From contig NZ_JAOPHT010000006.1 in assembly GCF_025515305.1 (NCBI RefSeq), positions 124,001 to 188,000 of the forward strand: DNA of 64,000 nt. The letters are read 5' to 3'. The DNA comes from Roseicyclus sediminis. Its GTDB lineage: Bacteria; Pseudomonadota; Alphaproteobacteria; Rhodobacterales; Rhodobacteraceae. Below the pieces are notes generated by a model, which was not told where the DNA came from, ran no database searches, and saw only the letters and a program-made list of their open reading frames with translations. This document shows, in pieces, positions 1 through 64,000 of the stretch (position 1 is the first letter of the stretch; each line of letters starts with the position of its first letter). Position numbers and translations under genes: made by a program.

Positions 1-598
1 TGGCCAGCCGCGCGACCTCGGAGGCCGAGTGGCTCACGTAGAGGATCGGAACCGCCACCTCGTCCCGAAGACGCTCGAAATAGGGGAGGATCTCGGCCTT
101 GCGCGCCTCGTCGAGCGAGGCGAGCGGCTCGTCGGCGAGGATCAGCTTAGGAGCGGAAAGAAGCGCGCGGCCAATGGCGACGCGCGCCTTCTCGCCTCCC
201 GACAGCGCGCCGGGACGCCGGTCGAGGAGCGCGCCGATGCCAAGCAGGTCGACGATCCGGCCCCTGTCTTCGCGCGGGGCGTCCTTCGGCGCGAAACGGG
301 CGCCGTAGGCGAGGTTCTGGGCGACGGTGAGGTGCGGGAACAGCCGCCCCTCCTGGAAGATGTAGCCGAGCCGCCGGCGGTGCGGGGGAAGCCTGACACC
401 CTTCGCGGTGTCGAGGAGAACCCAGTCACCCGCCGCGATGCGCCCCTCGTCGGGCATCAGAAGGCCAGCGACGGCGTTGACGATGGTCGTCTTGCCCGAG
501 CCCGAGCGCCCGAAAAGCACCGTGACCCCGGGCGGGGCCTCGAAGCTCGCATCGAGCGTGAAACCCTCGAACGCATGGCGGACCGAGACCTGCAGCAT
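1..598 (-). CDS. modC: Molybdate ABC transporter ATP-binding protein ModC, C-terminus beyond the window
   Basis: ATPase subunit that powers molybdate import with ModB and ModA. The visible 199 residues contain a Walker A motif GRSGSGKTT (residues 30-38), a Q-loop FQEG (81-84), the ABC signature LSGGE (132-136), Walker B LILADEP (152-158) and the switch His190. The ATG at 598-596 overlaps the modB stop as TGATG, so translation is probably coupled. The C-terminal regulatory (TOBE) part lies outside the window, so it cannot be seen whether it is intact. The identity rests on the ABC motifs together with the position after modA and modB. Confidence 0.93.
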
Positions 599-1293
599 CA
601 GCGCCCCCCGACCCGTTCGGCGACGCGGCGGCCGATGATTTCGGACAGCAGCAGCGCCCCCATCGCCACGACGACCGAGACGATCACGAGTTTCGTGGCC
701 GATGCCTCGCCGCCCGGCACCTGCAGGAAGGCGTAGATCGCCGAGGGGATGGTCCGCGTCTCGCCGGGAATGTTGGAGACGAAGGTGATCGTCGCGCCGA
801 ACTCGCCCATCGCCTTGGCGAAGGCGAGGATCGCGCCCGCCACGATCCCCGGCAGGGCCATCGGCAGGGTCACGGTGAGGAAGACCCAGACTGGCGAGGC
901 GCCAAGCGTCGCGGAGGCCTGTTCGAGCCTGGGGTCGACGGCCTCGATCGACAGCCGGATCGCACGGACCATGAGCGGGAAGGCCATGACCGCCGCCGCC
1001 AGTGCCGCGCCGGTCCAGCGGAAGGCGAAGACGATCCCGAGATCGGCGAGGAAACCGCCCAGCGCCCCGCGCGTCCCGAAAGCCAGCAGCAGGAGATAGC
1101 CCGTCACCACCGGCGGCAGGACCAGCGGCAGGTGGATCAGCCCGTTCAGCACTTGCTTGCCGGGGAAGGTCCAGCGCGCCAGCGCATGTGCCGCGAGGAT
1201 ACCGAACGGCAGGCTGAGCAGCGTCGCCCAGAAGGCCACGCGCAACGACAGGGCCACCGCCTGCCATTCCTCAGGACCAAGCCAGCCGCCCAA
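598..1293 (-). CDS. modB: Molybdate ABC transporter permease ModB
   Basis: Inner-membrane permease of the molybdate importer, 231 residues, usual for the family. The hydrophobic profile gives about five membrane segments, and the cytoplasmic ATPase-contact loop of binding-protein-dependent permeases lies around residues 140-165 ([17 protein letters not shown]). The start is TTG at 1293, preceded by a run of six G residues ending about 4 nt upstream. The gene begins 9 nt after the modA stop. Order and strand match a standard modABC operon. Confidence 0.93.
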
Positions 1294-1302
1294 ACCGCCC
1301 CC

Positions 1303-2076
1303 CTAGCGCGCCAGCATGGTGAAGCCCTGCCGCTCGAACGCCGCGCGCGCCGCGTCGCTCCGCAGGTAGGTCAGGAAGGCCGCGACGCCCTCGCCGTCTC
1401 GGCCCGCAAGCGCCGCGGCCGGGTAGACGATCGGCGGATGGCTGTCTTCCGGGAAGGTGAAGACCACGCTCACTTCCGCTTCAGCCGCGATGGCGTCGCT
1501 TGCGTAGACGATGCCAAGCGGCGCCTCACCCTGCGCCACAAGGGCGAGCGCGGTGCGGACATTGTCGGTCTCGGCGACATGGGGGGCCACGTCGTCCCAG
1601 AGACCCAGGTGTTCAAGCGCGGCGCGCCCGTAGATCCCCGCCGGCACCGCCTCGACCAGCGCCATGGCGAGGCGGCCGCCATCGAGCAGTCCGACAAGGT
1701 CGAACCCGGGCGCGACGACCACTTCGGGCGCCTCCGGCCCGTAGGCGACGAGGACGAGTCGGTTGCCCAGGAGGTCGGCGCGTGTTCCGGGAGAAAGAAG
1801 ACCCTCCGCCTCCAGCACGTCCATCCAGTCAGGGCTTGCCGAGATGAAGACATCCGCGGGCGCACCCTGCTGGATCTGCCGGGCCAGCGCGGAAGACCCG
1901 GCAAGAGACACGACGAGGTCATGGCCGGTCTCGGCCTCGAACCCGGCCTCGACCTCGGCCAGCGCCGTCGTAAGGCTCGCTGCCGCGAATACGGTGACAC
2001 GTTCCGCCGCAACGGGCGCTGCGAAGGCCGCGAACAGCACCGCCGCGACGCTCAGGATCGATCCGCATCCGTTCAA
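1303..2076 (-). CDS. modA: Molybdate-binding periplasmic protein ModA
   Basis: Periplasmic solute-binding protein of the molybdate importer, 257 residues. A signal peptide covers about residues 1-24 (ends APVAA). It is followed by the family N-terminal strand VTVFAAASLTTAL and the oxyanion-contacting segment with SLAGSSALARQI. The start appears to be TTG at 2076, with GGAG about 9 nt upstream; no ATG is placed to include the signal peptide. It is first in modABC, and a palindromic operator-like site lies just upstream. Confidence 0.92.
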   Translation of the reverse strand: MNGCGSILSVAAVLFAAFAAPVAAERVTVFAAASLTTALAEVEAGFEAETGHDLVVSLAGSSALARQIQQGAPADVFISASPDWMDVLEAEGLLSPGTRADLLGNRLVLVAYGPEAPEVVVAPGFDLVGLLDGGRLAMALVEAVPAGIYGRAALEHLGLWDDVAPHVAETDNVRTALALVAQGEAPLGIVYASDAIAAEAEVSVVFTFPEDSHPPIVYPAAALAGRDGEGVAAFLTYLRSDAARAAFERQGFTMLAR

Positions 2077-2095
2077 GTCGGCAGCTCCGGGGTTT

Positions 2096-2119
2096 CGATA
2101 TATTCACCGGAACATATCG
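2096..2119. promoter_or_regulatory. Molybdate-responsive operator-like inverted repeat upstream of modA
   Basis: CGATATATT, six bases, then AACATATCG: nine-base arms with one mismatch, in the 69-nt gap between the modE-like gene and modA. ModE boxes of other proteobacteria have the same layout, with AT-rich arms beginning CG and a six-base spacer. This is therefore probably where the neighbouring ModE-like protein represses modABC when molybdate is plentiful. The assignment is by shape and place only. Confidence 0.7.
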
Positions 2120-2145
2120 CAAGTCCGGGCGCCGGACGGCAAGCG

Positions 2146-2517
2146 TTATTTTCCATCGGGAATATCGGCCAGCATGGCTCGGAGGCGCGCGGCATGCGCT
2201 CCGCCCGCCGCGCGCGCCGCGGCTTCGAGCGCGCGATACTCCGCCAGCACGGCCTCGCCCGTCGCGGTGACCTGCGCCCCCCCGCCCCGCGCCCCGCCGC
2301 GCGTGCTTTCGACGAGAGGGCCTGCGAACATCGCGTTCAAGGTCTCGACCAGCTGCCAGGCCCGGCGGTAGCTCATGCCCATCTCGCGCCCCGCGGCGGC
2401 GATGGACCCCGTCGCGCGGATGTGCTCCAGCAGATCGGCCTTGCCCGGGCCCATCATGCCCCCGGGACCAAAGACGACGCGGATCCGGAAGTCCGGCATG
2501 TCTGGGTCATCGCTCAT
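2146..2517 (-). CDS. ModE-like molybdate-dependent regulator, DNA-binding domain only
   Basis: About 123 residues, starting at ATG 2517 (MSDDPDMPD). The sequence is the LysR-type winged helix-turn-helix of ModE: a leading strand FRIRVVFG, the helices KADLLEHIRATGSIAAAGREMG and MSYRRAWQLVETL, then a wing rich in Gly (RGGARGGG). The C-terminal molbindin (Mop) domain of full-length E. coli ModE is absent, as in many alphaproteobacterial short forms, so molybdate sensing must be arranged differently or supplied elsewhere. It lies directly upstream of modA on the same strand, with the operator-like palindrome between them. Confidence 0.85.
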   Translation of the reverse strand: MSDDPDMPDFRIRVVFGPGGMMGPGKADLLEHIRATGSIAAAGREMGMSYRRAWQLVETLNAMFAGPLVESTRGGARGGGAQVTATGEAVLAEYRALEAAARAAGGAHAARLRAMLADIPDGK

Positions 2518-2556
2518 GCGCGCAGTCTGGCGTTGCTTAGGCTCCCGCGGCAAGGC

Positions 2557-4308
2557 TCAGCTTCGCACCCAGGCCTCGACACCGCGTCGGCAGAAGTCCG
2601 GATCGGGCCTGAGCCCTGCCTCCGTCAGCGCGGCGCGGCAGCGTTTCATCCCGTCGCGGCCGTAGATGTCGCGGTGAAATTCGACCACCACGACCCGGAA
2701 GATCGAAAGGTCCGCGCCCTCCAGAAGCGGAAGCTCACCGCCCTCGATATCCATGAGAAGGGCCGTGGGACGAAACTCCGCCGCGATGGCCGCGAGGTTC
2801 ACCGTCGGCACCCGTTCGATCCGCATGCCCTCGCCCGGCTGCGTCCCGTCCGGCACGATCATCGAACCCAGATAATCCTCGGCCACCGCGAAACTCATGG
2901 CGGAAGGTGCGTCCTCGCCCGTGACGACGATGCCATGGCGGATCTCGACGCGCCCCTGCAGGCGGTTCCGGGCATAAAGGGCGCGGGCCACCGGGACCAT
3001 GTCCGGGTTCGCCTCGAAGCTCAGCAGCGCCTCGACCCCGCAATTCAGGGCCACGGCACTCCCGACGATGCCCGCGCCCGCGCCCAGTTCCAGAACCCTG
3101 TCTTCGGGGCGGAAATGCGCGAAGGCGCTCAGCACCTCCTGGCGTTCGTAGAACCCGTCCCGGAGCGAGCGGACCTTGCGCTGGTCGAGATGGGAGCCTT
3201 CGGGGATTTCCACGCCCCAGAACCTGGCGAGAGCGGGCGGCTCGGCCAAAGGGGCGTCCCGTTCGGCGGCCACGTATCCAAGTCCGGCCATGTCGGCCGC
3301 GACCTCATCCTGCGTCGGAAGGCCCATGGTTTCGGGGCTGTCGCCCGTTGCCGTCGCGCCGTAGCCGCTCAGCGCCTCGAAGAGGTGCCGGGGATCGAGT
3401 TCGCCATGGCTCTTTGCCGTGGCGCGGTCGAGCGCGGCCGGCCGCCATTCGCGCAGGACCGCGTCGAAGGCCTTGAGATCCACATCGGCCATGGCGCGCA
3501 GCTGAAGCGCCCCGATGGCAGGCGCATCGCCGGCGAAGCGCCGCTGGATCGAGGCCGCGACCTGCCGGGGCCGGGCCACGAGACCGAAGAGATGCACTGC
3601 CGAACCATCATCGAAGAGCAGGCGCTTTGCGCCGCGATAAAGCCGAATCTGTTCGTGGAGCGGCGTCTTTTCGGGCCGCAGGATACGGAACCCCCGGCGC
3701 CGCAGGAACTTCTGCAGCGCCACGTCGCCCAGCACCCGCCCCTTCTTGCGCCGGTCGAGACCCGAACGGGTGACGTAGATCCGCTCGGGCGTATCGCCTT
3801 CCGGTTCGGGCCAGTTCCGGCCCTGCAGGAAGGCACGGAATTCGGGCGTCCCGGCCTCGAGCGTCCCGGTGCCGAACCCCTGTTCCGGAACGATCAGCCG
3901 CGCGACCCGGGTGGGACGTGTCAGGATCCTGCGCGGCAGCCCGGGCGCCAGCATGTCGAGAAGCTCGGTCTGGAAGGCGTATTCGCTCCGCTCCCGGTCG
4001 GCGGGCCCCTTGGGCACGAACAAGGCCGAGGCGAACGCCTCGGGCGGGGCCTCGATCGGCCAGAGGCGGGACAGGCTTTCCACGAGGAAATGACCGAAGT
4101 GCCAGGACATGATCCCGGCGAAGAGATGCGTGCCTTCGATATGATCTTCCGGCTCCAGCGGCTCGGGCGGGGCGAAGAGCGGCGCGTCATCCCGCCAGAT
4201 CGTGCTTTCGGCGACGAAGCGGCCATCGGCATCGAGCACGCCCAGGCCGCCCGACACCTCCGTCGAGGGGACGATCACCGCGTTTTCGACGATTGCCAGT
4301 CCGGCCAT
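2557..4308 (-). CDS. Fused glycosyltransferase-61-like / FkbM-family methyltransferase
   Basis: A 583-residue two-domain protein. The N-terminal part (about residues 20-300) resembles glycosyltransferase family 61 / DUF563: HFGHFLVESLSRLWP near residue 70, IYVTRSGLDRRKKGR, and a C-terminal DDGSAVH near residue 235. The C-terminal part (about 385-575) is an FkbM methyltransferase with the SAM-binding motif VLELGAGAGIVGSA (405-418) and the family motif MDIEGGE (about 515-521). The ATG at 4308 is preferred because the family begins near it; frame upstream of it is low-complexity. It probably modifies a surface or extracellular glycan. It starts no evident operon and ends 39 nt before the modE-like gene. 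The substrate is unknown. Confidence 0.8.
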   Translation of the reverse strand: MAGLAIVENAVIVPSTEVSGGLGVLDADGRFVAESTIWRDDAPLFAPPEPLEPEDHIEGTHLFAGIMSWHFGHFLVESLSRLWPIEAPPEAFASALFVPKGPADRERSEYAFQTELLDMLAPGLPRRILTRPTRVARLIVPEQGFGTGTLEAGTPEFRAFLQGRNWPEPEGDTPERIYVTRSGLDRRKKGRVLGDVALQKFLRRRGFRILRPEKTPLHEQIRLYRGAKRLLFDDGSAVHLFGLVARPRQVAASIQRRFAGDAPAIGALQLRAMADVDLKAFDAVLREWRPAALDRATAKSHGELDPRHLFEALSGYGATATGDSPETMGLPTQDEVAADMAGLGYVAAERDAPLAEPPALARFWGVEIPEGSHLDQRKVRSLRDGFYERQEVLSAFAHFRPEDRVLELGAGAGIVGSAVALNCGVEALLSFEANPDMVPVARALYARNRLQGRVEIRHGIVVTGEDAPSAMSFAVAEDYLGSMIVPDGTQPGEGMRIERVPTVNLAAIAAEFRPTALLMDIEGGELPLLEGADLSIFRVVVVEFHRDIYGRDGMKRCRAALTEAGLRPDPDFCRRGVEAWVRS

Positions 4309-4537
4309 GCCCTGTTGCACTTCTTGTCCGCGTCCGCCGGGTGGTCGCCCGCCGGTCTGCCCGCCCCGGGGACCTCTCTCCCCGTGGCGAAAGTCGCCCG
4401 CTCCTCGCGTCAGCGCAATGGCCGTCTCGGCGAAGCCCGCCAGGGTGTGTGGAAATCGCCCCGCCATGGGGCAAGCCGGGATCGCCGGGTCAAGGACCGC
4501 GCGCCATTGGAACCGCAGGGCAACGGCCCTCTCGGCC

Positions 4538-5131
4538 TCAGGGAAGGTAGGACCTGCCGACGAGGCGGAGATACTCCTCCTCGCTCACCATGATCTCCGT
4601 CTTGTCCGCCTTTCCATCGAGCGCCAGGAAGCAATGCCCGTGCACCGCGCACCACAGCGCGTAGGCCCGTGCGTTGACCTCCGGGTCCTCGGGGGGACGG
4701 CCGATGTGCTCGGCCACGACGCGCAGCACGATGGCGAACTTGCCGCGCCCTTCCTCGGCCAGGGCCTCGTCCTCGTCGTGGTGACCGGCATGGCCGAACA
4801 TCAGTGCGAAGACGCCCGGCTCCGCGCGGGCGAACCCGATATAGGCGCGGCCGAGCGCCACGACCCGCTCGGGGTCGCCGGCCGGATAGGCGTCCGCCGC
4901 CGCCTGCATGGCCGCGCCCATGCGATGCATCGCGGCCAGAATCACGGCGTGCAGGATCTCCTCGCGGTCGCGGAAATGCTTGTAGGGCGCCGCCGTGCTC
5001 ACGCCCGCGAGCCTGCAGGCCTCGGCGATGGTGAAACCGTCGGGCCCCTGCGTCTCGATCAGTTGCCGCACGGCCTCGACGAGCTGTTCCTTCAGCGCGC
5101 CGTGATGATAATTTTTCCGATTTTTCGTCAA
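4538..5131 (-). CDS. TetR/AcrR-family repressor of the adjacent RND pump
   Basis: 197 residues. The N-terminal helix-turn-helix spans about residues 15-58 (FTIAEACRLAGVSTAAPYKHF). The ligand-binding C-terminal region has the conserved WCAVHGH segment near residue 164, of the type called TetR_C with WHG. It opens with NYHHGALKEQLV, common in this subgroup. It is transcribed divergently from the efflux genes at 5239-9524. Two palindromes lie in the shared 107-bp promoter region, so autorepression and repression of the pump are likely. The inducing ligand is unknown. Confidence 0.87.
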   Translation of the reverse strand: MTKNRKNYHHGALKEQLVEAVRQLIETQGPDGFTIAEACRLAGVSTAAPYKHFRDREEILHAVILAAMHRMGAAMQAAADAYPAGDPERVVALGRAYIGFARAEPGVFALMFGHAGHHDEDEALAEEGRGKFAIVLRVVAEHIGRPPEDPEVNARAYALWCAVHGHCFLALDGKADKTEIMVSEEEYLRLVGRSYLP

Positions 5132-5179
5132 ACGGTTATTCGCTCGAAGTTAGCGCCTCTCACTTTTTTCCTTGCCTAA

Positions 5180-5213
5180 GTTAGCGCTGCTAACATATGT
5201 AAGCGCCACTAAC
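5180..5213. promoter_or_regulatory. Paired TetR-type operators in the divergent promoter
   Basis: GTTAGCGCTGCTAAC at 5180-5194 is a perfect 6-3-6 palindrome. GTAAGCGCCACTAAC at 5199-5213 is a degenerate copy 19 bp further on. A matching half-site GTTAGCGCC is at 5150-5158, nearer the tetR start. The spacing puts the two full sites on nearly the same DNA face and just upstream of the adaptor gene's ribosome-binding site. Confidence 0.78.
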
Positions 5214-5238
5214 ATTGCAACCCTCGCGGAGGCGGCAC

Positions 5239-6396
5239 ATGGACATGTCGGACGATACCGGAGCCGGTCGCGCATTGCCACGGATGATGCGGCGTGCAGG
5301 GCGGATTGCGCTGACGCTTGCGGTGATTGGTGCGGCCGTCGGCGCAGGCATATCGGGCTATGGGGTGCTCGCGGCCCGGGCGTCGGAGGCCGACGGCCCG
5401 CCCGCCGCGCCGAGAACGACCGTCGCGCCGGAGATCCTCAGGCTGGAGGACCGCGTGACCCTCACGCGTCGCTTCACCGGCCAGTTCGAGGCGCAACAGG
5501 ACGTTGCCCTCGGCTTCGAGGAGGGCGGCACGATCGCGGAGGTTCTCGTTCGGGAGGGCGAGGCGGTGGCCCATGGCGCCGTTGTCGCCCAGCTGGATAC
5601 CCGCCTGCTCGAGGCCGAGCGGCAAAGGCTCGTCGCCTCCCGGGCCGCGCTCGACGCGCAGGCGGAGCTGGCCCGGCGGACGAATGCGCGGCAGATGACG
5701 CTTCTTTCCGAAGGCCACGTGACGCAGCAGCGCGTGGACGAGACCTCGCTTCAACTCGCCCAGCTCGAGGCATCCCTGGCCGAGACCGACGCCGGGCTCG
5801 CCGCCCTCGAGATCCGCCTGTCCAAGGCCGAGATCCGCGCCCCGTTCGCGGGACGGGTCGGCGCGCGTCTCCTGGATGCGGGCGCCGTCGCCGGACCCGG
5901 CGCGGGGGTCGTGACGCTTCTGGAAAACGGACCGGCACGGTTCCGTGTCGCGCTCGACCCGGACCTTGCAGCGGGTCTCGAGACAGGAACCGAGGTGGAC
6001 ATCGAGACGGCCGGCGGGCGCCTTGCCGCGCGTCTCGCCGAACTCGCCCCCGAACTGGACGCCGCGACACGAAGCCGGGTCGCCTATTTCGACCTTCTGC
6101 CCGGAATGCAGGCGCCGCCCGCGCGCGCCAGCGGCGATGTGATCCTGCGGGAGACACGGGCAGAGCGCGGCGTCTGGGTCCCGCTGCAGGCGCTTCGTCC
6201 GGGTCCCCGCGGCGCCTGGACGCTGCTCGTCGTGGACGAGGAGCGCCGGATCGCCGTGGAAGCCGCCGAGATCCTGCATCTGGCCGGCGACAGGGCGTAT
6301 GTCAGGGGCACCTTCGCCGACGGAACGCACTACCTGCCGGAAGGAACGCACCGCGTCGTTCCCGGCGAGGTCGTCACGCTGGCGGAGGCCGAATGA
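5239..6396 (+). CDS. RND efflux periplasmic adaptor (membrane fusion protein)
   Basis: 385 residues. A single N-terminal membrane anchor (about 22-45) is followed by the first half of a lipoyl domain (AQQDVALGFEEGGTIAEVLV), an alpha-hairpin rich in Ala/Glu/Leu (about 105-165), the second lipoyl half (KAEIRAPFAGRVG) and a beta-barrel region. It links the inner-membrane pump to an outer-membrane channel. ATG 5239 was chosen because GGAGG sits 6 nt upstream; the longer frame starts inside the operator. It overlaps the pump gene by 4 nt (ATGA). No outer-membrane factor gene is nearby, so a TolC-like partner must be encoded elsewhere. Confidence 0.9.
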   Translation: MDMSDDTGAGRALPRMMRRAGRIALTLAVIGAAVGAGISGYGVLAARASEADGPPAAPRTTVAPEILRLEDRVTLTRRFTGQFEAQQDVALGFEEGGTIAEVLVREGEAVAHGAVVAQLDTRLLEAERQRLVASRAALDAQAELARRTNARQMTLLSEGHVTQQRVDETSLQLAQLEASLAETDAGLAALEIRLSKAEIRAPFAGRVGARLLDAGAVAGPGAGVVTLLENGPARFRVALDPDLAAGLETGTEVDIETAGGRLAARLAELAPELDAATRSRVAYFDLLPGMQAPPARASGDVILRETRAERGVWVPLQALRPGPRGAWTLLVVDEERRIAVEAAEILHLAGDRAYVRGTFADGTHYLPEGTHRVVPGEVVTLAEAE

Positions 6397-9300
6397 TGCT
6401 CGGCAACCTGACCTGGCGCGAGCCGCGCATCGTCGCGCTCGCACTCCTCGTGATCGTCGCAGCCGGTCTTTCCGCGCTCATCTCCATCGGGCGGCAGGAA
6501 GATCCGACCATCACCAACATCTTCGCGACCGTCACGACGGCCTATCCCGGCGCAGATCCCGCGCGGGTCGAGGCGCTTGTGACCGTCGAGATCGAGGAGG
6601 CGCTGCGCGAGATCGCCGAGGTGGATGTCATCGCGTCGACTTCGGCCACGGGCATCTCGATCGTTTCGGTAGATCTCGTCGAAACCATCGCCGAAGCGCG
6701 GATCGAGCAGGTCTGGTCCGAGATCCGCGATGCGCTCTCCGATGCGGCGCAGAACTTCCCCGAGGGCGCGCAGGAACCGGAGCTGGGCACCGACGGTGGC
6801 GGGGCCTTCGGGGCGATCGTGGCCCTGACCCCTGCGCGGGACGGCGTTCCGCTGACGCTGGTGGGCCGCTACGGCGAGGCTTTGGGCGATGTGCTGCGCA
6901 ACGTGCCGGGAACGAAACTCGTGGAGCTCTACGGGTTGCCGGAGGAGGAGGTCACCGTCACCCTCGACGCCGCACGCGCGGCGGCGCTCGGGCTGACGGC
7001 GGGTCAGGTATCCCGCGCGATACAGGCCGCCGATGCCAAGCTGCGCGCGGGCGAAGTGTCGGGGGACCGGGACAGCCTGGTGGTCGAGGTCGCCGGCGAA
7101 ATCGACAGCATCGCCCGGCTTTCGTCCATCGTCCTGCGCGAGGGCGAGGACGGCGCCACACTCCGGCTGGGCGACATTGCCTGGATCGAGCGGGGTGCGA
7201 GAAGCCCGGCGGCGGAGGTCGCGTTGCAGGACGGACGCACGGCCGTGCTGGTCGCGGCCAGGCTCGAGGACGGGCTGCAGGTCGACACCTGGGCCGCCTA
7301 TGTCCGCGCCGCACTCGCGGAATTCGAGGCGGCGCTTCCGGCCGGCCTGGACCTCGCGCTGGTCTTCGACCAGTCGACCTACACCGCCGAGCGCTTCGCG
7401 GAAGTCGGCGCCAACATGGCAATCGGCGTGGCCCTCGTGGTCGCGGTGCTCCTCGTCACCCTCGGACTGCGCGCCGCGCTGATCGTGGCCGTCATCCTTC
7501 CGGTGGTCAGCCTCGCCAGCCTTGCCACGATGAATGCCATCGGGCTTCCGATCCACCAGATGAGCGTCACCGGAATGATCGTCGCGCTTGGCCTGCTGGT
7601 CGATGCGGGCATCGTGATGACCGACGAGATCGCGCGCCGCCTGCGGTCCGGCGTGCCGCGCGGCCGCGCCGTCGCCGACAGCGTCTCGCGGCTGACGATG
7701 CCGCTATTCGCCTCCACCGCGACCACGGCGCTCAGCTTCCTGCCGATGATCCTGCTGCCGGGCCCCGCGGGCGATTTCGTGGGCTCCATCGCGCTGGCGG
7801 TCGTCATCATGCTGTCGTGGTCCTTCGTGGTTGCGGTCACCATCACGCCGGCCATTGCGGGATGGCTGCTTCCCGCCGGGACCGGCGGCGCCTCGGGCGG
7901 CCTGCCATCGGGCATTCTCGGGCGCGCCTTCGCGGCGTCTCTCGGCTGGTCGGTGCGCAACCCGGTGCGGTCCATGGCCCTGGCGCTGGTGCTGCCCGTC
8001 CTCGGCTTCGCCAGCCTGCCGCTCCTGACCGCGCAGTTCTTTCCCGGGGTGGAGCGCGACCAGTTCACCATCGAGGTGGACATGGCCCCCGGCACCGCGC
8101 TTGCCCGTACCGAAACCGTGGTCGCAAGGCTCGACGCGGCGCTGGCCGCGATGCCCGAGATCGAAAGCGTCACCTGGGTCATCGGCCGCTCGGCACCGGC
8201 CTTCTACTACAACATCGTGTCGAGCCGCGATGGCGCGCCCGGGTTTGCCCACGGGCTTGTCCGCACCGCGTCGCCGGAGGCCACGGAGGCGATCCTTCCA
8301 TTGCTGCAGCGCACCCTGCCGCAGGTCGCCCCCGACGCGCAGGTGCTCGTGCGCGGCCTCGTGCAGGGCCCCCCGGTCGATGCCCCGGTGGAACTCCGGA
8401 TCGTGGGCCCCGATATCGCCACGCTCCGCGACGAGGGCGCCCGCCTCCGGCAGCTTGTCGCCGGGCAGGACGCGGTGACCCTCTCGCGCGCCTCGATCGC
8501 GGAAGGGGCGCCGAAGCTCGTTCTCGACATCGACGAGGCCGAAGCACGGCGTCTGGGGTTGAGCCTCGCCGATGTCGCGGCGCAGATGGAGGCGGCGCTG
8601 GTGGGCGTCACGGGCGGTTCGCTGATCGAGGGCACCGAGGAACTGCCGATCCGTGTGCGCCTCGGCGAGGACCTGCGCGCCGACCCCGCCGCGATCCGGG
8701 ACATGGGCCTTCTGCCGGGCGACGCCGCGGCGCGCGGCGCGGCGGGCGGCCATCCGGCGGTGCCCTTGTCGGCGGTCGCCGACGTGCGTCTCGAACCGGG
8801 CGAAGGCACGATCACGCGCCACAACGGCGAGCGGGCGAACACGGTGCAAGCGTTCCTCCTGCGCGGCATCCTCCCCGAGGAGGCGCTGTCGGAGATTAGG
8901 GCCACGATGGAGGCCGAAGGCTTCGCCCTGCCGACGGGCTACCGGCTGGAGATCGGCGGCGACAGCGATGCGCGGTCCTCGACGGTGAACAACCTTCTCG
9001 CGCCGCTCGGCCTGATCGTCACCCTGTCCATCGCGGTGGTGGTGATGACCTTCCGCTCCTTCCGGCTGGCGGGCGTCGCCCTGGTCGTCAGCGGTTTGTC
9101 GGCGGGCCTGTCGATCCTCGCGCTGGCGATCTTCCAGTATCCGTTCGGGATCAACGCGATCATCGGCCTGATCGGGTCCATCGGCGTTTCGATCAATGCG
9201 GCCCTCATCATCATGACCGCGCTGCAGGAGAACGCCGAAGCCTCCTCGGGCGAGCCCGAGGCGATGGTCGGCGTCGTCATGGACAGTTCCCGCCACATCC

Positions 9301-9524
9301 TGTCGACGACGATCACGACCTTCGGCGGCTTCCTTCCCCTGATCCTCGCCGGTGGCGGCTTCTGGCCGCCCTTCGCGATGGCTGTGGCCGGTGGCGTGCT
9401 TCTGTCGACGGTGGTGAGCTTCTACTTCACGCCCGCCGCTTTCCGGCTGGTCTATGCAAGGCGGAGAGGCCAGGAAAGCGCCATGGAAACCGCGCCGATC
9501 GCGCGCCTTCAGGCCGCCGAGTGA
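6393..9524 (+). CDS. RND-family efflux pump, inner-membrane permease
   Basis: 1,043 residues, the usual length of HAE-type RND pumps. Two similar halves each have a first transmembrane helix, a large periplasmic porter loop and a block of about five helices. It starts MMLGNLTWREPRIVAL with GGAGG upstream, and the ATG overlaps the adaptor stop. The fourth transmembrane helix carries LVDAGIV where AcrB-type pumps have LVDDAIV, so only one of the two proton-relay aspartates is kept. It probably exports hydrophobic or amphiphilic compounds under control of the TetR at 4538-5131. The substrate cannot be read from sequence. Confidence 0.92.
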   Translation: MMLGNLTWREPRIVALALLVIVAAGLSALISIGRQEDPTITNIFATVTTAYPGADPARVEALVTVEIEEALREIAEVDVIASTSATGISIVSVDLVETIAEARIEQVWSEIRDALSDAAQNFPEGAQEPELGTDGGGAFGAIVALTPARDGVPLTLVGRYGEALGDVLRNVPGTKLVELYGLPEEEVTVTLDAARAAALGLTAGQVSRAIQAADAKLRAGEVSGDRDSLVVEVAGEIDSIARLSSIVLREGEDGATLRLGDIAWIERGARSPAAEVALQDGRTAVLVAARLEDGLQVDTWAAYVRAALAEFEAALPAGLDLALVFDQSTYTAERFAEVGANMAIGVALVVAVLLVTLGLRAALIVAVILPVVSLASLATMNAIGLPIHQMSVTGMIVALGLLVDAGIVMTDEIARRLRSGVPRGRAVADSVSRLTMPLFASTATTALSFLPMILLPGPAGDFVGSIALAVVIMLSWSFVVAVTITPAIAGWLLPAGTGGASGGLPSGILGRAFAASLGWSVRNPVRSMALALVLPVLGFASLPLLTAQFFPGVERDQFTIEVDMAPGTALARTETVVARLDAALAAMPEIESVTWVIGRSAPAFYYNIVSSRDGAPGFAHGLVRTASPEATEAILPLLQRTLPQVAPDAQVLVRGLVQGPPVDAPVELRIVGPDIATLRDEGARLRQLVAGQDAVTLSRASIAEGAPKLVLDIDEAEARRLGLSLADVAAQMEAALVGVTGGSLIEGTEELPIRVRLGEDLRADPAAIRDMGLLPGDAAARGAAGGHPAVPLSAVADVRLEPGEGTITRHNGERANTVQAFLLRGILPEEALSEIRATMEAEGFALPTGYRLEIGGDSDARSSTVNNLLAPLGLIVTLSIAVVVMTFRSFRLAGVALVVSGLSAGLSILALAIFQYPFGINAIIGLIGSIGVSINAALIIMTALQENAEASSGEPEAMVGVVMDSSRHILSTTITTFGGFLPLILAGGGFWPPFAMAVAGGVLLSTVVSFYFTPAAFRLVYARRRGQESAMETAPIARLQAAE

Positions 9525-9539
9525 GGCGCGCAGGCCCAT

Positions 9540-9574
9540 GCCCGCCAAAGACTGGTCCGGCAGAGGTGGCGGGC
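9540..9574. terminator. Possible bidirectional terminator between the convergent RND and urtE genes
   Basis: GCCCGCCA (9540-9547) pairs with TGGCGGGC (9567-9574) around a 19-nt loop in the 60-nt gap between two convergent stops. There is no T-run on either side, so Rho-independent action is uncertain. Confidence 0.35.
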
Positions 9575-9584
9575 GCCTTCCGCC

Positions 9585-10286
9585 TCAACTGTTGAGGTCG
9601 AAAGCGTTCTGGACCGACGCGCGGTCGGTGTCCGCCTTGCGTTCGGAGAACACGACGGACCCACGGCTGAGAACATAGAACCGGTCGGCGAGATCGAAGG
9701 CGAAGTCGAAATACTGCTCGACCAGGACGATCGCCATCTCTCCCTCCTCGCGCAGCTGGCGGATGACCCGCCCGATCAGCTGGATGATGTTGGGCTGGAT
9801 GCCTTCCGTCGGCTCATCCATCAGCAGGATGCGCGGCCGGCTGATGAGCGCGCGCGCGATGGCCAGTTGCTGTTGCTGGCCGCCGGACAGGTCGCCGCCG
9901 CGGCGGTTCTCCATCTCCTTGAGGACGGGAAACATCTCGTAGATGCGATCCGGGACGACGCGGTCTGCCTTCGGCAGGCAGGCGAACCCCGTTTCGAGGT
10001 TCTCGCGCACGGTCAGCAGCGGAAAGATCATGCGGCCCTGGGGGACGTAGCCCACGCCCATCTGCGCCAGGCGATGGGCCGGCAGTTGCGGCAGGCTGAC
10101 GCCGTCGAGGGAGATGCTGCCGCCCGACCGGGGGTGCGTGCCGGATATGGCTTTCATCAACGACGTCTTCCCGACCCCGTTGGTGCCCATCACGCAGGTC
10201 ACCTCGCCCGTGCGGGCCTCCAGGCTGATGCCGTTGAGGATCTGGCTGCCGCCGTAGTGAAGGGTGAGGTCTCGGACGTCCAACAT
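9585..10286 (-). CDS. urtE: Urea ABC transporter ATP-binding protein UrtE
   Basis: 233 residues with Walker A GTNGVGKTS near residue 34, the signature LSGGQQQQLAIARAL near 134-148 and Walker B ILLMDEPTEG. The GIQPNII segment after Walker B is typical of UrtE/LivF-type subunits. The start ATG 10286 follows the urtD stop by 1 nt. It is the last gene of urtABCDE. With UrtD it drives urea (or short-chain amide) uptake. Confidence 0.93.
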   Translation of the reverse strand: MLDVRDLTLHYGGSQILNGISLEARTGEVTCVMGTNGVGKTSLMKAISGTHPRSGGSISLDGVSLPQLPAHRLAQMGVGYVPQGRMIFPLLTVRENLETGFACLPKADRVVPDRIYEMFPVLKEMENRRGGDLSGGQQQQLAIARALISRPRILLMDEPTEGIQPNIIQLIGRVIRQLREEGEMAIVLVEQYFDFAFDLADRFYVLSRGSVVFSERKADTDRASVQNAFDLNS

Positions 10287-10287
10287 C

Positions 10288-11028
10288 TCAGCGCCCCAGG
10301 TAGACTTCGATGACGCGCTCGTCGGCCATGACATGTTCCAGCGAGCCCTCCGACAGGACGGAGCCCTCGTGCAGGACGGTCACCCGGCAATCGAGACGGC
10401 GCACGAATTCCATGTCGTGCTCGACCACGACGACCGCATGGCTCAACGCAAGGCGCTTGAGCAGGTCCGCAGTGTGGTTCCGCTCCTCCGTGGTCATCCC
10501 GGCGGCCGGCTCGTCCACGAGGAGGAGCCGCGGATCCTGCGCCAGAAGCATCCCGATCTCGAGCCATTGCTTCTGCCCGTGGCTGAGAACGCCAGCCTTC
10601 CGACGGAGGTGATCGGAAAGGCCGATTTCCTGCGCGATCGCCGAAATCCGGGCTTCGTCCTCCGGCGTGACCCGGTCGAACATGCTGGCGAAGGGGCCGC
10701 GCGGCTTGCTCAGGGCCACGCGCAGGTTGTCCCAGACGCTCTGATCCTCGAAGACGGTGGGGCGCTGGAATTTGCGGCCGATGCCCTCGCGCGCGATCTG
10801 CGCCTCGGACATCGACAGGAGCGAATGGCCCATCTCGCCCCATCGCACCGTGCCCTCATCGGGTCGCGTCTTGCCGGTGACGATGTCCATGAAGGTCGTC
10901 TTGCCGGCCCCGTTCGGCCCGATCACGGCGCGCAGCTCGGGCAAGCCGATGGCGAAACTCAGGTTGTTGATCGCCTTGAACCCGTCGAAGGAGACGGAGA
11001 CGCCGCTGACTTCCAGAAGCGTGCTCAT
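10288..11028 (-). CDS. urtD: Urea ABC transporter ATP-binding protein UrtD
   Basis: 246 residues with Walker A GPNGAGKTT, the signature region LSHGQKQWLEIGMLLAQDP (LSHGQ instead of LSGGQ, characteristic of UrtD) and Walker B LLLVDEPAAGMT, followed by VVEHDMEFVR. The start ATG 11028 overlaps the urtC stop by 4 nt (ATGA), giving tight coupling. Confidence 0.94.
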   Translation of the reverse strand: MSTLLEVSGVSVSFDGFKAINNLSFAIGLPELRAVIGPNGAGKTTFMDIVTGKTRPDEGTVRWGEMGHSLLSMSEAQIAREGIGRKFQRPTVFEDQSVWDNLRVALSKPRGPFASMFDRVTPEDEARISAIAQEIGLSDHLRRKAGVLSHGQKQWLEIGMLLAQDPRLLLVDEPAAGMTTEERNHTADLLKRLALSHAVVVVEHDMEFVRRLDCRVTVLHEGSVLSEGSLEHVMADERVIEVYLGR

Positions 11029-12194
11029 GTCCGTTCCTTCCGAACGAGGTAGTCGACGAGGCCCGCCAGGCCCTTCGGCGCGAAGAGCGTGACGAGCACG
11101 AAACCAAGCCCGAGCAGGACCGGCCACCAGTCGATCCACTCGACCCGGTAGAAGCCGAGGTTCAGGTCGGGCGCGCGGCCACCGGTGAAATAGGTCGACA
11201 GAAGCGACACGACGGCCGCCCCGATCACCGCGCCGTAAAGCCGCCCGCGCCCGCCGATGGCGACCCAGACCGCGAGGTAGATCGAGGCGATCGGCGCGAT
11301 CTCGTCGGGATTGATGATGCCCGCCTGCGGGTAGTAGAGCGCGCCCGCGACGCCGCAGATCATCGCCGTCAGCGTGAAGACCACGAGCTTGTAGACCTCG
11401 ACCGGGTAGCCGAGGAAACGCACGCGCAACTCGTCGTCCCGGATGCCGCGCACGATGTTGCCGAACTTGCCGGAGACGAGCCAAGCCGCCCCGACATAGC
11501 AGAGCCCGAGCGCGAGCGCGGAGGCCCAGAAGAACCAGATCGAGATGCGGTCCTGCCCGACCCCTTCGGCGCCTGGGATGTTCTGCAGGCCCGACAGGCC
11601 GTTGTTGCCGCGCAGGCCGGTGTCGTTCTGGAAGAGATAGAGCGACAGCGCGAGCGTCATCGCCTGGGTCAGGATCGAGAGATAGACGCCCGTCACCCGG
11701 CTGCGGAAGGCCAGCCAGCCGAAGACGAGCGCGAGCAGGCCGGGCACGAGAACGACCAGCAGCAGGCTGAGCACGAGGCTGTCGGAGACCGCCCACATCC
11801 ATGGCCAGTCCTCGGCGCCCACGACCGAGAAGATCTGCAACGCCGTGGCCTGACTGATCTCGGCCTCGGTCGGCGGGATCGGCGAACTGGCGAGGTTGGC
11901 GCGGATCACGACCTCGGTCCGGGCCGTCATCAGCCACATGCCGATCATGTAGCCGCCGAGCCCGAAGAAGGCGAAATGGCCAAGCGACAGGATCCCGCAA
12001 TACCCCCAAACAAGGTCCATCGCGAGTGCCGCGAGGCAAAGGCAGAGCGTCATGCCGAGGACCTTGGTGAAGGACACCGACAGTGCCCCTGTCCCGTAGG
12101 CCTCCGAGAGGATCGTCACCGCGATGGCGAGAAGCGTCAGGATCGCGATGAAGACCGGAACCGAGCGGTTGCGCGTGAAGATCGTGTCACGCAT
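11025..12194 (-). CDS. urtC: Urea ABC transporter permease UrtC
   Basis: 389-residue polytopic permease of the branched-chain amino acid/urea type. Hydrophobic helices begin at residue 12, and the family segment DLVWGYCGILSLGHFAFFGLGG lies near residues 60-81. The long extracytoplasmic insert after it (about 90-135) is usual for UrtC compared with LivM. It starts 3 nt after the urtB stop. Confidence 0.93.
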   Translation of the reverse strand: MRDTIFTRNRSVPVFIAILTLLAIAVTILSEAYGTGALSVSFTKVLGMTLCLCLAALAMDLVWGYCGILSLGHFAFFGLGGYMIGMWLMTARTEVVIRANLASSPIPPTEAEISQATALQIFSVVGAEDWPWMWAVSDSLVLSLLLVVLVPGLLALVFGWLAFRSRVTGVYLSILTQAMTLALSLYLFQNDTGLRGNNGLSGLQNIPGAEGVGQDRISIWFFWASALALGLCYVGAAWLVSGKFGNIVRGIRDDELRVRFLGYPVEVYKLVVFTLTAMICGVAGALYYPQAGIINPDEIAPIASIYLAVWVAIGGRGRLYGAVIGAAVVSLLSTYFTGGRAPDLNLGFYRVEWIDWWPVLLGLGFVLVTLFAPKGLAGLVDYLVRKERT

Positions 12195-12197
12195 CCG

Positions 12198-14171
12198 TCA
12201 ATCCCCCGCCGCACGGCCGCGCAGGGCGACGATCCCGCGGGGCCGGAACTGGATGAACAGGATCACGAAAAGGATCATGTAGGTCTGAGCCGCCAGCGTG
12301 TTGGACGGGTTGAGGAACTCGATCGCCTTCTGCAGCGAGCCGATCATGGTCGCGCCCACCAGCGTGCCGAAGATGTTGCCGACACCGCCCACGACCACGG
12401 TCATGAAGCTCTGCACGATGTAGTTGGCACCGAGATCGGGCACGACTTGCGCGAAGAGGCCGATCGCCACGCCCGCGATCCCGGCGATCCCCGAGCCGAG
12501 GCCGAATGTCAGCATGTTGATGCGGTCGGGATTGATGCCCATGGAGGCCGCCATCGCCGGGTTCTGGGTGACGGCGCGCACCTCCAGCCCCAGGCGCGTG
12601 CGGTTCAAGATCAGCCACAGGAGCACGAAGAATATCGCGCCGAGGATGAAGATCGCGATCCGGATCGAACTGATCGACACGACATCGTTCAGCGACACCG
12701 ACCCCGCCAGCCAGTCGGGCGGCGTCAGCGGCTGGGTCAGCGCGCCGAAGACCAGCCGGACGATCTGCTGCAACGCGATGGAAATTCCGAAGGTCGCAAG
12801 CAGCGTCTCGAGCGGCCGGTGGTAGAGCCATCGGATCACCAGCCGCTCCATCGCGACACCGCCCGCGAAGGTGACGGCGAAGGCAAGAGGTATGGCGATG
12901 GCGATCGACAGGGTCTCGTTGGCCACGACGGACTGCACGACATAGCCGGTATAGGCGCCGATCATGATGAACTCGCCATGGGCCATGTTGATGACGCCCA
13001 TGACCCCGAAGGTGATCGCAAGCCCGATGGCCGCGAGAAAGTAGATCGAGGCGAGCGACAGACCGTCGAGCGACAGGTCGAGCACGCGATAGAAGCCGAC
13101 CCGCGTCTCGATCCCCTCCAGCGTTTCGCGCGCAGCCGTGGTCACGGCCGCACTGCTTTCGCGGTAGACTTCGTAGAAGACGTAGCTGCGGACGGCCTCG
13201 GCGACTTCGGCCTCGGTCGGCGCGGGGTCGGCGAGGCCGGCCTCGACCAGTGCAGCATAAGCGCGGTCGCGCGCGTCCTCGGTATTCAACTCCGCGACCG
13301 GCACGCCACCGACACGACCATCCAGGATGTTCGCCGCCAGCACGTCGACACGCTCACTGCGCGGTATGAGCGGCGGGGCAAGGCCCGCATCGACGAGCAT
13401 GGCATAGGCGTCATCCACGCTGAGCGCGTCCCTGCCCGGCCTGATTTGCGCTGCGACGTTCCGGTCCTCGGGCAACGCCTCGGCCACTTCGAGCGTTGTC
13501 GCGAGCAGCGGGTTGAGCGTGGCCCGCGCGCTGAGGCTCACGTTGCCGGCGAGGCTCTGGATGGCCTCGATCCGCGGGGCGTCCTCGTCCGCGAAGGCGA
13601 TCACGAGGGCGGGCAGGAGCGCCTCGACCCGGCGCCGCACGTCGGCGTCGGTCTCCGTTTCCATCATGTCGCGCAGGATCGCGAGATGGCTCTCGTCGGG
13701 GTCGCTTTCGATGGACGCCAGCGCCGAGAGGCGCTCGGCCGGATCGTCCGAGCCGAGCTGGAACTGCACCAGCGCGGCCGCGATCACGCCCTGCACGCCT
13801 CGGTTAGGCCTGAGCTGCGCAACCTCGCGGCTGCCGGCGGTTCCGACCGCCTCGCCGCTTGTGATGTCTAGAAGCGTCAGCGGATCGGCGTCGGGGTCCT
13901 CGACATAGAAGAAAAGCCCGTCACTCTCGCGCTGGTAGAGTTCGCGCGCCTGCCAGGTCGCCAGGAATGCGGGCACCTCCGGCAGGCCGCTTTCGATCAG
14001 GATATCGAGGACGTCCTGCACCGTGCGGCGCGACGCGTCGGCCACGAGTTCGGCGTTTTGCTGCAGGATCGACTGGAGGTCTGGGCCACCAGCTTCCTGG
14101 GCCGCTGCCTTGCCGGGGGGAAGCAGAGACAGGACGACGCCGACGAGGGCGGCGATAGCGAGACGGATCAT
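12198..14171 (-). CDS. urtB: Urea ABC transporter permease UrtB with long N-terminal periplasmic region
   Basis: 657 residues. A signal-like hydrophobic start (1-24) is followed by an extracytoplasmic helical region of about 330 residues with repeated Ala/Glu/Asp-rich helices, then the LivH-type permease core (about 365-650) containing FGVMGVINMAHGEFIMIGAY. The long N-terminal extension is normal for UrtB and separates it from LivH. It is second in urtABCDE, after a 60-nt gap that contains a strong hairpin. Confidence 0.94.
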   Translation of the reverse strand: MIRLAIAALVGVVLSLLPPGKAAAQEAGGPDLQSILQQNAELVADASRRTVQDVLDILIESGLPEVPAFLATWQARELYQRESDGLFFYVEDPDADPLTLLDITSGEAVGTAGSREVAQLRPNRGVQGVIAAALVQFQLGSDDPAERLSALASIESDPDESHLAILRDMMETETDADVRRRVEALLPALVIAFADEDAPRIEAIQSLAGNVSLSARATLNPLLATTLEVAEALPEDRNVAAQIRPGRDALSVDDAYAMLVDAGLAPPLIPRSERVDVLAANILDGRVGGVPVAELNTEDARDRAYAALVEAGLADPAPTEAEVAEAVRSYVFYEVYRESSAAVTTAARETLEGIETRVGFYRVLDLSLDGLSLASIYFLAAIGLAITFGVMGVINMAHGEFIMIGAYTGYVVQSVVANETLSIAIAIPLAFAVTFAGGVAMERLVIRWLYHRPLETLLATFGISIALQQIVRLVFGALTQPLTPPDWLAGSVSLNDVVSISSIRIAIFILGAIFFVLLWLILNRTRLGLEVRAVTQNPAMAASMGINPDRINMLTFGLGSGIAGIAGVAIGLFAQVVPDLGANYIVQSFMTVVVGGVGNIFGTLVGATMIGSLQKAIEFLNPSNTLAAQTYMILFVILFIQFRPRGIVALRGRAAGD

Positions 14172-14192
14172 TTTTTGACTGCCCGTTGGGGG

Positions 14193-14220
14193 GCGACGGG
14201 CGGAGAGGTCCGCCCGTCGC
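14193..14220 (-). other. Strong stem-loop between urtA and urtB
   Basis: Perfect 12-bp arms (GCGACGGGCGGA, then TCCGCCCGTCGC) with a GAGG tetraloop, just after the urtA stop. There is no U-run after the stem in the minus-strand direction, so full termination is unlikely. Such intercistronic stems usually protect the upstream binding-protein mRNA or attenuate downstream expression. Confidence 0.75.
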
Positions 14221-14231
14221 GATGGGTCCGA

Positions 14232-15497
14232 TCAGTAGTTGGACTCGAGCTGTACGCAGGTTTCCGTCTGGGTGTTGTACATGCCGCAGCCAAGGCCCGG
14301 CCAATCGGAGACGAGCACCGAGGATTCCGGCAGGTAGTCGGTCCATGCATCACCCGGCACGGGATCGGTCTGGCTGATGATGTCGAACTGGCCGTCAGCC
14401 GTGATCTCGCCGATCAGGACCGGCTTGGTCAGGTGGTGGTTCGGCAGCATCTCGGCCATCCCGCCAGTGAGGTTCGGGAAGGTCTGGCCGACCATGGCCG
14501 CGATCACCGCGTCAGGATCGGTCGTGCCGGCCTGTTCCACCGCCTGAACCCACATGTTGAAACCGATGTAGTGTGCCTCCATCGGGTCGTTGGTCACGCG
14601 GGTGTCGTCGCCGGTGAATTCATGCCAGGCGGCGATGAATTCCTCGTTGGCGGGCGTGTCGGCCGACATGAAGTAGTTCCAGGCCGCCAGGTGCCCGACG
14701 AGCGGCTCGGTATCGAGGCCGGCCAGTTCCTCTTCGCCGACCGAGAAGGCGACGACGGGGATGTCGTCGGCGGTCACGCCCTGGGCGGCAAGCTCGGTGT
14801 AGAAGCCCACGTTCGCGTCGCCGTTGATCGTCGAGATCACGCCGACCTGCTGACCGCCCTCACCCAGCGCGACCACGTCCGCGACGATCGAGGACCAGTC
14901 GGAATGGCCAAAGGGCGTGTAGTTGACGAAGATGTTTTCCTGCGGGATGCCGGCATCGAGCAGGTAGGCCTCGAGAATGCGGTTCGTGGTCCGGGGATAG
15001 ACGTAGTCGGTTCCCAGAAGCGCGAAAACCTCGACGCCCAGTTCTTCGAGGAAGTAGTCGACGGCCGGGATCGCCTGCTGGTTCGGCGCGGCGCCGGTGT
15101 AGAAGACGTTGTAGGAGCTTTCCTCACCCTCGTACTGCACGGGGTAGAAGACGAGACCATTCAGTTCCTCGACGACGGGAAGGATTGCCTTGCGGCTGGC
15201 GGAGGTCCAGCAGCAGAAGACGACGTCGACTTCCTCGACGGTCAGAAGCTCGCGCATACGCTCGGCGAAGGTGGGCCAGTCGGACGCACCGTCGACTACC
15301 ACCGGCACCAGTTGCTCGCCCAGAAGACCGCCGGCCGCGTTCTGTTGCTCGATCATCATCAGCATCACGTCGCGCAGGGTCGACTCGGAAATGGCCATGG
15401 TTCCGGTGGTCGAATGCAGGATCCCGACCCGAATCTCCGCATCGGCAGCCTGAGCTGAGATGGCGGCCAAGGCCCCCGCAATTAGCAACTTTTTCAT
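14232..15497 (-). CDS. urtA: Urea-binding periplasmic protein UrtA
   Basis: 421 residues from ATG 15497 (MKKLLIAGALAAIS), with AAGGGA about 8 nt upstream and a signal peptide ending near residue 20 (SAQAADA). The mature start AEIRVGILHSTTGTMAISE and the motif DGASDWPTFAERM are hallmarks of the UrtA/FmdD group of type I binding proteins. It binds urea or short amides in the periplasm for UrtBCDE. It is first in the operon and divergent from a LysR gene. No urease genes are in the window. Confidence 0.94.
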   Translation of the reverse strand: MKKLLIAGALAAISAQAADAEIRVGILHSTTGTMAISESTLRDVMLMMIEQQNAAGGLLGEQLVPVVVDGASDWPTFAERMRELLTVEEVDVVFCCWTSASRKAILPVVEELNGLVFYPVQYEGEESSYNVFYTGAAPNQQAIPAVDYFLEELGVEVFALLGTDYVYPRTTNRILEAYLLDAGIPQENIFVNYTPFGHSDWSSIVADVVALGEGGQQVGVISTINGDANVGFYTELAAQGVTADDIPVVAFSVGEEELAGLDTEPLVGHLAAWNYFMSADTPANEEFIAAWHEFTGDDTRVTNDPMEAHYIGFNMWVQAVEQAGTTDPDAVIAAMVGQTFPNLTGGMAEMLPNHHLTKPVLIGEITADGQFDIISQTDPVPGDAWTDYLPESSVLVSDWPGLGCGMYNTQTETCVQLESNY

Positions 15498-15592
15498 CAA
15501 TTTGTCCCTTTGGCTGTGGCAGCTCATTTTGCATCTGCAGCATGATGAAGTCGCATTGACGTGATGTTGTCTGCCGTTATTTTCGGTGCGCC

Positions 15593-15613
15593 GTGGTGCA
15601 GGAATTGCACCAC
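15593..15613. promoter_or_regulatory. LysR-type operator-like palindrome between urtA and the LysR gene
   Basis: GTGGTGCA, five bases, then TGCACCAC: a perfect 8-bp inverted repeat 16 nt before the proposed lysR ATG. It contains T-N11-A, the loose signature of LysR sites. It would suit autoregulation and control of urtA about 95 bp away. Confidence 0.6.
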
Positions 15614-15628
15614 CCGGAAACGGTTCCG

Positions 15629-16507
15629 ATGAAGCACCTGAAGATCTACAGCGCCGTCAGGCTGATCCAGCGACAGGGATCGATCCGAAAGGCGGCCGAG
15701 TTGCTGGCCGTGTCGCCTTCGGCGTTGAACCGGTCGGTGCAGAACTTCGAGGAATCGATCGGGGTCGAGATTTTCGAGCGCATCCCCTCCGGCGTTCGCC
15801 TGACCTCCGCCGGCGAGTTGCTTCTGGTCGTCATCGAACGGCACCTGATCGAATTCGGCGAGTTGCAGCGGCAGTTCGGCAACCTGCGTGACGGCAAGGC
15901 AGGCGAGTTGCAGATCGCGATCGGCGAGGACATCGCCGCCGGCTTGTCGCTGGCGGCGGTCGCGGATCTGGAGGCCGACATGCCGGGCGTGTCAGTCACC
16001 GTGGCTTCGGGCGACATGCTCCGCCTCCTGAGAAATCGCGATGTCGACCTGGCGGTCGTCACCAACCCCGAAACCGATCCCTCGGTCGAGGTCCTGGCCG
16101 CCCATGACGTTCCGCTCGTCGCCTGGTGCCACCGCGATCACCCGTTGCACGGCGGGCGACCAGGCATCTGGGACCTCTTGGAGGGTCGCCTCGTGCTGCC
16201 GCCCGAAGGAACCGGATCGCGGTCCGCGATCAGTCACGTTCTCAGACGCCACAACCTCAAGGAAGGCGTGACGAGCAGCGTCCCGGCCGCGCAACTCGCG
16301 CAGGCCATGGGCGGGGGGATGCGGACCTGCATCTTTCCCGGATGCGTTCTGGACGAAGAGACGCTGCCCGACCGCCTGCGCCCCCTCCCGCTCAAGATCG
16401 GCAATGTGCAGATCAGCGTGCTTCGTCTATCGGGCGTACCGCTCTCGCGCCCGGCGCAAAGCTTCCTGCGGCACATGGAGCGGCGTCTCAACCTCGAAGC
16501 CTCCTGA
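15629..16507 (+). CDS. LysR-family transcriptional regulator divergent from the urea transporter
   Basis: 292 residues from ATG 15629 (MKHLKIYSAVRLIQRQGS). A GTG 36 nt earlier lies inside the palindrome and is less likely. The winged helix-turn-helix covers about residues 5-65 (SIRKAAELLAVSPSALNRSVQNFEE), followed by an effector-binding domain (about 90-290) with the strand ELQIAIGEDIAAG. Its placement suggests control of urtABCDE by nitrogen status or a urea-related ligand; this is inference. Confidence 0.87.
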   Translation: MKHLKIYSAVRLIQRQGSIRKAAELLAVSPSALNRSVQNFEESIGVEIFERIPSGVRLTSAGELLLVVIERHLIEFGELQRQFGNLRDGKAGELQIAIGEDIAAGLSLAAVADLEADMPGVSVTVASGDMLRLLRNRDVDLAVVTNPETDPSVEVLAAHDVPLVAWCHRDHPLHGGRPGIWDLLEGRLVLPPEGTGSRSAISHVLRRHNLKEGVTSSVPAAQLAQAMGGGMRTCIFPGCVLDEETLPDRLRPLPLKIGNVQISVLRLSGVPLSRPAQSFLRHMERRLNLEAS

Positions 16508-16545
16508 CGGGGCAGCATCCCGGAACGGCGGGAAACCGGCCCCGG

Positions 16546-17994
16546 TTACAGAACCGGCCCCATCATCGCGACGGCATTGTTCCACATCCTGCGCAACGTC
16601 TTCCAGGATGCGATCTCGCCCGCATCGACCCGGTGTGAGGCGGCGAGGTAGACCTCCTGCTGCGCGACGATCCTCGCGGTGAGGGCGGCGTCCTGCAAAA
16701 GGACGTTGTTCTCGTAGTTCAGCTCGAAGCTGCGGCGGTCGAGGTTCGCCGATCCGACGAGAGCGATCTCACCGTCCACCGTCAGGGTCTTGGCGTGAAG
16801 GAGACCGTCGGGATACTCGAACACCCTTACCCCCGCATCGACCAGCTCGGGATAGTAGCTCCGGCTTGCAGCGGCCACGATCCAGGAGTCGTTCTGTCTC
16901 GGCAGGATCATCACCGTTCGCACGCCCCTCCTCCCGGCGGCGCACAGAGCCGACTGAATGCCGTCGGAGGGAACGAAATAGGGGGTCGTGATGATGAGTT
17001 CACGCCGCGCGGCGTGGATCAGTGCCTCGAACATCTCCGGCATCGCGGTGGCCCTCACGGTGGGGCCCGTGCCGATCACCTGCGCCACGACCCCGTCGCC
17101 GCCCGCCGGCACGGTGACGTCCGAGATCAGCGGGGTGAGGTCATCGTCCGAGTGTGCCATCCAGTCCTGGACGAAGATGTATTGCATCTGCGCCGCGATC
17201 GGCCCCTCGAACCGGACGACCACGTCGACCCAGGGCGCGAACCTGGCCTTGACCCGGAATTCGGCGTCGGCGCAGTTGGCGCTTCCGCAATACCCGATCC
17301 GGTCGTCGATCACGACGATCTTGCGGTGGTTGCGCAGATCCACCCGGCCCTTGATTGGGTGCAGGAAGATCGGGCGCACCGGCAGTGCCGACACGACATG
17401 CACGCCGGCGTCCTTCATGTCCGACCAATGGCGCGACGCGATGAAGCCGCGCGACCCAAGATCGTCGACCATCACGCGCACGGCCACGCCCCTGCGGGCG
17501 GCCCGCATCGCCGCTTCGGCGACCCTCGATCCGTTGCGGTCGTCGAGCCAGATGTAGAACAGCAGGTGCACCGTGCGTTCCGCCGCGTCGATGTCCGCGA
17601 CGAGCGCGTCGAAGATGGCGTCGGTATCGAAGAAAGGCTCTGCGGTGTTGCCGACCATGGGGGCCAGCCCGTTGATGGAACTGCCGACCCGGAAGAGGTG
17701 CCTGTAGCGCGCGTCGACGACATCGGCCCCCCCGTCCGTCAGGGCGGCGGAGGCCCTGAGCTTCACGGTGGCGATAACGTCCCGGTAGCGCGCAAGGCGC
17801 TTGCGGCCGATATTGGTGTCGCCGAACAGGACGTAGGCGGCCATGCCGATGGCGGGCATTGTCAGGATGACGAGGATCCACGCGGCGCGCGACGCGGCCT
17901 CGCGGTGGGGCCTCAGCAGAGCCCGCAGGACAAAGGTGATCTGAAGCGCCAAGTGCGCACCAAGCGCCAGGAGCGCGATGCCGCCGCCGCTCAT
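16546..17994 (-). CDS. cls: Cardiolipin synthase-like phospholipase D family protein
   Basis: 482 residues with two N-terminal membrane segments (about 5-25 and 37-57), a PLDc_N-like region and two HKD motifs: H223-K225-D230 (NHRKIVVIDD) and H400-K402-D407 (LHAKTLTVD). This is the layout of bacterial cardiolipin synthases, which join two phosphatidylglycerols. GSANCAD and GSANLDRRSFELNYE follow the motifs as expected. It is divergent from an endonuclease/exonuclease/phosphatase-family gene; the two families often occur together. The exact lipid product is inferred. Confidence 0.88.
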   Translation of the reverse strand: MSGGGIALLALGAHLALQITFVLRALLRPHREAASRAAWILVILTMPAIGMAAYVLFGDTNIGRKRLARYRDVIATVKLRASAALTDGGADVVDARYRHLFRVGSSINGLAPMVGNTAEPFFDTDAIFDALVADIDAAERTVHLLFYIWLDDRNGSRVAEAAMRAARRGVAVRVMVDDLGSRGFIASRHWSDMKDAGVHVVSALPVRPIFLHPIKGRVDLRNHRKIVVIDDRIGYCGSANCADAEFRVKARFAPWVDVVVRFEGPIAAQMQYIFVQDWMAHSDDDLTPLISDVTVPAGGDGVVAQVIGTGPTVRATAMPEMFEALIHAARRELIITTPYFVPSDGIQSALCAAGRRGVRTVMILPRQNDSWIVAAASRSYYPELVDAGVRVFEYPDGLLHAKTLTVDGEIALVGSANLDRRSFELNYENNVLLQDAALTARIVAQQEVYLAASHRVDAGEIASWKTLRRMWNNAVAMMGPVL

Positions 17995-18119
17995 CAGGCG
18001 TAGCTTCCTGTCGCCGTGCGGTCGGCACGGGCTGACATTCGGACTGGTGGATGCATAAATCTCCGCCCCGGATTAGGATCGAACGCGACACCAGGATAAC
18101 GCACGGACAAGCCTGCGCC

Positions 18120-18803
18120 ATGCAGTTGAAGATTGCCAGCTACAACATCCGCAAGGCCGTCGGCCGCGACCGGCGGCGCGACCCGGCCCGCATCCTGGGG
18201 GTGCTTTGCGAACTCGACGCCGACGTGGTGGTCCTGCAGGAAGCGGACCGGCGGCTTGGCGCGCGCCCGACGGCGATCCCCCGCAACCTGATCGCGCTCG
18301 AAACGGACTACGTGGTCGCGGACGTGGCGCGCAACGACGTCAGCCTCGGCTGGCATGGAAACGCGATACTGGTTCGCCGCGGCATCGAAATCGGGCAGAC
18401 CGGGCATATCGAACTGCCCGGTCTCGAACCGAGGGGCGCGGTGCTGGCCGAGATCGCCGGGATGACCGTCATCGGCACCCATCTGGGGTTCCTGCGCCGG
18501 TGGCGGCACCTGCAGATGAACGCCATTCTCCGGTACGTCGCGGACCGGCCGGCACGCACGCTGATTGCCGGCGACTTCAACGAATGGTCCGACATTCGAG
18601 GTTTCGACCCGTGGGAACAGGACTTCAGCATCCTATATCCCGGCCGGAGCTTTCCGACCCCGAGGGCCATCGCCTCGCTTGACGGCATTGCCCACGGCGC
18701 GGCGATCGCCGTGCAGCGGCATGGCGTCCTGCGCAGCCCCAAGGCGCGGACCGCGTCGGATCATTTCCCGATCTGGGCGACGGTCGAGACCGCAGGCTCC
18801 TAG
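18120..18803 (+). CDS. Endonuclease/exonuclease/phosphatase-fold hydrolase
   Basis: 227 residues from ATG 18120 (MQLKIASYN). It shows the ordered motifs of the fold: SYNIRKAVGRDRRRDPARI at the N-terminus, VVVLQEAD (metal ligand Glu), GTHLGFLRRWRHLQ (catalytic His), AGDFNEW (Asp/Asn pair) and a terminal SDHFPIWA (general-base Asp-His). The family includes DNases and phosphodiesterases acting on lipids. Divergence from the cardiolipin synthase-like gene favours a phospholipid-related role, but this is not proven. Confidence 0.85.
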   Translation: MQLKIASYNIRKAVGRDRRRDPARILGVLCELDADVVVLQEADRRLGARPTAIPRNLIALETDYVVADVARNDVSLGWHGNAILVRRGIEIGQTGHIELPGLEPRGAVLAEIAGMTVIGTHLGFLRRWRHLQMNAILRYVADRPARTLIAGDFNEWSDIRGFDPWEQDFSILYPGRSFPTPRAIASLDGIAHGAAIAVQRHGVLRSPKARTASDHFPIWATVETAGS

Positions 18804-19044
18804 GCTGCGGGCGCGACATACGTCGGGGCGAGGCACTGGCGTCCACCACGCTGTCGCACGCGCGCATTGCACACCGGCAAGCCGGCGCTGATTGGCGTCG
18901 TCTCTTTGCCGAGAGCGCAAACGCCTTCATCGAAGCGCGCGGCAGGACGGATGCCTCACCGCGTTCTCCGACGGACGCGGCCTGATCCCCCGCCGCTTTG
19001 GCGAGCTGCCAAGACGCCAACGGCGGCAAGTGCGGCCCGACCCG

Positions 19045-19650
19045 TCACGGACGGGCGAACACCGACAAGGCAAGGGTCAACATCTCGCGGATGCTTGCCG
19101 GATCCTCGCCCGAGGCCCGCTGGGTGATGGCAAGGGCGACCTGCTCGCCAAGGTACTTCGCCCCGGGCCCCAACGACAGCCCGACGGGCAACTCTCCGGC
19201 TTCGCGGCAGGATTCAAGGAAGCTCTCGTAGGCCGCATGCGCGGCCCGGTCCAGTTCCTCCACCCGCGCACGGGTTTCGGGACCAAGCCGGTGCTTGCCC
19301 GCACGCATCTTGTAGAACAGGCACCCGGTTTCCATCCGAGGATCCGCGCTGGCGAAATCGATCAGGGCTTCGAGCGTGTCCTTCAATCCCCTCCCGCCAT
19401 GGAGAATTGCGAACACGTCCGACAGCACCCTTTCGGCGTAGCTGTCGAGGGCCGCGCGCATCAGCCCGTCCTCGCTCCCGAACTCCCGGTAGAGCGACGG
19501 TTTCGAGACACCTGCCAACTGGCAGATCGCATTGACCGACACGTCAGCCGGGTCGTCCCTCCAATAGGCGGCTACCGCGATGTCGAGCACCTTGTCGGCG
19601 TCCATCGTCTTCGGACGGCCGCGCGCGGGTTTCGGATCCGTATCATTCAT
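19045..19650 (-). CDS. TetR/AcrR-family repressor
   Basis: 201 residues from ATG 19650 (MNDTDPKPARGRPK). An AT-hook-like GRP segment precedes a helix-turn-helix at about residues 30-62 (VSVNAICQLAGVSKPSLYREFG). The C-terminal half is a helical ligand domain with METGCLFYKM. It faces a decayed dehydrogenase gene across a promoter region holding two identical-pattern operators. Its original target may now be that pseudogene or the SnoaL-like gene beyond it. Confidence 0.86.
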   Translation of the reverse strand: MNDTDPKPARGRPKTMDADKVLDIAVAAYWRDDPADVSVNAICQLAGVSKPSLYREFGSEDGLMRAALDSYAERVLSDVFAILHGGRGLKDTLEALIDFASADPRMETGCLFYKMRAGKHRLGPETRARVEELDRAAHAAYESFLESCREAGELPVGLSLGPGAKYLGEQVALAITQRASGEDPASIREMLTLALSVFARP

Positions 19651-19655
19651 TTTGT

Positions 19656-19712
19656 TACCGCATGGTATTTTATGTCTTGACGAGCCGTTCTTATTATTCG
19701 TACCAGTCGGTA
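19656..19712. promoter_or_regulatory. Two TetR-type operators, pattern TACC-N4-GGTA
   Basis: TACCGCATGGTA at 19656-19667 and TACCAGTCGGTA at 19701-19712, 45 bp apart start to start. Both are dyads and lie between the divergent tetR start and the dehydrogenase remnant. Flanking TTTGTTACCG and CGGTAACAAA also form an outer inverted repeat (19651-19660 and 19708-19717). Confidence 0.7.
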
Positions 19713-19740
19713 ACAAAGAGCTCAAGCCGGAGATCGAGCG

Positions 19741-20060
19741 ATGCCCGACGAAAAAGGAACCGTGGTCGTGACGGGAGCCAGCAGCGGCTTCGGAGCCGCG
19801 GCGGTGCGTGCCTTCGCCGTTTCCGGGGACTGCATATGGGGCACAAGGCGCGACCCTGCGGGGCGCGGCGCCGGTAGGAATACGGCGCTTGGGGCCTGTT
19901 CGCCGCGCATCGCCGACCCCGCCCGGGCAAACGGCCGGCCCGCACGCTTGTCGGCAACACCTGGGGCGCGAACCCAATGAACGCCTTCGCCCCACCGCGC
20001 CGGGACGCGCTTCTGAAGGCCATGCAGCGCGATACCGCACTGGGCGGTGCCGACGCCTGA
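19741..20060 (+). pseudogene. Short-chain dehydrogenase/reductase remnant with internal deletion
   Basis: The first 37 codons from ATG 19741 read as an SDR N-terminus: a strand then the nucleotide-binding motif TGASSGFG. The frame then loses sense. A typical SDR C-terminus resumes in another frame at about 19923-20060 (RPARTLVGNTWGANPMN, then LLKAMQRD near the end). The whole span is about 320 nt, where an intact gene needs about 750. A large internal deletion plus frame change fits best. It follows directly after the TetR operators, so it was probably the original target gene. Confidence 0.65.
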
Positions 20061-20120
20061 CCGTTTGGGCGCTGGATGCGCCCTCCCCCTTTTCCACCCC
20101 CCTCAAAAGGAGAACTCCCC

Positions 20121-20594
20121 ATGAGAAAGACCGTCGCAACTCTCGCCATCGCCTGCGCAACGCTCGCCGGCCCTGCTCTCGCGGGCGACATCGACACGGT
20201 GCGCGCGTTCTACGCAGACATCCTCAGCGATCCTTCGGGGACGACGGAGGAACGCTACTTCGAGCTTTTCTCGCCCGATGTCGTTTCGATCCCGACACCG
20301 CCAGGCGGCGAGGGCGCGCAGGGCATGCTCAACACCATCGCCTACCTCGGACAGGTCGTGCCCGACCTCACGTGGGAGCCGCAGGAGATCATCGAGACGG
20401 GAGACAACCGCTTCGTCGTGCGAGGGCTTGCCCGGGGAACGCCGGTCGGGCCGTTCTTCGGCGTCGACCCGGCGACGGGCAGAAGCTTCGAGATCATGTC
20501 GATCGACATCGTCACCGTCGAGGATGGCCGCATCGCGCATGTCTACCACCTCGAGGACTGGACAGGCGCCATCGCACAACTGACCGCCGAGTAA
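20121..20594 (+). CDS. Secreted SnoaL-like / ester-cyclase-fold protein
   Basis: 157 residues from ATG 20121, with GGAG 8-9 nt upstream. A signal peptide covers residues 1-21 (ends AGPALAG). The mature part has the SnoaL/NTF2-like pattern: a helix FYADILSDP, a pocket strand VVSIPTPPGGEGAQGM, then VPDLTWEPQEIIETGDNRFVVRG and a closing strand GRIAHVYHLEDW. These proteins are often accessory or lack a known substrate. It may once have been cotranscribed with the upstream dehydrogenase. The function is not known. Confidence 0.75.
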   Translation: MRKTVATLAIACATLAGPALAGDIDTVRAFYADILSDPSGTTEERYFELFSPDVVSIPTPPGGEGAQGMLNTIAYLGQVVPDLTWEPQEIIETGDNRFVVRGLARGTPVGPFFGVDPATGRSFEIMSIDIVTVEDGRIAHVYHLEDWTGAIAQLTAE

Positions 20595-20602
20595 GCGCGG
20601 CT

Positions 20603-20633
20603 GGGTTCGGCGTCTCGCTGAGGGGCCGAACCC
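20603..20633 (+). terminator. Hairpin after the SnoaL-like gene
   Basis: GGGTTCGGC (20603-20611) pairs perfectly with GCCGAACCC (20625-20633) over a 13-nt loop, 9 nt after the stop, followed by GTTT. It could be a weak intrinsic terminator. Confidence 0.5.
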
Positions 20634-20670
20634 GTTTCATCCCCCGCCCCCTTTTCGCAGGACGTGTTTA

Positions 20671-21204
20671 ATGTCGATTTCACAGATATCCGCCATAGGG
20701 CTCCTGCTTTGCCTGGCTCCCGCCCTGGTTCATGGCGTCGAGGTCTTGCGCCCGCTCTGGGCACGCTGGGTGGTGAATTGGGTTCTTCCCCTCTTCGCGC
20801 CCGGCCTCCCGAGGGCGTCGAAGGCCCTGACGCACGAAGATCAGCTCGCGATGCTGGATGCCGCACTGGGCGCGTCGCCTCCGCAAAAGTCGCCCGCAGG
20901 GGCAGACTACATCTTCCTGATGCTGTTCGAGCAGCGACAGGGGGCACTTGCGTTTCTGGCGGTGGCGGCAGGGGCGATCTACGCCCTGACTTTGCCGCTG
21001 GCCGATCGCCATGCCCTGCACTTCGTCTTCGCGGTCATGGCGGCGCTGTTCACATTGGTGAATGCGAACCAGGCAGGTCTCCCCGCGTTCGGGCAGCATC
21101 CAAGGATCTCACGGAACGGACGTCATGTCGGATTGGTCTTTGCACCGTTCTGGGCGGTCGTCGCGGTGTTGAACGGACTGGCCTTCGCGGCCTCGGCGGG
21201 GTGA
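20671..21204 (+). CDS. Unknown integral membrane protein
   Basis: 177 residues starting MSISQISAIGLLLCLAPALV, with CAGGA about 10 nt upstream of ATG 20671. There is an N-terminal membrane helix (about 5-25), a soluble stretch rich in Ala/Leu, then three further helices (about 88-112, 115-130 and 153-175). No family is recognised. It lies on the same strand as the SnoaL-like gene, 38 nt after that gene's terminator-like hairpin. Confidence 0.6.
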   Translation: MSISQISAIGLLLCLAPALVHGVEVLRPLWARWVVNWVLPLFAPGLPRASKALTHEDQLAMLDAALGASPPQKSPAGADYIFLMLFEQRQGALAFLAVAAGAIYALTLPLADRHALHFVFAVMAALFTLVNANQAGLPAFGQHPRISRNGRHVGLVFAPFWAVVAVLNGLAFAASAG

Positions 21205-21607
21205 TGGAACGCCTGGTTTCCTCCGTCACGCCTGCTCTGCCCCTCCCTTTACCCACCTGACGGTGCCGGAATCGGTGGTCTCGCGCTCCATCGCATTGGA
21301 AAGACAAGGTTCCCCGGAGGGTCCTTTCCGCCACCGAAACCGCCATTGAAGGGCGGCGCACGGGGCAAGCGGACGGGATCGACAGCATGTTGCCGCGCCC
21401 AATTCTGATTATTTTTCAGGCAAAGTGCTGGATTTTCGGCGCTTTGGCTCCAGTTCGACCCGGATAGCACGTGCGGCCGGGAGCGCGGCTTGCGCCCCTG
21501 ACGTCCCGCGCCGAGCGTTTGCCGAGAAACACGCAGGGACGCCATGCGCCTGGCAGACCCGGCGGCATCCGGGGTTCGCGACGGGGGGGAGCCAGTTGGA
21601 AAACCGA
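21205..21607. other. 403-nt gap, no gene seen
   Basis: Open frames here are short antisense frames or upstream extensions of the following thiamine-diphosphate enzyme. The stretch presumably carries that operon's promoter. A G-rich run at 21583-21591 may be a ribosome-binding site for an alternative TTG start at 21596. Confidence 0.5.
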
Positions 21608-23284
21608 ATGAACGGCGCGCAGGCAATGGTGCGCAGTCTCGAAGCCCACGGCGTCAGCCACATTTTCGGGCTGTGCGGCGACACGACCTTGCCGTTCTAC
21701 GATGCGATGCGCCAACTCGACCATTCGATCAGGCATGTGCTGACCCGGGACGAACGCAGCGCGGCCTACATGGCGGACGCCTTCTCGCGCGTAACGGGTC
21801 GGGTCGGGGTCTGCGAAGGGCCCTCGGGGGGCGGCGCGACCTATATCCTTCCCGGGCTGATCGAGGCGAACGAAAGCTCCTACGCGGTGCTGGGGATCAC
21901 GACCGATGTCTCGGTGGCGTCCTATGGCCGCTATCCGCTGACCGAAGTGGACCAGAATGCCCTGATGGCGCCCCTGACGAAGTGGAACACCGTGATCACG
22001 CGCGCCGATCACATCCCCCGGATGGTGCGGAAAGCGTTTCGCGCCATGACGACCGGGCGATCCGGGGCCGCGCATCTCGGTCTTCCCTACGACATCCAGT
22101 ACGACCCCGTCCCCGAGGAGGAGATCTGGGCCGACCCCGAGCTGGCGCGGTATCCCGCCTACCGAACGGGGCCCGACCCCGACGCGGTCCGGGCGGCGGC
22201 GGAGGCCATCCTCTCGGCGCGGGCGCCCCTGATCGTGTGCGGAGGCGGCGTCGTGATCTCGGGCGCGATGGCTGCGCTCGACCTCCTGGCGAGAAGGCTC
22301 GACATTCCCGTCGCCACCTCGATTTCCGGACAGGGCAGCCTGCCCGAGACACACCCGAACTGCGTCGGGGTTGTCGGCTCGAACGGCGGCACGGACGAAA
22401 CCTGGGAGGCGATGGCCGGCGCGGACCTCGTGATCTTCATGGGCTGCCGCGCGGGTTCGACGACGACGTCGCGCTGGGAGGCCCCCCGCGTGGGAACCCG
22501 GATCGTGCATTTCGACGTCGATCCGATGGTCATCGGCGCCGTGCTGCCCACGGAAGTCGGCGTGGTTGGCGATCTGCGACTGGCCCTTGATGCGCTGAAC
22601 GCGGAACTCGACCGCATGGAAACCGCGACGGGCTTCGGCGGGGCCGGGACCGCCGCCGACATCCGGCGGCGCAAGTTCGAGCGCTTTGACGCGCTCGCGC
22701 GGTCGGACGAATTTCCCATTCGCCCGGAACGTGTGATCGCAACCCTTCAGCGTTGCCTGCCGGAGGACGCGACGATCGTGTCGGACCCGGGCACCTCCTG
22801 TCCCTATCTCTCGGCCTATTACACGCTTCCCCGGGCCGGACGCCATTTCATCACCAACAGGGCGCACGGCGCTCTGGGCTACTCCCTGTCGGCGGCGCTC
22901 GGCGCGTGGTTCGGCGCGCCGGACCGCAAGACGGTCGCGCTGATGGGCGACGGATCGTTCGGGTTCACCTGCGGCGAGCTTGAAACGGTGACGCGCACCG
23001 GCGCGCCGATCACGTACATCGTGCTTTCGAATTCAAGCTTCGGCTGGATCAAGGCGAGCCAGCGCGATGACTGCGACGCCCGCTACTACAACGTCGATTT
23101 CCAGCGGAGCGACCACGCGACCGTGGCGTCCGGGTTCGGCGTGAAATCGTGGAGCGTGGCCGATCCGCAGAAACTGGAAGGCGTCCTGCGCGAGGCCCTC
23201 GCGCACGACGGTCCGACGCTGGTCGACGTCATCTGCCAGCCGCTCGAAGAAGCTCAAGCCCCCGTCCGTCGCTGGATGGGATAA
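21608..23284 (+). CDS. Thiamine-diphosphate-dependent enzyme, acetolactate synthase-like
   Basis: 558 residues with the three-domain layout of the family. The N-terminal pyrimidine-binding domain has the catalytic Glu49 (RDERSAAYMADAFSRVTGRV), the middle domain contains APLIVCGGGVVISGA, and the C-terminal domain has the diphosphate motif GDGSFGFTCGELET (about 446-459) ending NSSFGW. The start ATG 21608 is chosen, though TTG 21596 has the better ribosome-binding site. It precedes a complete TTT transporter, so it probably decarboxylates or ligates the imported acid. Relatives include acetolactate synthase, sulfoacetaldehyde acetyltransferase and benzoylformate decarboxylase; the substrate is undetermined. 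Confidence 0.82.
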   Translation: MNGAQAMVRSLEAHGVSHIFGLCGDTTLPFYDAMRQLDHSIRHVLTRDERSAAYMADAFSRVTGRVGVCEGPSGGGATYILPGLIEANESSYAVLGITTDVSVASYGRYPLTEVDQNALMAPLTKWNTVITRADHIPRMVRKAFRAMTTGRSGAAHLGLPYDIQYDPVPEEEIWADPELARYPAYRTGPDPDAVRAAAEAILSARAPLIVCGGGVVISGAMAALDLLARRLDIPVATSISGQGSLPETHPNCVGVVGSNGGTDETWEAMAGADLVIFMGCRAGSTTTSRWEAPRVGTRIVHFDVDPMVIGAVLPTEVGVVGDLRLALDALNAELDRMETATGFGGAGTAADIRRRKFERFDALARSDEFPIRPERVIATLQRCLPEDATIVSDPGTSCPYLSAYYTLPRAGRHFITNRAHGALGYSLSAALGAWFGAPDRKTVALMGDGSFGFTCGELETVTRTGAPITYIVLSNSSFGWIKASQRDDCDARYYNVDFQRSDHATVASGFGVKSWSVADPQKLEGVLREALAHDGPTLVDVICQPLEEAQAPVRRWMG

Positions 23285-23335
23285 CCGACGCACCTTAACG
23301 ATGGGTGCACGACAACACAGGGAAAGGATGTCAAC

Positions 23336-24319
23336 ATGATCACACGCAGGACTGGACTGGCGGTAGCGGGCTTTCTGCTCGCACTTCCGATGGCAGGTGC
23401 CGTATCCGCGCAAAGCTACCCGGAAAACGACATCACCCACATCATGCCGTGGAGCGCGGGCGGGGGCACCGACACCGTCATGCGCACCTTCATGAACTTC
23501 GCCGAACAGCAGCTCGGCGTCGGCATCAACACCCAGAACATCACCGGCGCGCAAAGCGGCATCGGGACGATGCGGCTCATGCGCTCCCGGCCTGACGGCT
23601 ACACGATCGGCTCGCTGACATGGGACAGCGTCATCACGGTGCCCTACTACAACCTCGTGCCGGGCTACGACACCAATGACCTGACCTACCTCGCCTCGGT
23701 CACGATCCACCCGACCGTGCTTGCCGTCGCGGCCGACTCGCCCTTCGAAACGCTGGAGGATTTCATCGCCGCCGCAGAAGCCGCGCCCGGTGAGCTCTCG
23801 ATCTCGAACGTCGGCCTCGGCGGGGTCTGGCACCTGCCGGCGCTGGACTTCGCCGCCGCGGCGGGGATCGAGGTCAACCACGTCCCCTATCCCGACGGGT
23901 CCGGACCGCAGCGCGAGGCCCTGCTGTCGGGCGAGACCGACGCGGCCTCGGTCAACCTGGCCACCGTGTTCCCGGCGGTCCAGACCGGACAGGTTCGCGT
24001 CCTCGGCGTCATGGACGCCGAACGCAGCGATTTCCTGCCCGACGTGCCCACCCTTCTCGAGCAGGGCTATGACGTCGTCTGGGGAAGCTTCCGGCTGGTC
24101 GCGGCACCGGCCGGAATCGGAGAGGAAGAGCGCGCAAGGCTGGAAAGCGCCTTCGCCGCCGTCTTCGAGATGGAGGAGTTCCAGCAGCGCGCCGAGGAGA
24201 CCGCCATGGGCGCGGTCTACATGAACGCCGAGGAAACCGCGGCCTACGTCGCGGCATCGCAGGCCAAGGCCTTCGCCCTGATCGACAGCCTGGTCGAGCA
24301 AGGCATTCTCGAACGGTAA
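23336..24319 (+). CDS. tctC: TTT-family solute-binding protein (TctC-like)
   Basis: 327 residues with a signal peptide ending near residue 26 (AVSAQS). The family pattern is visible: ITHIMPWSAGGGTDTVMRTF at the ligand-site start, GTMRLMRSRPDGYTIG, and a later VPTLLEQGYDVVWGSFR. It binds a carboxylate in the periplasm for TctAB. GGAAAGGATG lies upstream of ATG 23336. It sits in the operon TPP enzyme-tctC-tctB-tctA and is separated from tctB by a strong hairpin. Confidence 0.9.
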   Translation: MITRRTGLAVAGFLLALPMAGAVSAQSYPENDITHIMPWSAGGGTDTVMRTFMNFAEQQLGVGINTQNITGAQSGIGTMRLMRSRPDGYTIGSLTWDSVITVPYYNLVPGYDTNDLTYLASVTIHPTVLAVAADSPFETLEDFIAAAEAAPGELSISNVGLGGVWHLPALDFAAAAGIEVNHVPYPDGSGPQREALLSGETDAASVNLATVFPAVQTGQVRVLGVMDAERSDFLPDVPTLLEQGYDVVWGSFRLVAAPAGIGEEERARLESAFAAVFEMEEFQQRAEETAMGAVYMNAEETAAYVAASQAKAFALIDSLVEQGILER

Positions 24320-24325
24320 TCGCCG

Positions 24326-24359
24326 GCAGCGCGCCGCATCCAGACTTGCGGCGCGCTGC
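24326..24359 (+). other. Strong stem-loop between tctC and tctB
   Basis: Perfect 13-bp arms (GCAGCGCGCCGCA and TGCGGCGCGCTGC) around an 8-nt loop, starting 7 nt after the tctC stop, without a following T-run. It probably protects the abundant tctC transcript 3' end or partially terminates, lowering expression of the membrane subunits. The urtA-urtB gap has the same arrangement. Confidence 0.75.
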
Positions 24360-24392
24360 GACTTCACCGGAACAGGGATCGAGGATTGCCGA

Positions 24393-24899
24393 ATGCGCCC
24401 GTTTGAACGTTTCAATTCCCAGGCGGTGTTTGCCGTGGGTCTAATCCTGTTCGCGACCGTATATGCGAGCCAGATCCCGAAGCTTGGCATTCCGTTCGCC
24501 CGGTCGGGAGAACCCGGCGCTTCGTTCTTTCCGATCGTGCTCGTCGTCATTCTCTATGTGGCGGCGTTCCGCGTGCTCAGCGCCGAGCTTCGCCGGACGG
24601 TCGATGCGCAAACCGATGCCCCCCTGCCCTCGGAGACGGTGCCGCGGATTGGCCTGGTGGGCCCGCTCGTTCTCATCGTCCTGACCGTCCTGTTCATCGT
24701 CGCACTGCCGACGCTTGGCTATTTCGTCGCCGCGGCGGTCTATACCTTCGGTGTTGCCGCGTTCTTCAACTACGAGGAGACGGGACGACCCTGGCGCGCG
24801 ATTGGCCAGTCGGTGCTGACGGCAGCTGCAATCACGGTCTTCGGCTGGCTGTTCTTCGACGTCTTCTTCGGCCTGTCGCTTCCCGGCTGGGACCTTTAG
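24393..24899 (+). CDS. tctB: TTT-family small membrane subunit (TctB-like)
   Basis: 168 residues with four predicted membrane helices (about 12-28, 43-60, 88-106 and a final pair around 112-160), as in TctB proteins. There is no strong sequence signature, which is normal for this subunit; identity comes from size, topology and position. It ends 4 nt before tctA. Confidence 0.82.
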   Translation: MRPFERFNSQAVFAVGLILFATVYASQIPKLGIPFARSGEPGASFFPIVLVVILYVAAFRVLSAELRRTVDAQTDAPLPSETVPRIGLVGPLVLIVLTVLFIVALPTLGYFVAAAVYTFGVAAFFNYEETGRPWRAIGQSVLTAAAITVFGWLFFDVFFGLSLPGWDL

Positions 24900-24903
24900 G
24901 GCC

Positions 24904-26406
24904 ATGGGGGAACTCTTCGGCGGCTTTGCCACGCTGTTCACGCCGTGGCCTTTCCTCTACCTGCTCGGCGGCTTTCTCATGGGGCTGGTCTTCGGGGCCA
25001 TTCCCGGGCTCACCGCGACGCTCGCCATCGCGCTTCTGCTGCCGTTCACCTTCGGCATGGAGGTCACCCATGCCCTGATCATGGTCATGGGGATCTACAT
25101 GGCCGGGATCTACGCGGGATCCATCACCGGCATCACGGTCAACATCCCCGGCGCGCCATCGGGCGCCATCACCAGCATCGACGGCCACGCCCTGATGAAA
25201 CAGGGGCACGGCGCGCAGGCCCTGAGCCTCGACGCCTTCGCCTCATCGGTCGGCGGAATGATCGGCGCGATCGTCCTGATGCTTCTGGCCGAGCCGATCA
25301 GCGACCTGGCACTGTTGCTGCAGACGCCGGACAAGTTCGGGCTTGTCCTGATGGCGGTGGTCACGGTGACCATCGTGGCGCGCGGCTCCCTTTGGCGCGC
25401 GATCATCGCGACGACACTGGGACTGATGATCTCGACCATCGGGATCGACCCGATGGTTCCCCAGGGGCGCTTCGATTTCGGCAGCTACTACCTCATCGAG
25501 GGGATCGGCCTGCTGCCCGCCGTGATCGGCCTGTTCGCGGTCTGCGAGTTGCTGGCCCAGGGAAGCCTGCCGGCACGCGCCGCGCTCGGGCAGATCGTGG
25601 GCAAGATGCCGAGGCTGCGAAATCGCGACTTCATTCCCGATTTCAAGACGATCCGCGAAATCGGCGCGTTCACCTATATCAAGAGCTCGATCATCGGCGT
25701 GCTGATCGGCATGCTTCCGGGCGGCGGCGCGTCGATGGCGTCCTTCATCTCCTATGCCGAGGCAAAACGGGCCTCGAAACGACCCGAGGAATTCGGAAAC
25801 GGATCCCACGAGGGGCTGGCGGCCTCGGAATCCGCCAACAACGCGATGTGTGGCGGCGCGATCATTCCGCTCTTGACCCTCGGCATCCCCGGCGATGCCG
25901 TGACGGCGATCATCTTCGGGGTCCTGCTCCTGCACGGGCTTGTGCCCGGTCCGGGATTGCTGGACGCCCACGCCGCGACGATCGCCCCGATGTTCGCGGC
26001 GCTGTTCGTCGCCTCGCTGCTCGTGATGGTCTCGGTCCTGCTGTTCGGGCCCTTGTACATGCGCGTCGCGCGGATCAACCGAGGTATCCTCTACGCCTTC
26101 ATCGCGCTGGTCTCGATGGTCGGGGTCTATGCCTCGTCGTTCTCCTCCTTCCAGATGTGGATGGCGCTGGCGATCGGCGCGTTCGCCTTTGGCCTGCGCA
26201 GGTTCGGCTATCCGATCGTGCCGATGCTCATGGGGGTCATCCTCGGGCCGTACCTGGAGGAATTCCTCCGCCGCTCGCTCATCGTGTCCCAGGGTGACCC
26301 GCTGGTGTTCATCACCAGCCCGGGAAGTGCCGTTTTCCTCGCGATGACGCTTGTCTTCATCTGGCTGCTGCGGATCAGGCCCGCGATGGCCAAGAGCGGG
26401 CGCTAG
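24904..26406 (+). CDS. tctA: TTT-family large permease (TctA-like)
   Basis: 500 residues, about twelve membrane helices. It has the family motifs GAIPGLTATLAIALLLPFTF (about residues 36-55) and the internally repeated GMLPGGGASMASFISYAEAKR (about 265-285), followed by ESANNAMCGGAIIPLLTLGIPGD (split across a helix break). It is the transport subunit, using ion gradients to import the acid captured by TctC. It is the last gene of the operon. Confidence 0.93.
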   Translation: MGELFGGFATLFTPWPFLYLLGGFLMGLVFGAIPGLTATLAIALLLPFTFGMEVTHALIMVMGIYMAGIYAGSITGITVNIPGAPSGAITSIDGHALMKQGHGAQALSLDAFASSVGGMIGAIVLMLLAEPISDLALLLQTPDKFGLVLMAVVTVTIVARGSLWRAIIATTLGLMISTIGIDPMVPQGRFDFGSYYLIEGIGLLPAVIGLFAVCELLAQGSLPARAALGQIVGKMPRLRNRDFIPDFKTIREIGAFTYIKSSIIGVLIGMLPGGGASMASFISYAEAKRASKRPEEFGNGSHEGLAASESANNAMCGGAIIPLLTLGIPGDAVTAIIFGVLLLHGLVPGPGLLDAHAATIAPMFAALFVASLLVMVSVLLFGPLYMRVARINRGILYAFIALVSMVGVYASSFSSFQMWMALAIGAFAFGLRRFGYPIVPMLMGVILGPYLEEFLRRSLIVSQGDPLVFITSPGSAVFLAMTLVFIWLLRIRPAMAKSGR

Positions 26407-26568
26407 CGTGGCCAGCCCCCCAGGGGTGACCGCCATGAAACGGATCAATCCCGCATTTCCGGGCGCAGTCCACGGCGCGCTCTGCCGTGCCGACGGCGCC
26501 CCGGCCGCAACGCGGACCTTGCGGCCGTTGGCTGCACGCGCAAATCCGTCAAGGGGCGAGCGCCCACG

Positions 26569-27750
26569 TTACCCGGTCAGGAACTCCGCGAGCGTTCGGT
26601 TGTAGCTCTCCCAGCATGGACTGCCGTGCAAGGGCACATGGTTGGCCGTCTCCAGCACCACCAGCTCGGCCCCCGGAATGCCCGCCGCCAGCTTCTGCGC
26701 CTGCGACAGGGGATGCACGGCGTCATCGCGCGCATGTAGGATCAACACCGGGCAGCGCACCTGGCCCAGCAGATGCGCTACGGACGCCGCGTTGACCGCG
26801 TCGCGGGCGCGCAGCATGATCTCGGGTGGGCAAGCGGCCTGCGTCATGCGCTGGACTTCGCGCCTTTCCTCCACAGGTCCTTCGGGAAAGTAGGCCGTCG
26901 CAAAACCACTCGCGAAGGCACTTTCGGGACGCGCCCAGCCCTCGGCGATCATTGCTCTCAATGCGTCGGGCGCGGCATCCGCGCTGCGCCGCGACCGCCC
27001 CTCGACATATCCGCCCACGATTGCCAGCCGCGTCAGCCGCTCGGGGTACAGCGCCGCGAAGGTCAGCGCCGTCATGCATCCGCCCGAATAGGACACCGCG
27101 GCGAAGCGATCAAAGCCCGCCGCATCGGCGACCGCGGCCGCATCGCGCGCCTCGATCTGAAAGTCATGGTCGCGCAGGACCCGTTCCGACTGCCCGCTGC
27201 CCACACTGTCAAAGCGCAGGTATCGGGTATGGAGCGCCATCGACGAGATCCAGGAACGGTGCAGCCCGTAGGCCCATTCGATTTCCAGGTCGTGCAGGGA
27301 CAAAGGGCCGAACCGCAGCACGGGCGGGCCCTCGCCGCTGACGGCATAAGCGATTGCACTGCCATCCTCGCTCCGGCAATAGCGGATCCGCTGCGCCGCC
27401 TCGGTGGAAGCCGGAGCCGAGTCAGGCGCCCGGGCGACCGCCTCGCCCGACACCTCCGCCACCAACATCAAGCCCCGCCGCGCCACGGTTCGGATGACCG
27501 CCTGCGCCTTGCCGGTGTCACCGACGGCCTTGCGCGCGGCCGCGATGCACGCGGAAATCGCGCTCTCCGACACGATCCGCCCGCCCCAGACCTCTTCCAC
27601 CATCCGGTCGCGCGTCACCAGGTCCCCGGCATTGCGCACCAGCAGATGGATCAGGTCGAATACCTTGGGTTCCACAGCCACCGCGCTGCCGCCCCGCGTG
27701 AGCGTCAGGCGGGCATCATCCAGCGTGCAATCGGCGAAATGGTGCTCCAT
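26569..27750 (-). CDS. Cytosolic winged-helix (OmpR-type) / alpha-beta-hydrolase fusion
   Basis: 393 residues from ATG 27750. Residues 1-100 form an OmpR/CadC-type winged helix (VAVEPKVFDLIHLLVRN, then ISACIAAARKAVGD and IRTVARRGLMLVAEV). Residues 125-393 are an alpha/beta hydrolase with nucleophile-elbow Ser222 (SYSGG, where the first Gly of GxSxG is Ser), LILHARDDAVHPL for the acid and ANHVPLH for the His. No membrane segment separates the halves, unlike CadC. It may be a one-component regulator that binds or cleaves its signal. Phased repeats lie in its promoter region and a small ORF diverges from it. Confidence 0.82.
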   Translation of the reverse strand: MEHHFADCTLDDARLTLTRGGSAVAVEPKVFDLIHLLVRNAGDLVTRDRMVEEVWGGRIVSESAISACIAAARKAVGDTGKAQAVIRTVARRGLMLVAEVSGEAVARAPDSAPASTEAAQRIRYCRSEDGSAIAYAVSGEGPPVLRFGPLSLHDLEIEWAYGLHRSWISSMALHTRYLRFDSVGSGQSERVLRDHDFQIEARDAAAVADAAGFDRFAAVSYSGGCMTALTFAALYPERLTRLAIVGGYVEGRSRRSADAAPDALRAMIAEGWARPESAFASGFATAYFPEGPVEERREVQRMTQAACPPEIMLRARDAVNAASVAHLLGQVRCPVLILHARDDAVHPLSQAQKLAAGIPGAELVVLETANHVPLHGSPCWESYNRTLAEFLTG

Positions 27751-27800
27751 GTCCCTAAACTTACGCCACTTTTTCGGTGCTGACCTACAAGATTCAGCAG

Positions 27801-27840
27801 TCCAAGAGGTTTCCCAAGGCAATCCCAAGGGTTTCCAAGG
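27801..27840. promoter_or_regulatory. Tandem CCAAGG direct repeats spaced one helical turn
   Basis: CCAAGG cores at 27814-27819, 27825-27830 and 27835-27840, preceded by CCAAGA at 27802-27807. The spacings of 12, 11 and 10 bp keep them on one DNA face. OmpR/PhoB-type winged helices bind direct repeats of this period, so they are the likely binding site of the adjacent winged-helix-hydrolase protein, 50-90 bp upstream of its start. Confidence 0.65.
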
Positions 27841-27903
27841 GCCTCCCTCAAGCAAGGACGCGCGGGACCGGGCACCTTTGGGTCATCAACCAGCGAGGAC
27901 CCC

Positions 27904-28098
27904 ATGATGACCCCGTTTCACACCGACCTGATGAAGTACAGCACCCCCGCCGCCCCGACCGCGCATGAGCGCCAGGCGCTGCATGTCCGACGTCAAGTCC
28001 GCCGTGCCGTGTTCTCCGCTTTCATCAAGAAGGTCCTTTTGCACGCCCCGCGCTTCCCGGTGGTGGCGAAGCGGCCGCGCGTCAATTCGCAGTCCTGA
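27904..28098 (+). CDS. Small basic protein of unknown function, possible target of the fusion regulator
   Basis: 64 residues, MMTPFHTDLMKYS at the start, with GAGGA 6 nt before the first ATG. It is Arg/Lys-rich with an amphipathic stretch around residues 28-48 (RRQVRRAVFSAFIKKVLL). There is no recognisable domain. It is divergent from the winged-helix-hydrolase gene with the phased repeats between them, which is the main argument that it is real. Confidence 0.4.
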   Translation: MMTPFHTDLMKYSTPAAPTAHERQALHVRRQVRRAVFSAFIKKVLLHAPRFPVVAKRPRVNSQS

Positions 28099-28618
28099 TC
28101 CCGGCACGCCAGCCAATTCGGTTTTCATGTTCGCAGCCGCAAACAAATGCGGCACCGCCGTGGGCCGCACCTGCCCCTGCCGCATTCACCGTTCCGGACA
28201 CCTGGTGACCGGCATTCCAAAGATCACACAGGCCGGCGAGCCACGCTCGGATAACCCAGACCCGCCTAGGCAGACGTGGACGTATGCGGCCGATTAGCCG
28301 ACCCATGTTCCACGATGGACGAGGCGGCCTGGTTGCCGGAGGCTGGGTTCCGGCATTGCGGGTTCTCCATCCAGCCCTCCCACACCATGCATCCGCACCG
28401 CGCCGATGCGCGGAGCCCCCCCTCCGCGAGGCGCGACGCGGACATCGGAAGCCCGGCCCGGAGGGATCGCTTTCGCGCCAGGCAGAATTGATCGGGTCCT
28501 GAAAGTCATTTTGCGCATGTCGCAAATCGGGCCTCTTTCGGCGCTGCAGCGACGGCGCGCCAGGTCGTTCCGTGTGACGGGCACTCAACGCGTGCCCGAG
28601 CCAGTAAGGTCCAAACCC
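28099..28618. other. 520-nt gap, no gene seen
   Basis: The frames through this stretch lack family signatures and ribosome-binding sites; the open plus frame is an in-frame extension of the MFS gene. It presumably holds the MFS promoter. Confidence 0.5.
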
Positions 28619-29929
28619 ATGGTGCAAGTCTTGTCCGGTGTCTGGGCCCTTCTGTTGGGCATCGTTCTGATCATGCTCGGCAACGGCATGCACTTCACCC
28701 TGATCGGCCTTCGCGGCGGACTCGAGGGGTTCTCGGCGGCGGAACTGGCCGTAGTGACGTCCGGCTACTTCATCGGTTTCCTGTCCGGCGCCCGGCTGAC
28801 CCCGACGCTGATCCAGCGCGTCGGTCATGTCCGGGTATTCGCCGCGCTCGGAAGCTTCATGTCGGCCGGCCTGATCGCGTTCACCCTGCTGGCGGAGCCC
28901 TGGGCCTGGACCATACTCCGGATCCTGATCGGCTTTTGCATGTCGGGCATCTACGTCGCCGCAGAAAGCTGGCTGAACAATGCGACGACGAACGAGTCGC
29001 GCGGCAAGGTCCTCTCGGCCTACATGATCGCCCAGACGGTCGGGATCATCGGCGCTCAATACCTCCTGACGCTGGGCGACGCGGCGACCTCCGCCCTGTT
29101 CATCGGCGCATCGATCCTCGTATCGATCTCCTTCGCCCCGATCCTTCTGTCGGTCACACCGGCGCCGACCGTCGAGGTCGCACGACCGATGTCGTTCAGA
29201 GATCTTTTCGCGGGGTCGCCGCTCGGAACGATCGGGATTTTTCTGCTGGGCAGCATCTACGCCACCCAGTCGGGCATGGGGGCGGTCTTCGGAAGCGAGA
29301 TCAACATGACGGCCAACGAGATCGCCCTGTTCGTCGCGATGCTCTTCGCCGGAGCGCTGGTGTTTCAGGTTCCGATCGGCTGGCTGTCTGACCGGTTCGA
29401 CCGCCGCAAGGTCATCCTTGTCACCGCGGTCATGGGCGCCATGGCGTGCTTGCTCGGGTGGCTCTCGGGTGTCGATCACGGCTCACAGGATGGGCGCAAC
29501 CTATGGCCGCTGATGGGCTCCGCCTTCCTGGCCGGCGGCATGACAACGCCGCTCTATGCATTGTTGATCGCCTATACCAACGACTTCCTGTCGGCCGAGG
29601 ACATGCCCGCCGCATCCGGCGGGCTGGTCTTTACCTTCGGCCTCGGGGCCATTCTGGGGCCATTGCTGACCGGCTGGGCCATGCAGAGCGCGGGGCCCGA
29701 TGCCTTCTGGATCGTGATCGGGGCGACCTTCGTCGTCATGGCCGCATACGCGGCGTACCGGATGACGCAACGCATGACGCTCTCCGCCAACGAAACCGAA
29801 GCTTATCTCGGCGTGCTGCCTACCGCCTCCGCGGTCGCGATCGAGGCCGCCGGAACCTGGGCGGCCGAACAGGCCGAGGACGAAGACGCCGGTACGCCCG
29901 GACACCCCTTGGCCGAAACCGGCCGTTGA
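28619..29929 (+). CDS. Major facilitator superfamily transporter, YcaD-like
   Basis: 436 residues from ATG 28619 (MVQVLSGVWALLLGIVL). Twelve membrane helices are recognisable, with the MFS loop-2/3 pattern (GYFIGFLSGARLTPTLIQRVGHVR) and its repeat after helix 8 (GWLSDRFDRRKVILV). AAESWLNNATTNESRGKVLSAYM in the middle is characteristic of the YcaD/UMF2-type subfamily. Its substrate is unknown. The last about 40 residues are acidic and cytosolic. Confidence 0.85.
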   Translation: MVQVLSGVWALLLGIVLIMLGNGMHFTLIGLRGGLEGFSAAELAVVTSGYFIGFLSGARLTPTLIQRVGHVRVFAALGSFMSAGLIAFTLLAEPWAWTILRILIGFCMSGIYVAAESWLNNATTNESRGKVLSAYMIAQTVGIIGAQYLLTLGDAATSALFIGASILVSISFAPILLSVTPAPTVEVARPMSFRDLFAGSPLGTIGIFLLGSIYATQSGMGAVFGSEINMTANEIALFVAMLFAGALVFQVPIGWLSDRFDRRKVILVTAVMGAMACLLGWLSGVDHGSQDGRNLWPLMGSAFLAGGMTTPLYALLIAYTNDFLSAEDMPAASGGLVFTFGLGAILGPLLTGWAMQSAGPDAFWIVIGATFVVMAAYAAYRMTQRMTLSANETEAYLGVLPTASAVAIEAAGTWAAEQAEDEDAGTPGHPLAETGR

Positions 29930-30194
29930 TGCCTGTGGAATCGCAGGGCTGACATCAACTCCGAACGGACCCGGCCTGTCCCGCATCACCCCGGGCGCAA
30001 GCCTCCGGGCATCGATCCCGGCTGGGGCCCAATGGTTCCCGGCCAGAGCGTTTCTTGTCTGAAAGGCCGCTTCGACCGCGACGCCCCGGGCCGAGGCCTT
30101 CGCTTCCGTGAAGTCCAGGTCCGCAGGGCCGGCCGGCTGAAACGACCCAGACCCGATCGCCCGCAGGCGACGGGTTGGGTCGCCGGCGCGCGTC

Positions 30195-30746
30195 TCAGGC
30201 GACGGCCTCGCCGCGCAGCCCCTTCACGATGGTGAGACGCGCGCCAATTGCGGCGGCGGCGGCCATCGCGCCCAGCACAGCGATATCGGTTGCCGCGGGT
30301 TTCAACACCATCACCGCGACGACGAGAAACAGGACCACGTAGTCGAACCGCGCGATGGTCACCAGGTTGTCGGCCTGTCCGAGAAGGACGCCTTGCGGCA
30401 CCTGCCCGCCTGTGGTCGACGCGGCCAGTTTCTCGGCCCGCGGCTTGATCAAGAGTATCCCGGTCAGGAATGTCGCGGCAAAACCCGCGATCCCGAGTGC
30501 GACCCAGAGTTCGCCGAACCCCGGCCCCATCCATGCCGCGACCAGCCCGGTCAGCAGGGTCAGGATCGAGATCGGCACGAAGTACCCCGGACCAAGCAGG
30601 GCCACGATGTCGACGACCACAAGAACGGACGCGGGGCCGCGCTTGCGCCGCATGACCTCGGCCCCGACCAGAAGGGCGAGACCGCCGCCCAGCCACATGA
30701 TGACAAAGATGACGTGCAGCAGGACCGCGAGATCCGGTAGGCTCAT
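30195..30746 (-). CDS. DUF2269-family membrane protein
   Basis: 183 residues with four to five hydrophobic helices. It begins LAVLLHVIFVIMWLGGGLALLVG, the conserved opening of DUF2269 proteins, whose His and Trp-Gly-Gly are usually kept. It lies 46 nt downstream of the glutathione-transferase gene on the same strand, so the two are probably cotranscribed. The function is unknown. Confidence 0.78.
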   Translation of the reverse strand: MSLPDLAVLLHVIFVIMWLGGGLALLVGAEVMRRKRGPASVLVVVDIVALLGPGYFVPISILTLLTGLVAAWMGPGFGELWVALGIAGFAATFLTGILLIKPRAEKLAASTTGGQVPQGVLLGQADNLVTIARFDYVVLFLVVAVMVLKPAATDIAVLGAMAAAAAIGARLTIVKGLRGEAVA

Positions 30747-30791
30747 GACGTTCTCCCCGTGATGATGGTGTTGGTGGGTCGTGCCCGTCGA

Positions 30792-31466
30792 TCAGGCCGC
30801 TGGCTCTGCCCGGGCGGCGCGGGCTGCGGTGACCATCCCGGTGAAGCCGGCGAAGGCCGCGTCCCACCCCGCGCGGTCGCGCATCCGCGCAAGCCAGGCT
30901 TGAACCGCCGGATAGGGCGAGAAATCGAACTCGACGAACTCGGCCAGCGTCACCAGCGAGACGCCCGCGTAATCCGCGATGGAAAGCTCGGCGCCGCAGA
31001 CGAAGGGGCCGTGCTGCGCCAGTCGCCGGTCCAGCACGGACAGGTAGCGCGCGGATCCATAGGCCCCGAGTGCCGCCATATCGGCCTTGGTTCCCTCGTT
31101 CAGCCAGGCAAGCTGGGGCAGCATGCGCGGATAGGTTCCGCAGATCCCGTGAAAGGCGTTGAAGTTGGAGATGAACCGCGCCAGCATCTCGTCGACCCGG
31201 ATCTGCGCCTGCAACTCCGAAGGGTAGACCGGCAGGTCGAACCGGACCGACAGGTATTTGAGGATCGCGGCGCTTTCCGTCAGCCCGAAGCCGTCGTCCT
31301 CCAGGACCGGAACCGTGCCGAGGGGGTTGATCGCCAGGAAATCCGGGGTCTGGTTCTGGTCCGCGAACAGGTTGATCGTGACGATCTCGACGGGGAGGTC
31401 GAAATCCGCCACCAGCATGATGACCGGGCGCGAACTGGTCGAAATCGGGTCGCAGTAGAGTTTCAT
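30792..31466 (-). CDS. Glutathione S-transferase family protein
   Basis: 224 residues. A thioredoxin-fold N-terminal domain opens MKLYCDPISTSSRP (putative catalytic Ser/Cys region) and contains the cis-Pro site NPLGTVPVLED and the glutathione-contact LTESAAILKYL. The helical C-terminal domain has ADYAGVSL (the N-capping box). It is probably a detoxification enzyme; the substrate is unknown. It is divergent from a LysR gene across a 104-bp region with a clean palindrome. Confidence 0.88.
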   Translation of the reverse strand: MKLYCDPISTSSRPVIMLVADFDLPVEIVTINLFADQNQTPDFLAINPLGTVPVLEDDGFGLTESAAILKYLSVRFDLPVYPSELQAQIRVDEMLARFISNFNAFHGICGTYPRMLPQLAWLNEGTKADMAALGAYGSARYLSVLDRRLAQHGPFVCGAELSIADYAGVSLVTLAEFVEFDFSPYPAVQAWLARMRDRAGWDAAFAGFTGMVTAARAARAEPAA

Positions 31467-31528
31467 GATCCTGTGCTCCGTTTTTTTGCTGCCCCGACGC
31501 TAGCCGCAAGCCGCGCCGTCTGACGAAC

Positions 31529-31547
31529 ACCACTCTTGCGGAGTGGT
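31529..31547. promoter_or_regulatory. LysR operator-like palindrome in the GST/LysR divergent promoter
   Basis: ACCACTC, TTGCG, GAGTGGT: perfect 7-bp arms, 24 bp before the lysR ATG and about 63 bp before the GST start. It is a likely binding site of the LysR protein encoded at 31571. Confidence 0.62.
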
Positions 31548-31570
31548 TATCCGGAACCGCATAACGCGAC

Positions 31571-32491
31571 ATGGAGAACAGCGACTGGCACATATTCCTC
31601 GGCGTCGCCCGGCACGGCTCTACGCTCGCCGCGTCGCGCGTCCTGCGCGTGAGCCAGAGCACCGTTTCACGCCGGATCGACGCGCTCGAGGCGGCGCTTG
31701 GCGTCAAGCTGTTCGACCGCCGCCCGTCGGGCTACGCGCTGACCTTTGCCGGAGGGCAATTGCTGCCGCGGGCCGAAGCGATCGAGGCCGCCGTGTCCGA
31801 TGCCCTGACGACCATCCGGCAGCACAGGCGCGGTCTGGTGGGACAGGTGCGGGTCACCACCATGGGCGCGTTCGCGCAGACCTTCTTCTACCCTGCCGTC
31901 CGGGACTTCCGGACGGCCTATCCGGACATCGCGGTCGAGCTGGTGGCGACCGAAGCCAAGCTGGACCTGTTGGCCGGCCAGGCCGACGTCGCCCTGCGCG
32001 CTGGCCCGGCACCGGACGTGCCCGGCCTCGTGGCGCGGCGCGTTCTGACGGATGGCTGGTCGGTCTGGTGCTCGCGTGACTATGCCGCGGCGCGGGGCAG
32101 GCCCGAGCGGGCCGAAGACCTTGGCCGGCATCCGGTGGTGACCTTGTCGAAGGATTTCGGCAGCGCCCCGTTCGCCGAATGGCTTGAAGGCATCGTTCCG
32201 GAGCAGGGCATCGTGATGAGGGCTCACGACATCCCGGGTCTGCTGGCGGGACTCGTCAGTGGCGTGGGCGTGGGCGTGATGTCGAACATGACGGCCGAAG
32301 CCGCGGGCTTGCTGCGCTGTTTCGATCCACCGGTCAGAAGCGAGGCCCCGGTCTGGCTCGTCACCACGGAGAGCCTGCAGAAGGAACCCCGCGTCCGCGC
32401 CTTCGTCGACTACCTTGCGGGCTACCTCGCGCAGGGCTGTTATCGCAGAATTGCGCTCGATCCGGACAACGCGCGCCGCGAGACGCGTTAG
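31571..32491 (+). CDS. LysR-family regulator divergent from a glutathione transferase gene
   Basis: 306 residues. The helix-turn-helix spans residues 5-60 (GSTLAASRVLRVSQSTVSRRIDALEAALGVKLF), and the effector domain begins near residue 92 (GQVRVTTMGAFAQTFFYPAV). It is of the single-target type that controls an adjacent, divergently transcribed enzyme gene. The ligand is unknown. Confidence 0.88.
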   Translation: MENSDWHIFLGVARHGSTLAASRVLRVSQSTVSRRIDALEAALGVKLFDRRPSGYALTFAGGQLLPRAEAIEAAVSDALTTIRQHRRGLVGQVRVTTMGAFAQTFFYPAVRDFRTAYPDIAVELVATEAKLDLLAGQADVALRAGPAPDVPGLVARRVLTDGWSVWCSRDYAAARGRPERAEDLGRHPVVTLSKDFGSAPFAEWLEGIVPEQGIVMRAHDIPGLLAGLVSGVGVGVMSNMTAEAAGLLRCFDPPVRSEAPVWLVTTESLQKEPRVRAFVDYLAGYLAQGCYRRIALDPDNARRETR

Positions 32492-32648
32492 AAAATGGGG
32501 CATACCTTGGGGCCCTTGCGATGCGAGAGCTTCGGTCGCGAACCTTCCCTTGCCCTGCCGGATGCGATCACGTCCGGTCTTGCCTGCGCTCTATACAATT
32601 GCGGTCAACACGCTTAATGGCGGGGTCTTCCCTCCTTCCAGGTGATGC

Positions 32649-34700
32649 ATGCAGGATTTCTCCGGACTGCCCGAAACGCTGTCGAAGACTTTGGCCGCCA
32701 AGGGCTACCGCGAACCGACGCCGGTTCAAGTGGCGGTGACACAGCCGAAATTGGCGGGGCTCGACCTTTTGGTTTCGGCACAGACCGGTTCCGGGAAGAC
32801 GGTCGGCTTCGGGCTGGCGCTTGGACAGGATCTGCTGGACAGGGATGGGCGATTTGAGCGACCGGCGACACCGCTGGCCCTGATCATCGCGCCCACGCGT
32901 GAACTGGCCATGCAGGTGCAGCGGGAGTTCGACTGGCTGTTCGCGGAGGCCGGGATCGTGACCGCGTCTTCTGTCGGCGGTATGGATGCCCGCGCCGAAC
33001 GCCGGGCGATCGAGCGCGGCGCCCATGTCATCGTCGCCACGCCCGGCCGCCTCAGGGACCACGTGTCCCGCGGGGTGATCGATCTGAGCGACCTGAAGGC
33101 GGTCGTTCTCGACGAGGCGGACGAGATGCTCGACATGGGCTTCGCCGAGGATCTCGAATTCATCCTCGACCACACGCCGAAGAGCCGCCGCACGCTGCTG
33201 TTCTCGGCGACGGTGCCACGCGGCATCGCGAAGCTTGCGCAAACCTACCAGAAAGCCGACGCGCGGCGGATCGAGGTGGGTGACAAGGACGCCCAGCACA
33301 GCGACATCGCCTATGTCGCGCTGACCGTGGCTCCGTCGGATATCGAAAAGGCGATCATCAACCTGCTCAGGTATCATGACCCGCAAACGGCGATCATCTT
33401 TGCCAACACCCGCTCGATGGTGGCCCGGCTGGTGGCCAAGTTCTCGAACAGGGGTTTCTCGGTCGTGGCCCTGTCGGGCGAATTGAGCCAGTCCGAGCGC
33501 ACTCATGCCTTGCAGGCCCTGCGGGATGGCCGCGCGCGTGTGTGTATCGCGACCGACGTGGCAGCGCGCGGCATCGACCTGCCCGGTCTTGAACTGGTCG
33601 TCCACGCGGACCTTCCCTCCAATTCGGAATCGCTCCTGCACCGCTCCGGCCGCACGGGACGCGCCGGGCGCAAGGGCACCTCGGTTCTCATCGTGCCGGT
33701 CCGTGAACGGTCAAAGGCGCAGCGCCTTCTGAAATTCGCCAACCTGGAGGCCGAATGGGGCACGCCGCCCTCGGCCGAAGCGGTCCTGGCCCGCGACGAG
33801 GACAGGCTGATGTCCGATCTCGCGTGGGACCATCCACTCAGCCCCGAGGAACAGGCCTTCGCCGACCGTCTCCTGCAGGCTCACTCCGCCGAAAAGGTCG
33901 CGGCGGCTTACCTGCGGCTCTACCGCGACCGCAACTCGGCGCCCGAGATCCTCGGCGACATGCCCGAGCCCGGCGCGCGCAAGCCGCGCGAGCCGTCCGC
34001 CTTCGGGCCGAGCACCTGGTTTTCGCTGTCGCTCGGTCGCAAGCAGCGCGCCGAGCCGCGGTGGCTGCTTCCCATGCTGTGCCGCAATGCGGGGCTGTCG
34101 AAGGACGCGATCGGGGCCATTCGCGTCCAGTATCAGGAGACCTTCATCGAGATCCTGACCGATGCGGTTTCCGGCATGAAGACCGAACTGGGCCCGGAGC
34201 TCGAGCTCGAACAGGGCGCGCGCCTGACGGAGCTGCCGGGCCCGCCGGAGTTCGACGCCTCTCCCAAGGGTCCCCCGGCCGCACCGAAGGCTCCGCAAGA
34301 CGTGTCTCGCCAGGACGGGGAAGCGCGCAGGCCCTCCGCCGGGACGCCGCAGGCGGATGACGTGAAACCCGCTGCGACAACCCAGGCCGAGCGGCGCAAG
34401 GCAAAACCCGATGCGCGCCAGGACAGGCCGGACACACACAAGGCGAAAAGGCCCAAGCACGGAAAGCCGAACCCGGGACAGACGAAAAGCCGGGGGACCA
34501 AGGACAACGGGAAGGCCGGCAAGGGCGCCGCGCAGGACACCGAGAGGCGCAAGGATGCCGCCGATCCGTCCAAACGCATTGGACCAGGTCGCGACCGCGG
34601 CAAGGGCCAAAAGGATGGCGACAAGCCGAAACGGTTCAAGGCACGCGCCACGAAGGGCCCGGATTCACGCCCGAAAAGGAAACCATCGCCGGCGTCGTGA
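32649..34700 (+). CDS. DEAD-box RNA helicase with DbpA-like RNA-binding domain and basic tail
   Basis: 683 residues with all helicase motifs in order: PTPVQ (24-27), AQTGSGKT (44-51), PTRELA, TPGRLRD (131-137), DEAD (155-158), SAT (186-188), IIFANTR, ATDVAARGIDLPG and HRSGRTGRAGR. A DbpA/CsdA-type RNA-binding domain follows (about 455-530, WFSLSLGRKQRAEPRWLLPML). A 140-residue Lys/Arg/Pro-rich disordered tail ends the protein. It probably acts in ribosome assembly or mRNA decay at low temperature. The gene stands alone, with a 157-nt leader region upstream. Confidence 0.93.
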   Translation: MQDFSGLPETLSKTLAAKGYREPTPVQVAVTQPKLAGLDLLVSAQTGSGKTVGFGLALGQDLLDRDGRFERPATPLALIIAPTRELAMQVQREFDWLFAEAGIVTASSVGGMDARAERRAIERGAHVIVATPGRLRDHVSRGVIDLSDLKAVVLDEADEMLDMGFAEDLEFILDHTPKSRRTLLFSATVPRGIAKLAQTYQKADARRIEVGDKDAQHSDIAYVALTVAPSDIEKAIINLLRYHDPQTAIIFANTRSMVARLVAKFSNRGFSVVALSGELSQSERTHALQALRDGRARVCIATDVAARGIDLPGLELVVHADLPSNSESLLHRSGRTGRAGRKGTSVLIVPVRERSKAQRLLKFANLEAEWGTPPSAEAVLARDEDRLMSDLAWDHPLSPEEQAFADRLLQAHSAEKVAAAYLRLYRDRNSAPEILGDMPEPGARKPREPSAFGPSTWFSLSLGRKQRAEPRWLLPMLCRNAGLSKDAIGAIRVQYQETFIEILTDAVSGMKTELGPELELEQGARLTELPGPPEFDASPKGPPAAPKAPQDVSRQDGEARRPSAGTPQADDVKPAATTQAERRKAKPDARQDRPDTHKAKRPKHGKPNPGQTKSRGTKDNGKAGKGAAQDTERRKDAADPSKRIGPGRDRGKGQKDGDKPKRFKARATKGPDSRPKRKPSPAS

Positions 34701-34975
34701 AAACGTCCGCCCGGGAGTGGACCTTCACCCCATTGAACGGAGGGGGTGCCACCATAGCGCTCCTCGTGACGCCTCAAGAACCCCCGGGCGAACACTCCAC
34801 TTCATGACCGCAGACAAGGGCCGGTGTTTCCCGCCGGCTTGCGGAATGGTGACGTCAGGCGCATTCGAACCAGTCCGGGCCCGGCCAGTGACGCTGTCCC
34901 TTGGGCCATAAAGAGAGCCCGCCACTCGGGAAGTGCGGCAACGGACGTCCATCCGGCGCTTCTCCCTCCTGCCGG

Positions 34976-35077
34976 CTACAGATCGGTTTCGCACTGCCTT
35001 CCGGTCCAGGCGATCATGGCGGCGGAGATCAAGCCAAAGACAGCAGCCAAGGCGACAAGCCGCGCGGGCCGGATCAT
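34976..35077 (-). CDS. 33-residue single-pass membrane protein, candidate
   Basis: The frame reads MIRPARLVALAAVFGLISAA and ends GRQCETDL: one hydrophobic helix (about 6-25) with positive N-terminal residues. A purine-rich GGAAAGGAAAGGA directly precedes the ATG. It lies 85 nt downstream of the 168-residue membrane protein gene on the same strand. Without comparative data it could be chance, but the ribosome-binding site and topology are convincing for a small protein. Confidence 0.42.
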   Translation of the reverse strand: MIRPARLVALAAVFGLISAAMIAWTGRQCETDL

Positions 35078-35162
35078 TCCTTTCCTTTCCAAATCCGTGT
35101 CGGCGTGGATGCTCCGGGGTCCGGCGGCCTTTCACCCGACGGCCGGCAGCCGTGCGGAACGG

Positions 35163-35669
35163 TCAATGAATGACATACTTCAAGCCGGCCAGCGCCAGCC
35201 CGATGCCGCCGGCGAAGAGGGCGCCTCCGATTGCGGGCCAATGCCTGCGGTCTATGACCCAGCCGACCCTCGCCCCGATCAGGAGCAGGATGGCGACGCT
35301 GACCAGTTGCGAAAGACCCACGGCCAGCTCGACCGTCATCATGCCGAGACCAGCGGACAGGAACAGCAACGCCGGAAGGATCGCCATGGAAAGCGAAGGT
35401 GAGCTGTGGCGCCAGGCAGCGTGCCACGCCGACCGCGTCAGCCGTTCACCGGTATCGATGGCATGCGCAAGCAGCTCCGAAAACGCCTTGGCCATCGTCA
35501 CGGCAAGGACGGAGCCGAACAGGATTGCCGCCGTTTCGAACGGTGCGTCGGAATGATCGCCGATTGCCATCAGAATGCTGAGGACCGTGATCGCCCCGTA
35601 GACAATTCCGAAGGCGGCCTTGTCGAGGCGCTTCCAGCCACCGGGCATTTGTGCACTTTCGTTCCGCAT
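35163..35669 (-). CDS. Unknown membrane protein in a small-protein cluster
   Basis: 168 residues with about five hydrophobic segments (18-37, 45-62, 93-108, 112-133 and 145-165). Charged loops include HAIDTGERLTRSAWHAAWRHS. It starts 4 nt after the stop of the 73-residue membrane protein gene, so it is probably cotranscribed with it and with the secreted Cys-rich protein. No family is recognised. Confidence 0.65.
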   Translation of the reverse strand: MRNESAQMPGGWKRLDKAAFGIVYGAITVLSILMAIGDHSDAPFETAAILFGSVLAVTMAKAFSELLAHAIDTGERLTRSAWHAAWRHSSPSLSMAILPALLFLSAGLGMMTVELAVGLSQLVSVAILLLIGARVGWVIDRRHWPAIGGALFAGGIGLALAGLKYVIH

Positions 35670-35672
35670 GAC

Positions 35673-35894
35673 TCAGGCCTTCACGATTGCCGCCCGAACA
35701 CGCGCGGCGCTGTCCTCCGCGGCCGCATTCCCCGTCTGGGCATTGGCGGGACCTGCCAGATAGGCCGCTATCGCCAGGACAAGCAGCACGATCGCCACGC
35801 GGAACCCGCGCAATGCCCCGGCGATGACCGACACCGCGCCCGGTGACGGTGCTGCCGCGGTGAGCCGTGTCGGGATCTCGGCTTTTCGGGACAC
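35673..35894 (-). CDS. 73-residue single-pass membrane protein
   Basis: The GTG start at 35894 overlaps the upstream stop by one base (TAGTG), indicating translational coupling. One hydrophobic helix lies at about 32-50 (FRVAIVLLVLAIAAYLAG), followed by an Ala/Glu-rich C-terminus. It may be processed as a signal-anchored protein (PANAQ resembles a cleavage site). The function is unknown. Confidence 0.55.
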   Translation of the reverse strand: MSRKAEIPTRLTAAAPSPGAVSVIAGALRGFRVAIVLLVLAIAAYLAGPANAQTGNAAAEDSAARVRAAIVKA

Positions 35895-36433
35895 TAGCGC
35901 GGCTCCGCCAGCACACGGTTGGCAAAGAACTGGCGCGAGCCGGCCGAGGCCACGCTGGGATGATAGGTGCATGTGAGCCGCCCGACCGTGGGACGGTCCG
36001 GCACGACGACACGCGGCCGCGCGCTGCCCTGCCCGGTGATCTCGCGGATGAGATCGTCGAGGATCGCGCTGACCAGCCCGCGCGGCCGGCAGGTGATTTC
36101 GGCCGCCGACCACGCGCGTCCCATGTTGCAGGACTGCCGCCGCAGCGAAATGTCGACAGTGCCCCCCGAAACGCGCCAGTTCAGGCGCCCCTCGCAGACC
36201 AGTTGCGGCCCCTGCACCGCATATGTCCCGTTGCCCCAGTCGCCGAAGCACAGGCGGATACGGTAGGGCCCGTAGAGTGGCCGGTCCACGCGGCAACAGC
36301 CATCCACGAACGCCCCGCCAGTGGGTGAATCCGGAACGACGACACGCGCCGACTGATCCTGAGCCGCCCCCGGAAACGTAAGGGTCAAAAGCATGACGAC
36401 AGGCAAAAGGGCGAGTCTGAGAAAGCCCGTCAT
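35894..36433 (-). CDS. Secreted cysteine-rich protein, unknown function
   Basis: 179 residues with a signal peptide (1-24, ending PGAAQ). The mature part has seven Cys residues in the pattern DGCC, LCFGDWGNGTY, LVCEGRLNW, QSCNMGRAW, ITCRPRG and LTCTYHP, suggesting disulfides in the periplasm. Short GxY/Trp motifs recall repeats seen in some alphaproteobacterial surface proteins, but I cannot name the family. It is first of a four-gene minus-strand cluster of secreted or membrane proteins. Confidence 0.6.
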   Translation of the reverse strand: MTGFLRLALLPVVMLLTLTFPGAAQDQSARVVVPDSPTGGAFVDGCCRVDRPLYGPYRIRLCFGDWGNGTYAVQGPQLVCEGRLNWRVSGGTVDISLRRQSCNMGRAWSAAEITCRPRGLVSAILDDLIREITGQGSARPRVVVPDRPTVGRLTCTYHPSVASAGSRQFFANRVLAEPR

Positions 36434-36469
36434 GACGTGCTCCTCCTTGCTGGCTGGGACAAGCGCACA

Positions 36470-36495
36470 ACCGGGAGCGCGAGAGCGCTCCCGGT
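36470..36495 (-). terminator. Hairpin after the serine hydrolase gene
   Basis: ACCGGGAGCGC, GAGA, GCGCTCCCGGT: a perfect 11-bp stem with a tetraloop, 4 nt past the serine hydrolase stop. No U-run follows on the minus strand, so it may be a barrier or processing site instead of a full terminator. Confidence 0.6.
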
Positions 36496-36499
36496 GGCG

Positions 36500-37840
36500 T
36501 TACTGTGCCATCAGGTACTCCGCCACAGCCTGGTAGGCCGGCAACGAGGTCGGGTCGATCCGGCTGTTGAAGGCGATGGGGAAGGACGCGAAGCGCACGA
36601 TCACCATCTCGGCCGTCGGATCGATGTAGATCGTCTGGCCATGCACGCCGCGCGCGGCGAAGGCGCCGTGTTCGTTGTTGAAGATCCACCACTGGCCGCG
36701 ATAGCTGCCGCCTGCAAGGTCCGCGTAGCCCGCCGCCGCAAAGGCATCGAGGTCGCCGCCGCCGCGGATGTTCTCGATGGCCGCAGCCGGGATGAGCTGT
36801 TCGCCGTTCCACTCTCCGCCGTTGAGGATGATCTGACCGAAACGACCGAGGTCGCGCAGGCCGGCGGAGAGGCCGCCGCCGGCGAAGGGCGTCCCCACGC
36901 CGTCCACGGTCATGTAGGCGTCCTGCTCGGCGCCCATCCGGCTCCAGATGCGTTCCGACAGAAGCTCGGTCACCTCCATCCCGCTCACGCGGCTGATGAT
37001 CCAGCCCAGAACGTCCGAGTTTGGCGTGCGGTAGTGGAACTCCTGCCCGTGCTGGATGCCCTCGGGATCGGGGCCCACGGTGGTCAGGTACTCGAAATAC
37101 CCTTCCGGCCCGTCATAGTCGTCGGGCTTGGGAAAGGGACTGGCGGCGGCGTTGTAGACCCAGATCGCCGCGTTCGGATCGCCATAGTCCTCGCTGAACT
37201 CGAAGGCGGTCGTCATGTCCATGACCTGCCGCACCGTCGCCGACCCGAAGGCGCTCGGTTCGAGCTCGGGGATGATCTCGCTGACCAGAAGCGTGTCGTC
37301 GAGCGCACCCTCGGCCACCAGCATCTCGGCCAGCGTGCCGGTGAAGGACTTCGTCATCGACATCGCGGCATGCTGCCCGGCTTCGGTCAGACAGCCGAGG
37401 TAGCGTTCGTAGACGATGCGGCCCCGGTGCAGGATCAGGATGCCGTCGGTGTAGTTGGCGTTGAGCGACTCCTCCCACGTCATCTCCTCCACGTCGCCGC
37501 GCAGCGGACGGAAGGTGACGGCGTCGATCCCGTCGTCGAGCGCGTATTCCATGGGCATCGGTGCGCCCAGGCCACGGCTCACCTGCTCCGTCGGCAAGAA
37601 CTCCCGCAGGTGACAGACCGACCAGCGCATGCGCGGAAAGCTGAAGAAGACGCTGTCGGGGTTCGTGATGCGCAGTTCGGGCGGGGGCGGAAAGCCTGTC
37701 ATCCAGCCCATCGTGTTCGGATCGCTTTCCTCGGCGGTAGGGAACCCGGTTGCCTGCGCGTTTGCATTCGACGTCATGGCGGTCAGCCCCATCACCCCGC
37801 AGGCCGCGATGGCGGCGAGCCTAGAAATTGAAGACGACAT
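36500..37840 (-). CDS. Secreted beta-lactamase-fold serine hydrolase
   Basis: 446 residues with a signal peptide (1-28, ending ANAQA). It is a class C beta-lactamase/esterase fold: the nucleophile is in AMSMTKSFTGTLAEML (SxxK as SMTK), the second motif lies in YRTPNSDVLGW, and HGQ near residue 413 takes the place of the KTG box. Such proteins are usually esterases or peptidases, seldom true beta-lactamases. Its start overlaps the end of the damaged porin gene by 20 nt, so the two were an operon. The substrate is unknown. Confidence 0.82.
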   Translation of the reverse strand: MSSSISRLAAIAACGVMGLTAMTSNANAQATGFPTAEESDPNTMGWMTGFPPPPELRITNPDSVFFSFPRMRWSVCHLREFLPTEQVSRGLGAPMPMEYALDDGIDAVTFRPLRGDVEEMTWEESLNANYTDGILILHRGRIVYERYLGCLTEAGQHAAMSMTKSFTGTLAEMLVAEGALDDTLLVSEIIPELEPSAFGSATVRQVMDMTTAFEFSEDYGDPNAAIWVYNAAASPFPKPDDYDGPEGYFEYLTTVGPDPEGIQHGQEFHYRTPNSDVLGWIISRVSGMEVTELLSERIWSRMGAEQDAYMTVDGVGTPFAGGGLSAGLRDLGRFGQIILNGGEWNGEQLIPAAAIENIRGGGDLDAFAAAGYADLAGGSYRGQWWIFNNEHGAFAARGVHGQTIYIDPTAEMVIVRFASFPIAFNSRIDPTSLPAYQAVAEYLMAQ

Positions 37841-39346
37841 TCACGAATCCTCCTACCCAGTTCGGGTCGTTCCCCGGAAAGACGTTCCGAATTCCATCCC
37901 CCGGCACGGCTATGCTGACGCCGGCCGTCAGGAACACGTTGCGGCTGATGATGCGCTGATACTCGACGAAGAAATCGTCCGAGAGATGCGGGTCGGTGAC
38001 GCCGGTCACGACGTTGCCAGTGGCCCCGCCGATGTCGAGACGCGTGGCCTGTCCGAACTGGAGCGGGCTGTTCAACTCGTTGGCGCGGACATGCGCGTAG
38101 CGCAGCGTGATCATGTCCTGCTGCGTCGGCCGCATCGAGAGAGACAGGTTGTGCGACTGGACATTGGAGTTGCTTCAGATCATCGCCGACTTGGACCCTG
38201 TCGCCCAGGCGGCAGGCGATCCGTCATAGTAGAGCGGATCGAACCGTTCGAGGCCGGGCGTGGCGGGGTCGTCGCCGGAGAATGTCTGGTAGCTGTAGGT
38301 CAGAACGGGTGTCCACCGCGCGCTGGCGAAGGAGTAGCCCACCTGCGCGCGGCCGGCCCAGGCGTTCAGGTCGACGGCGTCGTTCCACTGGAAAGCCAGG
38401 TCGCCCGCGAAGAAGAAGTTCTCCAACGATCCCTCGAATGGGTTCGTCCGCCCGTAGAAACTGATGGTTTCGGTCCCTTCGCGGGCACCCGGAATGACGG
38501 TCGGTGCGCCGATCCCGCCGGGCGCGGCCTGCGGGTAGGCGGAGGTGGAATTCAGCACGTTGACGTACGTAAGCCCCAGATAGCCCCGGCCGGGTCGTCG
38601 TAACGCAGATCAATGCCGCCGAGTGCGTTGTCGCCGTCCGTGGCCGGACGCTCCCGCGGATCAAGGTAGAACAGGGTGCCGGTGAAGTTGCCGGTCTCCA
38701 GCTCCGCGATCGCCGCGATTTCCCAGGCACGGCGGGGGCCGAACTTGAGCGCGCCACGCTCGAACCCGTCCGACCCGCCGTCGGAGATCAGCATGCCGGT
38801 GCCGAGCCTCAGCTCGCGCGCGCCGAACGACAGATCCAGCGTCGCGTCCCCGGAAAGGGGAAACCGCAGACCGGCGTAGCTTTCCTCCAGCGTCCAACGC
38901 CCCGTGTCGCCCGTGTCGAACGCGTCGGTTCCCAGCGTGTAGGAACCCACGGCGGAGATACGGCCGTAGAATTCCGACCCGTTTCCGAGTGCCGTCTCGA
39001 AATTCAGACCGGGCTTGACGTAGATCTCGAGCCATGTCGCGTCGGGATCGTAACCCGAACCGGGCGCCGCGAAGTCCGACAGGTTCCAGAACAGGTTGTC
39101 TTCGCTGACGAGGTTCGCGCCGAACTGGAGCGTCGCACGGACACTTGTCCCGTTCGCATCATAAAGGAGCATCGGGTCTTCGGCCTGCGCCTGCGCCGCA
39201 CCCGCCAGACAGAGCGTGGCAGCCATCGCTCCCTTGATCCGGCCCGGGGACAGCATTTTTCCGGCGGCACGGGATTGCAAGCGGCGCCCGAGATCCGTTG
39301 CGCCGACAGTCCCACTGCCAACCGACGTTCGCCGGTTATGCTCCAT
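37821..39346 (-). pseudogene. Outer-membrane porin (alginate-export-like), broken by a frameshift and a stop
   Basis: Read through, the frame encodes about 480-510 residues: a signal peptide (ending AQAQA), then beta-strand repeats such as SVRATLQFGANLVSEDNLFW and LTYSYQTFSGDD, and the terminal aromatic residue of outer-membrane barrels (NVVFNF). Two lesions are visible. One G is missing from a G-run at 38574-38577, where the frame changes from IWG to LTYVNVLNS. An in-frame TGA lies at 38175-38177, between SAMI and SNSNVQSHNLSLSM. The three pieces otherwise match one continuous barrel. Recent decay is likely; sequencing error is possible for the homopolymer site. Confidence 0.78.
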
Positions 39347-39481
39347 CGTACCCCCTCAGGTGAGAATCATCGCAATGAAACGATGGAATTGTTTTGACCG
39401 ACAATGATCTTGCCGCCCAGAATGGGCGCCATGGCCGATACGGCGCCCTAACCGGACATCCAAATGTGCAGGAGCGATCCC

Positions 39482-39988
39482 ATGAAGATCAGGAAGGCAC
39501 GCAATCGCGAACTCATCGAGGAGCACTTCTCAACGATCTGGCCCGCGCAGATCGCCGGCTTCACGCGGTTCATCGTGCAGCTTCGCAAGGCCTTCGACGG
39601 GGACCTCGACATGATGGTGGTTCTCGCTGTCATCGGCGACCGGACTCGACCCGAGAACTGGGCGCGCGAACTGGTTGACTACCGTTCGCTGACCCGTGAC
39701 GGCGCCGGCGAGCGCCGACAGGAACCGCTCAACGTGCAATCCATTTCGGACTTCACGGGCATCCCCCGGGAAACCGTGCGTCGCAAGATCGCCGCGCTCG
39801 AAACGCGCGGATGGATCAGAAAGGACGAAAAAGGGCACATCACCGCGTTGCATACGGCCTCGTCCGACCTGAAGGACGCGACAGGGGAAGCCATCGAGTA
39901 CCTTTCCACCATCGCGACCGCGTTCGACGTCGCACGGGAAAACGCCGTTCCGGCACCGAACCTCGCCCGCGACGGCAAGGATCGTTAG
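39482..39988 (+). CDS. Winged-helix transcriptional regulator
   Basis: 168 residues from ATG 39482, with GGAG 7 nt upstream. The N-terminal helical region (1-75) is followed by a helix-turn-helix at about 83-112 (LNVQSISDFTGIPRETVRRKIAALETRGWI) and a wing KDEKGHIT. The C-terminal helix may dimerise. It is divergent from the broken porin/serine hydrolase unit, which it may regulate. The precise family is uncertain (GntR/MarR-like). Confidence 0.68.
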   Translation: MKIRKARNRELIEEHFSTIWPAQIAGFTRFIVQLRKAFDGDLDMMVVLAVIGDRTRPENWARELVDYRSLTRDGAGERRQEPLNVQSISDFTGIPRETVRRKIAALETRGWIRKDEKGHITALHTASSDLKDATGEAIEYLSTIATAFDVARENAVPAPNLARDGKDR

Positions 39989-40110
39989 ATGCCGCATACC
40001 TGAGCAGGGACTAGCCGGGCCGATGATCTCCCTCTGGCGACGAGCGTCCGTCAGCAACCTCGGCGCGTGAGAAGCCGATATTCGCTGTGCCTTGCTTGAG
40101 CGACTGCTCC

Positions 40111-40287
40111 GGGCTCGATGGAGACATCTGACGGTTTGGGCCGGATGTCGGCTTGGTATCGTCTAGCAGCCCGCAAGGACAGGCCAAGGATGCGGCAACG
40201 TCAGTTTTCGCGTCTCCAGGTCCGCTTCTGACGGAACCGGACACTCGGCCCGGTTGGTTCTATGTCCGCAACGCGGACGAAGCGGTC
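40111..40287. repeat. 177-bp direct repeat, copy 1
   Basis: Aligns without gaps to 40927-41103 (offset exactly 816 bp); in the 135 bp at 40153-40287 there are 13 mismatches. The mismatches are not confined to third codon positions, so conserved coding is not evident. The rest of the gap 39989-40334 holds no gene. Confidence 0.85.
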
Positions 40288-40334
40288 GTGGATCGAGGCA
40301 GGTTGAATGGCAGTTTCGTGATTGCGCCTTTGTC

Positions 40335-40664
40335 TCATTGTTGGCGCCGACGGAGCCGTCGGATCATGCTTCTGAGCCACGTTGCCATCAGGAAAAGGAC
40401 CCACCACGGTGCGGCGTAGGCCAAAGCGATCAGCCATCCGAACAATAGCGCAAAGACGAGGGGGCCACCGTCCGAATATGCCTCATCCAAGAGTTCCTGA
40501 CTCGGATTTTCAGTGGTCTCGACGAGTTCATTCAACTCTTCGAAATGGCCGACGACGGTGAAGAAGTAAGTCGTCCAGCCCACGATGATGATCAATAGGA
40601 TGATCAACCACCATGGCGGCTTTCGCCAAAAAAAGCGGGCCGCCAGGAGCACCGCGGGCAGCAA
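40335..40664 (-). CDS. Small membrane protein, true start uncertain
   Basis: 109 residues from a TTG at 40664 with GGAGGG about 9 nt upstream. Two strong membrane segments (about 17-38 and 68-92) and a basic tail (RSMIRRLRRRQQ). The same frame is open upstream to 40820 and reads a further hydrophobic stretch (TISVGTIFFGGIFSLLPAVL), so translation may begin earlier, but no ATG or GTG exists there. It may be a truncated or non-canonically started gene. It is flanked by the two copies of the direct repeat. Confidence 0.5.
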   Translation of the reverse strand: MLPAVLLAARFFWRKPPWWLIILLIIIVGWTTYFFTVVGHFEELNELVETTENPSQELLDEAYSDGGPLVFALLFGWLIALAYAAPWWVLFLMATWLRSMIRRLRRRQQ

Positions 40665-40926
40665 GGAAAAAATCCCTCCGAAGAAAATGGTTCCAACCGA
40701 AATCGTACTCTCCCCCGTTCTTGGCGTCGTGTTTCCTGGCTCGGTCTTTGCCGGCTTCCAGCAGGTGTAATCGATGGGATCGCAAAGCGATATCAGCTTG
40801 CGAGGACGCGAGAGCGTCCTTCAGTGGTGCCGGCATGGACGGTAGGTAAGGCCTCGGCTGCACCCGGTTCCTTTCGTGCAGTGCCCGGTGGGGACGGTCG
40901 CGGCCCGCCAAACCGAAGCCCGTTTC

Positions 40927-41103
40927 GGGCTCTATTGAGGCATCCGACGGTTTGGGCCGGGTGTCGGCTTGGTGTCGTCGAGCAGCCCGCGAGGACAGGC
41001 CAAGGATGCGGCATCGTCCGTTCTCGCGTCTCCAGGTCCGCTTCTGACGGAGCCGGAGACGCGGCCCGGTTGGTTCTATGTCCGCGATGCGGACAAGGCG
41101 GTC
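40927..41103. repeat. 177-bp direct repeat, copy 2
   Basis: Second copy of 40111-40287. Both carry a frame opening TTG that reads GQAKDAA, then LLTEP and GWFYVR, but neither has a convincing continuation. The remaining gap (40665-41208) has no other gene. Confidence 0.85.
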
Positions 41104-41208
41104 TTTTCCATGGTGCCCGGGTCGAAGAATCTCGCCCAGGACAGAGAAATGCGTCTGCCTCGGGTTGGCGCTGAGTGGCGGAGCATCACTCGTCCAGTCA
41201 TTCGCATC

Positions 41209-41817
41209 TCAGTCGGGCGACAGTGCGATCGCCCGGGCAGTTGCGGGCCGCGAAACGTTGCGCTCGATCCAGGCCATGACTTTGGCGCAATCGGCGAGCC
41301 GCGGATCACCAAGCATTGGGGCCATCCCTGCCCAGGCAACCGCGGCGATATCTGCAATGGAATAGTCACCGGTGATGTAGTCGCGGCCTTCCAGCTGCCT
41401 GTCGAGCACCCCGAACAATCGCACGGTCTCGTTCATGTACCGGGTCTCGCCATAGGGAACCTTATCCTTGAGGCCCCGAAAGTGGTTGACCTGACCCATC
41501 GTCGGGCCAAGACCGCCCATCTGCCAGTGCAGCCATTCGATCACCGCCCACCGGTCCTTGAGCGTCGCGCCGCCGAACTTCCCCGTCTTGTCGGCGAGGT
41601 ACTGCAGGATCGCGCCAGACTCCATCAGCCTGATCCCGGTCTCGTCATCGACGATCGCAGGAATTTTCCCATTCGGCGAGATCTCGAGAAACGCGGGCTC
41701 ATGCTGTTCGCCGGCGCCGATATTTACCCATGTTATCTCGTAGTCGAGGCCCATTTCCTCCAGGGCGATGGCTACCTTGTAGCCATTGGGCGTGCCCCAC
41801 AGATATGCAGTGATCAT
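41209..41817 (-). CDS. Glutathione S-transferase, YfcG/Nu-like
   Basis: 202 residues. N-terminal domain: AYLWGTPNGYKVAIALEE (Thr/Asn active-site type of Nu-class enzymes, which act as disulfide-bond reductases), the cis-Pro region SPNGKIPAI and MESGAILQYLA. C-terminal domain: the segment YSIADIAAVAW. Its ATG overlaps the stop of the upstream reductase gene by 4 nt, so the two are translationally coupled and probably act on the same stress or substrate. Confidence 0.87.
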   Translation of the reverse strand: MITAYLWGTPNGYKVAIALEEMGLDYEITWVNIGAGEQHEPAFLEISPNGKIPAIVDDETGIRLMESGAILQYLADKTGKFGGATLKDRWAVIEWLHWQMGGLGPTMGQVNHFRGLKDKVPYGETRYMNETVRLFGVLDRQLEGRDYITGDYSIADIAAVAWAGMAPMLGDPRLADCAKVMAWIERNVSRPATARAIALSPD

Positions 41818-42821
41818 TGGGTCCTCTCGTTCAGTTTGTGCATCCGGACGGCCTCGGCGGATGCAATCAGCGCATCCTTGACCGGGATGAATTCGAAGCC
41901 GAATGTCCTTTCGGCCTTGGCGCCGGAGACGGCGAGGGTGCGCCCGACATTCGCCAGAACACCTTTCACTTCGCCTGAGAATAGGCCCATGATCCGCAGC
42001 AGCCAGACAGGGGCCTCACGCCCCGGCGTCTTGAGGCTGGCATCCCACGCCTTGAGGAATTCGCCCAGTTCGAGGAAGCGATGCGTTCCGCTCGCGGCGG
42101 CGAAACGCTCTCCCTTCGTGGCCTCCAGGTCGATGGCCGCGACATGCATCCGCGCCACGTCCCGCACATCCACGGCGACCATGTCCATGGGCGGAGCCAT
42201 CGGGACCTTGCCGGTCATGAGCTGTTCGACAAGTTCCAGCGAGGATCCGTAGCGTGCATCCATCGGCGGGCCGAAAACGGCTCCCGGATTGATGGTGGTC
42301 AGGGCGATCTCCGAATGATCGGCTACGAAATCCCACGCCGCCTTTTCCGCGAGCGTCTTGGACGCTTCATAGGCCCCGACGGCCGGGTCGTCCGGACTTG
42401 TCCAGTATGTTTCGTCCGAGGGTTGCATCTTCGGCTTGTCCGCCTGTTTGTAGATCGCCGCGCAGGACGAGGTCAGGATCACCCGCTTGATTCCGGCCTC
42501 CTTGGCGGCGCGCATCGCCCGCAGCGTGCCATCCACCGCGGGGCGGATCAGGTCCTGCGGGTCCTTGGGTTCGGTCAACGGAAAGGGCGAGGCGGTGTGG
42601 ATCAGCACATCGCAGCCCTTGAGCGCGTCCTGCCATCCGTCATCCCTGGTGAGGTCGAGCGTGGCGAACTCGAGCGAAGCATCACGGAACAGGCTCTCGA
42701 GTTCCTCCTTGCGCCTGTCGGAGCGGACCGAGGCGCGCACCGCGTATCCTTTTTCCATCAGTTCGCGCAGGATATGTTTGGCGATGAAGCCGGAGGCTCC
42801 TGTCACAAAGACCTTGGTCAT
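41814..42821 (-). CDS. NAD(P)-dependent aldehyde/flavonol-type reductase, extended SDR
   Basis: 335 residues. Nucleotide-binding motif TGASGFIAKHI (residues 7-17), substrate-proximal Ser in LTSSCAAIYKQ and catalytic YEASK (about 151-155). It belongs to the dihydroflavonol-4-reductase-like extended short-chain dehydrogenases, which often reduce aldehydes in bacteria. It is the first gene of a two-gene unit with the glutathione transferase. Confidence 0.86.
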   Translation of the reverse strand: MTKVFVTGASGFIAKHILRELMEKGYAVRASVRSDRRKEELESLFRDASLEFATLDLTRDDGWQDALKGCDVLIHTASPFPLTEPKDPQDLIRPAVDGTLRAMRAAKEAGIKRVILTSSCAAIYKQADKPKMQPSDETYWTSPDDPAVGAYEASKTLAEKAAWDFVADHSEIALTTINPGAVFGPPMDARYGSSLELVEQLMTGKVPMAPPMDMVAVDVRDVARMHVAAIDLEATKGERFAAASGTHRFLELGEFLKAWDASLKTPGREAPVWLLRIMGLFSGEVKGVLANVGRTLAVSGAKAERTFGFEFIPVKDALIASAEAVRMHKLNERTQ

Positions 42822-42876
42822 TTGAGCATTCCTTTGAATTCGCTGTGATACGCGGGACCAGCCAGCCCCTGGCGCG

Positions 42877-42996
42877 CTATTCGGAGAGAGCTTCGATCAG
42901 CAGATCGGAGAACACCCGCGTGCTGTGCGGTTGCTGGCCGGTGATGATCTGACCGTCGCGGATGGCGAACGGCGCAAGGGGGGCGGCATTGGTCAT
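42877..42996 (-). pseudogene. DJ-1/PfpI-like C-terminal fragment
   Basis: A 39-residue frame (MTNAAPLAPFAIRDGQIITG, ending LLIEALSE). The IRDGQIITGQ segment and ending resemble the C-terminus of DJ-1/PfpI glutamine-amidotransferase-fold proteins; the rest of the gene is absent. It lies upstream of the reductase/GST pair on the same strand and may be what is left of a third gene of that stress-response unit. Confidence 0.5.
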
Positions 42997-43096
42997 GCTT
43001 CCTCGCTGAGAACAGGGGCAATGATCCCAACCTGGGTGCTTCCGCCTCCTCCGTCACTCGCGCGTTGCGCCAGAAGACTTGCGAGACGTGCCAGCC

Positions 43097-44107
43097 TCAG
43101 GCGCGCACACGTTGCGCTGCGCGCCATGCCTCCGGCGTGGCATCGGTCCAACGGCGAAAGGCCCGGAAGAATGAGTTCGGATCCTCGAAGCCGAGCAGGA
43201 AACTCACCTCAGCCGCGCCGAGGTTCGTATTCTTCAGGTAGTGCTTCGCCAGTCGCATTCGCGCCGAATTGAGCACGTCCAACCAGGATGTGCCTTCCTC
43301 GGACAACCTCCGTTGCAGGGACCGACGGCTGACCGCAAGTTCACCGGCCACGTCGTCGATCTGGGTCCGCCCGCTGGGCAGCAACTCCAGAAGGGCGTTC
43401 TCGACCCGGGCGCGTGTGCTCAGATCTTCGCGGGCGTCGTCCATCCGGCGTCGCAAACCGGGCTCGAACGCAGTCCACATCTGGTTGTCATGGGTCAGGA
43501 ACGGCCGCATGGCGTCTATGGGATCAAGGGAAAAGGATGCGCTGTGACCGTGATCCACCGGACATCCGAACCAGTCTTCGAAAGCCGCCTTGTCCTGCAA
43601 CGGTCCCGGCAGGCAAACCGCCCGCGGGACGACGCGATGGCGCGTCGCACGCCGCAGGAGGTTCACCAGAAAGACGACCTCCGTGGCTGCCATCGCGACC
43701 GGAAGGTCCGGGCGATACTTGCAGCGGTAGGTAAAGCGGGTGGCATCGGGGTGCACGTCGACATCGAGGCTGAAGGCGCCGACCATGCGCTTGAATTCCC
43801 CCAATCGCTGCCCCGCCACCGTCATGTTGGGCGCACACATGGCTGCGAAGAACGCCGGGTCGAAGTACTCGCTCGCCTCGATCCGCCCCAGTTTCAGTGG
43901 GAGCGTCGGAGACTGCGCTTCTGCGGCCAGACTTTCCCACAGGGAATAGAACTCATCGAGCGTGATGCGCGACCCGGCGCCGTCCAAAAGGCCGGTTGGC
44001 AAACCTGCACGACGGAGGACCGTGATCGTGTCGAGGCCAAGATCGGCCAGCAACAGTCGCCAGACTTTTCCTACATGTACCGTCGGTTGGTCGGGCAATT
44101 GCCGCAT
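43097..44107 (-). CDS. AraC-family regulator with arabinose-binding-like N-terminal domain
   Basis: 336 residues from ATG 44107 (MRQLPDQPTVHVGK). The N-terminal region (about 10-200) matches the OruR/PF12625-type sensing domain. The C-terminal AraC/XylS double helix-turn-helix covers about 235-330 (TQIDDVAGELAVSRRSLQRRLSEEG and EVSFLLGFEDPNSFFRAFRRWT). It precedes the DJ-1-like remnant and the reductase/GST pair on the same strand and could regulate them. Confidence 0.87.
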   Translation of the reverse strand: MRQLPDQPTVHVGKVWRLLLADLGLDTITVLRRAGLPTGLLDGAGSRITLDEFYSLWESLAAEAQSPTLPLKLGRIEASEYFDPAFFAAMCAPNMTVAGQRLGEFKRMVGAFSLDVDVHPDATRFTYRCKYRPDLPVAMAATEVVFLVNLLRRATRHRVVPRAVCLPGPLQDKAAFEDWFGCPVDHGHSASFSLDPIDAMRPFLTHDNQMWTAFEPGLRRRMDDAREDLSTRARVENALLELLPSGRTQIDDVAGELAVSRRSLQRRLSEEGTSWLDVLNSARMRLAKHYLKNTNLGAAEVSFLLGFEDPNSFFRAFRRWTDATPEAWRAAQRVRA

Positions 44108-44765
44108 GGGTCCCTCCAATGCCGCAGGGATAAGGTGAGGCCCGCGCCATGCCAATCGCCTTTCACGCCAAGCCACTTGCCCAATGCGCCAAACGCTCGC
44201 TCCCTGCGCCGTACGGTCGTCGTGCCGCGCTCGTTCTCAGCGTCCGGCCGTCCAGATTGCAGCCGACCCCGATACCCGAGGAATGCCGGCTTTCTGGGGC
44301 GGTATCGCTTGACACCGCCATGGCGGGCAAGCCGACACCTGCCCGGTCTGAGGCTGCCTCATCATGCTGCGACGTCCGCTCCGGGCTAAAGGCGGCCTTG
44401 CGGTAGTGCAACAGAGGAGCCCGACGCGTGCTCCGGAAGCAGCCAATCGCAGGATTGCAGTTTCTTCCCTGACTTCAGCAAGCTGGCCCGGCAATCGGAC
44501 CTTCCGTCGTTGGAAGCGGTCGTTGGGATAATCAGGGGTGAGTGACGGCAAAGAGCCCTTTCCGGAAGTGACCCAGCTAGAGCCCTCGCAGATGCAGCAT
44601 GAAGGCCTCTGGTCCTGACCGCTGCGGCGCGGAAGGAATAGCGGTCATTAGTGACCAGTGCAGCGGGATCTCGGGCCCCAAGGTCTGGGTTGCGGACAAA
44701 GCCGCCGTCGGGCGGTCACCACGTTGCGAAGGAGGATTTGGCAAATCTCTCAAGGCCCGCTCTTT
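44108..44765. other. 658-nt gap, no gene seen
   Basis: Only short frames without signatures or ribosome-binding sites. A small dyad GGTCA-TTAG-TGACC lies at 44643-44656. No mobile element was recognised. Confidence 0.45.
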
Positions 44766-45629
44766 TTAGCCGAGTACCGATATCACGCTCGACATGTCGA
44801 CCTTGGGGCCAAGCGCTTCTGCCGCCCGTGCGTAAAGGTCGGAGCTGACGTCGAGTTGCGGCGTTGCCGAGCACAGGCGCGCCGCTTCTGTTCGGATCAG
44901 GCAGGTGCTCGTATGCGCGTCTGCCACCCCGGCCTGCAGTCCAAAATCGCCTTCGATCATCTTGGGAAGTTTGATGGTCACGAAATCGCTGCTGAGAGGG
45001 CCTGCCGCCACGGCTTGCTTGAATTTGTCCAACGGAAGGCCGCCCTTGCGTGCAAAATTGGTCGCCTCGGCCAAGGCGACGAGGCTGGAGCAAAGGTAAA
45101 GGTTGATCGCCAGTTTCATGCGCAAGGCGTCGCCAGCGGCCCCGCAGTAGATCTGATCCTTGCACATGGGGCGCAAGAGGGGGGCCACCGCGTCCGCCAC
45201 AGCGCGATCACCGCCCAACAAACAGACAAGCTGGCCGTTCTCCGCGGGCACCCGCGAGCCTGAGACCGGCGCTTCGAGATAGGTCCCACCCGCCTGTGCA
45301 ATATCGCTTGCAAGACCAACCGAATAGAGCGGATCGACCGAGCCCATGCCGATGATGGTTTTGCCCTGAACATTCTCGGCGAAGGCGGCCGTGTCGCGTT
45401 CCAGCACTGCATCAACAGCGTCCTGGTTCAGAAGCATGAGAATGGATGTCCGCGACCCGCGCAAAACGGCCCGTGGTGATCGGGCAAACGCGACATCACA
45501 TCCGCCGGGGAAGGCGTCTGGAGCCTTTTGCGTCCTGTTCCAGACGATCAGCGTTATGCCATGCTGCGCGAGGTTCCGCGCCATGGGCAATCCCATGGTG
45601 CCCAACCCGATGAAACCGACCTTTTCCAT
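44766..45629 (-). CDS. NAD(P)-dependent oxidoreductase, 3-hydroxyisobutyrate dehydrogenase family
   Basis: 287 residues from ATG 45629 (MEKVGFIGLGTMGLPMARNL). Rossmann motif GLGTMG (7-12 region), substrate-binding EAPVSGSRVPAENGQL and a catalytic-helix segment LAINLYLCSSLVALAEA. In the second of these, Gly-Ser replaces the usual GG; the catalytic Lys of the family lies in MKLAINLY. Members reduce or oxidise beta-hydroxy acids or succinic semialdehyde. It is divergent from an Lrp-type regulator. Confidence 0.85.
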   Translation of the reverse strand: MEKVGFIGLGTMGLPMARNLAQHGITLIVWNRTQKAPDAFPGGCDVAFARSPRAVLRGSRTSILMLLNQDAVDAVLERDTAAFAENVQGKTIIGMGSVDPLYSVGLASDIAQAGGTYLEAPVSGSRVPAENGQLVCLLGGDRAVADAVAPLLRPMCKDQIYCGAAGDALRMKLAINLYLCSSLVALAEATNFARKGGLPLDKFKQAVAAGPLSSDFVTIKLPKMIEGDFGLQAGVADAHTSTCLIRTEAARLCSATPQLDVSSDLYARAAEALGPKVDMSSVISVLG

Positions 45630-45668
45630 GATCCATCCAATCCTTTTGTTTGTGCAAAAACAGAATGG

Positions 45669-45684
45669 CACCTGATCCGAGGTG
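45669..45684. promoter_or_regulatory. Dyad in the AT-rich Lrp/dehydrogenase promoter region
   Basis: CACCT, six bases, AGGTG, then six T residues (45685-45690), inside an unusually AT-rich divergent intergenic region (45630-45784). The plus-strand hairpin plus T-run imitates a terminator, but no plus-strand gene precedes it. An Lrp-type binding site or promoter element is more plausible. Confidence 0.35.
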
Positions 45685-45784
45685 TTTTTTGCCAAATTGA
45701 GATATGAAATCGTGTATTTTTAGTGCCAAGCGCCATGATGCAGTACATTGATGGTGTTATGCGCCAACGGAAGTGAGCACGACC

Positions 45785-46249
45785 ATGCAGCACGCCCTCG
45801 ACGACATCGACCGGAAGATTCTTCGCCTCCTCCAGAAAGACTGCAAGCAGACCAGCAACGAGATCGCCGAGCAGGTCGGGCTTTCGCAAACCCCTTGCCT
45901 CCGGCGTATCCGGAACATGGAGGCTGCCGGCATCATCGAACGATACACGGCGATGCTGAACCCCGACACCCTCGGCCTTGGCATGACATTCTTCACCCGC
46001 GTGTGGCTGACCGGACAGGACGAGACGACCGTTGAGCGGTTCACCAAGGAAGTGCAGCGCCTGCGAAATGTCGTTGAATGCCACCTCATGGCGGGGGATT
46101 GCGACTTCCTTCTGCGCATTCTGGCCGCCGACATCACGGCGTATCGCCGCTTTCAGATCGAGTATCTGAACTCCCTTCCGGGTGTTCAAAGCGTCAAGAC
46201 CGAAATTCCGATGCAACGGATCAAATATTCCAACGAGTTGCCCATCTAG
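45785..46249 (+). CDS. Lrp/AsnC-family transcriptional regulator
   Basis: 154 residues from ATG 45785 (MQHALDDIDRKILRLLQKD); GTG 45773 is an alternative. The helix-turn-helix spans about 5-50 (NEIAEQVGLSQTPCLRRIRNMEAAGII), and the RAM ligand-binding domain about 65-145 (VVECHLMAGDCDFLLRILAAD). It is divergent from the hydroxyisobutyrate-dehydrogenase-like gene, which is probably its target, with an amino acid or derived acid as ligand. Confidence 0.88.
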   Translation: MQHALDDIDRKILRLLQKDCKQTSNEIAEQVGLSQTPCLRRIRNMEAAGIIERYTAMLNPDTLGLGMTFFTRVWLTGQDETTVERFTKEVQRLRNVVECHLMAGDCDFLLRILAADITAYRRFQIEYLNSLPGVQSVKTEIPMQRIKYSNELPI

Positions 46250-46749
46250 CTGCATCCGTCCGAGCGTCTTCTCGGCCACGCGTCGGATATGGCATGGCAG
46301 ACGACTGAATTGGGCTCGAGGCCGTCGTCGGGCCCCGGTTCACCCAAAGACCGTTTCCGATTGCCGAAGGTCCGCAGAGCCGACCAGCCGGTTGATCACA
46401 GGGAAGAACCTGCGTCCTGCGAACGGCAGCTTCCGGAGCCCGCCTCAAGTTGGCGCTGCTGCACCGCCGCCAGGCCGCTTCGAGCCCTGATCAGTCACGC
46501 AAAGGTTGGTGGCTGGCAAATCACACACGCAAGTAGACGCGGTGATCACAGGATTTTTCCCAAGAGGCTACAAACAGGATTGCCTGTTCGACCAAGCAGT
46601 CGGCCCGATAGAACCATCGTCACGCCCGTCGCCTTGCTGCCACTGACAAACGCTGTGGCCATCGACCGCCGCCGACCGGAGCCGACTTTCGACCAGGATG
46701 CAGCGATCGGCTGATGAGAACCTGGAGCGGGACTTGCCCTCGTGCGGTG
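46250..46749. other. 500-nt gap, no gene seen
   Basis: No frame here has a family signature. Both flanking genes end into this stretch, so it is a convergent spacer. Confidence 0.45.
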
Positions 46750-47040
46750 TCAGGCACCCTCAGCAAGTGTGAAGAGGCATTCTGAGCTTGAATGGCGGAG
46801 GTGGACGACGGATTGGTATGCGTCCGATCTGAAGGCCGTCAGCGCGGCTTCATAGCTTGGGAATTCTACCACAACGTGCCGGTCAAGGGACGCATCGCCT
46901 TCGGCAGTTTCAGCGCGTCCTGCATCCACGGTATAAAGTCCGCCCAGTTGTTTGACGATGGCCGGCGCCACATCGGCGTAGCGGCGATAGGTTTCGGGGT
47001 CGGTGACCTTGATATGAACAATCCAATATCCTCTAGCCAT
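46750..47040 (-). CDS. DUF1330 family protein
   Basis: 96 residues from ATG 47040 (MARGYWIVHIKVTDPETYRRYA). It is a small ferredoxin-like alpha/beta barrel of the DUF1330 family with GLYTVDAGRAE, the strand HVVVEFPSYEAALTAFRSDAYQ and a short C-terminus. Its biological role is unknown. GGAGGA lies just before the start. It stands alone. Confidence 0.85.
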   Translation of the reverse strand: MARGYWIVHIKVTDPETYRRYADVAPAIVKQLGGLYTVDAGRAETAEGDASLDRHVVVEFPSYEAALTAFRSDAYQSVVHLRHSSSECLFTLAEGA

Positions 47041-47520
47041 GACGTCCTCCTGTTGCGGATGCGCAATGCTAGGGGCCAAAGGACGAAGCGGCCAGCGTCC
47101 TTTCAACGCAACGCGAGGCAGCGCGTTCGTTCCTGGAGTGAATTCCCGTAGCGGACGGCGAAGACCGCTTAGTCCGCGACCCGGACATCGGGGTCTGAGA
47201 TCTCGCTGCACCGCTCACGAACGACCGGTATTCTTGCTGCGCTGAGGCGTCAGGTGCAGAGGCGTCCATGCTGCATTTGCGAGGGCTTCGGCGGGGTCAC
47301 TTCCGGAACGGGCTCGAAGCCGTCGACCGCCACGTCCAAGTTCAAGGTCCGCTGCACAACGAACGGCCGCAGGCCCCGAAGACTTCGACCGGCAGCCTGG
47401 AGGGCACGGGCCACATCGCCGGATGCGCGCGTGACGTCTTGATGACCCCTCCCGCGGGGATCGTTTGCAGTTGGCGGTGCCCGGAAGTACAGCATGCGGC
47501 CAACGCAGTTGAGGCCCGCG
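47041..47520. other. 480-nt gap, no convincing gene
   Basis: Several overlapping frames are open on both strands but none has a ribosome-binding site or family pattern. A minus frame at about 47250-47537 includes DGFEPVPEVTPPKPSQMQ, which looks protein-like but cannot be assigned. The right end must hold the promoter of the flavin oxidoreductase gene. Confidence 0.4.
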
Positions 47521-48675
47521 ATGACAGAGACCCCCATCCTTTTCCGCCCCCTTCAGATCCGCGGTATCGAAACTCGAAACCGGGTCGTGATTTCGCCGAT
47601 GTGCCAATACTCCGCCCATGACGGGCATCTCGACGACTGGCATCTGGTGCATCTTGGCCGTTTCGCGATCGGGGGGGCGGGGATCGTCTTCACCGAGGCC
47701 ACGGCGGTCCAGAAAGGCGGCCGGATCACGCATGGCTGTCCCGGGTTGTGGACCGACAGCCAGATCCTCGGGCATGCCCGGGTCGCTCGGTTCGCTTTGC
47801 GCAACGGCGCCATTCCGGCAATCCAGCTGGGCCATGCGGGCCGGAAATCGAGCATGCAGCGTCCGTGGTTCGGCAACGGACCTCTCGACCAGTCCGATTT
47901 CGACCGGGGCGACATGCCGTGGACGCCGGTCGGGCCGTCCGCAATCCCGGTCGCCGATGGATGGCCGGTGCCGCACGCGTTGACCCTTTCCGAGATCCGG
48001 CAACTGGTTGATGACTTCGTCGCGGCCGCAAGGCGCGCGCTCGAGGCGGGCTACAAGATCGTCGAGATCCACGGCGCGCATGGCTATATCGTCCACAGTT
48101 TCCTCTCTCCGCTGTCGAACAAGCGAACCGATGCCTATGGCGGTGATCTGGAAGGGCGGATGCGGCTTGCCACCGAGATCGCCGAGGCCGTACGCGCCGC
48201 CTTGCCCACCAACATCCCGCTATTCTTCAGGACCTCGGCGGTCGATGGGCCTCCGGAGGGTTGGACGCTCGATGACACGGTCGTCCTTGCAAAAAGGCTC
48301 AAGGAGATCGGGGTCGACGTCATGGATTGCTCGTCGAGCGGCATTGCAGGCGCTGCGACCGCGAGCGGGAACGCCAGGCGTCAGCCGGGATTCCAGGTTC
48401 CCTACGCCGAGAAGGTCCGCAAGGAGACTGGCATCAGGACGATGGCAGTCGGTCTCATCACTCATCCCCTTCAGGCCGAGGCTATTCTCGAACGCGAGCA
48501 AGCCGACCTCATCGCGATAGCGCGCGAGGCGCTGGTGGATCCGATGTGGGCGCTTCACGCGGCGCGTGATCTTGGCCACGACACGTCTTTCGCCGACTGG
48601 CCCAGGCAGTCAGGCTGGTGGCTTGCGATGCGGGAAAAAACCTCGGAGTTCTTCGATCCCGGGAGCCAGAGCTGA
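47521..48675 (+). CDS. Old Yellow Enzyme, YqjM-like NADH:flavin oxidoreductase
   Basis: 384 residues from ATG 47521. The FMN barrel has the YqjM-type Cys28 in SPMCQYS, QLGHAGRKSS, and the active-site helix IHGAHGYIVHSFLSPLSNKRTDAYGG (two His at the substrate site), followed by the phosphate-binding LIAIAREALVDP. It reduces activated C=C bonds of enals, enones or nitro compounds. It is 127 nt upstream of an alpha/beta hydrolase on the same strand; the two may form one unit. Confidence 0.92.
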   Translation: MTETPILFRPLQIRGIETRNRVVISPMCQYSAHDGHLDDWHLVHLGRFAIGGAGIVFTEATAVQKGGRITHGCPGLWTDSQILGHARVARFALRNGAIPAIQLGHAGRKSSMQRPWFGNGPLDQSDFDRGDMPWTPVGPSAIPVADGWPVPHALTLSEIRQLVDDFVAAARRALEAGYKIVEIHGAHGYIVHSFLSPLSNKRTDAYGGDLEGRMRLATEIAEAVRAALPTNIPLFFRTSAVDGPPEGWTLDDTVVLAKRLKEIGVDVMDCSSSGIAGAATASGNARRQPGFQVPYAEKVRKETGIRTMAVGLITHPLQAEAILEREQADLIAIAREALVDPMWALHAARDLGHDTSFADWPRQSGWWLAMREKTSEFFDPGSQS

Positions 48676-48802
48676 CGACGCCCGGGCTCTGTCGAGGCCC
48701 ACCGCATCGGACCGGTTGGGTCCATGCTCGCACGATGACAGCCGGGTCGACATTTTCCGCGAGCCGCGAACGCAACCTGGAAACGACCTTCGAAAGCATG
48801 AC

Positions 48803-49630
48803 GTGACCACTGAATACGCAACTTCATCCGACGGCACCGCAATCGCGTTTACCACCGCGGGCGATCCGTCCAGGCCATCGATCCTCTTGATCCACGGCTG
48901 GGCGCAGCAGTTCATCTGCTGGAGGCCCCTGATGGACCGGCTGAGTGACCGGTTTTTCCTCGCGGCGATGGACCTGCGTGGCCACGGAGCGTCGGGAAAG
49001 CCTGCCAGCAGCGAAGCCTACACGGACACGAAACTCTGGGGCGACGATGTGCGGGCGGTGATGGCGGCTGCGGCGATGGAGCGTCCGGTCCTCGCCGGCT
49101 GGTCCTACGGCTCTCGCGTCATTGCCGCGTATCTGGCCACCCATGGGCAGGCGGATATTTCGGGCATTGCGCTCGCCGGTGGCATCCTGGCCATCGGCGA
49201 GGCGCGGGAGCCCTGGATGGTGGGTGACGCAAGCCCCGGCCTCGATCGTGATCTCTACACGGATGACATCGTCCGCCGTCTTGGCGCCACGGCCCGTTTC
49301 GTCGAGGCCTGCACCGCTCAACCGCTCGACCGTCTCACCTATGCCGAGATGGTTGGCGTGAACATGCTCTGCCCTGCCCATGTTCGCCGCGCGCTGTTCG
49401 CGGCGTCCGTAGACTTCCGGCCCGTCTTTGCCGAGCTGTCAGCTCCCGCGCTCGTCATTCACGGGGCGCAGGACCGGGTCGTGACACCTGCAACCGGCGA
49501 AGCGGCCGCCCGGATCATGCCATCTGGGCGCCACCTCCCCTACGACGGCGTCGGGCACATACCGTTCCTCGAGGCCCCCGATCGATTTGCCGAGGACCTC
49601 GGGAGCTTCGTCACCTCATTGCAATCGTGA
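48803..49630 (+). CDS. Alpha/beta-fold hydrolase
   Basis: 275 residues from GTG 48803 (read MTTEYATSSDGTAIAF). Oxyanion strand LLIHGWAQQ (about 28-36), nucleophile elbow GWSYGS with Ser101, acid in IHGAQDRVVTP and catalytic His in GVGHIPFLE: a complete Ser-His-Asp triad. It resembles non-haem chloroperoxidase and carboxylesterase-type enzymes. It follows the Old Yellow Enzyme gene and is convergent with the PaaK-like ligase. Confidence 0.87.
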   Translation: MTTEYATSSDGTAIAFTTAGDPSRPSILLIHGWAQQFICWRPLMDRLSDRFFLAAMDLRGHGASGKPASSEAYTDTKLWGDDVRAVMAAAAMERPVLAGWSYGSRVIAAYLATHGQADISGIALAGGILAIGEAREPWMVGDASPGLDRDLYTDDIVRRLGATARFVEACTAQPLDRLTYAEMVGVNMLCPAHVRRALFAASVDFRPVFAELSAPALVIHGAQDRVVTPATGEAAARIMPSGRHLPYDGVGHIPFLEAPDRFAEDLGSFVTSLQS

Positions 49631-49994
49631 GACCGGCATCGGCCTGACCGCCATGACCCCCTCAGTGGGACTTTCGAGGCGACCTTCCGTCAGAAAGGGG
49701 CGACGTCTGCCGTCCACCAGCACCTCGTTCGCATCCGCCGCAGGCTCCCGGTCGATGTGGTCACCGCCATGCGCCACGCGGATCTTGTGGGCCTCGATCA
49801 TGACGTCGGCCTCGCGTCATCCTTCCGGCGCATCGAAACGGCAGCTTGCGCCTTCGATCCGAAGACCAGGCGGATCGCGGAACCAGATCCAAGTCCGGCG
49901 GTCCGCCCCGTTGATCGTGATCCGGTGCACAGCCTGCGTCGGGATTTTCCAGTTTCGCCGGATCGCGGCATGGAGGTCCCACCGAGTTCCCTGC
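49631..49994. other. 364-nt convergent spacer with possible gene remnant
   Basis: No intact gene. On the minus strand, one frame reads AIRRNWKIPTQAVHRITING and stops near 49817. In the same frame, a second stretch (MIEAHKIRVAHGGDHID) continues to 49616. The two could be pieces of a decayed gene downstream of the CoA ligase, but no family is recognised. Confidence 0.3.
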
Positions 49995-51299
49995 TCAAAC
50001 GGCACCGGACCAATCGACCAGCTTCGATTTGTAGTCGGTCCGCGGCAGCGTTCCAAACGGCACAAGCTCGATCTCCGTGGTCACGATCAACTCGTCGCGC
50101 AGGCGTTGGCGAATGCGGGCTGCAAGCTCCGGGTCGGGCTCCGCACCGGGTGACAATTCGACAGCGACCGGCAGAGGTGGCGCCTGCTTCACACCCTTGG
50201 CCTTTGGGCGGATGGCGATGACCCCGCTCAAACGCTCGCCCATCTTGCCGACGACATCCCGCACGGCGGACGGGAAAACGTTCACGCCCCGGACAATCAA
50301 CAGGTCATCGGTTCTCCCGATGCAGCGAACGCGTGGCGTGGTCCGGCCGCAGGAGCATTCTCCGACGGACATGCGCACCTGGTCACGGGACCGGAACCTC
50401 AGGAGCGGCGCGGCCCTGTGCCTGAGATGGGTGTAGACCAGTTCTCCCTCGGCGCCGTCCTCGATGGGAACCGGAGCGCCGGTATCGGGGTCGACAAGCT
50501 CGAAGTGCACGAAGCCCGCACCGGAGAAGTGCATCCCATGCCGCTCACTGCATTCGCCCCAAAGCGAGACGGAGATGTCTCCGATGCCCATCGCCTCGGT
50601 CACCTGCGCGCCCCATGCCTGTTCCAGCCGGGCCCGCATCGCGGGTTCCCCGCCGCCGGGTTCGCCCGCCACGAGGATCTTGTCGACCGAGCTGCCAGCG
50701 GTATCGATACCGCGATCCGCAGCCCATTCGGCCAGATGCAACGCGTAGGATGGCGTGCAGCCCAGCACGGTGGGCTTGAGGAGTTGCACCGCCGACATCA
50801 ATCGCTCGGTGTTCCCGGCACCGACCGGGATGTGGCACACCCCCAGTCGTGCGAAGGCATCCAGCGTGACACCGGCCACGAACGGACCGGCGTTGTAGGT
50901 CGTCACCATACGCTCGCCGGCCGACAACCCGCTCGCCCCATAGGACCGGCAGGAAATCTCCACCCAGTTTTCGAGGTCTCCGGCCGTCAACGGAATGTAG
51001 CTGGGCGTTCCGGTCGTGCCGCTCGTCGAATAGATCCGCACCACGTCATCCATCGAGGCCGCCAGGTGCGTACCGATCGGATGCCGTTCGTCCCTGGACG
51101 CGCGAAGCTCGTCCTTTTCCGTGAAGGGAAGACCGTGCAGCTGATCGAGCCCACCGGCGTCATCGGCCGTCCGGATTCCGACCGAAGCCAGCTTTTCGCG
51201 ATAGAACGCCGAGTGTCCAAGCAGGTATTCGATTTGCGCCCGGTATACGGGTTCATCCCGGGCGCGCTGCTGCTCCCAAGGTAGCTCGGTCGCGGCCAT
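49995..51299 (-). CDS. Phenylacetate-CoA-ligase-like adenylate-forming enzyme
   Basis: 434 residues from ATG 51299, in line with PaaK-type ligases. ATP/AMP-binding loop YSTSGTTGTPSYIPLT (about 90-105), GEPGGGEPAMRA, then the hinge-region IGRTDDLLIVRGVNVFPSAV and a C-terminal lid with the probable catalytic Lys (RTDYKSKLVDW). A Cys-rich GECSCGRT precedes the hinge. It activates a carboxylic acid to its CoA thioester. It starts 5 nt after the citrate-synthase-family gene, so both act together. Confidence 0.85.
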   Translation of the reverse strand: MAATELPWEQQRARDEPVYRAQIEYLLGHSAFYREKLASVGIRTADDAGGLDQLHGLPFTEKDELRASRDERHPIGTHLAASMDDVVRIYSTSGTTGTPSYIPLTAGDLENWVEISCRSYGASGLSAGERMVTTYNAGPFVAGVTLDAFARLGVCHIPVGAGNTERLMSAVQLLKPTVLGCTPSYALHLAEWAADRGIDTAGSSVDKILVAGEPGGGEPAMRARLEQAWGAQVTEAMGIGDISVSLWGECSERHGMHFSGAGFVHFELVDPDTGAPVPIEDGAEGELVYTHLRHRAAPLLRFRSRDQVRMSVGECSCGRTTPRVRCIGRTDDLLIVRGVNVFPSAVRDVVGKMGERLSGVIAIRPKAKGVKQAPPLPVAVELSPGAEPDPELAARIRQRLRDELIVTTEIELVPFGTLPRTDYKSKLVDWSGAV

Positions 51300-51304
51300 G
51301 ACGC

Positions 51305-52084
51305 TCAATCCTCCGATGCCTGGGGCTCGAACGCGATGCCCATCTCCGCGTGGTGTGCCAGGGTGAAGCCGATCGGCGTCCGGCTTTCCTCCGCAAGATG
51401 CGCCAGCAGGCTTGCCGTCCGGGCAAGGATAGGAATTCCCTTCAGAACGGAACTCGGGAAATCGAGATCGAGAAGAACGGCCGGGATCGCGAAGGATACG
51501 TTCATCGGCAGCGGTCTTGGCCACAGTCGTTGGACCGCGTCCTCGATGTCGCGGGCGAGCGGGACGTATTTCCGCCCGACGTCGCGTTCCTCGGCGAGAG
51601 AGAGAATCCTCTGCGCGCGCGGATCGACGGGCTTGTGCAGAGGATGCCCGAAGCCAGGCAGGCGTCGCCCCTCATCCCTGATCCGGCAGATGATGTCGTC
51701 GAGCGCGTCGCCCTCGTCGATCCGACGCTGCGTATCCTGCAGGAACGCGCCGGCGATCTCGGTCGTCCCGAGAATGACCTTGCCGCAGCCGAGCAGCCCC
51801 GCGGCCACGGCGCCTTGCAGAAAATCCGGGTCCGCCGCGTAGGTCATGCGGGCCACCTGGTTGGTCGGAACCAGACCGTGCTCGGCGATAGAAACAAGCA
51901 GAAGATCGAGGAAGAACGTCTGCTCTTCCGTCGGCCTGCGCCCTGTCGTCAGCAGGAAAAAGTACTCCGTGAAGCTCAAATGCCCCATCAGATCGGCCAC
52001 GAGGTCGTGGTTGCGGACAGTGATCGCGTCTGGCGTCGCTGTCGAAATGGATGTGGTTGCCTTGCCGGCTTTGCCAATCTGCAT
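51305..52084 (-). CDS. Citrate-synthase-superfamily protein, citryl-CoA-lyase-like
   Basis: 259 residues, much shorter than citrate synthase (about 430) and matching stand-alone citryl-CoA lyase domains. Key features: a substrate-His segment GRRLPGFGHPLHKPVDPRAQR and the catalytic-Asp region VLLDLDFPSSVLKG, followed by SRTPIGFTLAHH. It would cleave (or condense) a citryl-CoA-like thioester to acetyl-CoA plus an oxo acid. Upstream of a coupled CoA ligase, it suggests activate-then-cleave chemistry on a hydroxy-acid. Confidence 0.82.
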   Translation of the reverse strand: MQIGKAGKATTSISTATPDAITVRNHDLVADLMGHLSFTEYFFLLTTGRRPTEEQTFFLDLLLVSIAEHGLVPTNQVARMTYAADPDFLQGAVAAGLLGCGKVILGTTEIAGAFLQDTQRRIDEGDALDDIICRIRDEGRRLPGFGHPLHKPVDPRAQRILSLAEERDVGRKYVPLARDIEDAVQRLWPRPLPMNVSFAIPAVLLDLDFPSSVLKGIPILARTASLLAHLAEESRTPIGFTLAHHAEMGIAFEPQASED

Positions 52085-52561
52085 TCTGTTTCTCCCTCTG
52101 AACGCAGTGTAGTCCGAAATCCGGACATGGACATCACTTCGACTTCCGGCTGCCCCGGCATGGGTGACATTCCTTTGGCCGCGGCGTCTCATGCGGCCAT
52201 CCTGAGCTTCCCGTCTCCGTGTGGATGCGATGGGCCGTGCGACGCTGAAGGGGGCCTTCTTCCGAGGCCGGAGATGCGCCTGAAGGTGTCGATTTCTCCG
52301 CCGACCATTTTGTTGCGCGCACTCGTACTGAGTGAACGGGCTCATGCGGATGCCAAGCGAGGCCCACAGGCGGTCATGAAGGACACGGCGATCGACGGCT
52401 CGGACCGCGGAGCGGTGGCTCGAACACGGCGCAGCGACGATCGGCCTCGAACGCTCCAAGGTTGCTGACGCGCGCTTGTTCCTGATCAACGACGTCCTGA
52501 CGGCCCTGCCCTACCCATATCCCCGTCCAGCCGAGAACCTGTGCATGGAGGAGGTGCAAAC
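52085..52561. other. 477-nt divergent promoter region, no gene seen
   Basis: Separates the divergent lyase/ligase pair and the three-domain fusion gene. The frames crossing it are extensions of neighbours or lack signatures. GGAGGAGGT at 52547-52555 is the fusion gene's ribosome-binding site. Confidence 0.5.
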
Positions 52562-55213
52562 ATGGCCGAGGGACGCTTTCCATTCGAGAACCGTGACGAT
52601 GCCGGACGCAGGCTTGCTTCGGAACTGATCAAGCGCAGCTTCGATGCGCCGGTGGTATTCGCGCTGCCGCGGGGCGGCGTCCCCCTGGGCGCGGAAATCG
52701 CCGAAGCCCTTGGGGCGCCACTGGACCTGATCCTGGTGCGCAAAATCGGAGCACCCCGCCATCCGGAGGTGGCGCTTGCAGCCATTGTCGAGGGCGACCC
52801 GCCCGAGAGGGTCGTCAACGAGGAGGTGATGCGCCGATCGGGCGCCGACCAGGCCTATCTGGACCAGGAAACCGAGCGGCAAGCCGCTGAAATGCAGCGC
52901 CGACGCGAACGTTATCTCGGCAACCGGCGCAGGCTCGACGCCAAGGACAAGACGGCCATCGTGGTCGATGACGGCCTTGCGACCGGCGCCACGATGAAGG
53001 CGGCGCTCATCGCGCTCCGGCGCTGGGGCGCGGCGAGGGTCATCGTCGCGGTTCCAGTGGCGCCGGCCTCCGAGATACCGGCACTTCAAGAGCTCGCGGA
53101 TGAGGTCATTTGCCTGGTCGCCGACCCGCAGTTCCGCGGCGTCGGCGGTGCCTATGCCGACTTTCACCAGCTCACCGACGAGGAAACCATCGGATATCTG
53201 CGCCGGGCATGGACGGTGGCGGAGACGGTCGGGGCGGCCCCGACGCTGCGCCGCACCGTGTCGATCCCGCCCCTTGGGTTGCAGGGCGATCTCGTCGCGC
53301 CGCCCGATCCGCGGGGCGTGATCCTGTTCGCCCATGGCAGCGGGTCGAGCCGCCTGAGTCCCCGCAACCGCAAGGTTGCCGGGCAGTTGAACGACTTGGG
53401 CTTCGCCACGTTGCTGATGGATCTCCTGTCGGAACAGGAAGCTGCGGATCGCCGCAACGTCTTCGACATTCCGCTGCTGGCGGAGCGGCTGCTCGAAGCC
53501 GATCTGTGGATCGCCTCCGAACCGGAACTGGCGGATCTGCCGCTGGGGCTTTTCGGCGCGAGCACGGGAGCGGGTGCCGCCCTCCTGGCGGCCGCGGAGC
53601 TTGGCTCGCGGATCTCGGCCGTGGTCTCGCGCGGAGGCCGGCCCGACCTGGCGGGACCGCGGCTGTCCGAGGTGACAGCGCCCACGCTCCTGATCGTGGG
53701 CGGGGAGGATCCGCAGGTCCTCGCCCTCAACCGCCGCGCCCTCGCCGAGTTGCGTTGCGAAAAGCTGCTGCGGATCGTCCCGGGCGCCGGTCACCTGTTC
53801 GAAGGACCGGGGGAGCTCGAGACCGTCACCAAAATGGCCTGCGCCTGGTTCCAGCATTACGCGACGAAAGATGAGACCGCGCTGGGTGCACCCCCAACCG
53901 GGGAGAAGGCGCCCGCCACACCCGAGGAGATCGTCCGCGCGGCGGCCGAACCCCTGCCGGATCCCGACGACCCGGACTTCGGCGCGGCCTTCGACCGGTA
54001 CGCAACGGCCCGCGTGGTTCTTCTCGGCGAGGCGTCGCACGGCACGTCCGAGTTCTACAGAGCCCGCGCAGCCATCACCCGCAGGCTGATCGAGAGGCAT
54101 GGGTTCAACATCGTCGCCGTCGAGGCGGACTGGCCCGATGCGGCTGTCCTGGATCGTCGGGCGCGTGGGTTGGCGGAAGGTCGTCGCAACGTTTCAGCGT
54201 TCTCGAGGTTCCCGACCTGGATGTGGCGCAACCGGGATGTCGATGACTTCATCGCCTGGTTGCGCGACCACAATTCAGTCCTTCCGATGGAGCAGCGTGT
54301 CCGGTTCCAGGGCCTGGACATCTACAGCATGTTCAACTCGATCGCCGAGGTCCTGGCCTATCTCGATGCCCACGATCCAACCGCGGCGATGGCGGCCCGC
54401 CGCCACTACGGATGCCTGGCACCCTGGGCGAACGAGCCCGCCGCCTATGGCCGTGCGGCGCTGACCCGCGGGCACGCGCTTTGCGAGGAGGCCGTCACGC
54501 GCGTGCTGGTCGATCTCCTGACGCGGGACCTGTCTCAGGCCCGGCGCGACGGCGATCGCTTTTTCGATGCCATCCAGAACGCCCGAGTGGTCGCCGGCGC
54601 AGAACGCTACTACCGGGTGATGTACTTCGGGTCCGCCGAAAGCTGGAACCTGCGCGACACGCACATGTTCGAGACGCTCAAGCAGGCCATGGACCATGTC
54701 GGTCCCTCCGCAAGGGCCGTGGTGTGGGCGCACAATTCTCACATCGGCGACGCCCGCGTCACCGACATGGGCGTGAACCGTGGCGAACTCAACATTGGTC
54801 AGCTCTGCCGTGAGGAATGGGGGGACGACGCCGCCCTGATCGGCTTCGGCACCCATTCCGGCACCGTCGCCTGCGCCTCGGACTGGGATGGGCCGATGGA
54901 GATCAAGGCCGTGCGCCCGTCGCGCGCAGACAGCCACGAGGCCATCTTCCACGCGGCGGGGGTTGAACGTTTCCTGCTCGACCTTCGGCCCGGGGTCGAT
55001 GATGCGCTCCGCGCCACGCTGTCCGGGCCGCGGCTCGAGCGATACATCGGGGTCATCTACCGACCGGAAACGGAACGTTGGAGCCACTACAGCAATGCGG
55101 TCTTGTCGCATCAGTACGATGGCTATGTCTGGTTCGATCGTACGCAGGCCGTGGTTCCCCTGCCCGCCGAGCCCGTGCCGGGAGCCAGGGACACCTATCC
55201 CTTCGGACTTTGA
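52562..55213 (+). CDS. Phosphoribosyltransferase / dienelactone-hydrolase-like / erythromycin-esterase fusion
   Basis: 883 residues from ATG 52562, with GGAGGAGGT 6 nt upstream. Residues 1-215: PRTase fold with FALPRGGVPLGAEIA and PRPP loop IVVDDGLATGAT (133-144). Residues 230-435: alpha/beta hydrolase with HGSGSSRLSPRN, nucleophile Ser335 (GASTGAG, S in ASTG), Asp383 and His411. Residues 470-883: erythromycin-esterase (EreA/B) domain with LLGEASHGTSEFY (487-499), VEADWPD and WAHNSHIGD. Pairwise fusions of these domains are known (for example in mycobacteria); all three together are unusual. It may modify, detoxify or salvage a nucleoside- or lactone-type compound. Confidence 0.88.
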   Translation: MAEGRFPFENRDDAGRRLASELIKRSFDAPVVFALPRGGVPLGAEIAEALGAPLDLILVRKIGAPRHPEVALAAIVEGDPPERVVNEEVMRRSGADQAYLDQETERQAAEMQRRRERYLGNRRRLDAKDKTAIVVDDGLATGATMKAALIALRRWGAARVIVAVPVAPASEIPALQELADEVICLVADPQFRGVGGAYADFHQLTDEETIGYLRRAWTVAETVGAAPTLRRTVSIPPLGLQGDLVAPPDPRGVILFAHGSGSSRLSPRNRKVAGQLNDLGFATLLMDLLSEQEAADRRNVFDIPLLAERLLEADLWIASEPELADLPLGLFGASTGAGAALLAAAELGSRISAVVSRGGRPDLAGPRLSEVTAPTLLIVGGEDPQVLALNRRALAELRCEKLLRIVPGAGHLFEGPGELETVTKMACAWFQHYATKDETALGAPPTGEKAPATPEEIVRAAAEPLPDPDDPDFGAAFDRYATARVVLLGEASHGTSEFYRARAAITRRLIERHGFNIVAVEADWPDAAVLDRRARGLAEGRRNVSAFSRFPTWMWRNRDVDDFIAWLRDHNSVLPMEQRVRFQGLDIYSMFNSIAEVLAYLDAHDPTAAMAARRHYGCLAPWANEPAAYGRAALTRGHALCEEAVTRVLVDLLTRDLSQARRDGDRFFDAIQNARVVAGAERYYRVMYFGSAESWNLRDTHMFETLKQAMDHVGPSARAVVWAHNSHIGDARVTDMGVNRGELNIGQLCREEWGDDAALIGFGTHSGTVACASDWDGPMEIKAVRPSRADSHEAIFHAAGVERFLLDLRPGVDDALRATLSGPRLERYIGVIYRPETERWSHYSNAVLSHQYDGYVWFDRTQAVVPLPAEPVPGARDTYPFGL

Positions 55214-55580
55214 CCCGCCGCCCCGATGTCGCCCGGAGGCTCGTTCGCGCGCTCGGCGTGAATGTCCGGACGGTCCGCGAAGCGGATGCGCGCCATCGTT
55301 TCGCGCCTGCCGGCCGAGGCCGAAGGTGAACGCCCGGAGAAATCAGCCCGATGACCGCCTGGCGGACGAAGCGGACCTTCGCCCTGTTTGCCTCGGCCGT
55401 CGCGACCGGCCTGGAGCGGACGTTCATGCGACTCGCGGCGACGGTCCGGAGTCGACCCAGAGCCGGGCAAGGCCTTCACGCTGACACGGACGATCAACAC
55501 GGCAGAGCAGACATCTAGAGAACTCTTGAACCCTTCGTTCCTGTCCATGGAGTCTTCCGAATACTTCGGATGCCTGGGCT
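55214..55580. other. 367-nt convergent gap, no convincing gene
   Basis: A 55-codon frame from ATG 55351 (MTAWRTKRTFALFASAVATG) has only a weak ribosome-binding site and no recognisable family. Nothing else is seen. Confidence 0.4.
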
Positions 55581-56594
55581 TCAGCTGCAAGGACCCGGGT
55601 TGAACGCCTGAGAGGTTACGAAGCCAGACAGCTTCTCGCCGTTCTGCCCATCATGGGTGAACACCATGAGCGTCGGCTTCAGCTGCTTCATGCGACGTAG
55701 TGTGTCGTAGGTCGCCAACGCCAGTGACCGGTTCTCGATGATGCCCGGAATGATCCCTTCATCAACCTGTCCATCGTCGAAGGCGGCATCGCCGGCCAGT
55801 ACGACCTGCCGGTCGCCCAGGTCGATCACGACGCTCTGGTGGCCGACGGTGTGGCCCGGTGTGGCCATCGCGAAGATATCGCCCCGCGCCGTCAGCGGCA
55901 TCACCTGTCCCGCGACCGCATGTGACTCTGCGGATACCGTCTCCTGCACGCGCCCGTCGCGCGGCAACTTCGCCAGCAAGCGGCCGGAACCTCTTGTGGG
56001 CGCGAACTCACCGGGCGAGACGAGGAGGCGCGTCCGGCCGGACAGCGCGCCAAGGTTGCCTATATGGTCCGAATGGGTGTGCGTCAGGACACAAAGCCCG
56101 ATGCGCTCGGGCGCGATGCCCGTCCGGGTGAGCTGGCTCGCAAGGTCGCTGCCCGCTGCCGCGGTCGCGTCGATGATCTTGGGATAGATGCGCCCCATGC
56201 TCTTTGCCGCTTCGCCGAAGTAGGCGGGCGTGCCGAAATCGGCGCTTTCGCCGGTATCGACCAGGATCGCGCCTTCGGGGTGGTCGATCAGCCAGGCGGT
56301 GCAGTCGAGCCAGCCGGTCATCCGCCTGTCCGACATCATCACTGGAAACCGCAGCTTGTCGTCGACGTCCTGCAGATCGGCGGGCAGGGCGCGGTGACGT
56401 TCCCGGATCCGGACGACGCCCACGGGAAGCTGCCACAGGGTGATGCCCCGGCCGAGCGGCCAGGCGGCAGGCATGCGCGGCGCGGGCAAGGGCGGCCGAG
56501 GCGACCAGCGGGCGACCGGCGATCCCGCGAAGGCTGCCATCATGCGACCTAGGTGGGACAGGCGCCGGAACAGCGGAAGCGTCTTTGTCATCAT
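55581..56594 (-). CDS. Metallo-beta-lactamase-fold hydrolase, lactonase-like
   Basis: 337 residues from ATG 56594 (MMTKTLPLFRR). Zinc-site motif THTHSDHIGN (H172, H174, D176, H177), followed by TPGHTVGHQS and LAGDAAFDD for the remaining ligands, and FTHDG near the C-terminus. The N-terminal about 50 residues are Pro-rich and could be a targeting or membrane-proximal region. It resembles acyl-homoserine-lactonase and alkyl-sulfatase-type enzymes; the substrate is undetermined. It is divergent from a TetR gene only 44 bp away. Confidence 0.85.
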   Translation of the reverse strand: MMTKTLPLFRRLSHLGRMMAAFAGSPVARWSPRPPLPAPRMPAAWPLGRGITLWQLPVGVVRIRERHRALPADLQDVDDKLRFPVMMSDRRMTGWLDCTAWLIDHPEGAILVDTGESADFGTPAYFGEAAKSMGRIYPKIIDATAAAGSDLASQLTRTGIAPERIGLCVLTHTHSDHIGNLGALSGRTRLLVSPGEFAPTRGSGRLLAKLPRDGRVQETVSAESHAVAGQVMPLTARGDIFAMATPGHTVGHQSVVIDLGDRQVVLAGDAAFDDGQVDEGIIPGIIENRSLALATYDTLRRMKQLKPTLMVFTHDGQNGEKLSGFVTSQAFNPGPCS

Positions 56595-56608
56595 GGGTCC
56601 ATGTGCTA

Positions 56609-56625
56609 TCTTAACAGTGTTTAGA
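56609..56625. promoter_or_regulatory. TetR operator-like dyad
   Basis: TCTTAAC, three bases, GTTTAGA: 7-bp arms with one mismatch, centred in the 44-bp gap between the metallo-hydrolase and TetR starts. The gap is so short that one bound dimer would block both promoters or leaders. Confidence 0.6.
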
Positions 56626-56638
56626 ATACGTGACGGAG

Positions 56639-57244
56639 ATGGCATTGGATCAGGAGAAAGAAGACGCCCGGCCATACCATCACGGAGACCTGCGGCGCGC
56701 GATCCTGGATGCGGCGGAGCGGCGGCTTGAGACAGGCGGCGTTCAGGCGGTCACGATCCGCGCCTGCGCGCGCGAAGCCGGCGTCTCGCCTGCGGCGCCG
56801 ATCCATCACTTCGGCAGCCTCAGGGGCCTTCTGAGCGCGCTGGCCGCCCGCGGCTTCGACCGGCTCGTCGTGCGTCTCGATGAGGATGCGCTGGCGGGGC
56901 GGGCGCGGACCCCGGCGTCCTTGCTCGTGGGGGCATATGTGTCCTTTTCCCTTTCCGCGCCGAACCTGTTCGACCTGATGTGGCGGGACGACATGCTGGA
57001 CCCCGTAGACGACGATCTGGCTCGGGCCCGGCGGCGGGCGCTTGACTGTCTACGCCTCTTGTCCTCGGCTCCGTCCGAAGGTCGCTCGGCCCGCGTGCAG
57101 GCGATCCGGATCTGGTCGCTCGCCCACGGCCTTGCCATGCTGCTGCGGCATGGCCGGATCGTGTCTGCGCTGGGCAGCGAAGAGTACGGCCTTGAGACGA
57201 TCGGGGACTTCGAGGCGCTTGCCCGGGACGCGGACTTCGCCTGA
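56639..57244 (+). CDS. TetR/AcrR-family repressor of the metallo-hydrolase gene
   Basis: 201 residues from ATG 56639 (MALDQEKEDARPYHHGDLRR). The helix-turn-helix spans about 34-65 (VTIRACAREAGVSPAAPIHHFG), and the C-terminal domain has SLAHGLAMLLRHG. It shares the YHHG opening with the TetR at 4538-5131. It is convergent with the deiodinase-like gene by 20 nt. It presumably senses the hydrolase substrate or product. Confidence 0.86.
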   Translation: MALDQEKEDARPYHHGDLRRAILDAAERRLETGGVQAVTIRACAREAGVSPAAPIHHFGSLRGLLSALAARGFDRLVVRLDEDALAGRARTPASLLVGAYVSFSLSAPNLFDLMWRDDMLDPVDDDLARARRRALDCLRLLSSAPSEGRSARVQAIRIWSLAHGLAMLLRHGRIVSALGSEEYGLETIGDFEALARDADFA

Positions 57245-57264
57245 CCGCCCTTCGCCGCGCTATC

Positions 57265-57945
57265 CTACATGTTGCCGACGTTGACGTGCTTGGCGATGAG
57301 CTTGCGCAGGCCCCAGACAAAGTCGAAGGCGGCGATCAGTCCGCCGCTCAACAGGACGCCGATGGCAGCGAAGTTGAGCGGCGGCTTCGCCTTCAGCTCC
57401 TGCGGCGCGACCGGGACGCGGGCGGAGATGCGCGTGAGGATGTCGCCGATGCTGTCGGTGTTGTTCCAGATGCTGCGGTAGAGGATCGTACCGTCGGTAT
57501 CGATCACGTAGATCGAATTCGGCATCGCCCCGTAGGCCTTGTGCGCGACACCGTCGAGGTCGTCGACAAGCGTGATGCGCCCCTCGTGGTGGCGCGACGT
57601 CGACCGGATCGCGGCATCGACCTTGGCGTCCTGGGTCGCGTGCTGCGGCGTGCGCTCGCCGGGGTGCGCCTCGCGGACATAGAGGACGACGAAGTTGAGG
57701 TCCGGGAACCTCGTGACCATCCCCTGCATCGGCGGGGCGGACTGGGCGTACATCGGGCAGGTGAGGCTTCCGGTTTCCAGCACCAACGGCTTGTCGAGGA
57801 AGTCCGATATCCGGGCGGTGCCGCCGTCGAGCGTCCGGAGTTCTGCGTCGACGAAGCGGTCGCCGGCGGCAAGTCCCGTGAACGCGGAGAACTCATATTC
57901 TTCCGGGGTGAAGCGGCGGTAGTTGTAGGTGGGGGCGGTCATCAT
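57265..57945 (-). CDS. Deiodinase-family thioredoxin-fold protein with Cys at the catalytic position
   Basis: 226 residues. PLVLETGSLTCPMYAQ places Cys63 where vertebrate iodothyronine deiodinases carry selenocysteine in their GSCT-U-PPF-like loop. The next strand VVLYVREAHPGE (86-97) matches the conserved YI-EAH segment of that family. The thioredoxin fold continues to about 180 with NSIYVIDTDGTILYRS. A membrane helix lies at about 193-212, so the protein is probably anchored with its domain in the cytoplasm or periplasm. It is the last gene of an RND efflux operon. The reaction of bacterial members is not established. Confidence 0.78.
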   Translation of the reverse strand: MMTAPTYNYRRFTPEEYEFSAFTGLAAGDRFVDAELRTLDGGTARISDFLDKPLVLETGSLTCPMYAQSAPPMQGMVTRFPDLNFVVLYVREAHPGERTPQHATQDAKVDAAIRSTSRHHEGRITLVDDLDGVAHKAYGAMPNSIYVIDTDGTILYRSIWNNTDSIGDILTRISARVPVAPQELKAKPPLNFAAIGVLLSGGLIAAFDFVWGLRKLIAKHVNVGNM

Positions 57946-57980
57946 GAAATCCTTTTGGATTTGGGCTTGGAGGATGGGGT

Positions 57981-58457
57981 TCAGCGGGTCAGAGCGAAGA
58001 CGACCTGAAGGACGGCGACGCTCGCCGCCGTGAACAGCCCGACGTGGTGCAACGCGGCCAATTGACCAAGGCCGGTCCGTACCGAGCCGATCGCGCTGTC
58101 AGATGGGGTCAGGTCGACCGCGCGGATGCGGGTTCCGAGGATCGACAGCAGATAGGACATGCAAAGGCCGAAGTGCAGCAGGATGACCAGCGAGAACCAG
58201 CCGAACCCGGCGAGCCAGGCCTGCAGCACCAGCAGCACCGCACCGCTGCCCATCGTCACCATCATCGTGGGCGGCAGAAGGTGAATGACGCGGCGCAGCT
58301 GCGCGTGGATGTCGCGTACCATCCTGTCATCCGCGCGCCGGCTCATCGGGTCGCGCATCAGGCTCCAGACCGGCTTCTCGACCAGCGATAGGACGGTGAA
58401 GATGCCTGCGGCAAAGGTGAAGCAGGCGGTGGCGAGCAGGGTGACAAGGTCGGGCAT
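57981..58457 (-). CDS. Small four-helix membrane protein in the RND/deiodinase-like operon
   Basis: 158 residues from ATG 58457 (MPDLVTLLATACFTFAAGIF). Four hydrophobic helices (about 5-27, 62-80, 85-108 and 134-155). A charged loop MRDPMSRRADDRMVRDIHAQLRR follows helix 1, and an HH pair (LAALHHVGLF) lies in helix 4. It resembles DUF1772-type membrane proteins, but the assignment is weak. It begins 20 nt after the RND pump stop and is 35 nt upstream of the deiodinase-like gene. Confidence 0.68.
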   Translation of the reverse strand: MPDLVTLLATACFTFAAGIFTVLSLVEKPVWSLMRDPMSRRADDRMVRDIHAQLRRVIHLLPPTMMVTMGSGAVLLVLQAWLAGFGWFSLVILLHFGLCMSYLLSILGTRIRAVDLTPSDSAIGSVRTGLGQLAALHHVGLFTAASVAVLQVVFALTR

Positions 58458-58477
58458 GGGTGAGCTCCAAAAGTTCG

Positions 58478-61400
58478 TCAAGCCGCTTGGTGCGCGGACG
58501 GGTGAGTGGTGACCGGCTTTGGCCTGTCGCCGAACAGGACGCGGTAGAGCGCGGGGACGTAGAACAGCGTCATGACCGACGAGACGCCGAGGCCGCCGAT
58601 CATCAACGTGGCCATCGGCTCCCACAGCGCGCCGCCGCTCAGCGCCATGGGCAGGAGGCCCAAGACGGTGGTGAGCGAGGTGAGGAGGATCGGGCGGAAC
58701 CGCTTCCGCGCGGCCTCGGCGATGGCCTCGGACAGCGGCAGCGTCTCGCGCTCGATGTCGATCTGGTCGATGAGCACGATGGCGTTGTTGATGATGATGC
58801 CCGACAGGGCGATCAGCCCGAGCGTTCCGAAGAAGCTTAGCGGCTGGTCGAGCCCGATCAGCGCGAACGGCACACCCACGACCACGAGCGGCACGCACAG
58901 AAGCGTCAGCCCGACCCGGCGGAAGGAATTGAACTGCGCCATCAGTGCCGTGAGCATCACGACCAGCGCCACCGGGAGCCCCGCGCCCAGCTTCTCGCGT
59001 ACCTCACCCGCCTGTTCGACCTCTCCGCCGATGCGGATGTCGTAGGCGGGGCCGAGCTCGGACGACAGGCGGTCGAGCGTTGGCTGGATGTGGCCGACAA
59101 GCTCGAGCGCGGGCAACTCGGAAGAGATCGCGGTCACCGTCAGCCGGCGGACCTGGTCGACACGGCGGATGGTCGAGAAGTCCAGATGCGGCTCGAACCG
59201 GGCGATCTGGTCGAGCGACACGAGACCCCCCGGCGTCGCGATCGCGATGTTGGCGAGGTCGCCGAAGCTGTCGCCGTTGCCGGGCGCCCCGCGCAGAACG
59301 ATGGGGATCTGACCGTCAGCGTCGCGTAGGACCGACACCTGCGTTCCATCGAGGAACCCCTCGAGCGCCTCGGAAACGCTCTGCGAGGTCAGGCCGTAGT
59401 GCCGGGCCCGGTCCTGCGCCACGACGACCCGCGCCTGCAGGACCCGATTGCCCCAGTCGCCCTGATTCTCGACCATGCCCGGCGCGGTGGCGAAGGCTGC
59501 CTCGACCTCCTGCCCGGCTGCCAGCAGAGCATTGGCGTCGGGGCCTTCCAGCACCACCTCGATTCCCGGCTCGCGCCCGCCCATGGCGAGCCGCTTGAGC
59601 CGCACCCTCGCTTCGGGGAACGTCGCGGCGACATGCGCCTCTGCCGCGGCGATGACCTGCGCAGAGGCGGGGAAATCGGTGGTGTTCACCACCATGAAGG
59701 CCGAGGCCGGGTCGAAATCTGCGGGGTCCAGCGTGAGGACGAAGCGCGGCCCGCCGAAGCCTACGAAGCTCGTCACGCCGGTGACGCGGTCGTCGGCGGT
59801 CAGCCAGTCGGACAGCCGCAGCGCCGTAGCCTCGGTCGCGGCGATGTCGGACCCGCGTGGCAGGTCGAGGTAGATCAGGAACTGCGGCCGCTCGCTCAAG
59901 GGGAACAGTTGCTGGCGGACGTTCGGCATCTGGCCGACCGCGCCGACCACGATCAGCGCCGAGGCCGCAAGGGTCAGATAAGGCGCGCGCACCACCCGCG
60001 CCACCACCCAGCCATAGCCGCGCGCGGCCCGGTCCATCAGCCCGGGACGCGTGAGAGGCTTCGGGTCCGGCAGGAACCAGACCGCGAGCGCGGGGAGAAG
60101 GTACACCGCCGAAAGGAACGACCCCGTCAGCATCAGCGCCACGACCGCCCCCAGCGAGAAGCCGTATTGTCCTTCGGTCCCGTCGAGGAGGAACAGCGGA
60201 AGGAATGCCGCGACCGTGGTGATCGAAGCGATCAGGAGAGGCAGCGTGTACTGCCGCCCCGCGGCCAGGGCCGCCTCGGCCCGCGTGGTGCCGGCACGGA
60301 TGCGGCTGTCCATGTCCTCGACGATGACGAGACCGTTGTCGACCAGGAGACCCAGCGAGATGATGATGGCCGCGATCGAAACCTGCTGCAGTTCGATCCC
60401 GAGGAACGGCATGAAGACGAAGGCAAAGCCCACCGCGAAGGGCACGATGGAAGCGATCACCAGCGCCTGCCGCAACCCCAGGAACAGGGTCATCACCCCC
60501 AGCACGACGAGGAAGGTCTGGAGCATGTTGACCAGCGCGTTGTTGACGGACACGGCGACGACCTCGGGCTGGAAGGTCGAGAACGCGGCCTCGACCCCCC
60601 AGGGCTGATCGCGCACGAAGGCATCGACCACGAGCCGCAGGTCGCTGCCCACGGCCACGATATCTTCGCCCGCGAACATTTCGACGCCGAGGACGATGGC
60701 CGGCTCCCCGTCATGGAAGACCGGCGTCTGCCGAGGCTCCACCGTACCGCGCCGGACGTGAGCCAGGTCGCCCAAGCGCAGCAGGCCGACGCCAGGGATG
60801 TCGACGATCATCTCGGCGATGTCGTCCACGCCGCCGAAATCGCCCGTCGTCTCGAGCGCAAAGCGCAGGCCCTCCGACACGATGGAGCCCGAGGGCAGTC
60901 GCACGTTCTGCGCCCTGAGCGCCGCGATCACGGGGTCAAGCGTGGTGCCGAGGGACGACAGCCGGTCGCGGTCGATCTCGATCCAGATGCGTTCCTCCTG
61001 CACCCCGTGCAGCGTGACGGCCGAGACTGTGTCGAGCGCATAGAGCCTGTCGCGCAGGTCCTCGGCGAAACCTTCGAGGTCGGTCGGGGGAAAGCCCTGC
61101 GCGGCCACGGCGACGGTAGCGATCGCCACATCGCCGAAGTTGGTGTTCACAAGCGGCCCGACGGTGCCTTGCGGCATCTGGGGGGCCAAGGCCTCGATCT
61201 CGTTCTCGATCTCGCGGAAGACCGCGGCGATGCCGCCCTCGGGAACCGCGGTGTCGAGATCGATCTGCAGGATCGCGCCGCCTTGCAGCACCTGCGTCCG
61301 CACCTCGTCGACGCCCGCGATGGCGCGTGCGCGTTCCTCGACAGGCCGCGCGATCAGCTCCTCGATCTGCACCAGCGGCAGGCCCTGGTTGATGGCCGTG

Positions 61401-61543
61401 ACGACGGCGGTGCGTACCGTGATCGCCGGGTCCTCGCGCTTGGGGAAGCCGAGGTAGGTTCCCGCGCCGAGGGCGAGGATGACCAGCATCACGAGGATGG
61501 TCAGCCGCTGGCGCGCGAGCCCGAAGCCGGTCAGCGAGGTCAC
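58478..61543 (-). CDS. RND-family efflux pump, inner-membrane permease (second)
   Basis: 1,021 residues with the two-fold RND architecture and twelve membrane helices. It starts MTSLTGFGLARQRLTILVMLV, and the first porter loop has EDPAITVRTAVVTAINQGLP. Helix 4 carries LVDNGLV where AcrB has LVDDAIV, again keeping only one of the two proton-relay Asp residues. Its ATG overlaps the adaptor stop by 4 nt. It is different from the pump at 6393-9524. It is controlled by the divergent TetR at 62786. Confidence 0.92.
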   Translation of the reverse strand: MTSLTGFGLARQRLTILVMLVILALGAGTYLGFPKREDPAITVRTAVVTAINQGLPLVQIEELIARPVEERARAIAGVDEVRTQVLQGGAILQIDLDTAVPEGGIAAVFREIENEIEALAPQMPQGTVGPLVNTNFGDVAIATVAVAAQGFPPTDLEGFAEDLRDRLYALDTVSAVTLHGVQEERIWIEIDRDRLSSLGTTLDPVIAALRAQNVRLPSGSIVSEGLRFALETTGDFGGVDDIAEMIVDIPGVGLLRLGDLAHVRRGTVEPRQTPVFHDGEPAIVLGVEMFAGEDIVAVGSDLRLVVDAFVRDQPWGVEAAFSTFQPEVVAVSVNNALVNMLQTFLVVLGVMTLFLGLRQALVIASIVPFAVGFAFVFMPFLGIELQQVSIAAIIISLGLLVDNGLVIVEDMDSRIRAGTTRAEAALAAGRQYTLPLLIASITTVAAFLPLFLLDGTEGQYGFSLGAVVALMLTGSFLSAVYLLPALAVWFLPDPKPLTRPGLMDRAARGYGWVVARVVRAPYLTLAASALIVVGAVGQMPNVRQQLFPLSERPQFLIYLDLPRGSDIAATEATALRLSDWLTADDRVTGVTSFVGFGGPRFVLTLDPADFDPASAFMVVNTTDFPASAQVIAAAEAHVAATFPEARVRLKRLAMGGREPGIEVVLEGPDANALLAAGQEVEAAFATAPGMVENQGDWGNRVLQARVVVAQDRARHYGLTSQSVSEALEGFLDGTQVSVLRDADGQIPIVLRGAPGNGDSFGDLANIAIATPGGLVSLDQIARFEPHLDFSTIRRVDQVRRLTVTAISSELPALELVGHIQPTLDRLSSELGPAYDIRIGGEVEQAGEVREKLGAGLPVALVVMLTALMAQFNSFRRVGLTLLCVPLVVVGVPFALIGLDQPLSFFGTLGLIALSGIIINNAIVLIDQIDIERETLPLSEAIAEAARKRFRPILLTSLTTVLGLLPMALSGGALWEPMATLMIGGLGVSSVMTLFYVPALYRVLFGDRPKPVTTHPSAHQAA

Positions 61544-62685
61544 GGCGTCACCGCAGCGTCATCCATTAGCCTGACCGTCTGGCCCGCCTGCAGGAAGGGG
61601 ACGCCCGCCGTCACGACACGTTCGCCCGGGTCGAGCCCCTCCACCACGATCATGCGGCTTTCGTCGAGGCCCGCCAGGACGACGTCGCGCAGGTCGAGCG
61701 TCCCGTCGGCCGGTTGGAAGACGAACACGCGCCCCGCGCGGTGGAGCCCGTCGGGACCCGCGGGCCGAAGCTCCTCGGTCATGTGCGTGGCGAGGGCCGA
61801 GACGGGGATGGGCAGGCCGCCAGCGCTGTCCCTCAAGGGCAGCTCGATCAAGACTTCGGCGGCCATGCCCGAGCGCAGGTCCGGCAGGATGTCCCGCAGG
61901 GTGATGATGACCGGGAAGGCCGAAACTGCGGGCGCGCGATCCGCGATCTCCGTCACCGCGGCGACGAGTTGCCGCTCGCGCTGGTCGGCCGGACGGACCG
62001 TCACCTCCTGCCCCAGACGAAGCTGAGACACGACGTCGTAGCTGACGAGCATGCGCGCCTGCAGGTTGGTCTCCCGGTACACCGTGACGGCGACGCGGCC
62101 CGGTTGCAGCGTGTCGAAACTCCGCACCTCGACCGAGTTCACCACCGCATCGAAGGGGGCCGTCAGCCGTGTCTCGTCGCGGCTGACGGCGATGAGATCC
62201 ACCTGGCGCTGGGCCTGGTCTACGCGGGCCGCAGCCTGTTCGAGCGTCCGGTTCGCCCCGTCGAGTGCGGCCTGTGCGACGACCCCGCGCGCGAACAGCG
62301 ACGCCTGCCGTTCTGCCCCGTCCTGCGCGCCGGCAAGCGCGCTTTCCGCCTCTCCAAGCGCCGCCTCGGCCTGCCGAAGTTGCAGGTCAATGGTCGCGGC
62401 ATCGAGGGCGAGAAGCTCCTCGCCCTGCGACACGCGCTGGCCGACCTGCAGGTCTACCTCGCCCAGGCGACCCCCGAGCTCGAGCGCGAGGCTCGTCAGT
62501 TGCGGCGGCTCCAGCACCGTCGGAAACGCGCGGGTCACGGACACGGGCAGGGGTTCCGCGACGATCGTCCGGACGGACCGGACCAGGGGCTCCGGCGCAT
62601 TCCCGACTTCGGCCTCGTCTTCGACGCAGCCAGCCACGGCAAGGACAAGGCCGATCGCCAGATACCGGGGTGCCATGAAGTTCAT
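61540..62685 (-). CDS. RND efflux adaptor lipoprotein (membrane fusion protein)
   Basis: 381 residues from ATG 62685, with GAGGA about 7 nt upstream. A lipoprotein signal ends LAVAGC (Cys20), so the adaptor is lipid-anchored, unlike the first pump's adaptor. Then lipoyl halves (ELGGRLGEVDLQVGQRV and LTAPFDAVVNSVEV), an alpha-hairpin (about 90-155) and a barrel domain. It is the first gene of the operon adaptor-pump-membrane protein-deiodinase-like. No outer-membrane channel gene is in the window. Confidence 0.91.
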   Translation of the reverse strand: MNFMAPRYLAIGLVLAVAGCVEDEAEVGNAPEPLVRSVRTIVAEPLPVSVTRAFPTVLEPPQLTSLALELGGRLGEVDLQVGQRVSQGEELLALDAATIDLQLRQAEAALGEAESALAGAQDGAERQASLFARGVVAQAALDGANRTLEQAAARVDQAQRQVDLIAVSRDETRLTAPFDAVVNSVEVRSFDTLQPGRVAVTVYRETNLQARMLVSYDVVSQLRLGQEVTVRPADQRERQLVAAVTEIADRAPAVSAFPVIITLRDILPDLRSGMAAEVLIELPLRDSAGGLPIPVSALATHMTEELRPAGPDGLHRAGRVFVFQPADGTLDLRDVVLAGLDESRMIVVEGLDPGERVVTAGVPFLQAGQTVRLMDDAAVTP

Positions 62686-62702
62686 GAAGGGATCCTCGAA
62701 TT

Positions 62703-62752
62703 GGTACCAACAAGTACCATCTTGCGTGAGGCATATGGTACCATTAAGTACC
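62703..62752. promoter_or_regulatory. Paired TetR operators, pattern GGTAC-N6-GTACC
   Basis: GGTAC-CAACAA-GTACC at 62703-62718 and GGTAC-CATTAA-GTACC at 62737-62752, 34 bp apart, in the 100-bp divergent region between the adaptor and tetR genes. The two copies and their arm symmetry make them the likely binding sites of the TetR protein at 62786. Confidence 0.75.
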
Positions 62753-62785
62753 GAGTCAACAGCCATGTTCGGAGAGGGGGAAAAA

Positions 62786-63439
62786 ATGGCCGCATCGACC
62801 CGGGTCATCGAGCGCCGGAGCAGCGATGCGCGACGCGCCCTGGTTATCTCCACCGCCCGCCAGCTGTTTCTCTCGAAGGGGTTTGAGCAGACGTCGATCA
62901 AGGACATCACCGACATCGCGGGCGGGTCCCGGCGCGACATCTACGGGATGTTCACGGACAAGGAGGGTCTGTTCGACGCGGTCCTTCAGTCCCTGATCGC
63001 CGACATCGTGTCGCCCGCCGAGATGACCCTTCCTTCCGGGCCGGGTGAGAGCATCGCACAGGAGCTGAAGTCCTTCGGCTTGCGCCTCCTCGGCAGCATG
63101 CTGAACCCGTCGGCCGTGGCCATCTTCCGGCAGTTCGTATCCATCGGTGCCGCGCGGCCCGAGATCGGCAGACAGGCCTACCTCTCCGGTCCGTGCGTGC
63201 TCTATCGCAGGCTGGCGGACTACTTTGCCGCATGCGACAGCGGCGGTCGCCTGAAGATCGATGATGCCGAAAAGACTGCCCGGGTCTTCGTGGAAATGCT
63301 CAAGGGCGATTACCAGTTGCGCGCGCTCATGATGAACGAGACCGCATTCGAAGCTTCCGATCTGGCCGACCACGTCGAGAAGGTCGTGGCCCTCTTTCTG
63401 AACGGGGTCGCGCTCCGCACAGCGGAAAGCAGGACCTGA
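62786..63439 (+). CDS. TetR/AcrR-family repressor of the RND/deiodinase-like operon
   Basis: 217 residues from ATG 62786, with GGAGAGGGGG just upstream; an in-frame ATG at 62765 is less likely. The helix-turn-helix spans about 33-66 (TSIKDITDIAGGSRRDIYGMFTDK), with an AefR-like helical C-terminal domain. It is divergent from the adaptor gene, with two GGTAC-N6-GTACC operators between. The ligand is probably a pump substrate. Confidence 0.88.
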   Translation: MAASTRVIERRSSDARRALVISTARQLFLSKGFEQTSIKDITDIAGGSRRDIYGMFTDKEGLFDAVLQSLIADIVSPAEMTLPSGPGESIAQELKSFGLRLLGSMLNPSAVAIFRQFVSIGAARPEIGRQAYLSGPCVLYRRLADYFAACDSGGRLKIDDAEKTARVFVEMLKGDYQLRALMMNETAFEASDLADHVEKVVALFLNGVALRTAESRT

Positions 63440-64000
63440 ACTTCATCCCGGAAGCTGCACGAGGCCGAGCGGAGGTGGGGCAGAAGGGGGCACGATTCCG
63501 ACCCCTTCGACACGCTCATCGACTCCGACGACTTCGCGCAGGCGCTCGGACCCGCTTAGCAATGCTCCTTGGTAGCGGGCCGCTGCACCTTCCTACTGCC
63601 CCGAAGTCGTGCGCTGGATCGCTGCCGCAGGGCCGGCCGGCGACGCGGTGGGCGCGGATCAGAGCTGTCGCCGTCGCCCGGCGAGCGGCGAGCGGCGAAA
63701 AGCTCCCGCAGTACAGAGCAAGAGATTAATAACCGGACACTGGTGCCACACGCAGCGAAGGCCCTGAGCCCGCCCATCGCTGCGGATGCTGCGGCAGGCA
63801 CCAAGGTCCACTTTGGGCTCAGTGCGGACTCTTGCACCGCAGAAACGCCTGAAGGATCAGAGGGTCGCGAAGCGGACATTCCTCCAAGTAGGGTAGAATC
63901 CGCGCGTTGGCACGGTGCCGATGCCTGGTGTGGGAGGGCTGGATGGAGACCTCATCATGTCCAGTATCCAGCTTCCTGCGACCCGTCCGTCTCGTCCGCC
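63440..64000. other. 561-nt right-end stretch, mostly non-coding
   Basis: Just after the tetR stop, the same frame reads KLHEAERRWGRRGHDSDPFD and ends QALGPA near 63559, which looks like the tail of an unrelated protein. No gene follows until possible starts at 63943 or 63957, which run off the window and are too short to judge. Confidence 0.35.

Follow-up and report, generated by a model that had tools for sequence, protein, structure and literature searches.

An efflux operon facing a TetR gene

The window analyzed here is a 64,000-nucleotide stretch of a 197,880-base contig in a 4.14-Mb genome (G000). At positions 57265-63439, it carries a TetR gene (TetR1) divergent from a run of four genes that encode a periplasmic adaptor, an RND pump, a four-helix membrane protein (4TM), and a deiodinase-like protein (DIO) (Table 1). 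The adaptor and RND genes overlap by 4 bp, and the remaining gaps in the operon measure 20 and 35 bp. The ORF list and the profile scans bore out all of the gene positions claimed in the first-pass annotation, and its description of the adaptor as a lipoprotein agrees with a lipobox-like AVAGC read from the sequence.

Table 1. Positions in the window of the operon, its predicted operators, and the adjoining regulator genes
Feature	Position	Strand	Evidence or remarks
DIO, 226-aa predicted deiodinase-family single-Cys thioredoxin-fold protein	57265..57945	-	PF00837 50.2 bits; PDB 4tr3 E 1e-11; relay residues; low-confidence AF2 model
DIO landmarks			C63, putative nucleophile; REAHPGE 91-97; hydrophobic C-terminal helix about 192-224
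4TM, 158-aa four-helix membrane protein	57981..58457	-	no Pfam family; AF2 model
RND efflux permease (ACR_tran)	58478..61543	-	471.2 bits; closest solved relatives 6vej and MexK
Periplasmic adaptor (membrane fusion) lipoprotein	61540..62685	-	TIGR01730 174.7 bits, cut-off 94.9
Predicted operator 1, TGGTACCAACAAGTACCA	62702..62719		TGGTAC-N6-GTACCA; pattern search
Predicted operator 2, TGGTACCATTAAGTACCG	62736..62753		TGGTAC-N6-GTACCG; 34 bp from operator 1
TetR1, AefR-like (TetR_C_7) putative repressor, divergent from the operon	62765..63439	+	TetR_C_7 83.2 bits
TetR2 (TetR_C_33), tail to tail with DIO, divergent from an MBL-fold gene	56630..57244	+	profile scan

The pairing of an ACR_tran permease with an RND_mfp adaptor (scores in Table 1) identifies a tripartite RND pump of the HAE type. 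Among solved structures, the RND protein is closest to 6vej, which we take to be TriC, and to MexK (440 and 422 bits). A review that mentions the TriC structure lists triclosan, in a table, for TriABC, MexJK, and several other pumps (PMC8277102). Because many RND pumps export triclosan, the substrate can hardly be told from closeness to TriC and MexK. The best plasmid-borne RND homologue, from Ruegeria, is 48.7% identical; its TetR gave no BLAST match to TetR1 or TetR2, and the feature list of that plasmid contains no 4TM or DIO. Downstream of homologous RND genes, we also observed a small protein with a TTLG(Y/F)GD motif (L090 777-1202, L093 11596-12090, and L095 11382-11798), presumably like that of the two-helix potassium-channel domain.

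Two further genes were noted beside the operon. An MBL-fold hydrolase gene (55581-56675, minus strand) lies divergent from TetR2; its nearest relatives are AttM-type lactonases, with a score far below their cut-off. At 52541-55213 (plus strand), an 890-aa fusion combines a phosphoribosyltransferase domain with a full erythromycin-esterase domain (447 bits), and its middle part, judged by eye, has the look of an alpha/beta-hydrolase.

The operator pattern TGGTAYN6RTACCR occurs at two places only in the window genome, 62702 and 62736. In another genome of the host family, G171, two sites lie 34 bp apart in the homologous TetR|adaptor-RND intergenic region, and two others lie elsewhere; the pattern was found once in G203 and not in G235 or G140. 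The backward pattern, used as a control, matched twice in G000, once in G140, twice in G203, and not in G171 or G235. With two control matches in the window genome itself, we place the weight on position, spacing, and conservation and not on number. On these grounds (place, 34-bp spacing, and recurrence in G171), the two operators named in the first-pass annotation stand as conserved predicted sites. A TetR1 homologue with TetR_C_7 was found at locus L089 in G171. A perfect palindrome of the TetR1 type also precedes an AraC-type gene in G171 (C4:29154; L114 7155), near a Rieske-type oxygenase and a ferredoxin-type reductase, all assigned by reading. Since the backward control gives 0-2 matches per genome, this site may be due to chance.

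The deiodinase-like protein and the four-helix protein

DIO scored above the curated Pfam cut-offs of both T4_deiodinase (PF00837; 50.2 bits, cut-off 27) and AhpC-TSA (PF00578; 34.0 bits, cut-off 26), with the higher score for the former. Against solved structures, Dio3 (4tr3; E 1e-11) and Dio2 (1.7e-7) ranked first, followed by a thioredoxin-family protein (0.0013), and a profile built from four DIO sequences gave the same ranking, with Dio3 and Dio2 at its head. DIO falls below the NCBIfam equivalog deiodinase_rel (NF038285), with 68.5 bits versus a cut-off of 250. The peroxiredoxin active-site motif is PxxxT/SxxC; at this position, DIO reads L56-xxx-S60-xx-C63, and the Pro is missing. C63 is the sole Cys in DIO of the window and in its three close homologues (L002, L020, and L021), leaving no CxxC, and this disfavors a TlpA- or SCO-type redoxin. 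No signal peptide was seen by eye.

Alignment with Dio2 paired its residues S127, T129, U130, Y157, E160, H162, and H182 with S60, T62, C63, Y89, E92, H94, and H102 of DIO. This confirms two features that had been claimed from the letters of the window, Cys63 in the place of selenocysteine and the EAH segment at 92-94. In Dio2, Glu160, His162, and His182 together with Ser127, Thr129, and Tyr157 constitute a proposed proton relay (PMC11592359). Twenty-four DIO-like sequences were aligned, leaving out the broken G157 copy, the second G055 copy (L032), and the cut G069 copy (L033). C63 is present in 24 of 24, E92 and H94 in 21, H102 in 13, and all seven positions in 12; the three sequences without the Glu and His (L047-L049) were the weakest matches of their search and have the look of generic redoxins. 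The two relay histidines are spaced by 7 residues in DIO versus 19 in Dio2, and most of loop-D is missing.

In an AF2 model of DIO built from two sequences (pLDDT 61.6), the fold is that of a thioredoxin and a long helix lies at the C-terminal end, with low confidence at C63 and EAHPGE. A fold search with this low-confidence model returned generic thioredoxin folds, with no deiodinase among the top 50 matches listed. Structure prediction around Cys63, one of the checks proposed in the first-pass annotation, has low confidence in the active-site region itself, and the fold search lent the family assignment no further weight. The proposed profile comparison came out for the deiodinases: PF00837 outscores AhpC-TSA, the solved structures that match best are those of Dio3 and Dio2, and the relay residues are kept. 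A better match to generic AhpC/TSA or SCO-type redoxins, which had been named as one finding that would speak against the proposal, was not obtained, the deiodinase signal being higher and the Cys single. These data support the assignment of DIO, by sequence, to the deiodinase family.

The 4TM proteins share EKPVW or EKPIW, H51, R56, HLLPP, and LHH; no Cys is conserved. The AF2 model (pLDDT 74) places helices at residues 2-35, 44-83, 87-116, and 119-157. A Pfam scan of five members found nothing common to two of them, and the fold search gave no match at E<=0.001; an NCBIfam Nramp match (18.2 of 50 bits) was taken as a membrane-helix artifact. Among 295 genomes of the host family, 17 had matches, 12 of which were weak and partial (E 7e-6 to 8e-4, about residues 9-91) and were dropped; the two of these that were read (L055 and L056) appear to be ABC sugar permeases. 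This left five bearers: G000, G140, G171, G203, and G157, the last with a broken copy. The single matches among 398 genomes of the phylum and among 151 genomes of the phylum of a Chloroflexota MAG were each the query's own genome, and 4TM was absent from the plasmid set searched. That so rare a protein is present in both the host family and the Chloroflexota MAG points to horizontal transfer. A role for 4TM solely as the electron donor of DIO is weakened by G203, which has 4TM and the pump with no DIO match, and by the lack of a conserved Cys.

Recurrence and regulation in other genomes

DIO matched 15 of the 295 family genomes at E<=1e-5. Close homologues (56% identity to the window protein) occur in the Chloroflexota MAG (L002) and in the family genomes G171 and G140. 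At L002, L020, and L021, 4TM adjoins DIO or lies near it, and a TetR gene is divergent from 4TM; no RND match was found within the 17-20 kb read at these loci. DIO of L002 lies on the opposite side of the TetR gene and has its own upstream region, which contains TGTTGACA and a 15-bp-arm palindrome with TGTTG/CAACA. Broken copies of 4TM and DIO were found in G157, a genome that is 80% complete.

Conservation of the four-gene order, on which the first-pass annotation had let its proposal depend, was seen in none of these three other intact 4TM-DIO loci. The combination of pump and DIO fared better than the order, as it is supported by recombined arrangements and by a common TetR clade and operator. 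G203 has the order TetR | 4TM-adaptor-RND, with an RND protein 59% identical to that of the window and no DIO match at E<=1e-5. In G171, a TetR1-type gene faces adaptor-RND on a different contig from the TetR|4TM-DIO cassette; the window has both fused. In G127 and G157, a TetR gene of the clade found beside 4TM-DIO faces adaptor-RND. The adaptor (E<=1e-30) is present in 12 of the 295 genomes, which represent 294 genera, and it occurs together with 4TM in four (hypergeometric P 7.8e-6, or 1.5e-4 excluding the window genome, in a test that ignores the tree and counts G157 with its broken 4TM and DIO). Eight of the 12 adaptor bearers (G008, G020, G089, G126, G127, G139, G194, and G251) have no 4TM or DIO at the thresholds used, and G140, with 4TM-DIO, has no adaptor match at E<=1e-30. 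Our results show that 4TM is recurrently linked with DIO and with the RND subfamily of the window.

The TetR proteins of three 4TM-DIO loci (L002, L020, and L021), one 4TM-adaptor-RND locus (L073), and two adaptor-RND loci (L091 and L090) group together in a single clade (support 100/99). The promoters at these loci have a common motif, TGTTGAC..CTACAT-N5/8-ATGTAG..GTCAACA, whose quality varies: the core is exact in L020, L021, and L091, has one base changed in L073, where it lies inside a 19-bp-arm palindrome, is degenerate in L090, and is reduced to one half in L002. The strict pattern CTACAT-N3-8-ATGTAG matched four of seven genomes. G171, G140, and G127 have one place each, always the promoter of the clade TetR, and the Oscillochloris genome has two, on other contigs than its cluster; G000, G203, and G157 gave no match. 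The backward control of the strict pattern matched, among the seven genomes, in G000 only. With one TetR clade and a shared motif before both cassette types, one predicted regulator type precedes DIO cassettes in some genomes and pump cassettes in others.

A clear orthologue of the clade TetR was not found in the window genome, where TetR1 faces all four genes. TetR2 was considered for this role. When the window genome is searched with the G171 regulator, TetR2 comes first (59.7 bits versus 45.8 for the next), and we rejected its orthology to the TetR beside 4TM-DIO as unproven because its identity to six clade members is 20-28%, the support of the join is 82/83, and the strict clade operator is missing from the window genome. 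TetR2 appears to be at best a distant relative of the clade and a candidate member of the system only.

More distant relatives were found in the next eight family genomes by rank (E 3e-44 to 1.5e-32, 36-41% identity), each with a DIO gene. A MarR gene, identified by Pfam, lies directly upstream of DIO in five of them (G112, G082, G243, G094, and G069), and in one of the remaining three, G095, the contig ends at that place. L022 has a confirmed divergent ArsR-type gene, and L023 and L033/L034 have a similar look. On a Mycolicibacterium plasmid, a divergent TetR gene is followed by a CMD (AhpD-type) gene and then by the deiodinase-like gene, with an annotated glutaredoxin-domain gene nearby. These MarR, ArsR, and TetR regulators, which are of ligand-sensing types, suggest that the adjoining DIO genes respond to chemicals. 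No common neighbor was seen in the distant loci L026, L027, L029, L030, L031/L032, and L035. Two observations stand apart from these neighborhoods. A stretch on a Roseicitreum antarcticum plasmid (L036 8001-8273) is 50.5% identical to DIO residues 105-195 only and is possibly a remnant; the gene list, which is incomplete, has no gene there. G055 has a larger deiodinase-like ORF at two places on one contig (L031 and L032), the copies being similar in length and score.

A putative inducible detoxification system

The recombined arrangements, the shared TetR clade, the shared operator, and the G171 sites together indicate that DIO, 4TM, and this RND subfamily probably belong to a single inducible system, directed at a lipophilic compound that may be phenolic or halogenated. 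The best explanation of the window, which we hold with modest confidence only a little above even, is that the operon serves inducible detoxification. The toxicant, lipophilic and probably aromatic or phenolic, would bind TetR1 and free both operators, and expression of adaptor-RND-4TM-DIO would follow. Together with an outer-membrane channel encoded elsewhere, the RND-adaptor pump would then expel the compound. 4TM, with a face rich in His, Arg, and Glu, would sit in the inner membrane and probably bind or process the same compound, and DIO may be kept at the membrane by its C-terminal helix. We infer that the Cys63 thiolate would reduce the compound or a product of it, with S60, T62, Y89, E92, H94, and H102 acting as a deiodinase-like proton relay, and that a low-molecular thiol or thioredoxin would recharge DIO.

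DIO might instead be a one-Cys peroxidase for lipid or organic hydroperoxides that arise from membrane damage by the pumped compound, with no dehalogenation. The AhpC-TSA score above its cut-off would fit such a role, as would the pairing of a deiodinase-like gene with an AhpD-type gene, close to a glutaredoxin-domain gene, on the Mycolicibacterium plasmid. The higher PF00837 score, the retention of E92, H94, and H102 from the deiodinase relay, L56 in place of the Pro of PxxxTxxC, and the absence of a resolving Cys argue the other way, and we consider a peroxidase possible but somewhat unlikely. As a thiol-disulfide oxidoreductase of the TlpA, ResA, or SCO kind, DIO would service the pump or an envelope protein. 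The low-confidence model does match thioredoxin-like, ResA-, and DsbE-type structures first, but the sequence searches rank Dio3 and Dio2 first, all four close homologues have one Cys and no CxxC, and no signal peptide was seen by eye, which makes this role highly improbable.

The two halves of the operon may also have met by chance, an RND operon having inserted before a 4TM-DIO pair, so that separate stress genes with no common substrate now stand in a row. Such a fusion would be in keeping with the separate cassettes of G171, a four-gene order not met again, 4TM-DIO without the adaptor in G140, and the eight of 12 adaptor bearers that have neither 4TM nor DIO. Against it stand the second joining of 4TM to adaptor-RND, in another order, in G203, the same TetR clade and operator motif before both cassettes, and a co-occurrence P of 1.5e-4 excluding the window genome; on balance, we find it unlikely.

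Triclosan and the iodothyronines are both hydroxylated halogenated diphenyl ethers, and this likeness lends appeal to a more specific proposal. DIO, as a Cys homologue of the deiodinases, and 4TM would dehalogenate hydroxylated halogenated aryl ethers of iodothyronine or triclosan shape, with the TriC-like RND pump, also induced by these compounds, keeping their level low. The export of triclosan by many RND pumps weakens the proposal, and we regard it as decidedly doubtful; if true, a function would be known for the first time in the bacterial deiodinase-like family. PBDEs and OH-BDEs are able to inhibit deiodinases, and calculations suggest possible debromination of the heavily brominated PBDEs (PMC7144113).

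For the inducible detoxification operon that we prefer, a regulon tying one DIO branch to an RND subfamily, together with the operators mapped in its promoter and 4TM as a new family of membrane proteins, offers a direct route to the inducer and hence to the substrate class. If the inducer is a halogenated aromatic compound, the origin of deiodinase chemistry would become testable in bacteria. The operon pairs a pump with a relative of the enzymes that activate thyroid hormone. Our literature searches, judged by titles and the beginnings of abstracts, yielded no paper on a pump-deiodinase operon, and no function for bacterial deiodinase-like proteins was found in the literature searched. The linkage of a deiodinase-like protein with an RND pump appears to be new.

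Bacterial deiodinase-like proteins with Sec or Cys have been in print since 2005 (PMC1088965), and a 2026 review lists them among selenoproteins whose functions "remain largely," in a sentence incomplete in the available text (PMC13188914). They resemble DIO in family (PF00837) and in a Cys or Sec nucleophile; the available parts of both papers give no operon or pump context, whereas DIO of the window lies in an RND operon with a TetR neighbor and 4TM (PMC1088965, PMC13188914). The vertebrate deiodinases (mouse Dio3, 4tr3, and Dio2, 9h48) share with DIO the sequence family and the Ser/Thr/Cys-Sec/Tyr/Glu/His/His relay set (PMC11592359). They differ in having Sec, the 19-residue histidine spacing, and an N-terminal membrane anchor, where DIO has Cys63, 7 residues, and a hydrophobic helix at its C-terminal end.

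Bmp8, the reductive debrominase of pentabromopseudilin synthesis, is a bacterial protein that takes one bromine off a pyrrole, proposedly via its cysteines, and is alike in the proposed thiol-based debromination of a heteroaromatic ring (PMC5577590). It differs from DIO in protein family, in its biosynthetic role, and in having no pump. Bmp8 is a member of the CMD family, and a CMD gene adjoins the deiodinase-like gene in L037. Among pumps, Agrobacterium TriABC is repressed by TriR, which senses triclosan (PMC12838394). Agrobacterium TriABC/TriR, Pseudomonas TriABC, and MexJK are like the window operon in that its RND protein is nearest to 6vej and MexK among solved structures and in the adjoining repressor gene. 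TriABC has two adaptor genes, for TriA and TriB, whereas the operon of the window has one adaptor gene and adds 4TM and DIO.
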